Assembly (NCBI GenBank): GCA_002694745.1
Contig: NZMY01000029.1
Location: 62,001-126,000, forward strand
Direction: 5' to 3'
From: Croceicoccus sp.
Lineage (GTDB): Bacteria; Pseudomonadota; Alphaproteobacteria; Sphingomonadales; Sphingomonadaceae
DNA length: 64,000 nt
Part shown: one piece after another, positions 1-64,000 of the stretch
How the letters are laid out: every line of letters begins with the position of its first letter
Numbering within the stretch: the first letter of the stretch is position 1
The notes under the pieces: model-generated
What the model was told of the DNA's origin: nothing
The model's input: only the letters and a program-made list of their open reading frames with translations
Databases searched by the model: none
Translations under genes and position numbers: made by a program

Positions 1-1074
1 CCGAAAGCGGTCGATCACCCAGGCCACCGGCCCTTCGAGCAGCGAGATCGAACTGGTGAGCGCGGCGAAGAAGATCAGCACGAAGAACGCAAGGCCGATC
101 AGCGAACCCGCCGGCATCTGCGAGAAGGCGACGGGCAGCGACTGGAACACCAGCACCGGCCCCGCCGCGGGATCGAGTCCCACCGCGAACACGATGGGAA
201 AGATCATCAGGCCCGACAGCAGGGCCACGCCCGTATCGGCCGCCGCGATCATGCCCGCGGTCGGCGCCAGCTTCACATCGTCGCCGACATAGGCGCCATA
301 GGTGATCAGCGCCGCGGAGCCGAGCGAGAGTGAGAACAGTGCCTGTCCCAGCGCCTCGTTCACCGCCGTAGGCGTCAGTTCGGAAAAATCGGGCGTGAAC
401 AGGAACGCCAGCGCCTGCGCGAATTCACCGGTGAACGCGCCATAGATCGTGATCGCGACCAGCAGCACGAAAAACGCGGGCATCAGCGTGCTGGCCGCCT
501 TTTCGATCCCGTCATGCACGCCCTTGGCGACGATCAGCACGGTGACCGCCATGAACGCCGTGTGCATCCCGATCATCATGCCGAGGTTGCCGAACAGCGA
601 ACCCATGCGGCCGGTGATGATTTCCTGCGTCTCGCCCGCGAAGGCAGTGCCGAACGGCGCGCCCGCGCCGATCGAGGAGGCGACGTCACCGATCATCACG
701 AAGACATAATACAGCGCCCAGCCCGCCACGACCGAATAGAAGGACAGGATGAGAAAGGCGGCGATGATCTCTATGCCGCCAAAGACCCGCCACTTGGTGG
801 ACACGCCCGATTTTTCGGCGACGCGCGCGATCGATCCGGCGGCATCCTCGCGCCCCGTGCGGCCGATCATCACTTCGGACAGGACCAGCGGCAGGCCGAT
901 CAGGAACACGCAGCCGATATAGACGAGAACGAAGGCACCGCCGCCATTCTCTCCCGCCAGGGTGGGAAAGCGCCAGATATTGCCCAATCCGACCGCCGCG
1001 CCGATCGCGGCGAGCAGGAATGCCGTCCGCGAGGACCAGCCCTGTTCACCGGCCTGTCCAGTCGCACCTGCCAT
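1..1074 (-). CDS. Sodium:neurotransmitter symporter (NSS/SNF) family transporter, C-terminus cut by window edge
   Basis: Own reverse-strand translation from ATG at 1074: MAGATGQAGEQGWSSRTAFLLAAIGAAVGLGNIWRFPTLAGENGGGAF..., the canonical NSS N-terminal motif; open to the window edge. Confidence 0.9.
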   Translation of the reverse strand, partial: MAGATGQAGEQGWSSRTAFLLAAIGAAVGLGNIWRFPTLAGENGGGAFVLVYIGCVFLIGLPLVLSEVMIGRTGREDAAGSIARVAEKSGVSTKWRVFGGIEIIAAFLILSFYSVVAGWALYYVFVMIGDVASSIGAGAPFGTAFAGETQEIITGRMGSLFGNLGMMIGMHTAFMAVTVLIVAKGVHDGIEKAASTLMPAFFVLLVAITIYGAFTGEFAQALAFLFTPDFSELTPTAVNEALGQALFSLSLGSAALITYGAYVGDDVKLAPTAGMIAAADTGVALLSGLMIFPIVFAVGLDPAAGPVLVFQSLPVAFSQMPAGSLIGLAFFVLIFFAALTSSISLLEGPVAWVIDRFR

Positions 1075-1214
1075 TCATCCCTCCGTTTCATCTGTAACCG
1101 GCCTGACTTATAGACACGAAACGCCCGCTGGAAACCCGCTGTCTGGCGTGCGTCCACATTGCGCCCCCTCTGGCGGACTTTCCAGCGCGGTGCTCGCCCG
1201 CTAGAACGCGGGTC

Positions 1215-2084
1215 ATGTCCACGACCTTTCAGCTCGACACCGCGACCAGCCGCGCCAATCCCACCCCCGCCCCGATGAAGCGCCTGACCGTGCCCAAGGT
1301 GATGCAGCGCAAGAAGGACGGGGTGACCGAAGAACCGCTGGTGATGCTGACGGCCTATACCGCGCGGATGGCACAGTTGCTGGATCCGCATTGCGATATC
1401 CTGCTGGTAGGGGACTCGCTGGGGCAGGTGATATATGGCCTGCCCTCCACGCTTCCCGTGACGCTCGACATGATGGCGGCGCATGGCGCGGCGGTGGTGC
1501 GGGGATCGTATCACTCGCTGGTCGTGATCGACATGCCGTTCGGCAGCTATGAAGCGTCGCCGCAGCAGGCATTCGAAAGCGCCAGCCGGATCATGGCCGA
1601 AACCGGCGCGGCGGCGGTCAAGCTGGAAGGCGGTGTCGCCATGGCCGAGACGATCAGCTTCCTCTCGCAGCGCGGCATTCCCGTGATGGGGCATGTCGGC
1701 CTGACGCCTCAGGCGGTGAACGCGCTTGGCGGATATATGGCGCGGGGCCGCAGCGAGGCGGAGGAAGCGCGCATCGTCGCGGACGGCAAGGCGGCGGCGG
1801 ACGCCGGCGCGTTCGCCGTGGTGATCGAAGGCGTGGTCGAGGATATCGCCATCGCGCTGACCGAGCAGCTCTCGATCCCGACCATCGGCATCGGCGGTTC
1901 GGCCCGCTGCGACGGACAGGTCCTGGTCGCCGAGGACATGCTGGGCATGTTCGAGCGCACGCCCCGCTTCGTCAAACGCTACAACGATATCGCCAGCGTC
2001 ATATCGGACACGGCGGCGGAATATGCGGCCGACGTACGCTCTCGCCGGTTTCCGGGGGACGAGCAGGTGTACAAGGCGAAATAG
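1215..2084 (+). CDS. panB: 3-methyl-2-oxobutanoate hydroxymethyltransferase
   Basis: ORF protein with KMLTAYTA-like, [46 protein letters not shown] motifs. Confidence 0.95.
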
Positions 2085-2209
2085 GCGCTGCCTGCGGCCT
2101 GCCGCCAAATCTTCAAATTCGTATCAATTCGTTAGGATTGCCTGAATTCTGCCGCTAAGCTGACGGTCCGCCGGGCGCCGGGCGCTTGGCGAGGCTGTAG
2201 GAGGATACG

Positions 2210-2887
2210 ATGAAAGGCATGATGAAGCTGGTGCTGACTGGCTGTTTTCTGGCGAGTGCACCTCTGGGCTGGCAGGCCATGGCGCAGATCATGAGCAGCG
2301 ATGTCCGGTTTCCGTCCGGATCGACCGGCACGACCCTGTCGGGCAGCATCACGGGCGACCAGATCAGGGATTATGTCGTGCGCGCCAATGAAGGTCAGGT
2401 CATGTCGGTCCGGATGAGCGGATCGGAGATCGTGCATTTCAACGTCCTTCCGCCCGGTAGCGATAACGAGGCGATCTTCATCGGCAGCACCGAAGGGGAC
2501 AGTTTCTCGGGCACGCTGGGCGCCTCGGGGGCCTACAAGATTCGGGTCTACCAGATGCGGTCGACGGCGCGGCGCGGTGAAAGCGGTTCGTTCAACCTGT
2601 CCATCTCGGTCACCGGAAGCGGCCATGCGGCTGGCGGTTCCCATGCAGGACACGGCGCGACCGGATCGCATGCAGGCAGCATTTCGGGCATTCAGGGGAT
2701 GGACGGCGTTGCGGCGTTCGACGAACTGATGGCGCGCGGTTTCACCAATGTGGACTCGTTCTCTTCCGGGGATACGCTTTACGGCATCTATTATTATACG
2801 GCTTCGAGGCTGTGCGTGCAGACGACCTCGGCCGATGGCAGGATTCTCGATATTCGCGATATCGAAACTCATCCCAAGTGTCGCTGA
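2210..2887 (+). CDS. Secreted hypothetical protein: beta-rich domain, His/Gly linker, C-terminal domain
   Basis: Signal peptide-like N-terminus (MKGMMKLVLTGCFLASAPLGWQAMAQ), intact ORF, linker GSGHAAGGSHAGHGATGSHAGS. Confidence 0.7.
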   Translation: MKGMMKLVLTGCFLASAPLGWQAMAQIMSSDVRFPSGSTGTTLSGSITGDQIRDYVVRANEGQVMSVRMSGSEIVHFNVLPPGSDNEAIFIGSTEGDSFSGTLGASGAYKIRVYQMRSTARRGESGSFNLSISVTGSGHAAGGSHAGHGATGSHAGSISGIQGMDGVAAFDELMARGFTNVDSFSSGDTLYGIYYYTASRLCVQTTSADGRILDIRDIETHPKCR

Positions 2888-2937
2888 CCCCTTCGAAAGC
2901 TTGAACCGATCGGGAAGGATTGCGATCGCTCCCGATC

Positions 2938-3474
2938 ATGACCCACCGCCTGTTCGTCGCCATAAAGCCCCCGCAAGACGTGCTCGATATTCTGATCGAC
3001 ACGATGGAGGGGATCGACAACGCCCGCTGGCAGTCGGAGGAGCAGTTGCACCTGACCTTGCGCTTTGTGGGTGAGGTCGACACGCCGCAAGCAAATGATC
3101 TTGCCGATGGCCTGAGCGCCGTTCGTTTTGAGCGGTTCGATCTGCAAATCGCGGGCGTCGGCCATTTCGAGAAGAAGGGGCGGCCCCATACGCTGTGGGC
3201 GGGCATCGGTCCCTCGCCTGCCCTGGCCATGCTTCAAAAGAAGATCGAAAGCGTTTGCCGGTCCGTCGGCCTGCCGGCGGAAACGCGCGTTTTCGCGCCG
3301 CATATCACTCTGGCGAGGCTGTCGGGGTCCGCTGGGCCGATCGCACCCTTTCTTGCGGCCCACGCATCGCTGCGATGCGCGCCATTCACGGTCGAGCGAT
3401 TCATGCTTTTCGAGAGCACCTTGTCGACCAAGGGTGCGCATTACGATCCGGTTGTCGCCTATCCCCTGCGCTAG
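2938..3474 (+). CDS. thpR: RNA 2',3'-cyclic phosphodiesterase (2H family)
   Basis: MTHRLFVAIKPPQDV...; two H-x-T/S-L motifs (HLTLRFVGEV, HITLARL); start chosen at internal ATG 2938. Confidence 0.9.
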   Translation: MTHRLFVAIKPPQDVLDILIDTMEGIDNARWQSEEQLHLTLRFVGEVDTPQANDLADGLSAVRFERFDLQIAGVGHFEKKGRPHTLWAGIGPSPALAMLQKKIESVCRSVGLPAETRVFAPHITLARLSGSAGPIAPFLAAHASLRCAPFTVERFMLFESTLSTKGAHYDPVVAYPLR

Positions 3475-4238
3475 ACCAGCAGCGCCTGCGAACCGCGGTC
3501 GCCAATCCAGCGTACACTCGCGTTCCAGACTCGGGCGATCAACTCCTCGTTGAGCGCTTCCCGGGGAGCCGCGTCGGCCGCGACCCTGCCCTTGTCGAGG
3601 ACGATGACCCTGTCGGCGTGATTCATCGCCAGCGCCAGATCGTGCATGACGACCGCAAGCGCGCGCCCACGCGCGGCCTGCTCCTTCATGAGCCGCACCA
3701 GATCAGCGGCATGCCCGATATCGAGGCTGGCGAAAGGTTCATCGGCGAGGATGTACTGCGGTTCGCCCGCCAGGACCCGCGCCATCATCGCACGGGCTTT
3801 CTCCCCGCCCGATAGTCGCGAAACGGGCCGGTCCGCCAATGGCTCAAGCTGCATGTCGGCGATGGCCTTTTCGATTGCGGCCAGATCGGCCTCTTTTCCG
3901 GCGCGCACGGGACGGCCCGGCACGGCGCGCCATGGCAGCCTGCCAAGGCCGACAAGGGTCCGGACATCGACATCCCAGGCGGCTTCCGATTGCTGCGGGA
4001 GAAAGCCGATCACGCGGGCTCGCTCTCGCGGCTGGAATTCGGCAAGTGGCCGGCCGTTCACGTCGATCTCGCCCCCGGCTGGGCTGACCAGCCCTGCCAG
4101 CGCCATCAGCAAGGTTGATTTTCCAGCGCCGTTCGGGCCGCAGATAGCCGTCACTTCGCCCGGCCGGATGACGCAACTGGCGCCAGCGACCACAGGTGAT
4201 CCGCCACGCACGACGGTCATGTTGCTGCCCCGCATCAC
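3471..4238 (-). CDS. btuD: ABC transporter ATP-binding protein, vitamin B12/iron-siderophore type
   Basis: Walker A GPNGAGKST, signature LSGGEKARAMMAR, Walker B YILADEPFASLD; 4-bp overlap with the permease gene. Confidence 0.85.
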   Translation of the reverse strand: MMRGSNMTVVRGGSPVVAGASCVIRPGEVTAICGPNGAGKSTLLMALAGLVSPAGGEIDVNGRPLAEFQPRERARVIGFLPQQSEAAWDVDVRTLVGLGRLPWRAVPGRPVRAGKEADLAAIEKAIADMQLEPLADRPVSRLSGGEKARAMMARVLAGEPQYILADEPFASLDIGHAADLVRLMKEQAARGRALAVVMHDLALAMNHADRVIVLDKGRVAADAAPREALNEELIARVWNASVRWIGDRGSQALLV

Positions 4239-5194
4239 GCCAGTTGCCGCCGCAAGCGAAGCAGGAGTGCAAGGAAGAACGGCGCGCCCAGCAGCGACAA
4301 TGCAATGCCGAGACGCAGCTCGCCGGCCACGGGAGCGAGGCGGCAGAAAATATCGGCCACGAGCACGAGCAAGGCCCCAGCCAATGCACTAGGAACGAGC
4401 AGGCTGGACGGTCGCCGGTCGGTGAAAGGCCGGCCGAGATGGGGGACCATGAGCCCGACGAAGCCGACGATGCCTGCCACTGCCACGCCGGCCCCAATGG
4501 TCAGGCCGATGCCGATGACGATGGCCCATTGCAGGCGGCGCGCCTCGACTCCCAGCGAGAGGGCGGCCTCTTCGCCCAGCATCATCGCATCGAGCGAAGG
4601 GCCGCACGCCCACAGAACGATCAATCCGGCCAGGGTCAGGGGCGCCGCGATCCAGACATCGCTCCAGCTACGGTCGATGAGCGCGCCCATGAGCCAGGTC
4701 ACGATTTCGGACATGGCGAAGGGATTGGGCGACAGGCTGATGGCAAGGCTGGTCAGCGTTCCGGCAAGGCTTGCGATCATCAGGCCCGCAAGCGTGAACA
4801 GAGCGATGCCGCCCGTCCGCCCCGCGATCAGGGCCAGCAGCGCCATGGCGCCCCCTGCGCCCAGCAAGGCAAAGGCGGGCAGCATGAACGGAATGGCGGC
4901 GAGGCCCAGAAACAGGGCCATCACCGCCCCGAATGCCGCGCCGGGCGCGATGCCGAACAGGCCGGGATCGGCCAGCGGATTGCGCAGATATCCCTGCATG
5001 GCCGCTCCGGCCCCGCCAAGGCCTGCACCGATGATCAGCGCAAGAACGCTGCGCGGCAGGCGCAACTCGGCGAGGATGACCGACGCATTGGGCACCGGCT
5101 CGCTCCAGGGCACGATCCATATGCGTCCCGCGAGCAGGGACAGCGGCAAGGCAAGCGCGAGGGCCGCGATCAGAATGGCGGAAAGGCGAGTCAC
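4235..5194 (-). CDS. btuC: FecCD/BtuC-family ABC transporter permease
   Basis: Multi-TM FecCD family (LPRSVLALIIGAGLGGAGAAMQGYLRNPLADPGLFGIAPGAAFGA); likely GTG start at 5194 giving a GTGA overlap with btuF (ORF track opens at 5260). Confidence 0.85.
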   Translation of the reverse strand: MTRLSAILIAALALALPLSLLAGRIWIVPWSEPVPNASVILAELRLPRSVLALIIGAGLGGAGAAMQGYLRNPLADPGLFGIAPGAAFGAVMALFLGLAAIPFMLPAFALLGAGGAMALLALIAGRTGGIALFTLAGLMIASLAGTLTSLAISLSPNPFAMSEIVTWLMGALIDRSWSDVWIAAPLTLAGLIVLWACGPSLDAMMLGEEAALSLGVEARRLQWAIVIGIGLTIGAGVAVAGIVGFVGLMVPHLGRPFTDRRPSSLLVPSALAGALLVLVADIFCRLAPVAGELRLGIALSLLGAPFFLALLLRLRRQLA

Positions 5195-6024
5195 GAAGCG
5201 CTCTCCCTCCTGATATCCTGCAAGCGGCGCAGGGCCCGTGGGATCGTCGGACCGCCGCAAAACAGAAGCGTGGGATCCAGCTTGAACCGCCTCGTAGCCG
5301 AAAGTGAGCCGAGAGCGGGATGATGCAGTTTCCGGTTTTCCTCTTCCGGACCCGAACCAGCGACAAGCATGAGCGGCGGGGGATCAGCAAGCACCTGTTC
5401 CAGCGGCAGGACGGTGCCCTGCCCCAACCCGCGACCCGCGCTCCAATTGGTGAAGCCGCTGTGACCGAGCAGGTCGCTGATGAGCGTCTGTTCCCCGGGA
5501 ACGAGGCCGCCCGTCTGCCACACGAGCGCGGCCATTTCGGGCTCGCCTGAACGCGCGGCTTCGTGAACCGCCTTTTCGATCCGGCCAACAAGGCGTTCAC
5601 CCGCCCGCTGTTCATGCGCCACCGATGCAAGCTGGCGGATCTGCCGGATGGAATCGTCGATGCTGGCGATGCCCCCCGTCTTGATCACCGGAATGCCCAT
5701 TTCGCGCAGCGCGTTTTCGGTCGCGGGCGGCAGAAACGTACTGGCGACGACGATGTCGGGATCGAAGGCCGCCACATCCTCGGCGTTACCCGATACCGCC
5801 GGGAACCGGGACGCGAAATCCTGCGGCATCGAGGAACCCGCAGGATCGTGGCTGTAGTGGGAAATGGCCGCGAGATGGTCTGGCGCTATATCGGCGAGGA
5901 TCGCGTCCGCGCACGGATTCATCGAGACGATCACAGGGTATGACCCGGATCGCGAGGCGGGGGCAGGCGTACAGGCGGCCAGCATCGCTGCCCCCACCCA
6001 CACGGCTGCCACCCTGCCGATCAT
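5191..6024 (-). CDS. btuF: Periplasmic B12/metal-chelate binding protein
   Basis: TroA-like: PVIVSMNPCADAILADIAP..., lipoprotein-like N-terminus (LAAC); operon context. Confidence 0.82.
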   Translation of the reverse strand: MIGRVAAVWVGAAMLAACTPAPASRSGSYPVIVSMNPCADAILADIAPDHLAAISHYSHDPAGSSMPQDFASRFPAVSGNAEDVAAFDPDIVVASTFLPPATENALREMGIPVIKTGGIASIDDSIRQIRQLASVAHEQRAGERLVGRIEKAVHEAARSGEPEMAALVWQTGGLVPGEQTLISDLLGHSGFTNWSAGRGLGQGTVLPLEQVLADPPPLMLVAGSGPEEENRKLHHPALGSLSATRRFKLDPTLLFCGGPTIPRALRRLQDIRRESAS

Positions 6025-7871
6025 CAGATCCTTACCCGTGCCCCGCCATAGGCCGCGGCGCCGCCGGAATTATAGCCCGCGACGGTCTGGTAACCCGCAT
6101 CGAACAGGTTCTCTACCCGGCCGAACAGTTCCAGCCGCTCTCCGATCGGAAGCGATGCGCGCAAATCGACGGTCACATAGCCGTCCAGCCGCACGGCATT
6201 GCCGCGATCGTCGAAGCTGTCGCCGACGAGCCGCACGTCCGTTCCCAGCATCAGCCCTACCGGCGAGGCCCAGTCGATCATTGCCGTCAGGGCATTGTCG
6301 GGTCGGCGATTGAGATCGTTGCCCTCAAAGCTGCCGCCGCTCGTCCGGTCCTCGGTATCGAGCAGGGAGTAGACGAGACCAAGGCGCAGGTTTTCGTCGG
6401 GACGCGCACCTAGTTCGATTTCGACACCCTGCGCGCGCGCCTTGCCGACATTATAATAGACATTTTCGGCGAGATCGAAGTCGATCAGGTTCGTGCTGTC
6501 CCGCCGGAACAGGGACAGCGCGGCGAAGAAGGGGCCGTCGCGGCTGCCCTTCTCGATTCCCACGTCATATCCCTCGCTCCGCTCTGGAGAGAGATCGACG
6601 TCCCCGTAGAACGAATAGAGCTGATAGAGCGTCGGCGTCTTGAAGCCTTCGCCATAGGACGCGCGGAGACGCAGACCCGACCCGAGAGCGAGCGCGCCAT
6701 TTGCGCCGAACGTCCACTCGCCGCCAAACAGCTGGTGGTCGTCATATCGAGCACCTGCCGCAAGCGTCACAGCAGACTGCGTCCACGAGAGTTGGCCGTG
6801 CCCGCTGGTCAGCGTGGTCGAGCGGTCGCTGCCGGAGTCCTCGAATTCGTACCATTCGCGCGCGGCGCCGAAATCGACACCCAGCGATTCCGTGAAGTCG
6901 AGCCGGCCGAACAATTCGGCACGCTCCAGCCCGCCCTTGGTCTCATAGGGGAAATCGCCATAGCTCTCGCCCGTGTAGAGCCGCGTCGTGTCCGAGATGG
7001 CATAGCCGCCCCGCAGGTTCAGACTGTCGCCATTGTATTCGGCGCCGATGCGTCCCGAATATTCCTCGGTATCCTGCAGATCGTCAGTGTCGGCGAAGGC
7101 ATAGAACGGAGCGGGGTAGCCGTCCTGCTCCAGCCGCCCATCGGCGTATCGACCGTTCGCAGTCAGCGACAGACTGTCGTTCAGCCAGAAACGACCGCGC
7201 CCCGCCAGTTGCCATTGCCTGAAACCGTCATCCTCATCGCCAGTGCTGGCGGCGCTGAAGCCATCGGTGTCGTAATAGCTCCCGGTCAGCCCTGCCTCCA
7301 AACGATCCGTCACGACGCCGCCCGAAAGCGTCGCATAGCCGGTGTCGAATGCGCCATATTCCGCGCTGGCCGAAAGCCCGTCGACCTGCCGCGTGGTGAG
7401 GTTCATCACCCCGCCCATCGCGTCCGATCCCCAGATGACGGAATTGGGTCCGCGAAGGAGTTCGATGCGCTCGACACTGCCTGCGAGAATATTGGCGAAA
7501 TCGAACCCGCCGCCGGGCGCGGCGACGTCGTTCACCTTCACCCCGTCGATCAGCACCAGCAATTGTTCTGAAGCCGCTCCGCGAACGCGGACGCCCGTGA
7601 ACGATCCCGAAGGACCGTTCCGGCTGATCGTGACGCCGGGGAGACGGCGCAGGACCCTGGCCAGATCGGCCCCCTGCACGGCCTGGATTTCAGGCAGTTC
7701 GATGATGGATACAGGCTGTCCGGTATCCTCGACCGACAATTCGAGGCCGGTCGCGGTCACCGTAATCGGCTCAGCGCGCTCGTTCAACATGACGATTTGG
7801 TCCGTATCCTGCGCGGCGGCCGGAGACGCGATGGCAAGTGCGGATGTGGCAAGGCAAAAAATTCGACGCAT
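6024..7871 (-). CDS. btuB: TonB-dependent receptor, BtuB-like (cobalamin)
   Basis: Plug domain (QPVSIIELPEIQAVQGADLARVLRRLPGVTISRNGPSG...), TonB box-like EPITVTA; downstream of a cobalamin riboswitch. Confidence 0.88.
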   Translation of the reverse strand: MRRIFCLATSALAIASPAAAQDTDQIVMLNERAEPITVTATGLELSVEDTGQPVSIIELPEIQAVQGADLARVLRRLPGVTISRNGPSGSFTGVRVRGAASEQLLVLIDGVKVNDVAAPGGGFDFANILAGSVERIELLRGPNSVIWGSDAMGGVMNLTTRQVDGLSASAEYGAFDTGYATLSGGVVTDRLEAGLTGSYYDTDGFSAASTGDEDDGFRQWQLAGRGRFWLNDSLSLTANGRYADGRLEQDGYPAPFYAFADTDDLQDTEEYSGRIGAEYNGDSLNLRGGYAISDTTRLYTGESYGDFPYETKGGLERAELFGRLDFTESLGVDFGAAREWYEFEDSGSDRSTTLTSGHGQLSWTQSAVTLAAGARYDDHQLFGGEWTFGANGALALGSGLRLRASYGEGFKTPTLYQLYSFYGDVDLSPERSEGYDVGIEKGSRDGPFFAALSLFRRDSTNLIDFDLAENVYYNVGKARAQGVEIELGARPDENLRLGLVYSLLDTEDRTSGGSFEGNDLNRRPDNALTAMIDWASPVGLMLGTDVRLVGDSFDDRGNAVRLDGYVTVDLRASLPIGERLELFGRVENLFDAGYQTVAGYNSGGAAAYGGARVRI

Positions 7872-7971
7872 AAATCCTCCAACAAGAACGAATGCCGTTC
7901 CTGTCGGAAGACGCGGCGCGCGCGACTATCCGATGCCTTCGGTACACCCCGCCCGACGGCTCGAACGACCG

Positions 7972-8160
7972 TTACAGGCAGGTCTCCTGACTTCCGGGTC
8001 AGCGTGTCTCGCCGGCCTTCCCGATCCCTTGCAGGATCAGTGGCATGAATGGCGAACACTCACCGGTTACAGTTGCGGGGGCAGCGCCGGGATTGCCGGA
8101 CCGCACGCGTTTGACGCACGGGACAGCGCACCGATCTTCCCTCTTAGGACCAGCCGCGCG
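7972..8160 (-). promoter_or_regulatory. Cobalamin (AdoCbl) riboswitch
   Basis: Minus strand contains hallmark elements: CCTAAGAGGGAAG, GCGCTGCCCCCGCAACTGTAACCGGTGAG (B12 box), CCACTG, GACCCGGAAGTCAGGAGACCTGCC; directly upstream of btuB. Confidence 0.92.
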
Positions 8161-8378
8161 AAACATTGCACGGCGGGTCAACCCATAACGATGGCGCGGC
8201 TGATAGCCACGCGATCAAGAGTTTGGCAAGCGGAACCTTCATCGACGGCGCGATCTTGCAAGCCCAATTGCTATTGCGAACTCTTATCAAAGATAATCCC
8301 GCGACACCCTTTTTTGCCGGTTGCAATCACCTATCTCGGGGCCTACGGCACTTGCCCGACAGAGCGTCCACATAGTGA

Positions 8379-9386
<1,008 letters not shown>

Positions 9387-9442
9387 AACTCATTCCGGGC
9401 GACCTGCATGTCGCCCGCCCCTCCCGACAAGGAGAGCGTTTA

Positions 9443-10333
9443 ATGTCCATTCTCGTCGACAAGAATACCAAGGTCATCACCCAGGGCATGACCGGATCGA
9501 CCGGCACGTTCCACACCGAACAGGCGCTGGCCTATGGCACGCAGATGGTCGCGGGCGTAACCCCCGGCAAGGGCGGCACCACCCACATCGGCCTGCCGAA
9601 CTATAACACGGTTGCCGAAGCCAAGGCCGCGACCGGCGCGACCGCTTCGTGCATCTATGTGCCGCCGCCGTTCGCAGCAGACTCCATTCTCGAGGCGATC
9701 GATGCCGAGATGGAACTGATCGTCGCCATCACCGAAGGAATTCCCGTCCTCGACATGGTGCGCGTTAAGCGCGCGCTGCAGGGTTCGAAGTCGCGCCTGA
9801 TCGGCCCGAACTGCCCCGGTGTCCTGACCCCCGGCGAATGCAAGATCGGCATCATGCCCGGCTCCATCTTCAAGAAGGGTTCGGTCGGTGTCGTATCGCG
9901 TTCCGGCACGCTGACCTATGAGGCGGTGTTCCAGACCACCAATATCGGCCTTGGCCAGACCACCGCGGTCGGCATCGGCGGCGACCCGGTCAACGGCACC
10001 AATTTCATCGACGTGCTCGAACTCTTCCTTGCGGACGACGAGACCAAGTCGATCATCATGATCGGCGAAATCGGCGGCAGCGCCGAGGAAGAAGCGGCGC
10101 AGTTCCTGAAGGACGAAGCCAAGCGTGGCCGCAAGAAGCCGATGGTCGGCTTCATCGCGGGCCGCACGGCGCCTCCGGGCCGCCGCATGGGCCATGCGGG
10201 CGCCATCGTCTCGGGTGGCCAGGGCGGCGCCGAGGACAAGATCGCGGCGATGGAAGAGGCAGGCGTCCGCGTCTCGCCCTCGCCCTCGCTGCTGGGCGAA
10301 ACGCTGGACGGGCTCCTCAAGGAACTCGCCTGA
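9443..10333 (+). CDS. sucD: Succinyl-CoA synthetase alpha subunit
   Basis: [45 protein letters not shown]...; [10 protein letters not shown] active-site His region. Confidence 0.97.
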
Positions 10334-10341
10334 TCCTGATC

Positions 10342-10382
10342 CCGCGAACCGCCTTTCTTGGGGAGGGAAAGGTGGTTCGCGG
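10342..10382 (+). other. Hairpin in sucD-sucA spacer (16-bp stem with one G.U)
   Basis: ccgcgaaccgcctttc (10342-10357) pairs with gaaaggtggttcgcgg (10367-10382); no following U-tract. Confidence 0.7.
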
Positions 10383-10429
10383 ATCTGAATACAAAGCCCG
10401 TTTGATCGGGCAGACACCGGAAGATACCC

Positions 10430-13264
10430 ATGGGTAAAGAGCATCAGAGTTTCCTCCCCGAAATGGAGCCTGGCGAGGCCCAGCCGGGTCCATCGTGGCA
10501 GCGCAAAAGCTGGCCGCTGACCGGTGAGGACGGCTTCGACGACCTGACGCTGGCGCTCGATCCGACGCGGATGAAGACCGCGCTGAAGGAAGCGGCCAAG
10601 AAGAAGGGCGCGCCGGTCGACGAAAAGGCGATCGAGGCCGCGGCTGACGATTCCGTTCGCGCCATGATGCTGATCCGCACCTATCGCGTGCGGGGCCACA
10701 TGGCGGCAGACCTGGACCCGCTGGGATTGTCCAATCGCGAATTGCCCAAGGATTTGACGCCCGAATATCACGGCTTCAAGCCCGGCGACCTTGACCGCAA
10801 GATCTATATCGGTGGCAATCTGGGCCTTGAATGGACGACCGTGCGCGAGCTGGTCGAGATCCTGCGCGCAAATTACTGCGGCAAGGTCGGCCTCGAATAC
10901 ATGCACATCGCCGATGTCGAGGAGCGGCGCTTTCTTCAGGAGAAGATGGAGGGCGCCGACAAGTCGATCGACTTCACCATCATGGGCAAGAAGGCGATCC
11001 TGGGCGCGGTGATCCGCGGCGAGCAGTACGAGAAGTTCCTCGCCAAGAAATATGTCGGCACCAAGCGTTTCGGCCTCGACGGCGGCGAGGCGATGATCCC
11101 GGCGCTGGAATCGGTTATCAAATACGGCGGCGCCATGGGCGTGCGCGAAATCGTCTATGGCATGGCGCATCGCGGCCGCCTGAACGTGCTCGCGAACGTG
11201 ATGGGCAAGCCCTACAAGGTGATCTTCCACGAATTCTCGGGCGGCTCGGCAAACCCGGAAGACGTGGGTGGTTCGGGCGATGTGAAGTACCACCTCGGCA
11301 CCAGCACCGATCGTGAGTTCGACGGGGTGAAGGTTCACATGAGCCTTGTCCCCAACCCCTCGCACCTGGAGGCAGTGGATCCGGTCGTGCTTGGCAAGGT
11401 CCGCGCGCAGCAGCAGTTCCGTGACGACATCGGCGAAGGCAAGCACCAGCAGGTCCTGCCTGTGCTGATCCATGGCGACGCGGCCTTCGCAGGCCAGGGG
11501 ATCGTCTGGGAGTGCCTCGGCTTCAGCGGCATTCGCGGTTACAACACGGGTGGCTGCATCCATTTCGTGATCAATAACCAGATCGGCTTTACCACCAGCC
11601 CGCAGTTCGCGCGCTCCTCGCCCTACCCTTCGGATGTGGCAAAGGGTGTCCAGGCGCCGATCCTGCATGTGAACGGTGACGATCCCGAGGCCGTGACCTT
11701 CTGTTGCAAGCTGGCGATCGAATATCGCCAGCGGTTCGGGCGCGACATCGTTATCGACATGTGGTGCTATCGCCGCTTTGGTCACAACGAAGGCGACGAG
11801 CCCAGCTTCACGCAGCCCCTTATGTACAAGCAGATCCGCAAGCACCCCGGTGTAAGCGCGCTATATGCAACGCGCCTTGAAGAGGAAGGCGTGATCGAGC
11901 CGGGCTATCTGAAGGGCCAGGAAGACGCGTTCCACCACGAACTCGAGCAGGAGTTCGAAGCGGGCAAGAACTACAAGGCCAATGAAGCGGACTGGTTCGG
12001 CGGACGCTGGACCGGGCTGAACAAGCCGGCAGATCCCGAAACCGCGCGTCGCAACCTTAAAACGGGTATCGAACCCAAGCTGTTCGACAGCCTTGGACGC
12101 ACGCTCACCACCGTTCCTGATGACGTGAACATTCACAAGACCTTGAACCGCGTTCTGGACGCGAAGCGGCAGATGTTCGAGGAAGGCGAGGGTTTCGACT
12201 GGGCCACGGCAGAGGCGCTGGGCTTCGGCGCGCTGTTGGCGGAGGGTTTTGCCGTTCGTCTGTCCGGACAGGATTCGGGCCGCGGAACCTTTTCTCAGCG
12301 CCATGCCGTCTGGGTCGACCAGGAAACCGAGCAGAAATACATCCCACTCTGCCATGTCCCGCATGGACATTTCGAAGTCTATGACAGCCCGCTTTCCGAA
12401 TACGGCGTGTTGGGTTTCGAATATGGCTATGCGCTGGCCGATCCTAAGTCGCTCGTGCTGTGGGAGGCGCAGTTCGGCGACTTCGCCAATGGCGCGCAGA
12501 TCATGATCGACCAGTTCATCGCAGCGGGCGAGGCAAAATGGCTGCGCGCGAATGGTCTCGTGATGCTACTGCCGCATGGCTACGAAGGCCAGGGACCCGA
12601 GCATTCTTCGGCCCGTCTGGAGCGTTTCCTGCAATTGTGTGCGGGCGACAATATCCAGGTCTGCAACATCACGACGCCAGCGAACTATTTCCACGTGCTG
12701 CGCCGCCAGATGCTGCGCAGCTTTCGCAAGCCGCTTGTGATCATGACGCCGAAGTCTCTTTTGCGTCATCCGATGGCGAAATCGCCGAAGGAAGATTTCC
12801 TCGGGGACTCGCATTTCCGCCGGATCATGTCGGACACCGCCGACATTCCGGACGACAAGATCGAGCGGCTTGTGCTGTGTTCGGGCAAGGTCGCCTATGA
12901 CCTTATCGAAGCCCGCGACAAGGCCGGCCTCGACAACACCAGCATCGTGCGGATCGAACAGATCTATCCGTTCCCCGGAGAGCCGCTGGCCCTGCGGATG
13001 AGCCGGATGAAGAACCTCAAAAAGGTCGTCTGGTGTCAGGAAGAGCCGCGCAACAACGGGGCATGGTTCTTTGTCGAGAGCCAGATCGAGCAGGCGCTTG
13101 CAGAAGCCGAAGCATCTGTGTCCAGGCCTCGCTATGCCGGGCGCGAACCCGCTGCCTCGCCCGCGACCGGACTTGCTTCGCGTCACATCGCGCAGCAGCA
13201 GGCCCTTGTCGCGGACGCGCTTGGCCTGTCGGTCGAAGACATGATCGCCGCGGACAAGAAGTGA
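10430..13264 (+). CDS. sucA: 2-oxoglutarate dehydrogenase E1 component
   Basis: 944 aa; MAHRGRLNVLANVMGKP, ADPKSLVLWEAQFGDFANGAQI, PHGYEGQGPEHSSAR. Confidence 0.97.
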   Translation: MGKEHQSFLPEMEPGEAQPGPSWQRKSWPLTGEDGFDDLTLALDPTRMKTALKEAAKKKGAPVDEKAIEAAADDSVRAMMLIRTYRVRGHMAADLDPLGLSNRELPKDLTPEYHGFKPGDLDRKIYIGGNLGLEWTTVRELVEILRANYCGKVGLEYMHIADVEERRFLQEKMEGADKSIDFTIMGKKAILGAVIRGEQYEKFLAKKYVGTKRFGLDGGEAMIPALESVIKYGGAMGVREIVYGMAHRGRLNVLANVMGKPYKVIFHEFSGGSANPEDVGGSGDVKYHLGTSTDREFDGVKVHMSLVPNPSHLEAVDPVVLGKVRAQQQFRDDIGEGKHQQVLPVLIHGDAAFAGQGIVWECLGFSGIRGYNTGGCIHFVINNQIGFTTSPQFARSSPYPSDVAKGVQAPILHVNGDDPEAVTFCCKLAIEYRQRFGRDIVIDMWCYRRFGHNEGDEPSFTQPLMYKQIRKHPGVSALYATRLEEEGVIEPGYLKGQEDAFHHELEQEFEAGKNYKANEADWFGGRWTGLNKPADPETARRNLKTGIEPKLFDSLGRTLTTVPDDVNIHKTLNRVLDAKRQMFEEGEGFDWATAEALGFGALLAEGFAVRLSGQDSGRGTFSQRHAVWVDQETEQKYIPLCHVPHGHFEVYDSPLSEYGVLGFEYGYALADPKSLVLWEAQFGDFANGAQIMIDQFIAAGEAKWLRANGLVMLLPHGYEGQGPEHSSARLERFLQLCAGDNIQVCNITTPANYFHVLRRQMLRSFRKPLVIMTPKSLLRHPMAKSPKEDFLGDSHFRRIMSDTADIPDDKIERLVLCSGKVAYDLIEARDKAGLDNTSIVRIEQIYPFPGEPLALRMSRMKNLKKVVWCQEEPRNNGAWFFVESQIEQALAEAEASVSRPRYAGREPAASPATGLASRHIAQQQALVADALGLSVEDMIAADKK

Positions 13265-13303
13265 TCCGCAGCCCAGAGAATACCGTAAAAGGACGGCATT
13301 GAA

Positions 13304-14545
13304 ATGAGCACCGAAGTCAAGGTCCCCGTACTGGGTGAATCGATCACCGAAGCGACAGTCGGCGAATGGCTGAAGCAGCCCGGCGAGGCCGTCGCGGCTG
13401 ATGAACCGATCTGCAGCCTGGAAACCGACAAGGTCGCCGTCGACGTCAACGCTCCATCGGCGGGCGTGATGGGCGAACACCTTGTGGCCGAGGGCGATAA
13501 TGTCGAGGTCGGTGCGCTTATTGCCACGATCGAAGAAGGATCTGGCGCCGCAGCGGCACCGAAATCGTCGCCAAAGACCGAAGACGCTCCTTCGCCTTCG
13601 CCCGCCCCAGCGCCCGAGCCTTCGGCCGCAAGCGGTTCAGGCGAGGAAAACAGCGACGCGGTCGTGCTCTCTCCCGCAGTGCGGCGTGCCGTTCTCGAGC
13701 ATGGGATCGATCCGGCAACCATCAAGGGCACCGGCAAGGATGGCCGTCTGACGAAGGAAGACGTGCTGGCTGCCGCCAAGGCCAAGAAGGAAGCACCTGC
13801 GCCCTCGACCAGTGCGCCTGCGCCGTCCGCGGCACCGTCGGCGGGTCGTAATGTCGAACGGGTGAAGATGACCCGGCTTCGCCAGACGATCGCGAAACGC
13901 CTGAAGAGTGCGCAGGATACGGCGGCTCTTCTGACGACGTTCAACGATGTCGACATGACCGCGGTCATGGAAACACGGTCGAAGTACAAGGACCTGTTCG
14001 CCAAGAAGCATGACGTGCGGCTCGGCTTCATGGGTTTCTTTACCAAGGCGGCCTGCCTCGCGCTGAAGGACGTTCCCAGCGTCAACGCCCAGATCGAGGG
14101 CGACGAGATTCTTTACCACGATTTCGTCGATGTATCGGTCGCGGTGTCGGCCCCCAACGGCCTGGTCGTTCCGGTTCTTCGCGATGCCGACAAGAAGAGC
14201 TTTGCCCAGATCGAGAAGGACATCGCCGACTTTGGCGCGCGCGCCAAGGATGGCTCGCTGACGATGGAAGACATGAAGGGCGGTACCTTCACCATTTCCA
14301 ATGGCGGCGTTTTCGGCTCGCTGATGTCGACTCCGATCATCAACCCGCCGCAGAGCGCGGTGCTCGGCTTGCACCGGATCGAGGATCGACCGGTCGCGAT
14401 CAATGGCAAGGTCGAAATTCGCCCGATGATGTATATCGCCCTGTCATACGACCATCGTATCATCGATGGCCGCGAGGCAGTGACTGCTCTCAAAATCATC
14501 AAGGAAGCGATCGAGGATCCGACGCGCCTTCTGATCGACCTTTGA
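13304..14545 (+). CDS. sucB: Dihydrolipoyl succinyltransferase (E2 of 2-oxoglutarate dehydrogenase)
   Basis: Lipoyl domain [10 protein letters not shown]; catalytic [14 protein letters not shown]. Confidence 0.97.
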
Positions 14546-14573
14546 TAGCCAGACGACAAAAGAGACTGAAATC

Positions 14574-15977
14574 ATGGCTGAAACAGACTTCGACGTTATC
14601 GTGATCGGCGCCGGCCCCGGCGGTTATGTGGCCGCCATCCGCGCCGCGCAGCTGGGGCTGAAGACCGCTTGCGTCGAAAGCCGGGAGACATTGGGCGGCA
14701 CCTGCCTCAACGTGGGCTGCATCCCTTCGAAGGCATTGCTACACGGCTCTGAGCTGTTCGACGAAGCCGCGCATGGCACGATGGCCAAGTTCGGGGTCAT
14801 CGCCAAGGATGTGACGCTCGATCTGGACGCCATGATGGCTGAAAAGTCCACCGCGGTTAAGGAACTGACCGGTGGCATCGAGTTCCTGTTCAAGAAGAAC
14901 AAGGTGACGTGGCTCAAAGGCAAGGGAAGCTTTGTCGATGCCGGGACCGTCAAGGTTGACGGTAAGGATTACACCGCCAAGGATATCGTCATTGCCACGG
15001 GGTCGTCGGTCACCCCCCTTCCCGGGGTCGAGGTCGACAATGATGCCGGCATTATCGTCGACAGCACGGGCGCGCTGAAACTGCCGAAGGTCCCCGAGCA
15101 CATGGTGGTGATCGGCGGCGGCGTGATCGGCCTGGAATTGGGCAGCGTGTGGCGCCGACTGGGTGCCAAGGTGACCGTCGTCGAATTCCTCGACAAGCTT
15201 CTTCCCGGCATGGACGACGATGTTCGCAAGGAAGCGGCCAATGTCTTCAAAAAGCAGGGCATGGATCTGAAACTGTCCACCAAGGTGACCGGTGCGACGG
15301 TGAAGGATGGCAAGGCGACGCTGACCATCGAACCGTCCGCAGGCGGCGACGCCGAGACGATCGAGGCCGATGCCGTTCTCGTATCGATCGGACGGCGCCC
15401 CAATACCGACGGCCTCAACCTCGAGGCGATCGGGCTTGAGACCAATCAGCGCGGCCAGATCGAGATCGATCACGATTTCGCGACCAAGGTCGAGGGTGTT
15501 TGGGCGATCGGCGACTGCGTTCCCGGCCTGATGCTGGCACACAAGGCGGAGGACGAAGGCCTTGCCGTGGCCGAGAATATCGCTGGCGAAGTGGGTATCG
15601 TGAACCACGCCGTGATTCCGAATGTCGTGTACACCATGCCGGAAATAGCCGGTGTAGGCATGACCGAGGCTGCCGCGAAGGAAGCCGGGCATAGCGTCAA
15701 GACTTCGAAGTTCCCGATGATGGCCAACAGCCGTGCGAAGACCAATCGCGAGCCGGATGGCTTTGTCAAAATCATCGCCGATGCCGAAACCGATCGCGTG
15801 CTTGGCGCGTGGATGATCGCAAGCCTGGCAGGAACGATGGTTGCACAGGTCGCTCAGGCGATGGAATTCGGCGCGACGAGCGAGGATATCGCCTATACTT
15901 GTCACGCCCATCCGACCCATTCCGAAGCGGTCAAGGAAGCCGCCATGGGCGTCAAGGGGCTGCCTATCCATATCTGA
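14574..15977 (+). CDS. lpdA: Dihydrolipoyl dehydrogenase
   Basis: GAGPGGYVAAIRAAQLG, GGTCLNVGCIPSKALL, HAHPTHSEAVKEAA. Confidence 0.97.
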   Translation: MAETDFDVIVIGAGPGGYVAAIRAAQLGLKTACVESRETLGGTCLNVGCIPSKALLHGSELFDEAAHGTMAKFGVIAKDVTLDLDAMMAEKSTAVKELTGGIEFLFKKNKVTWLKGKGSFVDAGTVKVDGKDYTAKDIVIATGSSVTPLPGVEVDNDAGIIVDSTGALKLPKVPEHMVVIGGGVIGLELGSVWRRLGAKVTVVEFLDKLLPGMDDDVRKEAANVFKKQGMDLKLSTKVTGATVKDGKATLTIEPSAGGDAETIEADAVLVSIGRRPNTDGLNLEAIGLETNQRGQIEIDHDFATKVEGVWAIGDCVPGLMLAHKAEDEGLAVAENIAGEVGIVNHAVIPNVVYTMPEIAGVGMTEAAAKEAGHSVKTSKFPMMANSRAKTNREPDGFVKIIADAETDRVLGAWMIASLAGTMVAQVAQAMEFGATSEDIAYTCHAHPTHSEAVKEAAMGVKGLPIHI

Positions 15978-16049
15978 TGCGTCGCGTCCATCGATGGCCT
16001 CTCCTCGCCGGGTGAGCCACTTGATGATCTGACGTTTCTCGATGAACAT

Positions 16050-16085
16050 GCCCCCGCAGGCCGACATGGCCCGCGGGGGCTTTCG
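16050..16085 (+). terminator. Rho-independent-like terminator downstream of lpdA
   Basis: gcccccgc ... gcgggggc stem followed by tttcg. Confidence 0.65.
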
Positions 16086-16105
16086 TATTCGGCAAGGAGA
16101 CAAGG

Positions 16106-16813
16106 GTGGTGATGCCAAGCCAAATGCTTAGATTTGCACGGTGGCACATCTGGCTCGGCTGGCTGGCGGGGCTGCCTCTTGTCATGTGGACTCTCACCGG
16201 TCTCATCATGGTGGCGAGACCGATCGAAGAGGTTCGCGGCACGCATCTGCGGATTGAGCAAGCGGCGGCACCGCTAGACAGTTTGGACCCGGCACCAGGC
16301 TTTTCCGCATTGGCGCAGGACACTGAACGCCCTGTCGAAATCTCATTCCGTATGGATTGGCAAAACCGAACGGTCATGACTGCACAATATGCTGACGGTT
16401 CGATCAAGCGGTTTGATACCGTGACGGGCATACGATTGCCGCCCGTTTCGTCCCGGCAGGCGAAAGCCATCGTGGCGAGATCCATCGCGGGGGGCGAGGC
16501 GGTCACCCAGATCCGCGCGTTTCCCGCAGCTTCCGCTCCATTCGACTTTCGCAGACCGGAACCTGTGTGGCAGGTCGAACTGACCGACGGCACCCATGTC
16601 TATGTCAACCGGGACACGGGTGATATTGCGGCGGTCCGTACCCGCTGGTGGCGAATATTCGATTTCATGTGGGGTCTTCACATCATGGATCTGGAGACGC
16701 GGGAAGATACCCATCACCCGATCCTCATCAGTTTTGCGACACTAGGGTTTATCATGAGCGTTCTGGGATGCGTGCTGATGTTTCGCAGACGACGCGCCCG
16801 GCGAGCAAGATGA
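16106..16813 (+). CDS. PepSY-domain membrane protein
   Basis: N-terminal TM (RWHIWLGWLAGLPLVMWTLTGLIMV), PepSY-like repeats (VYVNRDTGDIAAVRTRWWRIFDFMWGLHIMDL), C-terminal TM; start may be 16112. Confidence 0.75.
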   Translation: MVMPSQMLRFARWHIWLGWLAGLPLVMWTLTGLIMVARPIEEVRGTHLRIEQAAAPLDSLDPAPGFSALAQDTERPVEISFRMDWQNRTVMTAQYADGSIKRFDTVTGIRLPPVSSRQAKAIVARSIAGGEAVTQIRAFPAASAPFDFRRPEPVWQVELTDGTHVYVNRDTGDIAAVRTRWWRIFDFMWGLHIMDLETREDTHHPILISFATLGFIMSVLGCVLMFRRRRARRAR

Positions 16814-17430
16814 TCGCTCCGGCTACCATTCTTGAGCTCGCCGGCGTCGCGGTATTCGCGGTTTCGGGTGCGCTGGTCGCAACGCGGCTGCGGCAGACCT
16901 TCGTCACGGCCTGCTTTTTCGCGCTTGTTACCGGCGTCGGCGGCGGGTCGCTGCGCGACCTGTTGCTTGGAGTACGGGCCGAATGGCTAGAGGACCGGCT
17001 TGTCGCCGTGGTCATTCTGGTATCGGCCCTGGCGGTCTGGTTCACACCCGGCCGATGGTGGCGGGAACGCGTGCTCGAATGGGCGGACGCGGCCGGACTG
17101 GCGGCATTCGCGGCCTTGGGCACGGCAAAGGCGGTTGAATATGGGGTACAGCCGGTGCCTGCAATCGTGCTTGGCGTCGTGTCTGGTTGCGTCGGCGGGA
17201 TCGTTCGCGACGTACTCGCGGGCGTTCCCTCCATTCTGATGAGACCGGAACTCTATGTCACGGCCGCGGCGCTCGCCGCTTCGATCAGCCTTATCGCACT
17301 GGAGGTGGGAGCGCCGCGATTCCTTGCTTTGCTGCTCGGCACCGCTGCGGGTTTCGGCTTGAGAGGTGCCGCGATGATCTGGCGCATCGAATTGCCCTCT
17401 TATGCTGGCAGCAGTCGCGATCCGCAGTAA
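16810..17430 (+). CDS. Trimeric intracellular cation channel (TRIC/UPF0126) family protein
   Basis: MIAPATILELAGVAVFAVSGALVATRLRQTFVTACFFALVTGVGGGSLRDLLLG; tandem glycine-rich repeats; ATGA overlap with the upstream gene. Confidence 0.88.
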   Translation: MIAPATILELAGVAVFAVSGALVATRLRQTFVTACFFALVTGVGGGSLRDLLLGVRAEWLEDRLVAVVILVSALAVWFTPGRWWRERVLEWADAAGLAAFAALGTAKAVEYGVQPVPAIVLGVVSGCVGGIVRDVLAGVPSILMRPELYVTAAALAASISLIALEVGAPRFLALLLGTAAGFGLRGAAMIWRIELPSYAGSSRDPQ

Positions 17431-18270
17431 TCAGTCGGCACTGGCCACAGTGGGACCGTCGGCGGTATCATAGCGGTCATCGCCCTCACCCCGCTCCCAA
17501 CCGCGGACCTCTTCGCCTTCGTCCCATGAGGTTGCAGGGGCGCCGTCTTGTGTACGAATGTCCGGCGATCCGGTACCATACCGAGATCGCGCTTGCGCGT
17601 AATAATCGTCGCTGGGCCGGTCGTAATTGACGGAATAGTGCTGGCGATCATCATAATCGCGCATGGGGCCTCGACCGAAATCGACGTCCCGAATCCGGCC
17701 CGATCCATCGATCTCACAACGAAAACTCTCACCATCGCGCAGTTCGCCGCCGATCGACCAGCCAGCGCCGCTGCGCGATGCCGTATCGATCGTGGCTATG
17801 CGTGACGTTCTTTCAACCTCGGACACGCAGCCCTCTATGGCACGCTGCATGCCGTCGCTATACATCGGCCCACCGACTGGCGATGCCCGATAGCGCTCGT
17901 CCGGATAGTCCCGCGTTTCTCGCGGATAGGGATAACGATCGCGATTATTGTCGGCGCTATTGGAGATCGCATTTACGACCGCCAGCGCCCCTCCGATCAA
18001 AAGCACACCTGCGATCACGTCGCCAGCATCGATGTTGTCGTCATATCGCCGATGGCCGTGACGATATCCCCGATAGCGCCATCCGCGATCCCAACCGTCT
18101 GCCCGGTTCGATGTGTCGAGCGTCGACAAGAGGATCGACGAAGCCTGATGGCTGGACGAATGCAACTGGGCGGCGCTTGCAGTGGGGCTGTGGCCGGCAA
18201 AACCGATGAGAGCCAGAATGGATGGTACGATCAGAATGCCGCGTTTCGTCATTTCCCACCCTTCCGTCAA
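17431..18270 (-). CDS. Secreted/membrane protein, paralog A (glycine-rich TM segment, RY-rich region)
   Basis: Signal peptide-like N-terminus, DAGDVIAGVLLIGGALAVVNAI, C-terminal C..FRCEIDGSGRIRDVDFG; end-to-end with the TRIC gene. Confidence 0.65.
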   Translation of the reverse strand: MTEGWEMTKRGILIVPSILALIGFAGHSPTASAAQLHSSSHQASSILLSTLDTSNRADGWDRGWRYRGYRHGHRRYDDNIDAGDVIAGVLLIGGALAVVNAISNSADNNRDRYPYPRETRDYPDERYRASPVGGPMYSDGMQRAIEGCVSEVERTSRIATIDTASRSGAGWSIGGELRDGESFRCEIDGSGRIRDVDFGRGPMRDYDDRQHYSVNYDRPSDDYYAQARSRYGTGSPDIRTQDGAPATSWDEGEEVRGWERGEGDDRYDTADGPTVASAD

Positions 18271-18356
18271 TTGCGCGGGACCTAGTATAGAGGCCCAAGC
18301 TCACAGCCTAAACATTTTGTCTTGATATCCGCTGAACCGTCCAGCCTTAGCTGCGC

Positions 18357-18911
18357 TCAGCGAAGTCCACGCACGCCGCTATAATCGATCTCGCGCACAC
18401 CGCGACCATCGATTTTGCATGAGAACTTTCCGCTGTCCCAGCCCTGCATCGAATTGTTCCAGCCACGATAATCGCGATCCCAACCGCGTCCGTACCGACC
18501 GCCGCGGAACCCGTTGTCGACTGCTATGCGGCCCTTGACCTTGTAGCCATAGCTCTTTCTGTCGACATCTCGGATATCGGTCACCTTCACGCGCCTGAAG
18601 CCCGCTCGATAAGCTCTCTGTTCGGCAGTACGAATACAGGATTCTACCGCGGCGCGCGAACCGATCCGGCGATAATTGCGGTCATCGTAATAGCGATCGC
18701 GGTCACGATATCGGTCATCGTAGCGGTCGTTGTCGAATGCTCCTGCCAAAGCAGCCACGCCCCCTATCACAAGCGCACCGGCGATGATCTCCCCAACGCC
18801 GATACCATCATCGTCGCGGTCATAGGGATCCGCGAACGCCGGGGTGGCCGCAGCCAGTGTCGTGGCGCAAGCGGCGGTCAGGCCGATCAGCGTCTTGGCG
18901 ATTGGTTTCAT
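18357..18911 (-). CDS. Secreted/membrane protein, paralog B of the neighbouring gene
   Basis: Signal peptide (AAATPAFADPYDRDDDG), GVGEIIAGALVIGGVAALAGAF, KFSCKIDGRGVREIDYSGVRG. Confidence 0.7.
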   Translation of the reverse strand: MKPIAKTLIGLTAACATTLAAATPAFADPYDRDDDGIGVGEIIAGALVIGGVAALAGAFDNDRYDDRYRDRDRYYDDRNYRRIGSRAAVESCIRTAEQRAYRAGFRRVKVTDIRDVDRKSYGYKVKGRIAVDNGFRGGRYGRGWDRDYRGWNNSMQGWDSGKFSCKIDGRGVREIDYSGVRGLR

Positions 18912-19120
18912 GGCAGGCGATCCTTCCTTGGTCCGAGCATTATCGATCAGGTGATCATGAGAATATCAAATGACGAATGAGACGGCTCTGAACCCTACCG
19001 TCAGGATTTGTTCATTGAATAGGCCATTGGTATGAATAATGCTTTCAGGCTCGACGGCGCTGCAAGAGGCGGTCATTGTCGCGCCGTTACGATCAACAAC
19101 ATCGGACAAATCGAGAGCAG

Positions 19121-20440
19121 ATGCCAAACCGCCGCCTTTTCATGCTGGGATCGGCCAGCCTCCTGACCGCCGCCTGCGTCACCGGCGTGTCGGGCAAAAA
19201 ATCGCCATATGTAAGACGCGAGGGGAACCGGTTCATTCTAGACGGGCGTCCTCATCGATATGTCGGGGCCAACATGTGGTACGCCGCCTATCTTGGTGCA
19301 GAGGGCGTATCCGCCGGGCGAGAGCGCCTGGTCCGCGAGCTCGATCACTTGGCCGACACAGGCATCTCCAACCTGCGAATTCTCGCATCCTCGGAAAAAT
19401 CGCCCCTGAAGAATTCGGTCAGCCCATCCTTTCGGGACAGCACCGGCTTTAATGAATCTCTGTTGGTCGGCCTGGACTTCACTCTTGCCGAGATGGCCAA
19501 GAGGGATTTGCGCGCCGTGCTGTACCTGACCAACTTCTGGGAATGGTCGGGAGGAATGATGACCTATCTATATTGGCATAACGGCGGCCAATATATCGAT
19601 ATGAATGACCCGGCTCATCCCTGGCCTGCCTTCGCCGATTTCAATGCCAGCTTTTATACCAACGAAGCTGCGCTTGCCGATTATCGCAGATATGTCCGGG
19701 CGGTCGTGGGGCGTACGAATACGGTAACCGGCATTCCTTATGCCGAAGATCGCGCGATCATGTCTTGGCAACTTGCGAACGAGCCGCGGCCGGGCGGCAG
19801 CGAGGACGTAGCCCGCCGCGCGATGCCAGCCTTTCACTCGTGGGTGAACGACACCGCCTCCTACATCAAATCGCTGGACGCCAATCACATGGTCTCAACC
19901 GGCAGCGAGGGACTGCAAGGCTGTATCAACGATCCCGATTGCGTACTGACCGCGCATGGATCCGACGATATCGATTACCTGACCGCCCATATCTGGCCCG
20001 AAAACTGGAGCTGGGTCGATGCCAAAAATCTTTCCGGCACCTTCGAGAATGGGCGCGAGCGGACGCGAGACTACCTCGATAAGCACGTTGCCTTGGCGCA
20101 AAAGCTAGGAAAACCACTCGTTATCGAGGAGTTCGGTTTCCCGCGGGACGCCGGATCTTATGATGCGGGATCAACGACCAAGTGGCGCGACCGGTTCTAT
20201 CGCCAGATCTTCGATGCAGCCGAAGCCAATCCGGTCATCGCGGGAACAAACTTTTGGGCGTGGGGCGGCGAAGGCGGACGCGGCCAGAGGCCAGACCATC
20301 GCTATTCCCCCGGCCCGTCACGATTGGTAGGCGATCCGCCCCATGAACCGCAGGGTTGGTACAGCGTATTTGACGATGACCGGTCGACCTTGGATCTTAT
20401 CCGCAGCCATTCTGCCGCGATGAACGCAAAAATCGCCTGA
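19121..20440 (+). CDS. GH5-family endo-beta-mannanase-like secreted protein
   Basis: MPNRRLFMLGSASLLTAAC lipoprotein-like signal; FILDGRPHRYVGANMWYAAYLG; acid/base WQLANEPRPG and nucleophile VIEEFGFPRDAG; start set to internal ATG 19121. Confidence 0.85.
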   Translation: MPNRRLFMLGSASLLTAACVTGVSGKKSPYVRREGNRFILDGRPHRYVGANMWYAAYLGAEGVSAGRERLVRELDHLADTGISNLRILASSEKSPLKNSVSPSFRDSTGFNESLLVGLDFTLAEMAKRDLRAVLYLTNFWEWSGGMMTYLYWHNGGQYIDMNDPAHPWPAFADFNASFYTNEAALADYRRYVRAVVGRTNTVTGIPYAEDRAIMSWQLANEPRPGGSEDVARRAMPAFHSWVNDTASYIKSLDANHMVSTGSEGLQGCINDPDCVLTAHGSDDIDYLTAHIWPENWSWVDAKNLSGTFENGRERTRDYLDKHVALAQKLGKPLVIEEFGFPRDAGSYDAGSTTKWRDRFYRQIFDAAEANPVIAGTNFWAWGGEGGRGQRPDHRYSPGPSRLVGDPPHEPQGWYSVFDDDRSTLDLIRSHSAAMNAKIA

Positions 20441-20464
20441 TTGAGAGCGACTGGATCACATATG

Positions 20465-20506
20465 AAAAAAGGCGCCAGAAGCTGATGCTGCTGGCGCCCT
20501 TTTTTC
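20465..20506 (-). terminator. Bidirectional Rho-independent terminator between mannanase and rplQ
   Basis: aaaaaaggcgccag-aagctgatgctg-ctggcgcccttttttc: 8-bp GC stem with A-tract and T-tract. Confidence 0.88.
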
Positions 20507-20522
20507 TCTATCGAAGTGCCCC

Positions 20523-20945
20523 TCAGGCGTCTTCGTACTCGTCCTCGTCATTCATGACGGGGCCGCTATCCTGACCCTTGGCCTCGACGTCGCGATCAAC
20601 CAGTTCGATGATCGCCATGGGCGCGGCGTCCGATGCGCGGATGCCCGCCTTGATGATGCGGGTGTAACCGCCCTCACGATCCCCGTAACGTTCCGCGAGA
20701 ACGTCGAACAGCTTGGTCAGCTGCGCATCGTCGAGAAGACGGCTGTGCGCCAGACGACGGTTCGACAGACCGCCGCGCTTGGCCAGCGTGATCAGCTTCT
20801 CGACATAGGGGCGCAATTCGCGCGCCTTGGGCGTCGTGGTCTTGATCTGTTCGTGCTTGATCAGGGCTGCGGCCATGTTGCGAAGCATCGCATTGCGGTG
20901 GCCGGTCTTGCGCTGGAGCTTACGCCCCGAAATCTTGTGACGCAT
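20523..20945 (-). CDS. rplQ: 50S ribosomal protein L17
   Basis: [29 protein letters not shown]. Confidence 0.97.
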
Positions 20946-21060
20946 GATTTCTTCCTTCGTTCGATAAGGGCCCGTTCCAGGTAGCCCAGAGCCGGCTGAT
21001 CAGGGTTCAGCCCGTACCCGGTTTCCCGCCCCGGCAGTCGCCGAGGCGGGAATTCTGGCG

Positions 21061-22119
21061 TCAGCCGAGAAGTTCCTGTTCGAGCTTCTTGGCCATTTCC
21101 TCGATATTCTCGGGCGGCCAGCCCGGGATGTCCATGCCAAGGCGCAGACCCATTGAGGAGAGAACTTCCTTGATTTCGTTAAGCGACTTGCGGCCGAAGT
21201 TCGGGGTACGGAGCATTTCCGCCTCGGTCTTCTGCACCAGATCGCCGATATAGATGATGTTGTCGTTCTTGAGGCAATTTGCCGAACGGACCGACAATTC
21301 GAGCTCATCCACCTTCTTGAGCAGGTACCGATTGAGCTGGTTCGCATCCGACTCTTCGGGGGCGGCAGCGGCTGTACCAGCGGTCTGCGGAGCACCCTGC
21401 GGAATGCCTTCCTCGAAATGCACGAACAGAGCGAGTTGATCCTGCAGGATCCGGGCGGCGTATGCCACTGCGTCTTCGGGCGTTACCGTACCGTCGGTTT
21501 CGACCGTCAGCGACAGCTTGTCGTAATCGAGTTCCTGTCCGACACGCGCATTCTCAACCTTGTAGCTGACTTGGCGAACCGGCGAATACAGCGAATCGAT
21601 CGGGATAAGTCCGATGGGCGCATCGGCCGGACGGTTCGCCACGGCGGGGCTGTAGCCCTTGCCCGTATCGGCCGTCAGTTCCATGTTGAGCGTCGCACCA
21701 TCGTCGAGATGGCAGATCACCAGATCCTTGTTCAGAACCTCGATATCGCCCGTTACCTGAATATCGCCAGCCGTCACCTCAGCAGGCCCGGTGACGGATA
21801 GGTTGAGCCGCTTGACGCCCTCGCCTTCCATCTTGAGAGCGACCTGCTTGATGTTAAGCACGATGTCGGTGATGTCTTCACGAACGCCGGCAAGCGACGA
21901 GAACTCGTGCAGGACGTTGTCGATCTTGATCGAAGTGATCGCGGCTCCCTGCAGCGACGAGAGCAAAACGCGGCGCAGCGCATTGCCGAGCGTAAGGCCG
22001 AAACCACGCTCCAGAGGCTCGGCCACGAAGGTAGCGCGGCGCTTGGCGTCGCCCTGCCCTTTGATCTCGAGATTATTGGGTTTCTTCAGTTCCTGCCAGT
22101 TCTTCATATTGACGGACAT
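21061..22119 (-). CDS. rpoA: RNA polymerase alpha subunit
   Basis: [25 protein letters not shown]; alpha-CTD. Confidence 0.97.
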
Positions 22120-22195
22120 GGGCTTCCCCTGGGGTTTGTTCTTGGGCGGCCCGATCCCGCGTGAGGGCGCGGCATGGGCCTTGGGCAGGTCGGAT

Positions 22196-22223
22196 ATGCG
22201 AGGCGGGATCCTTCGCCTCGCAT
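22196..22223 (-). other. Perfect 10-bp hairpin in rpsK-rpoA spacer
   Basis: atgcgaggcg-ggatcctt-cgcctcgcat. Confidence 0.7.
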
Positions 22224-22230
22224 TCCTGTA

Positions 22231-22620
22231 TCAGACGCGACGACGCTTCGACGGACGCACGCCATTGTGCGGGATCGGCGTCACGTCGCGGATCGAGGTG
22301 ATGGTGAAACCAACCGCCTGCAGCGCACGAAGTGCGCTTTCGCGACCCGAACCGGGTCCCTTGACTTCGACCTCAAGGGTGCGAACGCCATGCTCGGCGG
22401 CCTTCTTGCCCGCGTCATCCGCTGCAACCTGAGCTGCATAAGGAGTCGACTTGCGGCTGCCCTTGAAACCCATCATACCTGCCGAGGACCAGCTGATCGC
22501 ATTGCCCTGGGCGTCGGTGATGGTGATCATCGTATTGTTGAAGCTGGCGTTCACGTGCGCGACGCCGCTGGAGATATTTTTGCGCTCGCGCCGCTTAATG
22601 CGCTGTGGTTCGCGTGCCAT
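22231..22620 (-). CDS. rpsK: 30S ribosomal protein S11
   Basis: [30 protein letters not shown]. Confidence 0.97.
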
Positions 22621-22671
22621 TGTCTCGTATCCTGATCTAGTGGAAGAATTCGCTGCCGAAAGGCTGACGAA

Positions 22672-23040
22672 TTACTTCTTCTTGCCGGCGATCGGCTTGG
22701 CCTTGCCCTTGCGGGTGCGGGCATTCGTGTGGGTGCGCTGACCGCGAACGGGCAGTCCCTTGCGGTGACGCAGGCCGCGGTAGCAGGCCAAGTCCATCAG
22801 ACGCTTGATGTTCATCGCGGTTTCGCGACGAAGATCACCCTCGACCAGATAGTCGGCGTCGATCGTTTCACGGATCTGCAGAACTTCCGCATCGGTCAGG
22901 TCCTGAACGCGGCGAGCGTGATCGATGCCAAGCTTGTCAGCAATGTCGACGGCCGATTTGGGACCAATACCGTGAATATAAGTAAGCGCCACGATCACGC
23001 GCTTGTTGGTGGGGATGTTCACCCCGGCAATACGAGCCAC
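22672..23040 (-). CDS. rpsM: 30S ribosomal protein S13
   Basis: (V)[28 protein letters not shown] start at 23040 preferred over the ORF-track start at 23058. Confidence 0.95.
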
Positions 23041-23222
23041 AAAATTCTCCTGCTCCACAGGGGTTGCGCGAAATCAGCACCAGTGCAGATTGCGGCCCCT
23101 ATCTCATCGCGTATCGCCGCCTTCGAGATGACAAACTGCCGAACGGCAAAAAGCCCGGGTGGGAACGCGCAAAACACGCGATCCGGCCGGACCACTGTCA
23201 TTAAAAAGACGAGCGAGGGGCG

Positions 23223-23251
23223 CGCTTACGCAGATTCGTCCAGCGTGTCAA
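23223..23251 (-). promoter_or_regulatory. Candidate sigma70-type promoter for rpsM-rpsK-rpoA-rplQ
   Basis: Minus strand TTGACA (23251-23246), 17-nt spacer, TAAGCG (23228-23223), inside the adk-rpsM gap. Confidence 0.45.
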
Positions 23252-23510
23252 CGGTTGAATAAAGGATCCGGCCCCGATCCTTCGCGATCGCCATCGCATC
23301 GAACTTTGCGATGAAGCAGGCGCGTCATCAACCGCTCCGGTGCCCCCCAACCGGTACGCTACGCGCTGCGTTCGACCAATTCGATGCCGAGATGAATGCC
23401 TGCCGATCCATGATCAGGATCGGCGGAGCATCAGATACCCTCTTCAGAAAGATTGACTGCGAGGGTTACACGGATCGAAACGTCGATGAATCAGAGACTG
23501 GCGGCACGCA

Positions 23511-24161
23511 TCACACGATAATTCGGGCAATCGCGGCGGTCACTTCATCGATGTCTTCCATGCCGTCGACGCGTCGTACGATGCCACGCTTTTCATAGAT
23601 GGGAAGGATCGGAGCCGTCTTCGCGCGATATTCCGCCATGCGCGTGCGGACAGTGGCCTCGTTGTCGTCCGGGCGACGCTTGAATTCGGTCGATCCGCAC
23701 TTGTCACATATGCCAGGCTGTCGGGGCTGCTCAAACACGTCGTGATAGCCCTTGCCGCAGTTCGCGCAGCTATACCGCCCGGTAATCCGCTCAACCAGAG
23801 CGTCCACATTCACGTCAAGTTCGATCACGTGATCGAGGGAGCGGCCATGCTGGTCCAAAATGGCGTCGAGCGCATGCGCCTGCTCGGCAGTACGGGGGTA
23901 GCCGTCAAAAATGGCCCCCATCTCATCGCTCATGCTCTCAAGCTCGGCGGAGATCAGTGCGGAGACTATTTCATCCGAGACGAGCTCACCCGCGTCCATA
24001 ACCGCCTTGGCCTGCAAGCCAACAGGAGTCTGCGCCTTTACAGCAGCCCGCAGCATATCGCCGGTCGAAAGCTGGCGCATGCCGTAGCGCGCCACCAGCC
24101 TCTGCGATTGTGTGCCTTTACCGGCCCCCGGAGGCCCGAGAAGTATGATATTCAACTGCAC
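23511..24161 (-). CDS. adk: Adenylate kinase with 4-Cys (zinc-type) LID domain
   Basis: MQLNIILLGPPGAGKGTQS; LID YSCANCGKGYHDVF...GICDKCGSTEF. Confidence 0.97.
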   Translation of the reverse strand: MQLNIILLGPPGAGKGTQSQRLVARYGMRQLSTGDMLRAAVKAQTPVGLQAKAVMDAGELVSDEIVSALISAELESMSDEMGAIFDGYPRTAEQAHALDAILDQHGRSLDHVIELDVNVDALVERITGRYSCANCGKGYHDVFEQPRQPGICDKCGSTEFKRRPDDNEATVRTRMAEYRAKTAPILPIYEKRGIVRRVDGMEDIDEVTAAIARIIV

Positions 24162-24200
24162 GTCCTCCCCGTGATCGAACTGACGCCCTAGGCAAAGACG

Positions 24201-25565
24201 TTAGCGCAATCGACCTTTGAATTTGGCCTTTTTGATAAGATCGCCATACTGATGCGCGAGCAGGTGACTCTGGATCTGCGCAATGGTGTCGACGGTGACA
24301 TTAACGACGATCAAGAGACTTGTCCCGCCCAGAAAGAAGGGCAGCCCCGTCTGCGCGATAACATATTCTGGCAGCACGCAGACCAAGGTAAGATAGGCCG
24401 CCCCGATTACCGTAATGCGGGTCAACACGTAATCCAGATAATTGGCAGTATTCCTGCCCGGGCGGATACCGGGAATGAAGCCCCCGCCACGCTTCAGATT
24501 TTCAGCAGTTTCCTCGGGATTAAAGACCACGGCTGTATAGAAGAAGCAGAAAAAGATGATGCCGACCGCGTAGAGCAGCATGTAAAGCGGCTGTCCGTGC
24601 TGCAGATATTGATTGAGCGTCACCAGAACTCCACCCATCGTGCTATCGGGGGTGACCGAATTACCGGCGAATTGGGTGATGGTCAGGGGTAACAGCAGCA
24701 AAGAGCTAGCGAAAATCGGCGGGATCACGCCCGACGTATTGAGCTTCAACGGCAGGTGCGAACGATCGGCTTGCATTCCGCCACGCTGCTGAGCGCGCTT
24801 AGGATACTGGATCAGCAAGCGGCGCTGCGCCCGCTCCATGAACGAAATGAAGAGGATGAGGCCGATGATCGTCACGAAAAGCATTACGATCAGATAGGAA
24901 GGAATCGAACCCGAGCGACCACCTTCCATCAGCTGCGCGCCCACTGTGGGGAATTGCGCGACGATTCCGGCCATGATGATGAGCGACACGCCATTACCGA
25001 TACCGCGCGAAGTGATCTGCTCACCGAGCCAGAGAAGGAACATCGTTCCGCCGACAAGAGAAATGACCGCCCCGATCCGGAACATGAGGCCGGGGTCGAC
25101 CACAGCATTGAGCCCGCTTGCGGCCGCATAGGTCTCGAGTCCTACCGCAAGGAAATAGCCCTGGACCGCGGTAAGACCAACCGTCCCGTAACGCGTGTAC
25201 TGGTTCAGCTTCTTCCGACCACTTTCGCCCTCTTTCTTGAGCGCAGCAAGCGCGGGATGAAGAGCGGCCCCAAGCTGAACCACGATCGAAGCCGTAATGT
25301 AGGGCATGACGCCGAGCGCAATGAGGCTCATGCGCTCAAGGCTGCCGCCCGAGAACGTGTTGAAGAGATCGAGCACGCCGCCGCGGGTCTGCTCGTACAG
25401 GTCCTGAAGGATCAGCGGATTGACGCCCGGCAACGGCACAAAGCTAAGAAACCGAAACACGACCAGTGCACCCAGAGTGAACCAGATGCGTTGCTTGAGC
25501 TCCGTCGCCTTCGAGAAATTCGAGAGACTGAGCGAGCTTGCGATATTATCGGCGCGTGAAGCCAT
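24201..25565 (-). CDS. secY: Protein translocase subunit SecY
   Basis: RIWFTLGALVVFRFLSFVPLPGVN..., GIGNGVSLIIMAGIV. Confidence 0.97.
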   Translation of the reverse strand: MASRADNIASSLSLSNFSKATELKQRIWFTLGALVVFRFLSFVPLPGVNPLILQDLYEQTRGGVLDLFNTFSGGSLERMSLIALGVMPYITASIVVQLGAALHPALAALKKEGESGRKKLNQYTRYGTVGLTAVQGYFLAVGLETYAAASGLNAVVDPGLMFRIGAVISLVGGTMFLLWLGEQITSRGIGNGVSLIIMAGIVAQFPTVGAQLMEGGRSGSIPSYLIVMLFVTIIGLILFISFMERAQRRLLIQYPKRAQQRGGMQADRSHLPLKLNTSGVIPPIFASSLLLLPLTITQFAGNSVTPDSTMGGVLVTLNQYLQHGQPLYMLLYAVGIIFFCFFYTAVVFNPEETAENLKRGGGFIPGIRPGRNTANYLDYVLTRITVIGAAYLTLVCVLPEYVIAQTGLPFFLGGTSLLIVVNVTVDTIAQIQSHLLAHQYGDLIKKAKFKGRLR

Positions 25566-25689
25566 TGGAAGACATTACCTATGCAGGTGACGGGCTGGCC
25601 CAGCAAGCGAGGCCAGACGGACCGGAACGCGCTAACAGGTGACGCGCCCCTCCTGCAAGACCATCAGGCCTTGCGCCCGCGCATATAGA

Positions 25690-25723
25690 GTGCCGGCGGG
25701 ACTGCGAACACCCCCGCCGGCAC
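25690..25723 (-). other. Perfect 11-bp GC hairpin in rplO-secY spacer
   Basis: gtgccggcggg (25690-25700) / cccgccggcac (25713-25723). Confidence 0.7.
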
Positions 25724-25735
25724 AAACATTGCGGA

Positions 25736-26215
25736 TTATTCGGCGGCCGCCTTCTTGGGGGCAGTCGTCTCGACGGTACCGCCCAGCTTTTCGACCTGGG
25801 CAACCGCGCCCTTCGATGCGCCGGCGACCTTGAAGCTGACCTTGCTGGTCAGATCACCCTTTGCCAGAAGGCGAACGCCGTCCTTGCCACCCTTGGCCAA
25901 GCCGGCCGCTTTCAGTGCGGCATGATCAATTGTATTACCGGCATCGAGCTTGCCTGCGTCGATGAACTTCTGGATCATGCCCAGGTTCACTTCCGCATAA
26001 TCCTTGCCAAACGGATTGTTGAAGCCGCGCTTCGGCAACCGCATGTGAAGCGGCATCTGACCGCCCTCGAAGCCACCGATGGAAACGCCCGAACGCGCCT
26101 TCGCGCCCTTCTGGCCGCGCCCGCCGGTCTTGCCCTTGCCCGAGCCAATGCCACGGCCAATGCGCATGCGGCGATGACGAGCACCTTCGTTGTCGCGGAT
26201 ATCAGTCAGTTTCAT
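25736..26215 (-). CDS. rplO: 50S ribosomal protein L15
   Basis: [37 protein letters not shown]. Confidence 0.97.
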
Positions 26216-26279
26216 AATCGCACTCGCTTTCGCTTTTCTTCGCGCTGAACATGCGGGGCCTTCAGTCAGGCCCCAAATG

Positions 26280-26310
26280 AAGGCGGCCCGGTACGCGCCC
26301 GGGCCGCCTT
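26280..26310 (-). other. Perfect 12-bp GC hairpin in rpmD-rplO spacer
   Basis: aaggcggcccgg-tacgcgc-ccgggccgcctt; adjacent smaller ggggcc/ggcccc hairpin. Confidence 0.75.
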
Positions 26311-26343
26311 ATGTCAAGTGTCGCCTGCCTTGCGGCTGACGGA

Positions 26344-26529
26344 TCAGTCGACCACGGCCACCATGTGAGGCAGCTTGGCAATCGCGCCGCGCACTTCCGG
26401 AGTGTCCTGCACTTCGACGACGCGATGCATCTTGCCGAGGCCGAGGCCGACCAGAATCTTCTTCTGGCTTTCCGGACGACGGATCGGCGAACCGATCTGC
26501 TTGATCTTGATGGTCTTTGCCTTTGCCAT
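26344..26529 (-). CDS. rpmD: 50S ribosomal protein L30
   Basis: [36 protein letters not shown]. Confidence 0.95.
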
Positions 26530-26535
26530 GATCGT

Positions 26536-27315
26536 TTACTCCACCAAAGCGGCGGCGTCGGCTTCCGCCTCGGCCTCGCTCGCGCCGCCGCGACCCAAGA
26601 GGTCAGCGACCTTCTTGCCACGGCGCTGCGCAACCGACTTCGGCGAAGTCTGATTGGTCAGCGCGTCGAAAGTGGCGCGGATCATGTTGTAGGGGTTCGA
26701 AGTGCCGACCGACTTGGTCACCACGTCAGCAACACCAAGGCTTTCGAACACAGCGCGCATCGGACCGCCGGCGATGATGCCGGTACCCGGAGGAGCCGTG
26801 CGGACGTTCACCTTGCCGGCACCGAAACGACCCTTGCCGTCATGGTGCAGCGTGCGGCCATCCTTCAGCGGAACGCGGACCATCTTCTTCTTCGCAGCAG
26901 CCGTGGCCTTGTTGATCGCTTCCGGCACTTCGCGAGCCTTGCCGTGACCGAAGCCCACGCGGCCCTTGCCGTCACCGACGACGACCAGGGCGGCGAACCC
27001 GAAGCGCTTGCCGCCCTTCACGGTCTTAGAGACGCGATTGATGTGGACGAGCTTTTCGATCAGCTCTTCGCCATCATCCTCGCGCTGGCCACGACCACCG
27101 CGGCGATCGTCACGACCACCTCGTCCACGGCCACGGCCACCACGGTCGCCACGTTCACGACGACCGCCGCGGCCCTCGCGCTCTGCGGGCTGCGAAGGAT
27201 CTCCGGCCGCAGTCGACTGGTTGTCGGCAGCTTCGGTGCTGGCGAGGGTCGGGGTCGGCGTTTCACCGGCGTTGTCGACCTTCGGGGTTTCGTTGTTGTT
27301 TTCGTCTGCCATCAT
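26536..27315 (-). CDS. rpsE: 30S ribosomal protein S5 with long RGG-rich N-terminal extension
   Basis: Core [50 protein letters not shown]; extension [32 protein letters not shown]; start 27315 or 27312. Confidence 0.96.
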
Positions 27316-27659
27316 CAGAACTCCAGCCCGCCTTCGCGCGCAGCGTCGGCCAGCGCCTTGACGCGGCCATGGAACAGGAAGCCGCCACGGTCGAACACGA
27401 CCGTGCTCACGCCCGCCTTCTTGGCAGCGGCGGCGATGTCCTTGCCAACCTGCGAAGCAGCATCGACATTCGCACCGGAAGCCTTCGCTCCCAATGTGGA
27501 CGCAGCGGCCACGGTGCGGCCCTCGGCATCATCGATGATCTGCGCATAGATATGCTTGCCGGTACGATGCACCGACAGGCGCGGCTTGCCGCCCGAGCGG
27601 GCCCGCAGCGCAGTACGCACGCGACGACGGCGGCGTTCGAAAAGAGAAAGCTTGGCCAT
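27315..27659 (-). CDS. rplR: 50S ribosomal protein L18
   Basis: [21 protein letters not shown]...; start corrected from ORF-track 27911 to 27659. Confidence 0.95.
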
Positions 27660-27660
27660 C

Positions 27661-28194
27661 TTACTTCTTCTTCCCTTCCTTGCGGAAGATATACTCGCCC
27701 TGGTACTTGATGCCCTTGCCCTTGTAAGGCTCGGGCTTGCGCCAGCGGCGGATCTCGGCTGCAAACTGGCCCACGGCCTGCTTGTCGATGCCTGAGATGA
27801 TGACGGTCGTCTGGTCCGGGGTCTTGACCTCGACACCTTCGGGCACGTCAAGATCGACATCGTGGCTGAAGCCGAGCTGAAGCTTGAGCTTCTTGCCCTG
27901 AGCCTGTGCACGATAGCCGACGCCCTTGATCTCCAGCGTCTTCGAGTAACCCTCGGTCACACCGTCAATCAGATTGGCGACCAGCGTACGCTGCATGCCC
28001 CAGAACGAGCGAGACTTCTTGGTGTCGTTGACGGGAGTGACGGCAATAGCGTCATCCTTGACTTCATAGGTAACCTGATCGGTCAGCCCCATGGTCAGGG
28101 TGCCCTTGGGACCCTTCACGCTCAAGACGTTGTCGGCGATCTTCGCCTCGACGCCGTTGGGGATCGCGACCGGCTTTTTACCGATGCGGCTCAT
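27661..28194 (-). CDS. rplF: 50S ribosomal protein L6
   Basis: [19 protein letters not shown]. Confidence 0.97.
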
Positions 28195-28589
28195 TAGAAC
28201 ACCTCCGCCAGCACTTCGCCGCCCACGTTCTCGGTGCGCGCTTCGGCGTCCGAGAGCACACCCTTCGGCGTGGAGACGATGGTGATGCCAAGACCGCCAC
28301 GGACATTCGGAAGCTCCTTCGAGCCCGAATAGACCCGGCGACCGGGCTTGGAGACGCGAGCGAGATGCTTGATCGCAGGCTCGCCCTCGAAATACTTCAG
28401 TTCAATCCGCAGCGCGGGGTGCTTACCCGAAGCATCTTCGCTGTAGCCACGGATGTAGCCTTCGCGCTGGAGCACTTCGAGTACGTTCGCACGCAGCTTC
28501 GACGCCGGCGAAAGGACGGAATCCTTCTTCGCCTGCTGGCCGTTGCGGATACGGGTGAGCATATCACCCAGGGGATCGGTCATCGCCAT
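28194..28589 (-). CDS. rpsH: 30S ribosomal protein S8
   Basis: [18 protein letters not shown]. Confidence 0.97.
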
Positions 28590-28600
28590 AGGTTAATTCC

Positions 28601-28906
28601 TCACCAGCTCGACTTGGTCAGGCCCGGGATCAGGCCCTTGTTGCCCAGATCGCGCAGCTCAATACGGTTGAGACCGAACTTGCGGTAGTAACCGCGGGGT
28701 CGGCCGGTCGTGGTGCAACGGTTGCGCACGCGGGTCGGGTTGCCGTTACGGGGCACCTCGGCCAGCTTCAGGCGGGCAAGCCAACGCTCGCCGTCATCAA
28801 GCGACTCGTCGTCGGCAATCGCCTTCAGCTTCGCGATGCGGTTCGCGTACTTCTTCACAAGCTTCTTGCGACGCTCGTTCTTGTTCACGGAACTCAGTTT
28901 CGCCAT
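28601..28906 (-). CDS. rpsN: 30S ribosomal protein S14 (Zn-free type)
   Basis: [21 protein letters not shown]...[21 protein letters not shown]. Confidence 0.97.
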
Positions 28907-28933
28907 GGACTTAAGCTCTCTTTCCGGGGCGGC

Positions 28934-29527
28934 TCACGCCGCTTCCTTCTCTTCCGACGCACCCTCAGTCTCGGGGGCCGGGAACGGGAATCCGAACAGA
29001 CGCAGAAGCTCGCGGGCTTCGTCGTCGGTTTTTGCAGTGGTGGTCACGATGATGTCCATGCCACGCACCTTTTCGATCTGGTCATAGCTGATCTCGGGAA
29101 AGATGATCTGCTCTTTCAGACCCATCGCGTAATTGCCGCGACCATCGAACGACTTCGGGTTCAGACCACGAAAGTCGCGGATGCGGGGCATTGCGATGGT
29201 GACCAAGCGGTCGAGGAACTCGTACATGCGCTCGCGGCGCAAGGTCACCTTGCAACCGATCGGCATGCCCTCGCGCAGCTTGAACTGCGCGATCGACTTC
29301 TTCGCCTTGGTGATCACGGGCTTCTGGCCGGCGATCAGTTCCATCTCGGCTGCGGCGGTCTGGACCTTCTTCTTGTCCTGGCTCGCCTCGCCCACGCCCA
29401 TGTTGAGCGTGATCTTCTCCAGCTTCGGCACTTCGTAGCGGTTCGCATAACCGAACTTCTCGGTCATGGCCTTGACGATTTCCTCGTCATACTTCGCGCG
29501 AAGACGCGGGGTGTACTTATCAGCCAT
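28934..29527 (-). CDS. rplE: 50S ribosomal protein L5
   Basis: [21 protein letters not shown]; start corrected to 29527. Confidence 0.96.
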
Positions 29528-29840
29528 CGATCGTCTCTCCGGACTTGACAGCAACGCGCACCTTCTTGCCGTCCTTCATTTCGAAACGGACGCGGGTGGG
29601 CTTGCCATCCTTCGGATCGGCAACGGCGACCTTGCTGATCGCCATCGGCGCAGGCGCGCGGTCAATGCCGCCCTGCGGGTTCGTCTGGGTGGGTTTGCGG
29701 TGGCGGGTGGTGACGTTCACGCCTTCCACCACGACCTTGCCGTCCTTGGGCATGACCTGGGCGACCGTACCGGTCTTGCCCTTGTCCTTGCCCGAAAGCA
29801 CGACGACGCTGTCACCCTTCTTGATCTTTGCGGACGCCAT
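29520..29840 (-). CDS. rplX: 50S ribosomal protein L24
   Basis: [26 protein letters not shown]. Confidence 0.97.
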
Positions 29841-30208
29841 TACAGCACCTCCGGAGCAAGCGAGATGATCTTCATGAAACCCTTGCCGCGCAGTTCGCGC
29901 ACGACAGGGCCGAAGATACGAGTGCCAATCGGCTCCTCGGACTTGTTCACGAGGACTGCCGCATTCGAGTCAAAGCGGATCACGCTACCATCGGGACGAC
30001 GAACGTCCTTACGGGTGCGGACGATCACGGCGCGATGAACGTCGCCCTTCTTGACCTTGGCACGGGGCTGCGCCTCCTTGACGGAGACGACGATGACATC
30101 GCCAACGCTCGCGGTGCGGCGCTTTGATCCGCCCAGCACCTTGATGCACTGGACGCGCTTGGCGCCGCTGTTGTCAGCGACATCCAAGTTTGACTGCATC
30201 TGGATCAT
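29840..30208 (-). CDS. rplN: 50S ribosomal protein L14
   Basis: [27 protein letters not shown]. Confidence 0.97.
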
Positions 30209-30276
30209 CGATCCGGTTCCTTCTTCTCGGCTTGCCGGGACATTCCGCCCGGCAGTTCCAAAACTCTAATGCGGGC

Positions 30277-30567
30277 TCAGTTGCCCGCGGCTTCGACGTC
30301 CAGATCGGCTTCAAACGCACTATCCGCCTTGCCACCGACGCGGTCGATGACCTTCCACGTCTTCAGCTTGGACATAGGCGCCGTTTCCTCGATCCGCACC
30401 CATTCGCCGGGGCGATAGGTGTTGTCTTCGTCGTGCGCGTGATACTTTTTCGAACGGCGGATGATCTTGCCGTAGAGCGGGTGCTTCACCTTACGCTCTA
30501 CCTTCACGACCACCGTCTTGTCGGTCTTGTCGGAAACAACCGTCCCGATCAGGATACGCTTCGGCAT
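30277..30567 (-). CDS. rpsQ: 30S ribosomal protein S17
   Basis: [34 protein letters not shown]. Confidence 0.96.
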
Positions 30568-30578
30568 CGGTTGGCTCC

Positions 30579-30782
30579 TTAGTTCGCTGCGCGGGCGCGT
30601 TCGCCCTGCAGCGTCTTAATGCGCGCGATCTGGCGGCGGACTTCCTGGATCCGAGCAGGACGCTCGATCTGATTGGTCGCGGCCTGAAAGCGCAGGTTGA
30701 ACGCCTCGCGCTTGAGATCCGTCAGATCAGCGGTCAACTGATCGTCGGTCTTGGCGCGCAGGTCTTCGGTCTTGTTGGCCAT
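30579..30782 (-). CDS. rpmC: 50S ribosomal protein L29
   Basis: [32 protein letters not shown]. Confidence 0.96.
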
Positions 30783-31216
30783 TATTCGCCTCCGAGGTGC
30801 GAGGTGTCGCCAAGACGGGCAACGACCTTGGTCTTGATCGGCAGCTTCATCGCAGCGCGCTCGAACGCTTCGGCAGCCAGCGGACCGGCAACCCCGTCGA
30901 GTTCGAACAGGATGCGGCCCGGCTTCACGCGAGCAGCCCAGTATTCGACCGAACCCTTGCCTTTACCCTGACGGACTTCGGCAGGCTTCTTCGAAACCGG
31001 CACGTCCGGGAAGACGCGGATCCAGAGACGGCCCTGGCGCTTGATGTGACGCGTGATCGCACGGCGAGCCGCTTCGATCTGGCGTGCGGTGATACGCTCA
31101 GGCTCCATCGCCTTCAGCCCGTACGAGCCGAAGTTCAGATCGGTGCCGCCCTTGGCATTGCCATGGATCTTGCCCTTGAACGCCTTGCGGAACTTGGTTT
31201 TTTTCGGTTGCAGCAT
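30782..31216 (-). CDS. rplP: 50S ribosomal protein L16
   Basis: [30 protein letters not shown]. Confidence 0.97.
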
Positions 31217-31237
31217 TGCTCTTACCTTAGCCTGTCC

Positions 31238-31933
31238 TTAGCGAGCCGGTCGCACGCCGGAGGTCTGGGCGTCCATCATCAGGCGGTCCTGCGCCATCGG
31301 ATCATGACCCAGGATCTCACCCTTGAAGATCCACACCTTGATGCCGATGATGCCATAGGCGGTCAGCGCCTCGGCTTCGGCATAATCGATGTTGGCGCGA
31401 AGCGTGTGCAGCGGCACACGACCTTCACGGTACTGCTCGACGCGGGCGATCTCGGCCCCGCCTAGACGGCCACCGCACATGATCTTGATGCCGTCGGCGC
31501 CAAGGCGCATGGCCGACTGCATCGCCCGCTTCATCGCACGGCGGAAAGCCACGCGGCGGATGAGCTGGTCGGCGATGCCCTGCGCGACAAGCTTGGCGTC
31601 GATCTCGGGCTTGCGGATCTCGACGATGTTCAGCTTCACTTCGCTGTCGGTCATCGCGGCCAGCTTCGAACGAAGCTTTTCGATGTCCGCGCCCTTCTTG
31701 CCGATGATCACACCGGGACGAGCCGCATAGATCGAGATGCGGCACAACTTGGCCGGACGCTCGATCACCACCTTCGAGATCGCGGCCTGAGGCAGCGAGT
31801 CGATGATGAACTTGCGGATCTCGATGTCTTCTTTGAGCAGACCGGCATAGTCGCGCCCTTCGGCGTACCAGCGGCTTTCCCAAGTGCGGTTGATCTGCAG
31901 ACGCAGGCCGATCGGATTGCTTTTGTGACCCAT
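31238..31933 (-). CDS. rpsC: 30S ribosomal protein S3
   Basis: [24 protein letters not shown]. Confidence 0.97.
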
Positions 31934-31935
31934 GA

Positions 31936-32313
31936 TCAGGCCTCCTCGACTTCGCGGACCACGATGCGCAGCCGGCTGAACGGCTTGAGGATACGCGTGG
32001 ACTTGCCACGGCCCCGCGTGTGGAAACGCTTCATGGTGATCGACTTGCCGACCGATGCTTCCGCAACGACCAGGGCATCGACGTCCAGGTTGTGGTTGTT
32101 CTCGGCGTTGGCGATCGCACTGGCGAGCACCTTGCGAGCATCGACAGCCATCGCCTTGTTCGAGAACGAGAGGATGTTCAACGCTTCCTCGGCCTTCTTG
32201 CCGCGGATCAGGCCCGCAACGAGATTGAGCTTCTGGGCCGAGCCACGGATCGTGGTCCCGACGGCCAGCGCCTCATTCTCGGCGACGCGACGCGGAGCTT
32301 TCTGCTTGCTCAT
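31936..32313 (-). CDS. rplV: 50S ribosomal protein L22
   Basis: [24 protein letters not shown]. Confidence 0.97.
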
Positions 32314-32588
32314 CAGCGCTTGCCCTTCTTGTCTGCGGCGTGGCCGGGGAAGTTGCGCGTGGGTGCGAACTCACCAAGCTTGTGGCCGACCATGTCCTCG
32401 TTAACGGACACGGGGATGAACTTCTGACCATTGTAGACGCTGAACGTCAGGCCAACGAACTGCGGGAGAACAGTCGAGCGGCGCGACCAGGTCTTGATCG
32501 GCGCGTGGCTGTTCTTGTCCTGCGCTTCCTCTGCCTTCTTCAGCAGCGAAAGCTCGACGAACGGACCCTTGCGAAGCGAACGTGCCAT
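32313..32588 (-). CDS. rpsS: 30S ribosomal protein S19
   Basis: [20 protein letters not shown]; start corrected from ORF-track 32687 to 32588. Confidence 0.96.
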
Positions 32589-32593
32589 GGGTC

Positions 32594-33430
32594 TTACCTC
32601 TTCTTCTTCGCGTGACGGGACCGGATGATCATCTTGTCCGTCTGCTTGTTGTGACGCGTGCGGGCACCCTTGGTCGGCTTGCCCCAAGGCGTAACCGGAT
32701 GACGGCCACCCGACGTGCGACCTTCACCACCACCGTGCGGGTGATCGACCGGGTTCTTCGCAACACCGCGGGTCAGCGGGCGCTTGCCCATCCAGCGACG
32801 ACGACCGGCCTTTGCCAGCGTCTGGTTGGAGTTGTCGGGGTTCGAAACCGCGCCAACCGTACCCATGCAATCGCCCCGTAGATAGCGCTGCTCACCCGAG
32901 TTCAGACGAACGATCACGAGACCGCGGTCACGACCGACGACCTGGGCATATGCACCGGCCGAACGAGCGATCTGACCACCCTTGCCCGGCTTCATCTCCA
33001 GGTTATGGCAGATCGTGCCAACCGGCATCTGGCTCAGCAACATGGCGTTACCGGGCTTCGTGTCGGTCTTCTCACCGGCGACGACGGTGTCGCCGACAGC
33101 CAGACGCTGCGGCGCCAGAATATAGGCCTGCTCACCGTCCTCGTACTTCACCAGCGCGATGAAGGCCGTGCGGTTCGGGTCATATTCCATGCGCTCGACG
33201 GTCGCGGGCATGTCCCACTTCCGGCGCTTGAAGTCGATGTAGCGGTACTTCTGCTTGTGACCGCCGCCGATGCCGCGCGAGGTGACATGGCCCTTGTTGT
33301 TACGGCCACCGGTCTTGCGCTTGCCCTCGGTCAGCGACTTGACGGGCTTGCCCTTGTAGAGCCCCGACTTGTCGACCAGCACGAGGCCGCGGCGGGCCGG
33401 GCTCGTCGGTTTGTAGTTCTTGAGTGCCAT
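32594..33430 (-). CDS. rplB: 50S ribosomal protein L2
   Basis: [36 protein letters not shown]. Confidence 0.97.
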
Positions 33431-33432
33431 GA

Positions 33433-33744
33433 TTAGCCCCGTACGCCTTCGGTGACGTCGATCGACTGACCTTCAGCCAGCGTCACAATCGCCTTTTTCA
33501 CGTCGCTGCGCTTGTAGGGAGCACCCTTCCAGCGCTTGCTCTTGCCCTTCTGGACAATGGTGTTCACGCCCGCGACCTTCACGCCGAACAGAGCCTCGAC
33601 CGCAGCCTTGATCTGCGGCTTGGTGGCGTCGTTGGCGACCTTGAACACGACCGCATTATGCTCCGAGAGAAGCGTCGCCTTCTCGGTGATATGCGGCGCG
33701 ACGATCACGTCGTAATGCCGGATGTCGATTTCAGCCTTAGCCAT
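33433..33744 (-). CDS. rplW: 50S ribosomal protein L23
   Basis: [26 protein letters not shown]. Confidence 0.97.
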
Positions 33745-34363
33745 TGAACCGTGCCTCCAGCTTTTCGACAGCGGAGCGGGTCAGCACCAGCGTGTCATGG
33801 TTGAGGATGTCGTAGACATTGGCGCCCACTGCAGGCAGCACGTCGACACCGATCAGATTCCCGGCCGCCTTGCGGAAGCCGTCTTCTACCTGCTCGCCAT
33901 CGATCACCAGCACCTTCTTGCCGAAGCCGAGCTTCGCAAGATCGGCCGCCAGCAGCTTCGTCTTGGCATCGGCAAGCTCCAGCGAGTCGAGAACGAACAG
34001 ATTGTCGTTCCTGGCCTTGCTGGAAAGAGCCATGCGCAAACCGAGTGCACGGACCTTCTTGTTGAGCGACATGTCGAAGTCACGCTTGCGCGCACCATGG
34101 GCCTTGCCGCCACCGATAAAGATGGGAGCGGCGCGGTCACCGTGACGAGCCGTGCCGCCGCCCTTCTGGCGACCCCACTTCTTGCCGGTACGAGCCACAT
34201 CCGAACGCTCACGCGTCGGACGGGCGGTGGCGCGACGGTTCCACAGCTGCCAGGTGACGACGCGGTGGAGGATATCCTCGCGCGGCTCGAGCCCGAAGAC
34301 GTCGTCGTTCAGCTCGATGTCACCCGACGCCTTGCCGTCGAGTTTCTGGACCTTCACCTTCAC
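33737..34363 (-). CDS. rplD: 50S ribosomal protein L4
   Basis: [36 protein letters not shown]. Confidence 0.97.
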
Positions 34364-34366
34364 GGA

Positions 34367-35254
34367 TCAGCCCTCCTTGTTCTCGCCGGCCTCGGGCACA
34401 TCGCCCTCACCAGCGTCGTTCTTGTTCGCTTCGGTCACCGAATCATCGGCACCCGCCTGCTGCTCCTTCAGAAGCTCGGCCTGCTGCTCGGCGTCGACCT
34501 GCTGGTGCACTTCATGCTCCGCAGCGCTTTCCACCATGCCAGCGGGCGCTTCGTCATGCTCAGGAGCCGAATTCTGCTTCTCGAGCACGGCGCCGGGGAA
34601 CGGCGCGCCCTCGGGAAGCGGAAGCTTCACCGCGTCGGAGACCAGCAGCCAGGCGTTCTTGGCGCCGGGCACCGAACCCTTGACGAAGATCAGGCCGCGA
34701 TCGGCGTCGGTCCGCACGACTTCCAGATTCTGCTGGGTGCGCTGACGATCGCCCATGTGACCGGCCATCTTCTTGTTCTTGAAGACCTTGCCCGGATCCT
34801 GGCGGTTACCGGTCGAACCGTGCGAACGGTGCGAGAGCGACACGCCGTGCGTTGCGCGCAGACCACCGAAGCCCCAGCGCTTCATCGCACCGGCAAAGCC
34901 CTTGCCCTGCGTGTGACCGGTGATGTCCACCTTCTGGCCAGCAACGAAATGCTCGGCCGAGATCGATGCGCCGACGGGAAGGAGGCCATCCTCGCCTTCA
35001 AGGCGGAACTCGGCAACCTTCATCTTGAGCGACACTTCAGCCTTCGCGAAATGCTCGCGCTGCGGCTTGGCCACGTTCTTCTGCTTCGCCTCACCGGCGC
35101 CGAGCTGGACGGCAACATAGCCATCACGATCGAGCGTGCGGTGCGAAACGACCTGACAATCTTCCAGCGCAAGAACGGTCACAGGCACATGCCGACCGTC
35201 CTCCTGGAACAGGCGGGTCATCCCGACTTTCTTGGCGATCACGCCAGTGCGCAT
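34367..35254 (-). CDS. rplC: 50S ribosomal protein L3 with long acidic C-terminal extension
   Basis: [30 protein letters not shown]; start corrected from 35392 to 35254; tail ...[50 protein letters not shown]. Confidence 0.95.
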
Positions 35255-35550
35255 GATCAAAACTCCTAAACATGGGCATAGCGACCATTCGCCATAGGCC
35301 CGGTGACAGAGGCACGTCGGAGACCATTTCCGGGTGCGTGAGAAGCCGTGGAAGCGAATGCCGCCACGGCCGGTTTCAACCCAATTATGCAATCGTCGCC
35401 CCGTCCGGGCTGAGCGTTTCCATCCCGAGGGACCGAAACTAGACGGGGGACGCAGCCCGGAGAACTGATGTCACCTCGTGGTGACGCTCCGGCGGTATCC
35501 CTGTGTCTTTAAGAAGCCGCGATGCAGCTTCCCGCGAGACCTGCGGCCTA

Positions 35551-35862
35551 TCAGGCCAGCTTGATCTCGACATTCACGCCGGCAGCGAGATCGAGCTTCA
35601 TCAGAGCGTCGACCGTCTGGGCATTAGGCTGCACGATGTCGAGCAGCCTCTTGTAAGTACGGACCTCGAACTGCTCCCGCGACTTCTTGTCGATGTGCGG
35701 ACCGCGGTTCACGGTGAATTTCTCGATACGCGTCGGCAGCGGAATGGGCCCCCGAATAAGCGCGCCCGTACGACGGGCCGTCTCTGCGATCTCACTCGTG
35801 GCCGAGTCGAGAACGCGATGATCAAACGCCTTGAGGCGAATGCGGATATTCTGAGCTTCCAT
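35551..35862 (-). CDS. rpsJ: 30S ribosomal protein S10
   Basis: [34 protein letters not shown]. Confidence 0.97.
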
Positions 35863-35913
35863 GTCCAACTACCGATGCGAAAGAGCCAAAGAAGCGAGAC
35901 CGGCTCGCTCCAA

Positions 35914-35960
35914 AAAAGAAAAGCCCGCCCCGCCTCACCGGATAACCGGGAAGGGGCGGC
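35914..35960 (-). terminator. Terminator-like hairpin between tuf and rpsJ
   Basis: ccgcccc/ggggcgg stem with inner ccgg-ataa-ccgg; on the minus strand followed by gcttttctttttt. Confidence 0.6.
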
Positions 35961-36018
35961 CCCCTCTTAAAAAACCTGGTCGGCAGAGAATCAATCCCTG
36001 CCGACGAGCAGGCCTATA

Positions 36019-37209
36019 TTACTTCGTGATGGTGCTGACAACCCCCGAACCGACGGTACGGCCACCTTCACGGATTGCGAAGCGAAGACCTTCGTCCATC
36101 GCGATCGGAGCAATCAGCTTCACGCCGATGGTGACGTTGTCACCGGGCATGACCATCTCGGTGCCTTCGGGAAGAATGACTTCGCCGGTCACGTCGGTGG
36201 TGCGGAAGTAGAACTGCGGGCGATAGTTGGCGAAGAACGGCGTGTGACGGCCTCCTTCGTCCTTCGACAGCACGTAGACCTCTGCGCTGAACTCGGTGTG
36301 CGGATTTACCGAACCGGGCTTGCAGAGAACCTGGCCACGCTCGACCTCTTCACGAGCAACGCCGCGGACCAGCGCACCGATGTTGTCGCCGGCTTCACCC
36401 TGATCGAGCAGCTTGCGGAACATTTCCACGCCGGTGACCGTGGTCTTGCGGGTGTCCTTGAGACCGACGATCTCGACTTCCTCGCCGACCTTCACGATGC
36501 CGGTTTCGACACGGCCGGTCACGACTGTACCACGACCCGAGATCGAGAAAACGTCTTCCACGGGCATCAGGAACGGCTTGTCGACCGGACGCGCGGGCTG
36601 TGGGATGTAGTCGTCAACGGCCTTCATCAGCTCGAGGATCTTGTCCTTGCCGATTTCGTCGTCACGGCCTTCCAGAGCAGCCAGAGCCGAACCGGCAACG
36701 ATCGGAATATCGTCGCCCGGGAAGTCGTAGCTCGACAGAAGCTCGCGGATTTCGAGCTCGACGAGTTCGAGCAGCTCCGGATCGTCGACCTGGTCGACCT
36801 TGTTCATGAATACAACGAGAGCCGGAACGCCGACCTGACGGGCAAGCAGGATGTGCTCACGGGTCTGGGGCATCGGGCCGTCGGCAGCATTCACGACGAG
36901 GATCGCACCGTCCATCTGCGCCGCGCCGGTGATCATGTTCTTTACATAGTCAGCGTGGCCGGGGCAGTCGACGTGCGCATAGTGACGCGCGCCGGTTTCA
37001 TATTCGACGTGTGCGGTCGAAATCGTGATACCGCGCTCGCGCTCTTCGGGAGCCTTGTCGATGTTCGCAAAGTCAACGGCGGCGCCGCCGAACTCGTCAG
37101 CGAGCACCTTGGTGATCGCTGCGGTCAGCGTGGTCTTGCCGTGGTCGACGTGACCGATGGTGCCGATGTTGCAGTGCGGCTTGTTCCGCTCAAACTTAGC
37201 TTTCGCCAT
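36019..37209 (-). CDS. tuf: Elongation factor Tu
   Basis: [32 protein letters not shown]. Confidence 0.98.
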
Positions 37210-37318
37210 TTTCAAAGACCTCTATTCGTCTGGATTTGCTGATCCGGTGTATATTCTTGGGCGGACTTGAGGCCGGCACCCGTGAATCAGGCGCCCGCCC
37301 CTAGACCGATGAAGCTGC

Positions 37319-39412
37319 TTACGCAAGCTTCTCCTTCACTTCGGCCGCGACATTCGCCGGGACCTCGTCATAGTGGCTGAACTGCATCGTGTACTGGGCG
37401 CGTCCCTGAGTGAACGAGCGCAGTTCGTTGACGTAGCCGAACATGTTCGCAAGCGGCACGTTCGCTTCGACAGCCTGAGCGTTACCACGGGAGTCGGTGC
37501 CCTGAATCTGCCCGCGCCGCGAGTTGATGTCGCCGATCACGTCGCCGAGGTAATCCTCCGGCGTCACGACCTCGACCTTCATGATCGGCTCGAGCAGCTT
37601 GATGCCCGACTTCTGCGCGATTTCGCGCATGGCGCCGCGACCCGCGATTTCGAACGCGATCGCGCTCGAGTCGACGTCGTGGTAGGCACCGTCATACAGC
37701 GTCACAGTGAAGTCGATGATCGGGAAGCCAACAAGGTAACCGCTCTCGGCCTGCTCGCGAAGACCCTTCTCGATCGCCGGGATGTATTCCTTCGGGATGT
37801 TGCCACCCTTGATCTCATCCTTGAAGACGAAACCCTGGCCGCGCTCGCCGGGCTCGACCTTAACCTTGACGCGGCCGAACTGACCCGAGCCGCCCGACTG
37901 CTTCTTGTGGGTGTAGTCGACATCAACCGGCTTCGCGAGATATTCGCGATAGGCCACCTGCGGCGCACCCACATTGGCTTCGACCTTGAACTCGCGCTTC
38001 ATACGATCGACGAGAATGTCGAGGTGAAGCTCGCCCATGCCCTTGATGATCGTCTGGCCGGATTCGTGGTCGGTCGACACGCGGAACGAAGGATCCTCGG
38101 CAGCAAGGCGATTGAGCGCGACGCCCATCTTTTCCTGGTCAGCCTTGGTCTTGGGTTCCACCGACAGCTCGATAACGGGCTCGGGGAATTCCATACGCTC
38201 GAGTATGATCGGCTTCGACGGGTCGCACAGCGTATCGCCGGTCGTCGTATCCTTCATGCCTGCCAGCGCGACAATATCGCCCGCGAATGCCTCTTCGATG
38301 TCCTCGCGATTGTTCGAGTGCATCAGCAGCATGCGGCCGACCTTTTCCTTCTTGTCCTTCACCGAGTTCAGAACCGAACCCTTGGTGAGCTTCCCCGAAT
38401 AAATACGGGTAAAGGTCAGCGAGCCGACGAACGGATCGTTCATGATCTTAAACGCAAGCGCCGAGAAAGGAGCCTCATCCGACGAAGGACGCGTGTCCTT
38501 CTCATCGCTATCAGGCAGCACGCCTTCGATGGCGGGAACGTCGAGCGGCGAAGGCATGTAATCGACGACTGCGTCCAGCAGCGGCTGAACGCCCTTGTTC
38601 TTGAAGGCCGAACCGCAGAGGACGGGCACGAAATCGCGCGCCATGGTGCCCTTGCGGATAAGCTTCTTCAGCGTCGCCGCATCGGGAACCTCGCCTTCGA
38701 GATAGGCTTCCATAACCGCGTCGTCTTGCTCGACAGCGGTTTCGATCAGCTTCTCGCGGTATTCGGCAGCCTTGTCGGCCAGATCCTCGGGAATATCGAC
38801 ATAGTTGAACGTCGCGCCCAGCCCGTCATTTTCCCACACGATGCCACGGTTGTTGACGAGGTCGACAACGCCCTGAAGGTCGCTCTCTGCGCCAATCGGG
38901 AGATAAAGCACAAGCGGGGTCGCGCCGAGGCGATCGACGATCGACTGCACGCAATAGTAAAAATCAGCGCCAGTACGATCCAGCTTGTTGATGAAGCACA
39001 TACGCGGCACGCCGTATTTGTCGGCCTGACGCCATACGGTTTCCGACTGGGGTTCAACGCCGGCCACGCCGTCAAACACCGCCACAGCGCCGTCGAGTAC
39101 GCGCAGCGAGCGTTCGACTTCGATGGTGAAGTCGACGTGGCCGGGGGTGTCGATGATGTTGATGCGGTGCTTCGGACCCTTGCCGTCTTCGGCGGCCCAG
39201 AAGGTCGTCGTCGCAGCGGACGTGATGGTGATCCCGCGTTCCTGCTCCTGCTCCATCCAGTCCATGGTGGCGGCGCCGTCGTGGACTTCGCCGATCTTGT
39301 AGGACTTGCCGGTGTAGTACAGGATCCGCTCTGTCGTCGTCGTCTTGCCGGCGTCGATATGCGCCATGATGCCGATATTGCGGTAGCGTTCCAGCGGATA
39401 TTCGCGGGCCAT
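37319..39412 (-). CDS. fusA: Elongation factor G
   Basis: [35 protein letters not shown]. Confidence 0.98.
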
Positions 39413-39531
39413 GGAAAATTCCTCAGGAGTATGAAGCTTGCAGTTGGGCGGCGGCCATCCGGCTCACGCGCTTGTCTGCCGACTCTCTTGGAGCCGGATG
39501 GGCCCCATATAGTGATAATTGTGACCGGCGA

Positions 39532-39569
39532 AAGACGCCTCTTTCCGAAATGCGGGAAAGAGGCGTCTT
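39532..39569 (-). other. Perfect 15-bp hairpin in rpsG-fusA spacer
   Basis: aagacgcctctttcc (39532-39546), loop gaaatgcg, ggaaagaggcgtctt (39555-39569); no U-tract on the sense strand. Confidence 0.8.
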
Positions 39570-39592
39570 CGTGTCGGCCTTAGAAGCGCCGA

Positions 39593-40063
39593 TTACCAGC
39601 GATAGTGGCTGAACGCGCGGTTGGCGTCGGCCATGCGGTGGGTGTCTTCGCGCTTCTTCACGGCGTTGCCGCGGTTGTTCGACGCATCCATCAGCTCGCC
39701 CGACAGGCGCGCGGCCATCGTCGTTTCGGGACGGTTGCGCGCCGCGGTAATCAGCCAGCGAATGGCCAGAGCCTGCGCACGTTCGGGACGAACTTCCACG
39801 GGGACCTGATAGGTCGCACCGCCGACGCGGCGGCTGCGGACCTCGATCTGCGGCATGATGTTCGCCAGCGCGTCGTGGAACAGCTGGACCGGATCGGCCT
39901 TGGCCTTGGTCTCGACGGTTTCCAGCGCGCCATAGACGATACGCTCGGCAGTCGACTTCTTGCCGTCGAGCATGAGGTTGTTCATGAACTTCGACAGGAC
40001 CTGATCGCCAAACTTGGGATCGGGCAGGATGACCCGCTTTTCGGGACGACGACGACGTGACAT
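39593..40063 (-). CDS. rpsG: 30S ribosomal protein S7
   Basis: [31 protein letters not shown]. Confidence 0.97.
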
Positions 40064-40087
40064 TTTTCTAAACTCCTTCGGAGTGGC

Positions 40088-40105
40088 CGCTTACATCCGT
40101 AAGCG
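40088..40105 (-). other. 6-bp hairpin in rpsL-rpsG spacer
   Basis: cgctta-catccg-taagcg. Confidence 0.55.
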
Positions 40106-40110
40106 TCCTG

Positions 40111-40189
40111 CGGCACCGGCCCACTCCCCCACCCGACCACCCAGAGTTTACCCAGCAGGGTAGTCGGGTGGGGGAGCGGGCCGGTGCCG
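40111..40189 (-). other. 32-bp stem, 15-nt loop inverted repeat in rpsL-rpsG spacer
   Basis: Left arm 40111-40142 cggcaccggcccactcccccacccgaccaccc; right arm 40158-40189; two mismatches on + become G.U wobbles in the minus-strand transcript. Confidence 0.9.
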
Positions 40190-40197
40190 CGTTGATC

Positions 40198-40569
40198 TTA
40201 CTTCGGACGCTTGGCGCCGTACTTCGAACGGGACTGCTTGCGGTCCTTCACGCCCTGCGTGTCGAGCACGCCGCGCAGCACGTGGTAGCGCACGCCGGGA
40301 AGGTCGCGCACGCGGCCGCCGCGGATCAGCACGACCGAGTGCTCCTGAAGGTTGTGGCCTTCGCCGGGGATGTAGCTGATGACTTCGCGGCCGTTGGTCA
40401 GGCGAACCTTGGCCACCTTGCGAAGCGCCGAGTTCGGCTTCTTAGGCGTGGTGGTGTACACGCGGGTGCAGACGCCGCGCTTCTGCGGGTTCTGCTCCAT
40501 CGCGGGAACCTTGGACTTGGCCTTCTGCGGCTCGCGACCCTTGCGGACCAGCTGGTTGATCGTAGGCAT
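40198..40569 (-). CDS. rpsL: 30S ribosomal protein S12
   Basis: [57 protein letters not shown]. Confidence 0.98.
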
Positions 40570-40658
40570 TGTATTTCCTTCCTTGACCGGAGAGTGTCCT
40601 CGCCGGGTTGCGCCCTCCCCCGCGCAAATGCGGATGGGTTCGGGCTGAAACTTGTTTT

Positions 40659-40683
40659 CCGAACGGGAGAATGTCCCGTTCGG
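40659..40683 (-). other. Perfect 10-bp hairpin in str leader
   Basis: ccgaacggga-gaatg-tcccgttcgg. Confidence 0.75.
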
Positions 40684-40688
40684 GGGTC

Positions 40689-40733
40689 ACCTCATCCGGG
40701 CGTAAAAGTGGTTCCCACTTTTACTGATGAGGT
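40689..40733 (-). other. Compound hairpin in str leader
   Basis: Outer acctcat/atgaggt enclosing perfect gtaaaagtgg-ttc-ccacttttac (40702-40724). Confidence 0.75.
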
Positions 40734-41028
40734 TCCGCGCTGATCTGCACCGAGGCGCATGACGAGAGCGGCGAAACTCAATTCATCGAGCCGCCTGATG
40801 GATCAGCGATGGAGGAAGGACCGTGCGGGGAAACGCGAAAAGGGCATGCGGGCCTTAAGTAAGGCCCTGCCCTGGCGATCGCCGCACGAACCGAAACGCT
40901 CCACCCGGGTCCAGCCGGGTTACTTTGACGGATAACGAGGCGCTGCCCTGTTCGGACGGGCCCCACTCACCGGCAATGTTCAGCTCTGTCCACCGGTAGG
41001 GGGTTAGCCCTGCTGGCGGTTGGCGCGG

Positions 41029-41057
41029 CCCTTAAGGGGATTCGGGGGTGGGGTCAA
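41029..41057 (-). promoter_or_regulatory. Candidate str operon promoter
   Basis: Minus strand TTGACC (41057-41052), 17-nt spacer, TAAGGG (41034-41029); same architecture as the rpsM candidate. Confidence 0.4.
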
Positions 41058-41125
41058 GGCTAGCCTTTAATTCATCTAGCCGTAAAGAAGTGCGCCATCT
41101 GATAAAAGCGGGAGGCTTATTGCCA

Positions 41126-42520
41126 ATGGGAGACCATCGCTGGAGCGACGACCTACTGAATCGAAAGGTCTTTGGTGAACACCTGATAGAATTAATGAAG
41201 TCTCGCTACGAAGCACGAAAAAGGGCAGATATCGGATCACTAATCATAAACTTAGATGCACCTTGGGGTAGCGGTAAAACGTATATTATCGAAAAACTAG
41301 CCTCTATATTAGCTGACGAGGATTATGCAGTTTCGAAAATAAACGCCTGGGAAGAAGATAGGAACAGCGATCCATTAATATTGATAATGAGCGCTATTAA
41401 TAAAACTCTAAGCGAAAAAGCCATTGGTAGTAGCAAGGCCAAAAAACTATTAGGTGACGCAAAGTCTGCCTTAGCCCCTGTTGCTATAGAGGCCGGTAAA
41501 CAAATCGGAAAGCATTTGCTTAGATCAGTTACCGGATTATCAATTGATAAATTATCCGAAGCATATTTGGATAATCAAGCCATCTCTGACGACGAAGATT
41601 TTGAAAAAGAGGCGGCGGACGCATTCGAAAAATATGTTGATGCAAAACTTCAGGCACATGAATCTGAAAAGCAGTCAATAGCGTTATTTAAGTCAAAATC
41701 ATCGAAGGCATTGGACGAGCTTTCAAAAGGAGGCATGAAACTGCCTCTTTTTGTTTTTATAGATGAGTTAGACCGATGCCATCCAGATTACGCGATAAAG
41801 CTATTAGAAAATATCAAACATGTGTTTGATATTGAGGGCTTAGTTTTTGTAATTTCAACTGACACCTTACAACTTCGAGAAGTCGTCAAGGGCTATTTTG
41901 GACAAGGTTTTGATGGTGGCGTTTATTTAAGAAAGTTTTTTGATCGAACAGTGGTTCTTCCCCCAGCATCGAATTTGGATTTTTCGCTGAAAAAATTTGA
42001 ATTGTATGGGGTGGACTTCGATAAATTAAGCCCACCAGAAGGTGTTAATATAAGTTACATTATAGAATCATGGACAAATTTTGTACATTGCTCGAGACGA
42101 GATATTGAGCAGATTGCTGAGATACTATCTAATTTTACGAACACGTGGCCATATCCCAACATAATAGATCCAGTTTCTTCTCTTATATTAGCCTCAGCAT
42201 ATTTTTTCCATCCTCACGAATTCGTTACAATGGGCCCTGGCGCCCTATTTAAGGGGTCTACCGGGCGATGGATGATTAAGGCCCCATTTTCCGATTCATC
42301 AGAAGACACGTGGTCAATATTTAATAATATAAAGTCTGATGGGAATAGACCCTTTCATTCAATAGATTTACATAAGGGTTACAGCGGAAGGTTTTTAAAT
42401 CAGGAAATGTTATCTCTAAGCGGTTCGAGTCAAAATCCTCAAGCCGAGCGATCTCGCTCGAATGAATATAGTGATTTTATTGTTGTGTCCGCAAAGTCAG
42501 TTTTAAACATAGATCACTAA
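41126..42520 (+). CDS. KAP-family P-loop NTPase (AT-rich insert)
   Basis: Walker A LDAPWGSGKTYIIEKLA, Walker B LPLFVFIDELDRCHPDYAIKLLENIKHVF, KAP-style N-terminus WSDDLLNRKVFGEHLIELM; RBS GGAGG ahead of ATG 41126 (ORF track opens at 41048); visibly AT-rich versus GC-rich flanks. Confidence 0.88.
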   Translation: MGDHRWSDDLLNRKVFGEHLIELMKSRYEARKRADIGSLIINLDAPWGSGKTYIIEKLASILADEDYAVSKINAWEEDRNSDPLILIMSAINKTLSEKAIGSSKAKKLLGDAKSALAPVAIEAGKQIGKHLLRSVTGLSIDKLSEAYLDNQAISDDEDFEKEAADAFEKYVDAKLQAHESEKQSIALFKSKSSKALDELSKGGMKLPLFVFIDELDRCHPDYAIKLLENIKHVFDIEGLVFVISTDTLQLREVVKGYFGQGFDGGVYLRKFFDRTVVLPPASNLDFSLKKFELYGVDFDKLSPPEGVNISYIIESWTNFVHCSRRDIEQIAEILSNFTNTWPYPNIIDPVSSLILASAYFFHPHEFVTMGPGALFKGSTGRWMIKAPFSDSSEDTWSIFNNIKSDGNRPFHSIDLHKGYSGRFLNQEMLSLSGSSQNPQAERSRSNEYSDFIVVSAKSVLNIDH

Positions 42521-42589
42521 TCTTTTTATTTTCCTACACCCCCTCCCCCTCATATCCCCAAGCGCCCCTCACCCAGCAGGAGCGCGTCC

Positions 42590-43660
42590 ATGTCCGGCAC
42601 ACCCCCAACCCAATCGGCCCCGCCTGAAATCCGCTTTACGCCCGTGCCTCGCGCGCGGCGGCGGAAGCTGACTGCGCGGCGGCAGCGGCAGTTCATCGAG
42701 GCGCTGGCGCGGACGGGGCTTGTTTCGGAGGCAGCGGAGGAAGTGGGGGTCAGCGTCGCGGCGCTGGAGAAGCTGCGTTATTCCGAGGCCGGGCAGAGGG
42801 CGGTGCGGGGGCTGAGCTTTCGCGCGGCGTGGGATGCGGCGCGGGGGTGCGAGGCGGCCAGGAAGGCCAGATCGGAGCGCAGGCGTTTGGGTTGCAGGCT
42901 GGCGGGGCGCAAGCTGGCGGGGCGCGGGGTCGCCGGGCGCGGTGGCTTTGGGGATGGGGGTTTCGCGGATGGCCATTTCGCGGATGGCCATTTCGCGCAT
43001 GGTGGGCGCGGGACCCTGCGCGATGCGCCGCCGGAGGTTGCGCCAGAGGTTACGCCAAAGGCTTCTGGGGCGTTTCGGCTCTCCTGCGCTTCGGCCCATC
43101 CTTCGCAGCGGACCAGCCGTGCCGCCTTTACCGGGCCGGAGCCTTCGCCGGACGATCCGCTGCTGGGGTTCAGGCCGTTCCTCCATCCCTGCCCGCGCCG
43201 GAACTCGATCACGCCCGACCGGCAGCGCGCGTTCATCGCGGCGCTCGCCGCCAGCGGATCGGTGCGGCAGGCGGCGCGCGCCATCGGGGCCAGCGTGGAG
43301 GCGCTCTACAATCTGCGCGCGCGCGGCGGGGCGGAGGAATTTGCCGCCGCGTGGGAGAAGGCCATCGACCTCGGCATCGCGAGGCTGGAGGACACGGCGC
43401 TGGCCCGCGCCATAGAGGGCGAGCTGCGCCCCGTCGTCGCGCGCGGCGAGATCATCGGCGAATACCGCGTGCATAACGAGGCGCTGGTGATGTTCCTGCT
43501 GCGCCATCGCCGGTCCCGGCGATACGGGCCGGTGCCTGAGCGCCCTGCCCCCGACGGGCCGAGCCACGGGGAGATCATGGACGGCATCATGGTCAAGCTG
43601 AGCCGCGCGAGGGAGCGCATGATCGCGGGGCTGGATCCGGTGGAGGGCGCGGCGGATTGA
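42590..43660 (+). CDS. Hypothetical protein with two HTH-like repeats joined by a low-complexity linker
   Basis: TARRQRQFIEALARTGLVSEAAEEVGVSVAALEKLR and TPDRQRAFIAALAASGSVRQAARAIGASVEALYNLR are clearly repeated modules. Confidence 0.65.
   Translation: MSGTPPTQSAPPEIRFTPVPRARRRKLTARRQRQFIEALARTGLVSEAAEEVGVSVAALEKLRYSEAGQRAVRGLSFRAAWDAARGCEAARKARSERRRLGCRLAGRKLAGRGVAGRGGFGDGGFADGHFADGHFAHGGRGTLRDAPPEVAPEVTPKASGAFRLSCASAHPSQRTSRAAFTGPEPSPDDPLLGFRPFLHPCPRRNSITPDRQRAFIAALAASGSVRQAARAIGASVEALYNLRARGGAEEFAAAWEKAIDLGIARLEDTALARAIEGELRPVVARGEIIGEYRVHNEALVMFLLRHRRSRRYGPVPERPAPDGPSHGEIMDGIMVKLSRARERMIAGLDPVEGAAD
42961..43005. repeat. 15-bp in-frame tandem repeat, about 2.7 copies
   Basis: tttcgcggatggcca tttcgcggatggcca tttcgcgcatggtgg. 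Confidence 0.85.
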
Positions 43661-43839
43661 GGCGGTTTGCGGCGGGCAGGTCGCAGATTCTTGATGGATC
43701 GCAGGGGTCTAGCGGCTTTCTCAATCAAAATGGTCGACTTACGGATGATACATGGTATCATGGCTGTCCCACGCGCCCGGTCCAGCCTTGGTTAGTGGGT
43801 AATCGGTGACGGGCCGGGCGCCATCAAGAGAGGTGCCTG

Positions 43840-44511
43840 ATGTCCTATACAGACACTCCGCAAGGCCAGAACCGCGGCGCTACGATCGCGACGGTCGCTG
43901 TCATCCATGCCGCGCTGGGCTATGCGCTGGTCTCCGGTTTCGGGGCGAGCGTCGTCACCGAGGTCGGCAAGACCATCAAGGCCACATTCGTGGAAAAGGT
44001 CGAGACGGTGAAGCTGGAGCCATTGCCTCCGATGGAGGCCGAACCCAGCGCCGATCCGCTGCCGACCGCGCCCGATACGGCGATCACGCTCGACCGGCCG
44101 AACAGCATCGACACCATGGTGTTCGACGTGCCCCTGCCGCCCTCGCCCCTGCCGGGCACGCACGAGATCGTCCTGCCCCCGATGCCGGTGCCGCCCGCGC
44201 CGCTGCCCGCCTATGAGGCGAAGGGCGCGGTGCCTCGTGGCAATCCGGGGACGTGGGTGACGCCGAACGATTACCCCTCGCGCGAGCTCAGGATGGGGAA
44301 CGAGGGGCTGACCCGGTTTCGGCTGGAAATCGGGGCCGACGGACGGGTGACCGATTGCACGATTACCGCGTCGAGCGGGCATCCCGGCCTTGACGAGGCG
44401 GCTTGCAAACTGGTGACGCGGCGCGCTCGGTTCGAGGCGGCGACGGGCGCGGACGGCGCGAAGACGGCGGGGCGTTACGAGAATGCGATCCGCTGGCAGA
44501 TACCCGGGTAA
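43840..44511 (+). CDS. TonB-family energy transducer
   Basis: N-terminal TM, Pro-rich spacer PLPPSPLPG...PPMPVPPAPLP, C-terminal TonB domain FRLEIGADGRVTDCTITASSGHPGLDEAACKLVTRRARF. Confidence 0.85.
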   Translation: MSYTDTPQGQNRGATIATVAVIHAALGYALVSGFGASVVTEVGKTIKATFVEKVETVKLEPLPPMEAEPSADPLPTAPDTAITLDRPNSIDTMVFDVPLPPSPLPGTHEIVLPPMPVPPAPLPAYEAKGAVPRGNPGTWVTPNDYPSRELRMGNEGLTRFRLEIGADGRVTDCTITASSGHPGLDEAACKLVTRRARFEAATGADGAKTAGRYENAIRWQIPG

Positions 44512-44558
44512 TCAACAGGGAACGGGGGCGGGTTTCGGCCTGCCCCCTTCTCCCGCCT

Positions 44559-45416
44559 TCAGTCCTTTTTGGCGGCGGTCAGGAAGTCGACCAGCGCCTT
44601 GACCTTTTTCTGGCGCCATTGCGGACGCGGGGCGACCAGCCAATAGGTGGCGCGCGTGTCCTCGATCTCGGACAGGGCGATCAGCTGGCCGGTCTCGATC
44701 TCGTGCTCGACCAGTTGCAGCGGCAGCACTGCGCGGCCCATGCCGCCCAGCACCGCCGACAACGCCTGTCCGGTCGCGCCGACGCGCAGGCCCGCCTCGA
44801 TCCCTTCTCCTTCGGTGCCCGGTTCGCTTTCGGGCCCGCCGGGCCATGAGATCCAGCTGTCGGGCGCGCCGGGGGCGGCGACCTCGACCCGGCGGCCGGG
44901 CGAGAGCGGAACGCCGTCGAGTTCGCCGGGGCTTTCGACGAGGCGCACCGCGAAATCGAGGTTCGCTTCGGTGAAATCGGTGTCGTGGCCGCCTGCCATG
45001 TGAAAGCGCGTGTCGGGATTCGCCTCGCGAAAGGCGGCGAGGCGGCGGGCGAACCATGCGCCGAAGAAGTCGCGCGGCGCGGCGAAGGTGAACTTGTGGC
45101 TGGACTGGCCCGCCTGCATCGCGTGGACCGCTTCCTCGAAGCGCAGAAACCCGCTGCGCAGCGAATCGAGGCCGGCGGCTGCCTCGTCGGTAAGCTCGAG
45201 ACCCTTGGGCGTGCGGCGGAACAGCACGACGCCCAGCAGATCCTCAAGCGCGCGGATCTGCTGGCCCACGGCGGCGGGGGTGACGGCAAGCTCGTCCGCG
45301 GCGCGGGTGAACGACAGGTGCCGGGCCGCGGCGTCGAGCACGCGCAGGCCGTTGAGGGGGAGATGGGTACGCTTCATGGCCAGATCGCTGATAATGCGCG
45401 CGCCGCGAATGGGCAA
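44559..45416 (-). CDS. LysR-family transcriptional regulator (GcvA-like)
   Basis: LPLNGLRVLDAAARHLSFTRAADELAVTPAAVGQQIRALEDLLGVVLFRR; start may be 45377. Confidence 0.9.
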   Translation of the reverse strand: MPIRGARIISDLAMKRTHLPLNGLRVLDAAARHLSFTRAADELAVTPAAVGQQIRALEDLLGVVLFRRTPKGLELTDEAAAGLDSLRSGFLRFEEAVHAMQAGQSSHKFTFAAPRDFFGAWFARRLAAFREANPDTRFHMAGGHDTDFTEANLDFAVRLVESPGELDGVPLSPGRRVEVAAPGAPDSWISWPGGPESEPGTEGEGIEAGLRVGATGQALSAVLGGMGRAVLPLQLVEHEIETGQLIALSEIEDTRATYWLVAPRPQWRQKKVKALVDFLTAAKKD

Positions 45417-45461
45417 CGCACGGATGCGATTCGCGCGCTAGCCCTGCGCGGTGGCCCGATT

Positions 45462-45866
45462 TCAGCGCTGCGCGGTTGCAGGTGCGGACAGCGGGAAGAA
45501 GGGGATCGCGGCCTCGAAGATGGTGCCGTCCTCGCGGCGGAAGCCGTAATAGCCTTCCATCGTGCCATGCGGCGTTTCCAGCGGGCAGCCCGAAACGTAA
45601 TCGTGGCTTTCCCCCGGTTTCAGCAGCGGTTTTTCGCCGACCACGCCTTCGCCGTCGACAAGGCTGACGCGCCCGGCCGCGTCGGTGATGCGCCAGTGCC
45701 GCGTCAGCAATTGCGCGCTCTGCTCGCCATTGTTCTCGATCCGGATGTGATAGGCCCAGAACCAGTGCCCGTCGGACACCTGCGATTGTTCCGGCAGGAA
45801 GCTGGCGGCGACCCGGACGGTGATGCCCTGCGATATCGCGGCATGATCGAATAGCTGCTCTATCAT
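45462..45866 (-). CDS. apaG: ApaG/DUF525 protein
   Basis: ITVRVAASFLPEQSQVSDGHWFWAYHIRIENNGEQSAQLLTRHWRITDA...GTMEGYYGF; start corrected to 45866. Confidence 0.93.
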   Translation of the reverse strand: MIEQLFDHAAISQGITVRVAASFLPEQSQVSDGHWFWAYHIRIENNGEQSAQLLTRHWRITDAAGRVSLVDGEGVVGEKPLLKPGESHDYVSGCPLETPHGTMEGYYGFRREDGTIFEAAIPFFPLSAPATAQR

Positions 45867-45975
45867 CGACACGCAGGTTAGGCGCAAATCGCCCCCGGAC
45901 GCAAATCGGGCGGGCGAGATGTGAACAATGGCGTGGCCGCTGGCGGGCCGATCATATGGCCGCGCGCGGGCCGGA

Positions 45976-47373
45976 TCAGGACGCGAGCAGGTTTTCCGCC
46001 GGTGCGTCGAAGGTCCAGCGCAGGCCGCCCGCGTCATAGGTCAGGCGGACCTCGGCCTCCAGAGTGGCGGCGGGGATGTCGCGGATGACCGAACTGCCGA
46101 ATCCCTCGCGTTCGGGGACGGTGACCGGCGGGCCGCCGGTTTCGGTCCAGCTGATGCGCAGCCGGTCGTCGGTCAGTTCCCAGGCGATGTCGACCTTGCC
46201 CGCGGTGCGCCCCTCGCCGTCTCCGACGCCGGCGTCGTCGATCTGCGACAGCGCGCCATATTTGAACGCATTGGTCGCCAGCTCGTGCAGCGCGAGGCCC
46301 AGCGTTTCGGCGGCGCGCGCGGTCAGCTCCACCGGCGGGCCCGAATGGGTCAGCGCCGTCCTGGCGCGGTCGATGGCGAAGGACAGCTGCGCCTCGACCA
46401 GATCGGCCATGTCGACGCTGCGCCATTCACGTTTCACCAGCAGGTCCTGGTTGGCGGCAAGCGCCTGGATGCGGCGCATGAAGCGTTTCAGGAACTCCTC
46501 GTTCCCCGGCGCCGAACGCCGGGCCAGCGCCATGATCAGCGTCAGCATGTTCTTGGCGCGATGGTTCACCTCGCGCAGCAGGTTCTCGATCGACTCGTTC
46601 TGCTCGCGCTGTTCGGTGATGTCGGTGTTGGTGCCGAACCAGAACTGCACGCTGCCGTCGGCGCCCCTGATCGGACGCGCGCGGGATAGGAACCAGCGAT
46701 ATTTGCCATCGGCGCCGCGCAGGGGGAACGTGTCCTCCCATAATTCGCCGGTGTCCCAGCTATGCTGCACACGCTCCACCACGCGGTCGACATGGTCAGG
46801 GTGATGCACGGCCTTCCAGCCCCAGCCTTCCATGTCCTCTATCGTGGTGCCGGTGTATTCGAACCAGCGGCGGTTGTACCAGAAGATCCAGCCTTCGGCG
46901 TCCGCGATCCACGCCAGCTGCGAGATATTGTCCGCCATCATCTTGAAGCGGGTCTCGCTTTCGGCCAGCGCGCGGCGCGCAAGGTCGAGGTCGCCCAGCT
47001 CGCGCGCGATCTTGCTGGCCCCGACGATCCGCCCGTCCGCATCGCGCACGGGAGAGACGGTGACGGTCACGTCGATGTCGGTGCCGTCCTTGCGGCGGCG
47101 CACCGTGTGGAACGGCATCACCCGTTCGCCGCGCTCGATGCGGGCGATGATGTCGTCCTCTTCGTGCTGACGGTCGTCGGGGATCAGCAGGCGGATCGAT
47201 TTGCCCAGAATGTCGCCGGCGCGATAGCCGAACAGCCGCTCCGCCGCCGGGTTCCAGCTGGTGATCGTGCCATCGAGCCGTTTGGACACGATCGCATCCT
47301 CGCAGCTTTCGAAGATCGCCGCGAGCAGGCCTTCGGCGGGCGTGCCGCTGATGGCGGGTGCGATCTCGTTCAT
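45976..47373 (-). CDS. PAS-PAS HWE/HisKA_2-type sensor histidine kinase
   Basis: Two PAS domains, H-box REVNHRAKNMLTLIMALARRS, ALHELATNAFKYGALS. Confidence 0.88.
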   Translation of the reverse strand: MNEIAPAISGTPAEGLLAAIFESCEDAIVSKRLDGTITSWNPAAERLFGYRAGDILGKSIRLLIPDDRQHEEDDIIARIERGERVMPFHTVRRRKDGTDIDVTVTVSPVRDADGRIVGASKIARELGDLDLARRALAESETRFKMMADNISQLAWIADAEGWIFWYNRRWFEYTGTTIEDMEGWGWKAVHHPDHVDRVVERVQHSWDTGELWEDTFPLRGADGKYRWFLSRARPIRGADGSVQFWFGTNTDITEQREQNESIENLLREVNHRAKNMLTLIMALARRSAPGNEEFLKRFMRRIQALAANQDLLVKREWRSVDMADLVEAQLSFAIDRARTALTHSGPPVELTARAAETLGLALHELATNAFKYGALSQIDDAGVGDGEGRTAGKVDIAWELTDDRLRISWTETGGPPVTVPEREGFGSSVIRDIPAATLEAEVRLTYDAGGLRWTFDAPAENLLAS

Positions 47374-47400
47374 GCCGGGCGCTCCCTGTTCGGCGTCACG

Positions 47401-48609
47401 TCACAGCCCGATGGCGCGCAGGGCACGGTCGATATCCTCAAGCAGGTCGTCTGCATCCTCCAGCCCGACATTGAAGCGCAGCATTCCTTCATCGACACCC
47501 ATCTCGGCGCGTTTTTCCGGTCCGACCGAATGGTGGGTGGTCGATGCCGGATGGCACATCAGCGACCGTGCATCGCCGATATTGTTCGAGATATCAATCA
47601 GCTGAAGATTGTCGAGCAGCGCATGCGCCTGCGCCCTGCCCCCGTCGAGCACGAAGGAGAAGATGCAGCCGGGCATGTCCATCTGGCGCATCGCCATGTC
47701 GTGGCGCGGGTGGCTTGCAAGGCCGGGGTGCAGGATCTTCGGCACGCGGCCTTCCATGAAGCGCCCGATTTTCAGCGCGTTGTCGCACTGGCGGCGGGCG
47801 CGCAGTTCCAGCGTTTCGAGGCCCTTCAGCACCACCCATGCGTTGAACGGCGACAGGTTGGGCCCGGTGTTGCGCTGGAACGGGAGGAGCTTGTCGTTGA
47901 TGAATTCCTCGGACCCGCAGACCGCACCCGCCAGCACGCGGCCCTGCCCGTCCATCAGCTTGGTCGCGGAATAGGCGATGACGTCTGCGCCGAACTCCAT
48001 GGGCCGCTGCATCACCGGCGTGCAGAACGCATTGTCGACCACGGTGGTGATGCCATGCGCCTTCGCCAGAGCGCAGACATGGTCGAGATCGACGATGTCG
48101 AGCGTGGGATTGGCGGGGGTTTCGAAGAAGAACACCTTGGTGTTGGACTGGATCGCGGCCTCCCACGCGGCATTGTCGGTGGAATCGATCGTCGTCCCCT
48201 CGATCCCGAAGCGCGGCAGCAGTTCGTCGACCAGCCAGCGGCACGATCCGAAGGCCGCGCGCGCGGCGACGATGTGATCCCCTGCCGACAGCTGGCACAG
48301 CAGCGCCGCCGTCATCGCGGCCATGCCCGATGCCTGCGTGCGGCAGGCCTCTGCGCCTTCCATGATCGCGATGCGTTCATCCAGCATGGCGACGGTGGGG
48401 TTCTGCAGGCGCGAATAGGTCATGCCCGCCGCTTCGCCCGCAAAACGCGCGGCGGGTGTGGCGGCATCCTCGTAGCTGTAGCCCGAGGTGAGGAACATCG
48501 CCTCGCTCGTCTCGCCCATGTCGCTGCGCCATGTGCCGGCGCGGACGGCCTGTGTGGCGGGACGCCAGTTGCGGGTGATCGAGCGGTCGGTTCCGGTGGT
48601 GCGTTTCAT
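47401..48609 (-). CDS. metZ: O-succinylhomoserine sulfhydrylase
   Basis: Cys/Met PLP enzyme: SGMAAMTAALLCQLSAGDHIVAAR, YSATKLMDGQGRVLAGAV. Confidence 0.9.
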   Translation of the reverse strand: MKRTTGTDRSITRNWRPATQAVRAGTWRSDMGETSEAMFLTSGYSYEDAATPAARFAGEAAGMTYSRLQNPTVAMLDERIAIMEGAEACRTQASGMAAMTAALLCQLSAGDHIVAARAAFGSCRWLVDELLPRFGIEGTTIDSTDNAAWEAAIQSNTKVFFFETPANPTLDIVDLDHVCALAKAHGITTVVDNAFCTPVMQRPMEFGADVIAYSATKLMDGQGRVLAGAVCGSEEFINDKLLPFQRNTGPNLSPFNAWVVLKGLETLELRARRQCDNALKIGRFMEGRVPKILHPGLASHPRHDMAMRQMDMPGCIFSFVLDGGRAQAHALLDNLQLIDISNNIGDARSLMCHPASTTHHSVGPEKRAEMGVDEGMLRFNVGLEDADDLLEDIDRALRAIGL

Positions 48610-48678
48610 GGGTGATGCGGTTAGCGTCGGGGCGCTGCCATGACAATGTCGGATTGCCGGATCGGGAGGCGGGGCACG

Positions 48679-49062
48679 CTAGTCGCGGTCGAGCCAGCGC
48701 TGCGTCGCGGGTAGCCATTGCAGGACGATCACTCCGACGCTGACCAGCATGACGAGGGCGGCGCGCACGAGAATCCAAGCATCGCCGGACAGTTCGGGCG
48801 GGACGCGCAGGATCGCGATCACCGCGAGGATGAAGGTTACGATGTGGAAACCCGTCATCAGGAACCGCATCAGCGCGCTGCGAAGCCAGACGAAGGCGGT
48901 GGTGAGCGCAAGATAGATGGTGAAGAATGCCGCGATGGTCGGCGTCAGCGGATAAGGCGTAAGCGCCCATGCGACGAGGATCGCGCCGGCCGCCAGCAGC
49001 GCATTGGCTCGCACGGTCCAGGGTGACTGCCCCATATGTCTTTCGTATGCCCGCAAAGCCAT
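48679..49062 (-). CDS. Four-TM hypothetical membrane protein, paralog 1
   Basis: Hydrophobic; PWTVRANALLAAGAILVAWALTP. Confidence 0.65.
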   Translation of the reverse strand: MALRAYERHMGQSPWTVRANALLAAGAILVAWALTPYPLTPTIAAFFTIYLALTTAFVWLRSALMRFLMTGFHIVTFILAVIAILRVPPELSGDAWILVRAALVMLVSVGVIVLQWLPATQRWLDRD

Positions 49063-49096
49063 CGTCGTCGTCCCGGCCCGATACGCCGTCTTGCCG

Positions 49097-49492
49097 TCAG
49101 CGGGCGCTGCCGGGTGCGAGCACCCAGCGGCCCGTGTCGGGGTGCCATAGCAGGGCCGTGCTCACCAGCGCCGCGCCGAATATCAGCACGACCCGCAGCG
49201 GGAACAGCGCATCGGGATTGCGCCCCGGCAGGATGAAGACGAGCCCGTAGAGCACCAGCCCCGACAGGATGAAATGAAACGCGCTGATGGCAAAGCGCAC
49301 CCAGTCGTTGCGGCTGGCGGCGAACAGCACCGCAATGGCGATATAGGCCAGCCCGGCCAGCACGACATGCGGCAGAAGGCGGGGCGGGGTGAGCGCGAGC
49401 GCCGCGACGGGCGTCAGCACAGCGAAGAGAAGGTAGGCGCGCACGCTCCATGGCCGGTCGCCGAAGCGCAGGCTCGCGATGATCCTGTCCAT
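49097..49492 (-). CDS. Four-TM hypothetical membrane protein, paralog 2
   Basis: Hydrophobic; PWSVRAYLLFAVLTPVAALALTP, same layout as the neighbour. Confidence 0.68.
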   Translation of the reverse strand: MDRIIASLRFGDRPWSVRAYLLFAVLTPVAALALTPPRLLPHVVLAGLAYIAIAVLFAASRNDWVRFAISAFHFILSGLVLYGLVFILPGRNPDALFPLRVVLIFGAALVSTALLWHPDTGRWVLAPGSAR

Positions 49493-49523
49493 GGCCCGCC
49501 CCCCGCTTGCCTTTCGCCCCCGC

Positions 49524-50579
49524 CTAAAGCCGTGCGAGGACCGCGTCGCCGATCTGGCTGGTCCCGGCGTCGCCGCCCAGATCCGCGCCGTAAATGCCGT
49601 CGGCCAGGGTCCTGGCGACCGCGGCCTCTACCCGTGCGGCGTGTTCTTCCTGCCCCAGCGAATGGCGCAGCAATTCGGCGGCCGACAGGATCGTGGCGAG
49701 CGGATTGGCGATCCCCTTGCCCGCGATATCGGGTGCGCTACCATGGATAGGTTCATAAAGTCCGAACGTGCCATGCGCGGTCTTGCGCTCGCCCAGCGAG
49801 GCACTGGCGAGCAGGCCGATCGAGCCGACGCACATCGAGGCCTGATCGGAGAGGATATCGCCGAACAGGTTTCCGGTGACCACCACGTCGAACTGGCCGG
49901 GATTGCGCACCAGCTGCATCGCGGCATTGTCGACATACATGTGCGACAGGGTGACGTCGGGATAATCCGCCGCGACCTCGATCACCACGTCGCGCCACAA
50001 TTGCGAGGTTTCGAGCACGTTCGCCTTGTCGACCGAGCAGAGCAGGCCGCGGCGCTTGCGGGCCGCTTCGAATCCGGCGACGGCGATGCGGCGGATCTCG
50101 CTTTCGTCATAGCTCATGACGTCATATCCCTGCCGCAGGCCTTCCGGGGTGGTGCGCATGCCCTTCTCGCCGAAATAGACGTCGCCGTTGAGCTCGCGCA
50201 CGATGAGCAGGTCGATGGCGGAAGCAACTTCGGGGCGCAGCGCGGAGGCGCCTTCGAGGCCGGGGAAGACCTTGGCGGGGCGCAGGTTCGCGAACAGGCC
50301 CAGCTCGCTGCGCAGGCCGAGGATCGCCTGTTCGGGGCGCAGATGGCGTTCCAGAGTGTCGCAGGCCGGGTCGCCCACCGCGCCGAATAGGATCGCATCG
50401 GCCTCCCGCGCGCAGGTCAGCGTTTCTTGCGGCAGCGGGTGGCCGTGGTTCCGGTAGGCGGTTCCGCCCACGTCCGAGGCGAGGAACGAGAACGGCAGGG
50501 GCAATGCCTCGAGCACGCGGAGCGCCTGCTCCGTCACTTCCGGCCCGATACCGTCGCCCGCGAATACCGCGATCTTCAT
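49524..50579 (-). CDS. leuB: 3-isopropylmalate dehydrogenase
   Basis: [44 protein letters not shown]. Confidence 0.95.
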
Positions 50580-50606
50580 GTGCTGTTCCCTGACCTTTTT
50601 TGTAAT

Positions 50607-51221
50607 CTATGCGATGCGCGCCAGCCTCTCGCGCAATATTGCGCGCGCGGCGGCGAGGTCGCCCATAACAGGACCGGCGCGGTCTGCAAGAACCCGCTTT
50701 TCCACAAAGCGCCCGATGCGGTCGAATGCGGCAATTGTGTTGCCCCAGTCCGCACCTTCCAGATCCGGGCGCGAGCCGCCGTAGCCGAGTTCGCGCAGGA
50801 ACAGCGCTTCATAGGCGATCAGCGCGGGCACCCAGCCGCGCGCCGAGGGGGCATGGCAGATCGCGTCGAGCACCGCGTCCAGCGCCTGATAGAGCGCGGG
50901 GAACGGGCTGCGTTCGGGCAGAATCGCGGCGGTGAGCGCGGTGACCCAGCCGATGGCGGCGGCGGGCAGCGGTTCGGAGAGGAAGGGCGCGCGGCTGGTG
51001 ACAAGCTCGGCCTTGAGGAAGGGCAACTGGCTGGCCGAGCGCGCGGCGATGTCGATTGCCACTCCGTTGCCGGGGACCAGCACGGCGCGCATCCGCCTGC
51101 CCCGCCCGCCCGCGACATAGCCCGCGACGAGGCCGTATTCGCCGGTCAGCACGCGCGCGATCGACGCGTTCTCGCCATGAGAGCGCGCGGCGCAGACGAT
51201 GGCGGAGGCGCGGATGTGCAT
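50607..51221 (-). CDS. recO: DNA repair protein RecO
   Basis: MHIRASAIVCAARSHGENASIARVLTGEYGLVAGYVAGGRGRR; start corrected to 51221. Confidence 0.85.
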   Translation of the reverse strand: MHIRASAIVCAARSHGENASIARVLTGEYGLVAGYVAGGRGRRMRAVLVPGNGVAIDIAARSASQLPFLKAELVTSRAPFLSEPLPAAAIGWVTALTAAILPERSPFPALYQALDAVLDAICHAPSARGWVPALIAYEALFLRELGYGGSRPDLEGADWGNTIAAFDRIGRFVEKRVLADRAGPVMGDLAAARAILRERLARIA

Positions 51222-51290
51222 GGCCGCAAGCATTGACGCGGCGCGCGCGGCTGCGCAAGCGATCCCCGAGATGGAGGAAAGGGACAAGAG

Positions 51291-51800
51291 GTGATCAAAG
51301 GCGCGGCGCTGGACACCGGCAGGCTGGTCGTGCGGCCGTTCGAGGAGGATGATGCGGACCGGCTGGTCGCGATCTTCGCCGATCCCGATGTCGCGCGCCA
51401 TGTCGGTGACGGCGCGCCGCTGGACCGGGCTGAAGCCCTGCTTTGGGTGCGAAATTCGCGCGCCAACCTGTCGCGGCACGGTTACGGCACGGGTGCGGTG
51501 ACCCAGAAGGACGGCGGACGCATGATCGGCTGGGCGGGCGTGGCGCGGCCCGAGGGGGAGCCGCCCGAGATTATCTACGGGTTCGAACGTGCGGCGTGGC
51601 GCAAGGGATATGGGCGCGAATTGCTGGCCGCGCTGGTCGCCTTTGCCGCGGCGCGCGGGATCGATCCGGTGCGCGCGACCGTGGCGGCGGGCAACGCGAC
51701 CTCATCGGCGCTATTGCTGGCGGCGGGGTTCAGGCTGGCGGATCCGCACTATGGCGGGGATCCACAGGTGCAGCTTTACGAATGGACCGCCTCGACCTGA
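51291..51800 (+). CDS. GNAT-family N-acetyltransferase (GTG start)
   Basis: LVVRPFEEDDADRLVAIFADPDVARHVGDG...GYGRELLAALVAFAAARGIDPVRATV. Confidence 0.88.
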   Translation: MIKGAALDTGRLVVRPFEEDDADRLVAIFADPDVARHVGDGAPLDRAEALLWVRNSRANLSRHGYGTGAVTQKDGGRMIGWAGVARPEGEPPEIIYGFERAAWRKGYGRELLAALVAFAAARGIDPVRATVAAGNATSSALLLAAGFRLADPHYGGDPQVQLYEWTAST

Positions 51801-52081
51801 TTATCGGCGCAGGCGCAGGGTTTGGGCCGATTTTCGAGCGCGATATTCTTGTGGGCGGCTGCCTTGTCGGCGGCGATCGCCGGGTTGCGTTCGCGGCCCA
51901 TCGTCCAGTTCTTGTCCAGCCGCACCTGCGGATTGGGCGCGCACCAGATCTCGCCCGTGTCGTCGATGGCGGTGACCCAGATGAGGTTATGTTCCTGGCC
52001 GTAATCGATCATGCCGAAAGCATAGCCGTGCCCCTTGCCGAGCACGTGGACTGGTATCGTCGGATTGAGCTGAGTGAACAT
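51776..52081 (-). CDS. Conserved-looking hypothetical protein
   Basis: Intact 101-aa ORF VHVLGKGHGYAFGMIDYGQEHNLIWVTAIDDTGEIWCAPNPQVRLDKNWTMGR; convergent 25-bp overlap with the GNAT gene. Confidence 0.65.
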   Translation of the reverse strand: MFTQLNPTIPVHVLGKGHGYAFGMIDYGQEHNLIWVTAIDDTGEIWCAPNPQVRLDKNWTMGRERNPAIAADKAAAHKNIALENRPKPCACADNQVEAVHS

Positions 52082-52192
52082 GGGCGTGAAATCCCGATGA
52101 GAGGGGTTTCACAAGCAATTGACGGATCGCGCGCCTGTTCCCGGCGTCTTGCCGCAAGTTAAGCTGTTCGGCGGTAAAGCGCCCGAACGCCC

Positions 52193-52489
52193 CTATTTGT
52201 CGGCGGGCTTCTTCGTCGGGCCCTTTTTCAGCGGCTCCGCCGATCCGGAATGCTTGGCTTCCAGCGCGGCGATGCGGGAGGAGAGCGCCTCGTTCTCTTC
52301 GCGGGCCTTGGCGGCCATGGCCTTGACCGCGTCGAATTCCTCGCGGCTGACGAAATCCAGCCCGCCCAGCGCCTCGCGCAGTCGTTCGCGCGCGGCCTCG
52401 CTGGCTTCGCGGCCCATGCCGGCGAAGGTGCCGGCAGCGGCGGTGAACAGGCGGGTGATGTCCGAGATACGGGGATTGTCGCTTTGCAT
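52193..52489 (-). CDS. ubiK: Ubiquinone biosynthesis accessory factor UbiK/BMFP family
   Basis: RERLREALGGLDFVSREEFDAVKAMAAKAREENEALSSRIAALEAK. Confidence 0.8.
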   Translation of the reverse strand: MQSDNPRISDITRLFTAAAGTFAGMGREASEAARERLREALGGLDFVSREEFDAVKAMAAKAREENEALSSRIAALEAKHSGSAEPLKKGPTKKPADK

Positions 52490-52525
52490 GGATATTAGAT
52501 GCGATGCGCGCGGCCACAGTTCAAG

Positions 52526-52560
52526 AGAAAACCCCGCCATGCGTGCGGCACGGCGGGGTT
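52526..52560 (-). terminator. Rho-independent terminator of katG
   Basis: aaccccgcc/ggcggggtt stem; minus strand ends ...ggcggggttttctc. Confidence 0.8.
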
Positions 52561-52576
52561 CCTAAGTCTATGGGAC

Positions 52577-54967
<2,391 letters not shown>

Positions 54968-54978
54968 TCAAGGCCATG

Positions 54979-55003
54979 AAAAAGGCCCGCGCGGCGGCGG
55001 GCC
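54979..55003 (-). terminator. Terminator downstream of PRC-barrel gene
   Basis: ggcccgc/gcgggcc stem; minus strand continues ttttt. Confidence 0.7.
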
Positions 55004-55024
55004 CCTTCCCTTTTCCGCTTTTCG

Positions 55025-55315
55025 TTACGGACGCCGCACGCGGGCATAGTCGATCCGCGAGGCCGCGCCGCCATCGTGGTACACCACGTCCTGATTGCGG
55101 ATTTCGAGATCGTCCGCGGCAATCATCCGGCCATCCTCAAGCCGGACGGCGGCGATGTGTTCCTTCTTCTTGTCGACCAGCAATTCTTCGATCCTGCCAT
55201 AGGAATTGCCCTTGCTGTCGAGCACGGAGAAGCCGCGAATATCCTGTTCCGGGTTGACGAGCGACCAGTCGCCCAGATCCTCGAGTTCGCCGAAGCGGTC
55301 ATGTGTGTCGTTCAT
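55025..55315 (-). CDS. PRC-barrel domain protein
   Basis: DIRGFSVLDSKGNSYGRIEELLVDKKKEHIAAVRLEDGRMIAADDLEIRNQDVVY. Confidence 0.8.
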   Translation of the reverse strand: MNDTHDRFGELEDLGDWSLVNPEQDIRGFSVLDSKGNSYGRIEELLVDKKKEHIAAVRLEDGRMIAADDLEIRNQDVVYHDGGAASRIDYARVRRP

Positions 55316-55338
55316 GTCGTAATCCTTTCCCGGCGCGC

Positions 55339-55872
55339 TCAGGCGCCCTGCAATATCTCGATATTGGCTTCGTCGACGATCATGAACGCCGCCTGGTCCG
55401 CGATCACGTCCAGCGTATCCTGATCGAGCGGAACGCCTTCGACATCCGACACGGCGCCGCCTTCGTGGATCCGGCCGCCCGAAATCATCAGCTGCTGTCC
55501 GGCGTTGATGTCCAACGGCACTTCGCGCGGTTCGTCGATGATGATGGCGAACATGCGCGCGCCGTCGTTCTGCACCCAGAAGCCGCGATCGGTGAGCGGG
55601 CCGTCGACGCCGACTTCGCCGGTGAAGGTCTGCCCGATATAGGCCTGCGGCTGGGCCAGTATGGCGGCCAGCGTCATGGGACCGGCGGGGTCCATCGCAG
55701 ACTGGTCGACCGTGTCGAGCGTTCCGGCAGGCGCGGTGGCGACGGCGTCCTCGTCCACGACATTGTCATTGCCCGACGACAGCCACCAGATGAGCAAAAC
55801 CACGAGGATGGCGGCGAGCAAGAGCCAGAGCCATGTCCGGGACGATTTCTTTTCTACGGGAATTTCAGCCAT
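55339..55872 (-). CDS. Single-TM hypothetical protein
   Basis: TM WLWLLLAAILVVLLIWWL; OB-like domain ILAQPQAYIGQTFTGEVGVDGPLTDRGFWVQNDG. Confidence 0.72.
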   Translation of the reverse strand: MAEIPVEKKSSRTWLWLLLAAILVVLLIWWLSSGNDNVVDEDAVATAPAGTLDTVDQSAMDPAGPMTLAAILAQPQAYIGQTFTGEVGVDGPLTDRGFWVQNDGARMFAIIIDEPREVPLDINAGQQLMISGGRIHEGGAVSDVEGVPLDQDTLDVIADQAAFMIVDEANIEILQGA

Positions 55873-56065
55873 GCTCGTTCTCCTCCGCGCGGTATGCGCA
55901 TTAACGGAGCGAGTGGCGCACGGTAACGTTCCGAGATAATCCCGGTCAGGGGCGTATTAGCCGATTATCGGGGCATATCGGCACGCGCCCCGCCCCCCGC
56001 GTGCGTGACCGAGCGGTCGGGCGCGGGGGATCGGGGCGGTGTCCGGCCAATCGTTCAGTCGCCCG

Positions 56066-56257
56066 TTAAGGCTGGGCGAAGAACCACATCACCACGATGG
56101 CCAGCATCAGCGCTACCATGCCTGCGGCGACATGTCCCCAGTCGACATGGGGCGCGTGGATGTGCCAGTGCGGATGTGCGTGGGGCCCTGCGATATTGGC
56201 GGGGCGGCCGGGCGGCTCGACTCTGCGGGCGGCCCTTGGTGCATGCGAGATGCGCAT
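56066..56257 (-). CDS. Small His-rich single-TM protein (63 aa)
   Basis: AHPHWHIHAPHVDWGHVAAGMVALMLAIVVMWFFAQP; GGAGGAG RBS just upstream of ATG 56257. Confidence 0.6.
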   Translation of the reverse strand: MRISHAPRAARRVEPPGRPANIAGPHAHPHWHIHAPHVDWGHVAAGMVALMLAIVVMWFFAQP

Positions 56258-56438
56258 GATCTCCTCCTTTGCGTTGCTACGCTGTGTCAGCGCGGCTCCA
56301 ACCTATGGAGTCGTCGATCATGCCGTTATACGCCTCTTCAGCGGCGAAGGACAGTTCTTGAAGCGCAGAACGAACACCGCCCCGACCCGCGTTTCGGCGG
56401 GCCGGGGCGGCATCATTTCAGAGATTTATGTCAGGCGT

Positions 56439-58787
56439 TCAGAAGCGCACCCCGGCCATTACGCCCCACACGCGCGGTTCGTTGATCATGGCGGTGAGAT
56501 TGTTGAAATCGATCCCGCTGACCGCGCTCTTGTCGTTGGTGACGTTGCGCACGAAGGCGGCCAGTTCATAGCTGTCGCTCTGCCAGCCGGCGCGCACGCC
56601 GCCTTCGAGCAGTTGCTTGTCCTGGAACTCGACCGATTCATACAGGAAGAAATTGATGCGCGAGCGATAGGCCCAGTCGGTCATCGCATAGATCTCTCCG
56701 TCGCCGACCGGCACGCCGTAGCGCGCAGTCCAGTTGGCGATCCAGCGCGGCGACTGCGGCAAGCGGTTGCCGTCGATATTGACGATCGCCGCCGCGAAGG
56801 GCGCCGCCGGGACCACGACCGGATCGAGCACGGTGCACAGCGAGACATCGGGGAACGTATCGACCCGCGTGCCGCCGCACGCCGCGGAGGTCAGGCCCTC
56901 GTCCCGGATCTCGGTATGGTTGTAGCTGAGACCCGCGGTCAGCGTCAGCCCGGTGACGGGCGCGAGCTGTGCGTCGAGTTCGAAGCCATAGCCGCGCACA
57001 TTGTCGGCATTGATCAGGCGGTTTGCGTTCACGTCGCCGCCCACGGCGGTCAGCTGCGCATCGTTCAGGTCATAGTAGAAGCCCGACAGGTTGACGCGCG
57101 CGCGTCCGTCCCACGCGGTGGTCTTGATCCCGGCCTCGTACGAGGTGATCGTTTCGGAATCGGCCACCGACACGCCGTCCTCCAGCGGAGTTGGGGTTGC
57201 GGGCGGGAACAGGATGCGGCCCTGGATGCTGGGCGCGCGATAGCCGCGCGCGACGCGGGCATAGAGGTTGACGTCGGGGTTCACCTCGTAACCCACGCTG
57301 GCGTCCCAGGTGATCGTGTCGTCGCTGACGTCGCGGGTGACGGTGCCCAGCGGGCTCTGCAGGAAGGCGGGGAACTGCGTATCCTTGCTGCGCGTCACGG
57401 TGAAATCGCGGCTGTCGTCGTTGTAACGCACGCCGCCCGTCACGCTCAGCTGGTCGGTCAGGTCGTAGGTGACCGATCCGAACACGCCGTATGCCTTGCT
57501 GTCCTGACGCTGGCTGACGAAGATGTTGACCCCGCCCGGCGCATTCAGCCCGTCGCCCAGCGTCGAGTAGTTCTCGCTGACGATGTCGAGCCCTTCGTCG
57601 AAATAGAAGAAGCCGGCCTGATAGCTGAGCGGTCCGCTGCCATTGCTGGCGATGCGCAGTTCCTGCGTGAACTGTTCGAGATCGGGGACCGAGTCGCGCG
57701 TTTCGGCGGTGAAGGGAATGTCGCCCGGCCCGTAGAGTGCGGGCGGCAGGAAATTGGCGCCGAAGCCGCCGTCGACATCGCCGACCGAGGTCGATTCGCC
57801 GTGCCAGTAGCTGGTGACCGAGATCAGCGAGACCGGACCGAGGTCGTAGGTCATGCGGGCCGAGAGGTTCTGCGTCTTGACCGTCTGTTCGTTCTGGCCG
57901 TCGACCGAAATGGAATCGCGGTCGAAATTCTCGTTCAGGGCGGGCTCGCCGCGGGTGAAATTATTGGCGCGGAACAGGCGGGCCGTCCCGTCGAGATCGC
58001 GGAACTGGCCGGTCAGCAGCACTTCGAAATCGTCGCTGGGCTGGATCAGCGCCTGCAGGCGGAAGGCGAAATCCTCATACCCGCCAAACGCGTCCTCGGT
58101 CGTGCCAGAGGGGAGCACGTTGTCGACCCAGTCGTCCTGACGCTGATACAGGGCGGAAACGCGCAGCGAGACATTCTCGCCCGCAGGCACGGTGACCGCG
58201 CCCTCGGCGTTCACCGCGTTGAAGCGGCCATAGGAAACCTGCCCGTAGCCGCCGAAGTCATAGCCGGGCTTGACCGTGTCGAACTTGACGATGCCGGCGG
58301 GGGTGTTGCGCCCGAACAGCGTGCCCTGCGGGCCGCGCAGAACCTCGACCTGCTGCATATCGAAGACGGGAAAGCCCTTGAGGATCGGGTTTTCGAGGAC
58401 GACGTCGTCATAGACGAGGCTGACCGGCTGCGATGCGTTGAAGTCGAAATCGGTGTTGCCGAGGCCGCGAATGTAGAAGCGCGGGAAGGTGCGGCCGAAC
58501 GAGGATTCGATCAGCAGGCTGGGCACGCGGCCAGACAGCGCGCGGATGTCCTGACCGCTGGCGGTGATCGCCTCGAGCGTGCCATCGTCGATGACGGTGA
58601 CCGAGATCGGCACGTCCTGGATGTTTTCCTCGCGCCGCTGCGCGGTGACGATGATGTCGCCGAGGCCTTCGGGCGCATCGGCATAATTCTGCGTCGTGTC
58701 CTGCGCGGCGGCAGGCATGGCGATCCCGCCGCCCAGCAGCGCGGTTGTCGCGAGGAGAAGATGAGCGCGATTGAACATTGGAAGCAT
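56439..58787 (-). CDS. TonB-dependent receptor
   Basis: Plug: DIIVTAQRREENIQDVPISVTVIDDGTLEAITASGQDIRALSGRVPSLLIESSFGR; 782 aa with C-terminal beta-barrel F. Confidence 0.93.
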   Translation of the reverse strand: MLPMFNRAHLLLATTALLGGGIAMPAAAQDTTQNYADAPEGLGDIIVTAQRREENIQDVPISVTVIDDGTLEAITASGQDIRALSGRVPSLLIESSFGRTFPRFYIRGLGNTDFDFNASQPVSLVYDDVVLENPILKGFPVFDMQQVEVLRGPQGTLFGRNTPAGIVKFDTVKPGYDFGGYGQVSYGRFNAVNAEGAVTVPAGENVSLRVSALYQRQDDWVDNVLPSGTTEDAFGGYEDFAFRLQALIQPSDDFEVLLTGQFRDLDGTARLFRANNFTRGEPALNENFDRDSISVDGQNEQTVKTQNLSARMTYDLGPVSLISVTSYWHGESTSVGDVDGGFGANFLPPALYGPGDIPFTAETRDSVPDLEQFTQELRIASNGSGPLSYQAGFFYFDEGLDIVSENYSTLGDGLNAPGGVNIFVSQRQDSKAYGVFGSVTYDLTDQLSVTGGVRYNDDSRDFTVTRSKDTQFPAFLQSPLGTVTRDVSDDTITWDASVGYEVNPDVNLYARVARGYRAPSIQGRILFPPATPTPLEDGVSVADSETITSYEAGIKTTAWDGRARVNLSGFYYDLNDAQLTAVGGDVNANRLINADNVRGYGFELDAQLAPVTGLTLTAGLSYNHTEIRDEGLTSAACGGTRVDTFPDVSLCTVLDPVVVPAAPFAAAIVNIDGNRLPQSPRWIANWTARYGVPVGDGEIYAMTDWAYRSRINFFLYESVEFQDKQLLEGGVRAGWQSDSYELAAFVRNVTNDKSAVSGIDFNNLTAMINEPRVWGVMAGVRF

Positions 58788-58937
58788 TCCCGGCCAAAGT
58801 GGAAACCAGCGGCCGGGGACCCGTTCGATCCCGCTTTCAGGCGCGCCCGACCGAGGGGCGCATTGCTATCGGGAATACGCGCCGGTCAATGCGCCTATTG
58901 TGCAAATGCGAAGAAGCCACACGCATTGTGACTGTTT

Positions 58938-58953
58938 GGTTACACTGGTAACC
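58938..58953. promoter_or_regulatory. Operator-like inverted repeat upstream of TonB receptor gene
   Basis: ggttac-actg-gtaacc, about 150 bp upstream of the receptor start. Confidence 0.4.
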
Positions 58954-59021
58954 GGCGGGCAATATCGGGACGGGCGGCGGTGCGGATCGGCGCCGCCGGT
59001 TTGGCCTGTTTTTGACTTGTC

Positions 59022-60353
59022 CTACTGCCCCTTGGCCATCAGCGTCAGCGCGGACTGCGCCAGCACGGTCGCGCCGGTCTGGACCACCGCATCGGCGTCG
59101 GGCGCCCAGAACGGGCTGTGGAGCGAGGGCAGCGTCATCTCGCCCGCTTCGGACTTGGCCCAGTTCTCGGCCGGTACGCCGCCGACCCAGAAGATCAGCG
59201 ACTGGATGTTTTCCGGATCCTCGCGGCGATAGCGGCTGAAATCCTCGCCCCCCATCACGGCGGGGGTTTCGATGACCCGCTGCTCGCCGAAGGTCGATTG
59301 CATGACGGGGATCAGCCGCTCGACCAGTTCGGGATTGTTGTAGGTGGCGGGCGTGAAGGCCGGGTCGATGGTGACGGTCGGCATCTTGTCCTCGGGCATG
59401 CCGGAGGCGATCGCCTCGCCGCGCGCGATGCGCTCGATGCCCTTCAGCAGACCGTCGCGCGAGGCGTCGGAATAGCTGCGCACCGTCAGCTGCAGCTTCA
59501 CCTCGTCGGGGATGATGTTGTGCTTGGCGCCGCCATGGATTGCGCCGACGGTGACGACCGCGGGGTCCTGCGGGTTCTGCTCGCGGCTCACGAGCGTCTG
59601 CAGGCGGGTCACGATCGCGCTGGCCAGCACGACCGGGTCTTTCGTGGTGTGCGGATAGGCACCGTGGCCGCCGACGCCGGGAATGGTGACATCGACCGAA
59701 TCGACATTGGCGAGCGCATAGCCCGAGGCATAGCCGACGACGCCCGCCGGGATCTGCGCGGCATCGTGGAAGGCGATGGCGTAATCGGGTTTCGGGAAAC
59801 GGTCGTAGAGGCCGTCTTCCAGCATGGCGACCGCGCCCTCGCCCACTTCCTCGCCGGGCTGGCCGATCACGACCAGCGTGCCGCTCCATTCGTCCTTGCG
59901 TTCGGACAGCTGCCGCGCCGCGCCGATCAGCCCTGCCATATGCGTGTCATGGCCGCAGGCGTGCATCACACCGCTTTCGACGCCCGAGCGCGCGGTGGCG
60001 GTGACCTTCGAGGCATAGGGCAGCCCCGTCTGTTCGGTCACGGGCAGCGCGTCCATGTCGGCGCGGAGCAGCACGGTGGGGCCCGCGCCGTTCTTCATCA
60101 CCGCGACGACGCCGGTTTCGCCCACGCCCTGCGTCACGTCATAGCCCATGTCCGTCAGCAGACCCGCCAGCCGCGCCGCGGTCTGCGTTTCCTGCATCGA
60201 CAGTTCGGGATTGGCGTGAAGCTCGCGGTAAAGCTCCATCAGCTCGGGCATGTCACGCTCAATGCTTTCGCTCAGGCTTTGGGCGGCGGCGGGGCTTGCG
60301 AAGGCCAGCGTGGATGCGGCGGCGAGCGAGGCTGCGATGGTTTTGATGTGCAT
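59022..60353 (-). CDS. Secreted M20-family amidohydrolase
   Basis: Signal peptide MHIKTIAASLAAASTLAFASPAAAQ; VLLRADMDALPV, MHACGHDTHMAGLIGA, GGEDFSRY; start corrected to 60353. Confidence 0.92.
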   Translation of the reverse strand: MHIKTIAASLAAASTLAFASPAAAQSLSESIERDMPELMELYRELHANPELSMQETQTAARLAGLLTDMGYDVTQGVGETGVVAVMKNGAGPTVLLRADMDALPVTEQTGLPYASKVTATARSGVESGVMHACGHDTHMAGLIGAARQLSERKDEWSGTLVVIGQPGEEVGEGAVAMLEDGLYDRFPKPDYAIAFHDAAQIPAGVVGYASGYALANVDSVDVTIPGVGGHGAYPHTTKDPVVLASAIVTRLQTLVSREQNPQDPAVVTVGAIHGGAKHNIIPDEVKLQLTVRSYSDASRDGLLKGIERIARGEAIASGMPEDKMPTVTIDPAFTPATYNNPELVERLIPVMQSTFGEQRVIETPAVMGGEDFSRYRREDPENIQSLIFWVGGVPAENWAKSEAGEMTLPSLHSPFWAPDADAVVQTGATVLAQSALTLMAKGQ

Positions 60354-60412
60354 GATGAGGACGATAGCGCGGCGGCGGCATGTTGCAAGCCCGCGCCGGA
60401 CGGAGATGTGCG

Positions 60413-61048
60413 TCAGGCGAGCGATGGGGCGAAACGGATCGGCGCGTCGCCTTCGGCCCAGGGCTGGTGGCGGACCATGATCGCCTTGAACAGCGGCGAT
60501 TCGAGGTGGCCCGACAGCCATTTGCGCAGATGCGGCATGGGCAGCGCGCCGAACCAGTCGCGGTCGACCGCGGCGAACTGGCGCACGAAGGGGAAGATCG
60601 CGGCGTCGGTCAGCCCTCGCTTCGCCCCGCAGAGCTGGCCGTTCACGGCGAGCCTGTCGTCCAGCTCGCCGAGGAAGCCCAGCGCGCTTTCGCGGTGCGC
60701 GAGCGAGTCCGAACCGTGGCGGTCGGGGTATTTGTAGCGGTCGAGATCGTGCTTGAAGGGGCCGTCACTGGCCGCGATCAGGTCCTTGTCGTCGCGTTCC
60801 AGCCAGCCTTCTGGGTCGCTATGGGACAGCGACCAGCGCATGATGTCGATGCTCTCGTCGATCACAGCTTCATCCTGCGGCACCAGCACCGGGACCGTGC
60901 CCTTGGGCGAGGCCGCCAGCAAGGCGTCGGGCTTGTTCGACAACTTCACCTCGCGCAGTTCGCAGGCCGTGCCGCTGATCGCCAGCGCCAGCCGCGCGCG
61001 CATCGCATAGGGGCAGCGGCGGAAGCTGTAGAGGACGGGGTCAGCCAT
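60413..61048 (-). CDS. Glutathione S-transferase-like protein
   Basis: [26 protein letters not shown]...[10 protein letters not shown]; start corrected to 61048. Confidence 0.87.
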
Positions 61049-62021
61049 TCTCCTTCTCCAGAACCGCGCCGACATGCGCCATGCCGCGCGTCGCAGCCAG
61101 GGTCTCCTGCCTTTGGCGTTCGCGATAGGCGGCACGCTGTTCGTCGCTGCGCTCATCATGGCAGGCGGGGCAGCTGACGCCTTCCTCATAGAGCGGCGAG
61201 GCCATGTCGGCGTCGCTGACCGGGCGGCGGCAGGCGTGGCACAGGCCATAGCTGCCTTGCGCGAGTCCGTGCGCCACGGTGACGCGCTGGTCGAACACGA
61301 AGCATTCGCCGCGCCACAGGCTTTCGTCCTCGGGCACAGTTTCCAGATATTTGAGGATGCCGCCCTTGAGGTGAAAGACCTCGTCCACGCCCTCCTGCTT
61401 CAGGAAAGCGGTCGATTTCTCGCAGCGGATGCCGCCGGTGCAGAACATCGCGACTTTGGGTGCTTTTCCCTCCTGAAGCCGGCCCTCCCCCAGCAGGCGG
61501 TCGCGTTCGGCGCGGAACCAGGCGGGGAAGTCGCGGAAGCTGGCGGTCTTGGGGTCGATGGCGCGGTCGAACGTGCCGACCGCCACCTCGTAATCGTTGC
61601 GCGTGTCGATCACGATCGTGTCGGGATCGGCGATCAGCGCGTTCCAGTCCTGCGGCTCGACATAGGTGCCGACGCTGCGGTTGGGGTCGATACCGGGCTG
61701 GCCCATGGTCACGATCTCGCGCTTCAGCCGCACCTTCATGCGGTGGAACGGCATGGACGCGGCGGTCGAGAACTTGACGTCGAGCGCCGCGCAGCCGGGC
61801 AGCGCGCGGATATGGTCCAGCACCGCGGCGATGGCGGGTTCGGTGCCCGCGATGGTGCCATTGATCCCCTCGCCCGCCAGCAGCAGCGTGCCGCGCACGC
61901 CGTTTGCGCGGCACACACCCTCAAGCGGAGCCTGCAGCGCGGCGGGATCGTCGAAGCGCGTAAAGCGGTAGAGCGCCGCGACGGTGAGCGGCGGGATGGA
62001 ATCGCGGGATGGCGTGGTCAT
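61041..62021 (-). CDS. trhO: tRNA uridine(34) hydroxylase (rhodanese-type, TrhO/YceA)
   Basis: [16 protein letters not shown], rhodanese loop [14 protein letters not shown]; start corrected to 62021; 8-bp overlap with GST gene. Confidence 0.9.
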
Positions 62022-62083
62022 GCGCGCCCCATAGCGGCTTGACGCGGCGGCGTCAGCCGCCCGGTGCCCCAGCCGATGCAGTG

Positions 62084-63565
62084 TCAGGCCTTCGCCAGCG
62101 TTTCGGCATCGGCCGGCGACTTGTCGAACACTGTCGTGGTGGGTGCCATGGGGATGGCAAGATCGATATCGCAAACGAGCCCGTCGGGGCGGTAATCGAG
62201 CACGGCCTTGCCGTCGTGCTGCGTCACGAAGCCCTGTTCGATCAGGCGGGTGCCAAAGCCGCGCCTTTCGGGCGACGTAACCGGGGGGCCGCCGGTTTCG
62301 CGCCAGCTGATCGTAAGGCGCTGCGTTTCGTCGTCCTGCGGCTGCACCGTCCAGTCCAGCAGCACGCGCCCTTCGTCATTCGCCAGCGCGCCATATTTGA
62401 TCGCATTGGTGCACAGTTCATGCACCGTCATCGCCAGCGCCACGCCGATCTGCGGGGTCAGCGTTACCAGCGGGCCGTTCATCACGAACCGCTCCGCATC
62501 GCCGCCGGTGGCCGCGCTGATGGCGGTTTCCAGCGTTTCGGACAGTTTCGCCGCCTGCCAGTTCTCACGCGTCAGCAGATCATGCGCCGCGGCCAGCGCG
62601 TGCAGGCGCTGCGCGAAGATGCGCCGTGCCTCGCCGTCGGGGTCGATCTTGCGGAAGGACTGACTGGCAAGGCCCTGCACCACCGCCAGCGTGTTCTTTA
62701 CCCGGTGGTTGAGCTCGTGGATCAGCAGTTCCTGCCGCTTCTGGGCGCGCACGCCCTCGGTCACGTCGTGACCCTGTATGAAGACGCCCGATGCCGTGCC
62801 TTGCTCGTCGAAGATCGGCTGGAAGATGAAGTCGAGGAACAATTGCTCGCGCTTGTCATCGGCCCCGAGGAAGACTTCCTCACCACTGCCGAAATAGGGT
62901 GTGCCGCTGGCCAGCACCTCGTCCAGCAGGTCCACGAAGCCCTGATCGACCACTTCGGGCAGCGCCTCGGCCACCGGCTTGCCGATCAAATCGTCGCGTC
63001 CGACCAGCCGTCGATAGGCGATATTGGCCATCTGGAATTCGTGCCGGGGTCCTTCGGCCACCGCAATGAAACCGGGGGCCTGTTCGAACAGGCGGCGCAG
63101 CCGTTCGGTCTGCGCTTCCAGATCGGTGTTGCGCGCCTGAATCGCGCCCGCACGTTTGACCAGGCCCATCTGGTCGCGCATGCGGCGCAGGCCGTGCAGT
63201 TCGGTGACATCGACCGTATGCTGCAGGATGTATCTGGTCTTGCCGTCCTCGCAGATCGGCGAATGCGTCGCGCTCCAGTATCGCTGCGTCATCGTGCCGT
63301 CGGGTGCCGCGATGTCATAGCGGATCAGCGCGATCTCGTCCGCCTCTCCGCTTTCGATCACATGCATCAGCGAGTCGAGCAGCAGATCGTGGCTTTCGGT
63401 GCCCGGCTCGCTGGGGAAGGCATCGAACATCTTGCGGCCCATGATCGCATCGCGCGAGGACATGGTGACGCGGAGATAGGCGTCGTTCATCCACACGATC
63501 CTGAGATCCGTGTCGAGCACGACATAGGGATTGGGCGAAAGCGAGAAGAGAGCTTTGAAATCCAT
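62084..63565 (-). CDS. PAS-containing HWE-type sensor histidine kinase
   Basis: H-box [43 protein letters not shown]; start corrected to 63565. Confidence 0.88.
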
Positions 63566-63746
63566 GGAAAATTGCGTTCCCGAAAACGGAGCGGAACGAC
63601 TGTCGTCGCGGCGCGGCACTGGCCAACAAGCCGCCATGGCGACCGGATGGCTTATGTTGGGATATATTCGGTACAAATGCAACCATACCGGGTTGTCCTG
63701 CGGGCAAGGCCCTTGCGCCGTGACCGGTCCGGTCTAGAATCCGCCG

Positions 63747-64000
63747 ATGGATTTCGACGAACAATTGCGCCGCTATTTCGGCACCGACGATCTGGCCAAC
63801 GTTCCGCCGTCCGCGCGCGAGGCGGGAATCGAGCATATGCGCGTGGATCTGGGCCTTGCCACCCAGCCGTCGGAGCGCTTCGTGCTGTGGGCCCTGCTCT
63901 ATACGCTGGGCGAGGCGCCCGACCTCGATGTCGCATTCAAGGACGAGGGGGAGCGCGAGGCGGCGCGAAATCTGATGGACCTGCTCGGCGCGGCCGGGCA
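63747..64000 (+). CDS. Hypothetical protein, truncated by window end
   Basis: Own translation MDFDEQLRRYFGTDDLANVPPSAREAGIEHMRVDLGLATQPSERFVLWALLYTLGEAPDL..., open to the edge. Confidence 0.6.
   Translation, partial: MDFDEQLRRYFGTDDLANVPPSAREAGIEHMRVDLGLATQPSERFVLWALLYTLGEAPDLDVAFKDEGEREAARNLMDLLGAAG

Follow-up and report, generated by a model that had tools for sequence, protein, structure and literature searches.

The AT-rich gene lying upstream of rpsL in our window (the whole stretch of 64,000 nucleotides of Croceicoccus DNA analysed here) is probably a stand-alone anti-phage defence gene, predicted to encode a soluble KAP NTPase of the PDC-S20 type and to represent one allele at a defence hotspot, a reading to which we assign a probability of roughly 0.7. 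The family, completeness, purifying selection and solitary architecture of the gene are established, as are the variable and defence-rich cargo of the site that it occupies and the repeated use of this site by KAP genes. As a gene, it adds a new member to an already known candidate family; its setting is less ordinary.

The KAP NTPase gene and its closest known relatives

41126..42520, forward strand: KAP P-loop NTPase (PDC-S20 type), cargo gene, 464 aa, matching PF07693, PDLC04959 and phrog_8614; start backed by the ortholog at locus L036
41258..41281, forward strand: Walker A motif, APWGSGKT (residues 45-52), with G48, G50 and K51 invariant in 36 homologs
41747..41776, forward strand: Walker B motif with DELDR signature, LFVFIDELDR (residues 208-217), with DELDRC invariant in 36 homologs

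The open frame of the AT-rich gene spans positions 41048-42520 (forward strand). Within it, the ATG at 41126 is the better start, since a ribosome-binding-like gggagg is found just upstream and the position aligns with the start of the L036 ortholog; the GTG at 41048 is an unlikely start. The resulting 464 aa fall within the range of the KAP relatives of the family (~450-550 aa), so that the protein looks full-length. The gene is single-copy in its own genome, is transcribed divergently from the str operon and has a GC content of 40%, compared with 62-65% for the surrounding locus; along the window, GC goes from ~0.62 to 0.37-0.40 in the gene and up to ~0.70 at 42.5 kb. A previous sequence-only reading of this DNA had described this sharp compositional change at both ends, as well as the orientation, the two Walker motifs (near-invariant among the 36 homologs), the solitary and cytoplasmic character of the protein and the lack of a visible integrase, all of which hold. 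Many KAP_NTPase members, though not all, carry a transmembrane insert within the NTPase domain. None is detected by hydropathy in the window protein, where the 19-residue maximum is 1.09 overall and 0.87 between the Walker motifs, values that indicate a protein devoid of transmembrane segments, and the predicted model shows a helical, soluble insert. The ORF listing around the gene contains neither a partner nor an integrase-like ORF, and a search of the locus for tRNA genes and terminal repeats yielded no tRNA and no repeats worth the name. Insertion by an integrase, at a tRNA or via terminal repeats was consequently rejected.

The PF07693 (KAP_NTPase) profile matched the protein with 116.3 bits (E 2.1e-33, against a Pfam cut-off of 20), in agreement with the KAP assignment of the sequence-only reading. 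That reading had pointed to PifA and QatA as relevant members, which turn out to be distant relatives matching the NTPase part, whereas the four top PADLOC models are all PDC-S20 (best PDLC04959, 9e-68, 227.9 bits) and the best model outside this group is QatA with 59.6 bits. Judging from these profile scores, PDC-S20 is the right family and a far better fit than either QatA or PifA. PDC-S20 is a single-gene phage defence candidate of PADLOC-DB, computationally defined and absent as a name from the literature searched; the window protein shares with it the single-gene architecture and aligns over residues 4-364, although its last ~100 residues fall outside the model. The phage protein family phrog_8614 also matches (7.5e-59). 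The likeness to QatA of the Qat system concerns the KAP NTPase part (E 5e-17 in PADLOC, 7e-18 in NCBIfam), but the 64.7 bits of the NCBIfam match are far from the equivalog cut-off of 600, the model has 628 positions against 464 aa, and none of the partner genes qatBCD is found among the ORFs of the locus. Likewise, PifA, responsible for the F-plasmid exclusion of T7, is similar in the NTPase part only (E 2e-13), with a match limited to profile positions 36-260 of 720. An AlphaFold model based on 36 sequences (mean pLDDT 78) gave, as its 15 best Foldseek matches in the PDB, chains of RdrA of the RADAR system (E 1.7e-8 to 4e-6, TM 0.40-0.47, or ~0.45 for the RdrA match), followed by other AAA+ ATPases. 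RdrA is thus the nearest solved fold, but its chains are much longer (~780-850 residues) and have no detectable sequence similarity with the window protein; a PDB sequence search with the KAP profile retrieved no useful match, and no RdrB-like deaminase occurs among the ORFs of the locus. Membership in Qat, PifA or RADAR was therefore rejected on the basis of scores, length and missing partners.

A variable cargo site upstream of rpsL

40198..40569, reverse strand: rpsL, first gene of the str operon, core flank
41029..41057, reverse strand: str-operon promoter-like element, left edge of the cargo site, with -35 TTGACC (41052-41057), a 17-nt spacing and -10-like TAAGGG (41029-41034); its promoter function is predicted from sequence
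42526..42538, forward strand: TTATTTTCCTACA, a promoter-like motif that bounds the cargo on the right and precedes the TerS-like gene by ~60 bp
42590..43660, forward strand: gene for a TerS-like helix-turn-helix protein of 356 aa, the conserved flank on the right of the hotspot, matching phrog_4044 (terminase small subunit, 3.1e-26)
43840..44511, forward strand: TonB-type energy transducer, outer flank (PF03544, 3.7e-16)

Comparison of this locus in the window and ten congeners revealed a variable hotspot, with different cargo, including defence genes, between the same conserved flanks. On the left, the invariant stretch closest to the cargo is GGGTCAA (TTGACCC in reverse complement) in all 11 aligned Croceicoccus loci. 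On the right, TTATTTTCCTACA occurs in 10 of the 11 gap loci compared, the exception being G305, where no TerS-like gene was detected at the site; up to the final A, it is also found in L036. The TonB-type gene is found in L036 and in five of the ten other congener loci. The congener cargos include OLD in G121 (1e-86), PD-Lambda-5_A in G223 (2e-67), an AAA protein with a DUF4435 protein in G293 and an AriAB-like match (9e-40), together with cargos of unassigned or other function in G303, G304, G180, G260, G307 and G038. The same site in other genera contains DRT6 (1e-122), HEC-01A/B (9e-149 and 3e-62), a ThsB TIR protein of the Thoeris type (3e-64), type II methyltransferases, an AAA protein and a PADLOC helicase, many of the PADLOC AAA and methyltransferase models being generic. 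No defence match was found among the cargos of G303, G304, G180, L103 and L136, and TonB-like and MarR-like cargos also occur, so the site is variable and defence-rich but not exclusively defensive. As in the defence hotspots of Escherichia coli and Pseudomonas aeruginosa (PMC10121019, PMC10250203), conserved core flanks enclose changing defence cargo. Here, by contrast, the cargo usually comprises one to three genes, no mobility gene is seen at most sites (transposase-like ORFs occur only in G293) and the conserved flank belongs to the TerS-like family, with several sites per genome. At the rpsL site, AT-rich cargo accompanies 17 of 18 loci with the TerS-like gene against 9 of 41 without it (Fisher p 1.6e-7), as counted with analyst-chosen thresholds for AT-rich cargo and among related genomes that are not independent.

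Some additional observations concern the edges of the site and the str operon. The right-edge motif is present twice in tandem at the rpsL site of L110 and L126, in the former together with a TerS-gene-like start that is likewise repeated, which may reflect past turnover of the cargo. On the str-operon strand, the 22-nt element AGAGCTGAACATTGCCGGTGAG (40966-40987, reverse strand) is nearly invariant in 11 congeners and its core occurs in about half of 60 family genomes. It lies within the ~490-nt str leader, which folds better than shuffled sequences (z -4.7), and has no matching Rfam family. A strong hairpin is also found between rpsL and rpsG (40111-40189); its Rfam match to mir-3138, under the gathering score and to a plain hairpin, is surely spurious.

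KAP relatives occur in 17 of 301 family genomes. Within the genus, rather than being kept in all relatives, the gene has a close homolog in 2 of 14 congeners, with one further distant relative. One ortholog, 70% identical and placed between the same flanks, is carried by L036, a contig of a metagenome-assembled genome named Croceicoccus sp. that matches congener G306; the KAP gene and the flanks are all that the two loci have in common. Between the two genes synonymous sites are saturated (pS 0.81) and pN is 0.18, a pattern of purifying selection over a long period that argues against the gene having arrived recently. The base composition fits the horizontal origin put forward in the sequence-only reading, but its claim that the gene had been recently acquired falls with this same-site ortholog in a second Croceicoccus species. 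By rpsL and rpsG, the nearest relative of the window genome is G303, which has a different cargo at the site, indicating that replacement or exchange has occurred there. In G200, which belongs to another genus, a 33%-identical KAP gene occupies the same rpsL site in inverted orientation. The KAP gene is hence neither recent nor unique at this position. In the 15 kb surrounding each of eight KAP homologs from other genera, we found in every case a lone AT-rich gene and no common partner, so that the stand-alone layout is a property of this KAP family and not an accident of the window locus.

Predicted function of the KAP protein

The hotspot location supports a defence role, and the repeated use of the site by KAP genes likewise favours a defence reading. 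Relatives are found on 46 plasmid and five phage records, all with <60% identity, and at more than 300 places in viral contigs, isolate prophages included, as expected for a mobile defence gene. By analogy with RdrA, the nearest fold to its predicted model, the KAP protein may be a ring-forming ATPase. Phage infection would cause it to assemble in an ATP-dependent manner, and its C-terminal third, which is less conserved, would sense or act on the phage or the cell, leading to abortion of the infection. Homologous recombination within the conserved flanks would serve to exchange the cargo, a route that we propose because the site bears no integrase, tRNA or repeat.

The main rival to this abortive-infection reading is that the protein mediates a PifA-like exclusion, namely that the gene is a prophage-type accessory gene left by a lost element and acting in superinfection or transfer exclusion at the entry of foreign DNA. 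PifA is indeed a distant KAP relative, phrog_8614 is a phage family and the relatives just mentioned are common on viral contigs, including those of isolate prophages, but no remnant of any phage gene was found between the flanks, the orthologous loci have only the KAP gene and the flanks in common, the protein has no membrane segment and the PifA match covers the NTPase part only; we consider such a function unlikely. Very improbable is a non-defence housekeeping or stress ATPase that would be AT-rich by chance, as its patchy distribution (17 of 301 family genomes, 2 of 14 congeners) and the alternative defence cargos at the same site outweigh the long-lasting purifying selection and the presence of some non-defence cargos that such a role would accommodate.

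The TerS-like gene beyond this site and its possible GTA link

The sequence-only reading had suggested checking whether the site is a variable hotspot, which it is; it did not see the flanking TerS-like gene and what this gene marks elsewhere. The flank protein and the paralogs tested match phrog_4044 (E 4e-11 to 3e-26). A fold search gave weak matches, with the Sf6 gp1, SPP1-like and NV1 TerS among the top 30 matches and none of them with E <0.001, and a PDB sequence search with the TerS-like profile retrieved no useful match. No large terminase gene lies beside the TerS-like gene, whose neighbours are TonB, LysR and rpsL. Paralogs are present in 162 of 201 family genomes, with up to 11 matches per genome. 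AT-rich DNA was found within 3.3 kb, on at least one side, at 36 of 40 paralog loci (L162-L201) against 0 of 20 arbitrary loci of the same genomes (p 2.5e-12) and, counted by genus, in 23 of 25. The stretch read includes lepA at nine of these loci, and the vicinity of lepA is a second common TerS-like cargo site of the family. Among 48 AT-rich ORFs at paralog loci, matches include a dGTPase (8e-139), type I and type II methyltransferases, reverse transcriptases, capP, PD-Lambda-5_B, SEFIR and GmrSD, besides ORFs of no assigned function; as these matches are tallies, they yield no overall fraction. An IMG/VR 'viral' contig with a TerS-like gene (L307) was rejected as evidence for a phage, since methyltransferase-like ORFs and no recognised virion genes surround the gene; it looks like misbinned chromosomal DNA, and additional scans of viral sequences with TerS-like queries gave no match. 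The literature searched contained no description of a defence hotspot flanked by a TerS-like gene, and the recurring pairing of this gene with defence-like cargo across the family appears to be new.

The edge motif provides a second line of association. In seven congeners, TTATTTTCCTAC occurs in 3-7 copies per genome (0 for a reversed-form 12-mer control), usually ~60 bp before an ATG (L301-L337). The Croceicoccus genes that it precedes encode TerS-like proteins, a DUF6456 protein, GTA_holin_3TM (1.3e-29) and Phage_lysozyme, as well as a parB-like gene and a small conserved ORF. At 22 of 40 TerS-like paralogs its core, ATTTTCCTAC, is found with at most one mismatch in the 300 bp upstream, compared with one match in 80 control stretches. 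In the window genome, two more AT-rich cargo blocks, L154 (G000:C15:92047) and L161 (G000:C45:1537), end at the motif, the first of them with what by eye is a SocA/Panacea-like gene pair.

DUF6456 is the annotation of gafA, the activator of the gene transfer agent (GTA) (PMC9638019, PMC9765227), and in Rhodobacter GafA binds its own promoter and the lysis promoter (PMC6363796). These data would accommodate an addition to the defence reading, rather than an alternative, in which the site and the TerS-like gene belong to a GTA-linked system: the TerS-like protein would be produced together with the late GTA genes and would mark or package the adjoining DNA, so that defence cargo spreads to relatives and is swapped by recombination. 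The AT-rich DNA beside TerS-like genes across loci and genera, the promoter-like motif common to the TerS-like, gafA-like DUF6456, GTA holin and lysozyme genes, and the phage-driven lateral transduction of chromosomal defence genes known elsewhere (PMC12829572) are in line with it. Against it, RcGTA has no packaging specificity (PMC6854486), the TerS fold assignment is weak, and the evidence is one of association and not of mechanism. Moreover, none of the 16 GTA head-tail clusters of the family examined carries the motif, which led us to reject it as a promoter for the entire GTA cluster, the genus lacks GTA_TIM and TIGR02218 is missing from this assembly (it is present in two congeners), so that the GTA link of the motif is partial and correlational. 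We regard this addition as quite improbable, and GTA machinery moving the cargo is speculation. A broader formulation, which we hold to be rather improbable, is that each genome of the Erythrobacteraceae maintains several sites for defence cargo, all of them anchored by domesticated TerS-like genes under a promoter common to the GTA activator and lysis genes, and that the TerS-like proteins bias packaging or recombination of the neighbouring DNA, so that GTAs or a GTA-like process would exchange defence cargo of a single gene, of which the KAP NTPase is an example.

To test whether PDC-S20 works as a stand-alone defence system, the KAP gene would be a candidate: it is short, complete and conserved, and genes of its kind have come to this hotspot on more than one occasion. 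The TerS-like flank, in turn, offers a search handle that finds defence-like cargo across the family without knowing the cargo beforehand and, if its link with GTA regulation is functional, it would help explain how chromosomal defence genes are exchanged without any mobility gene.
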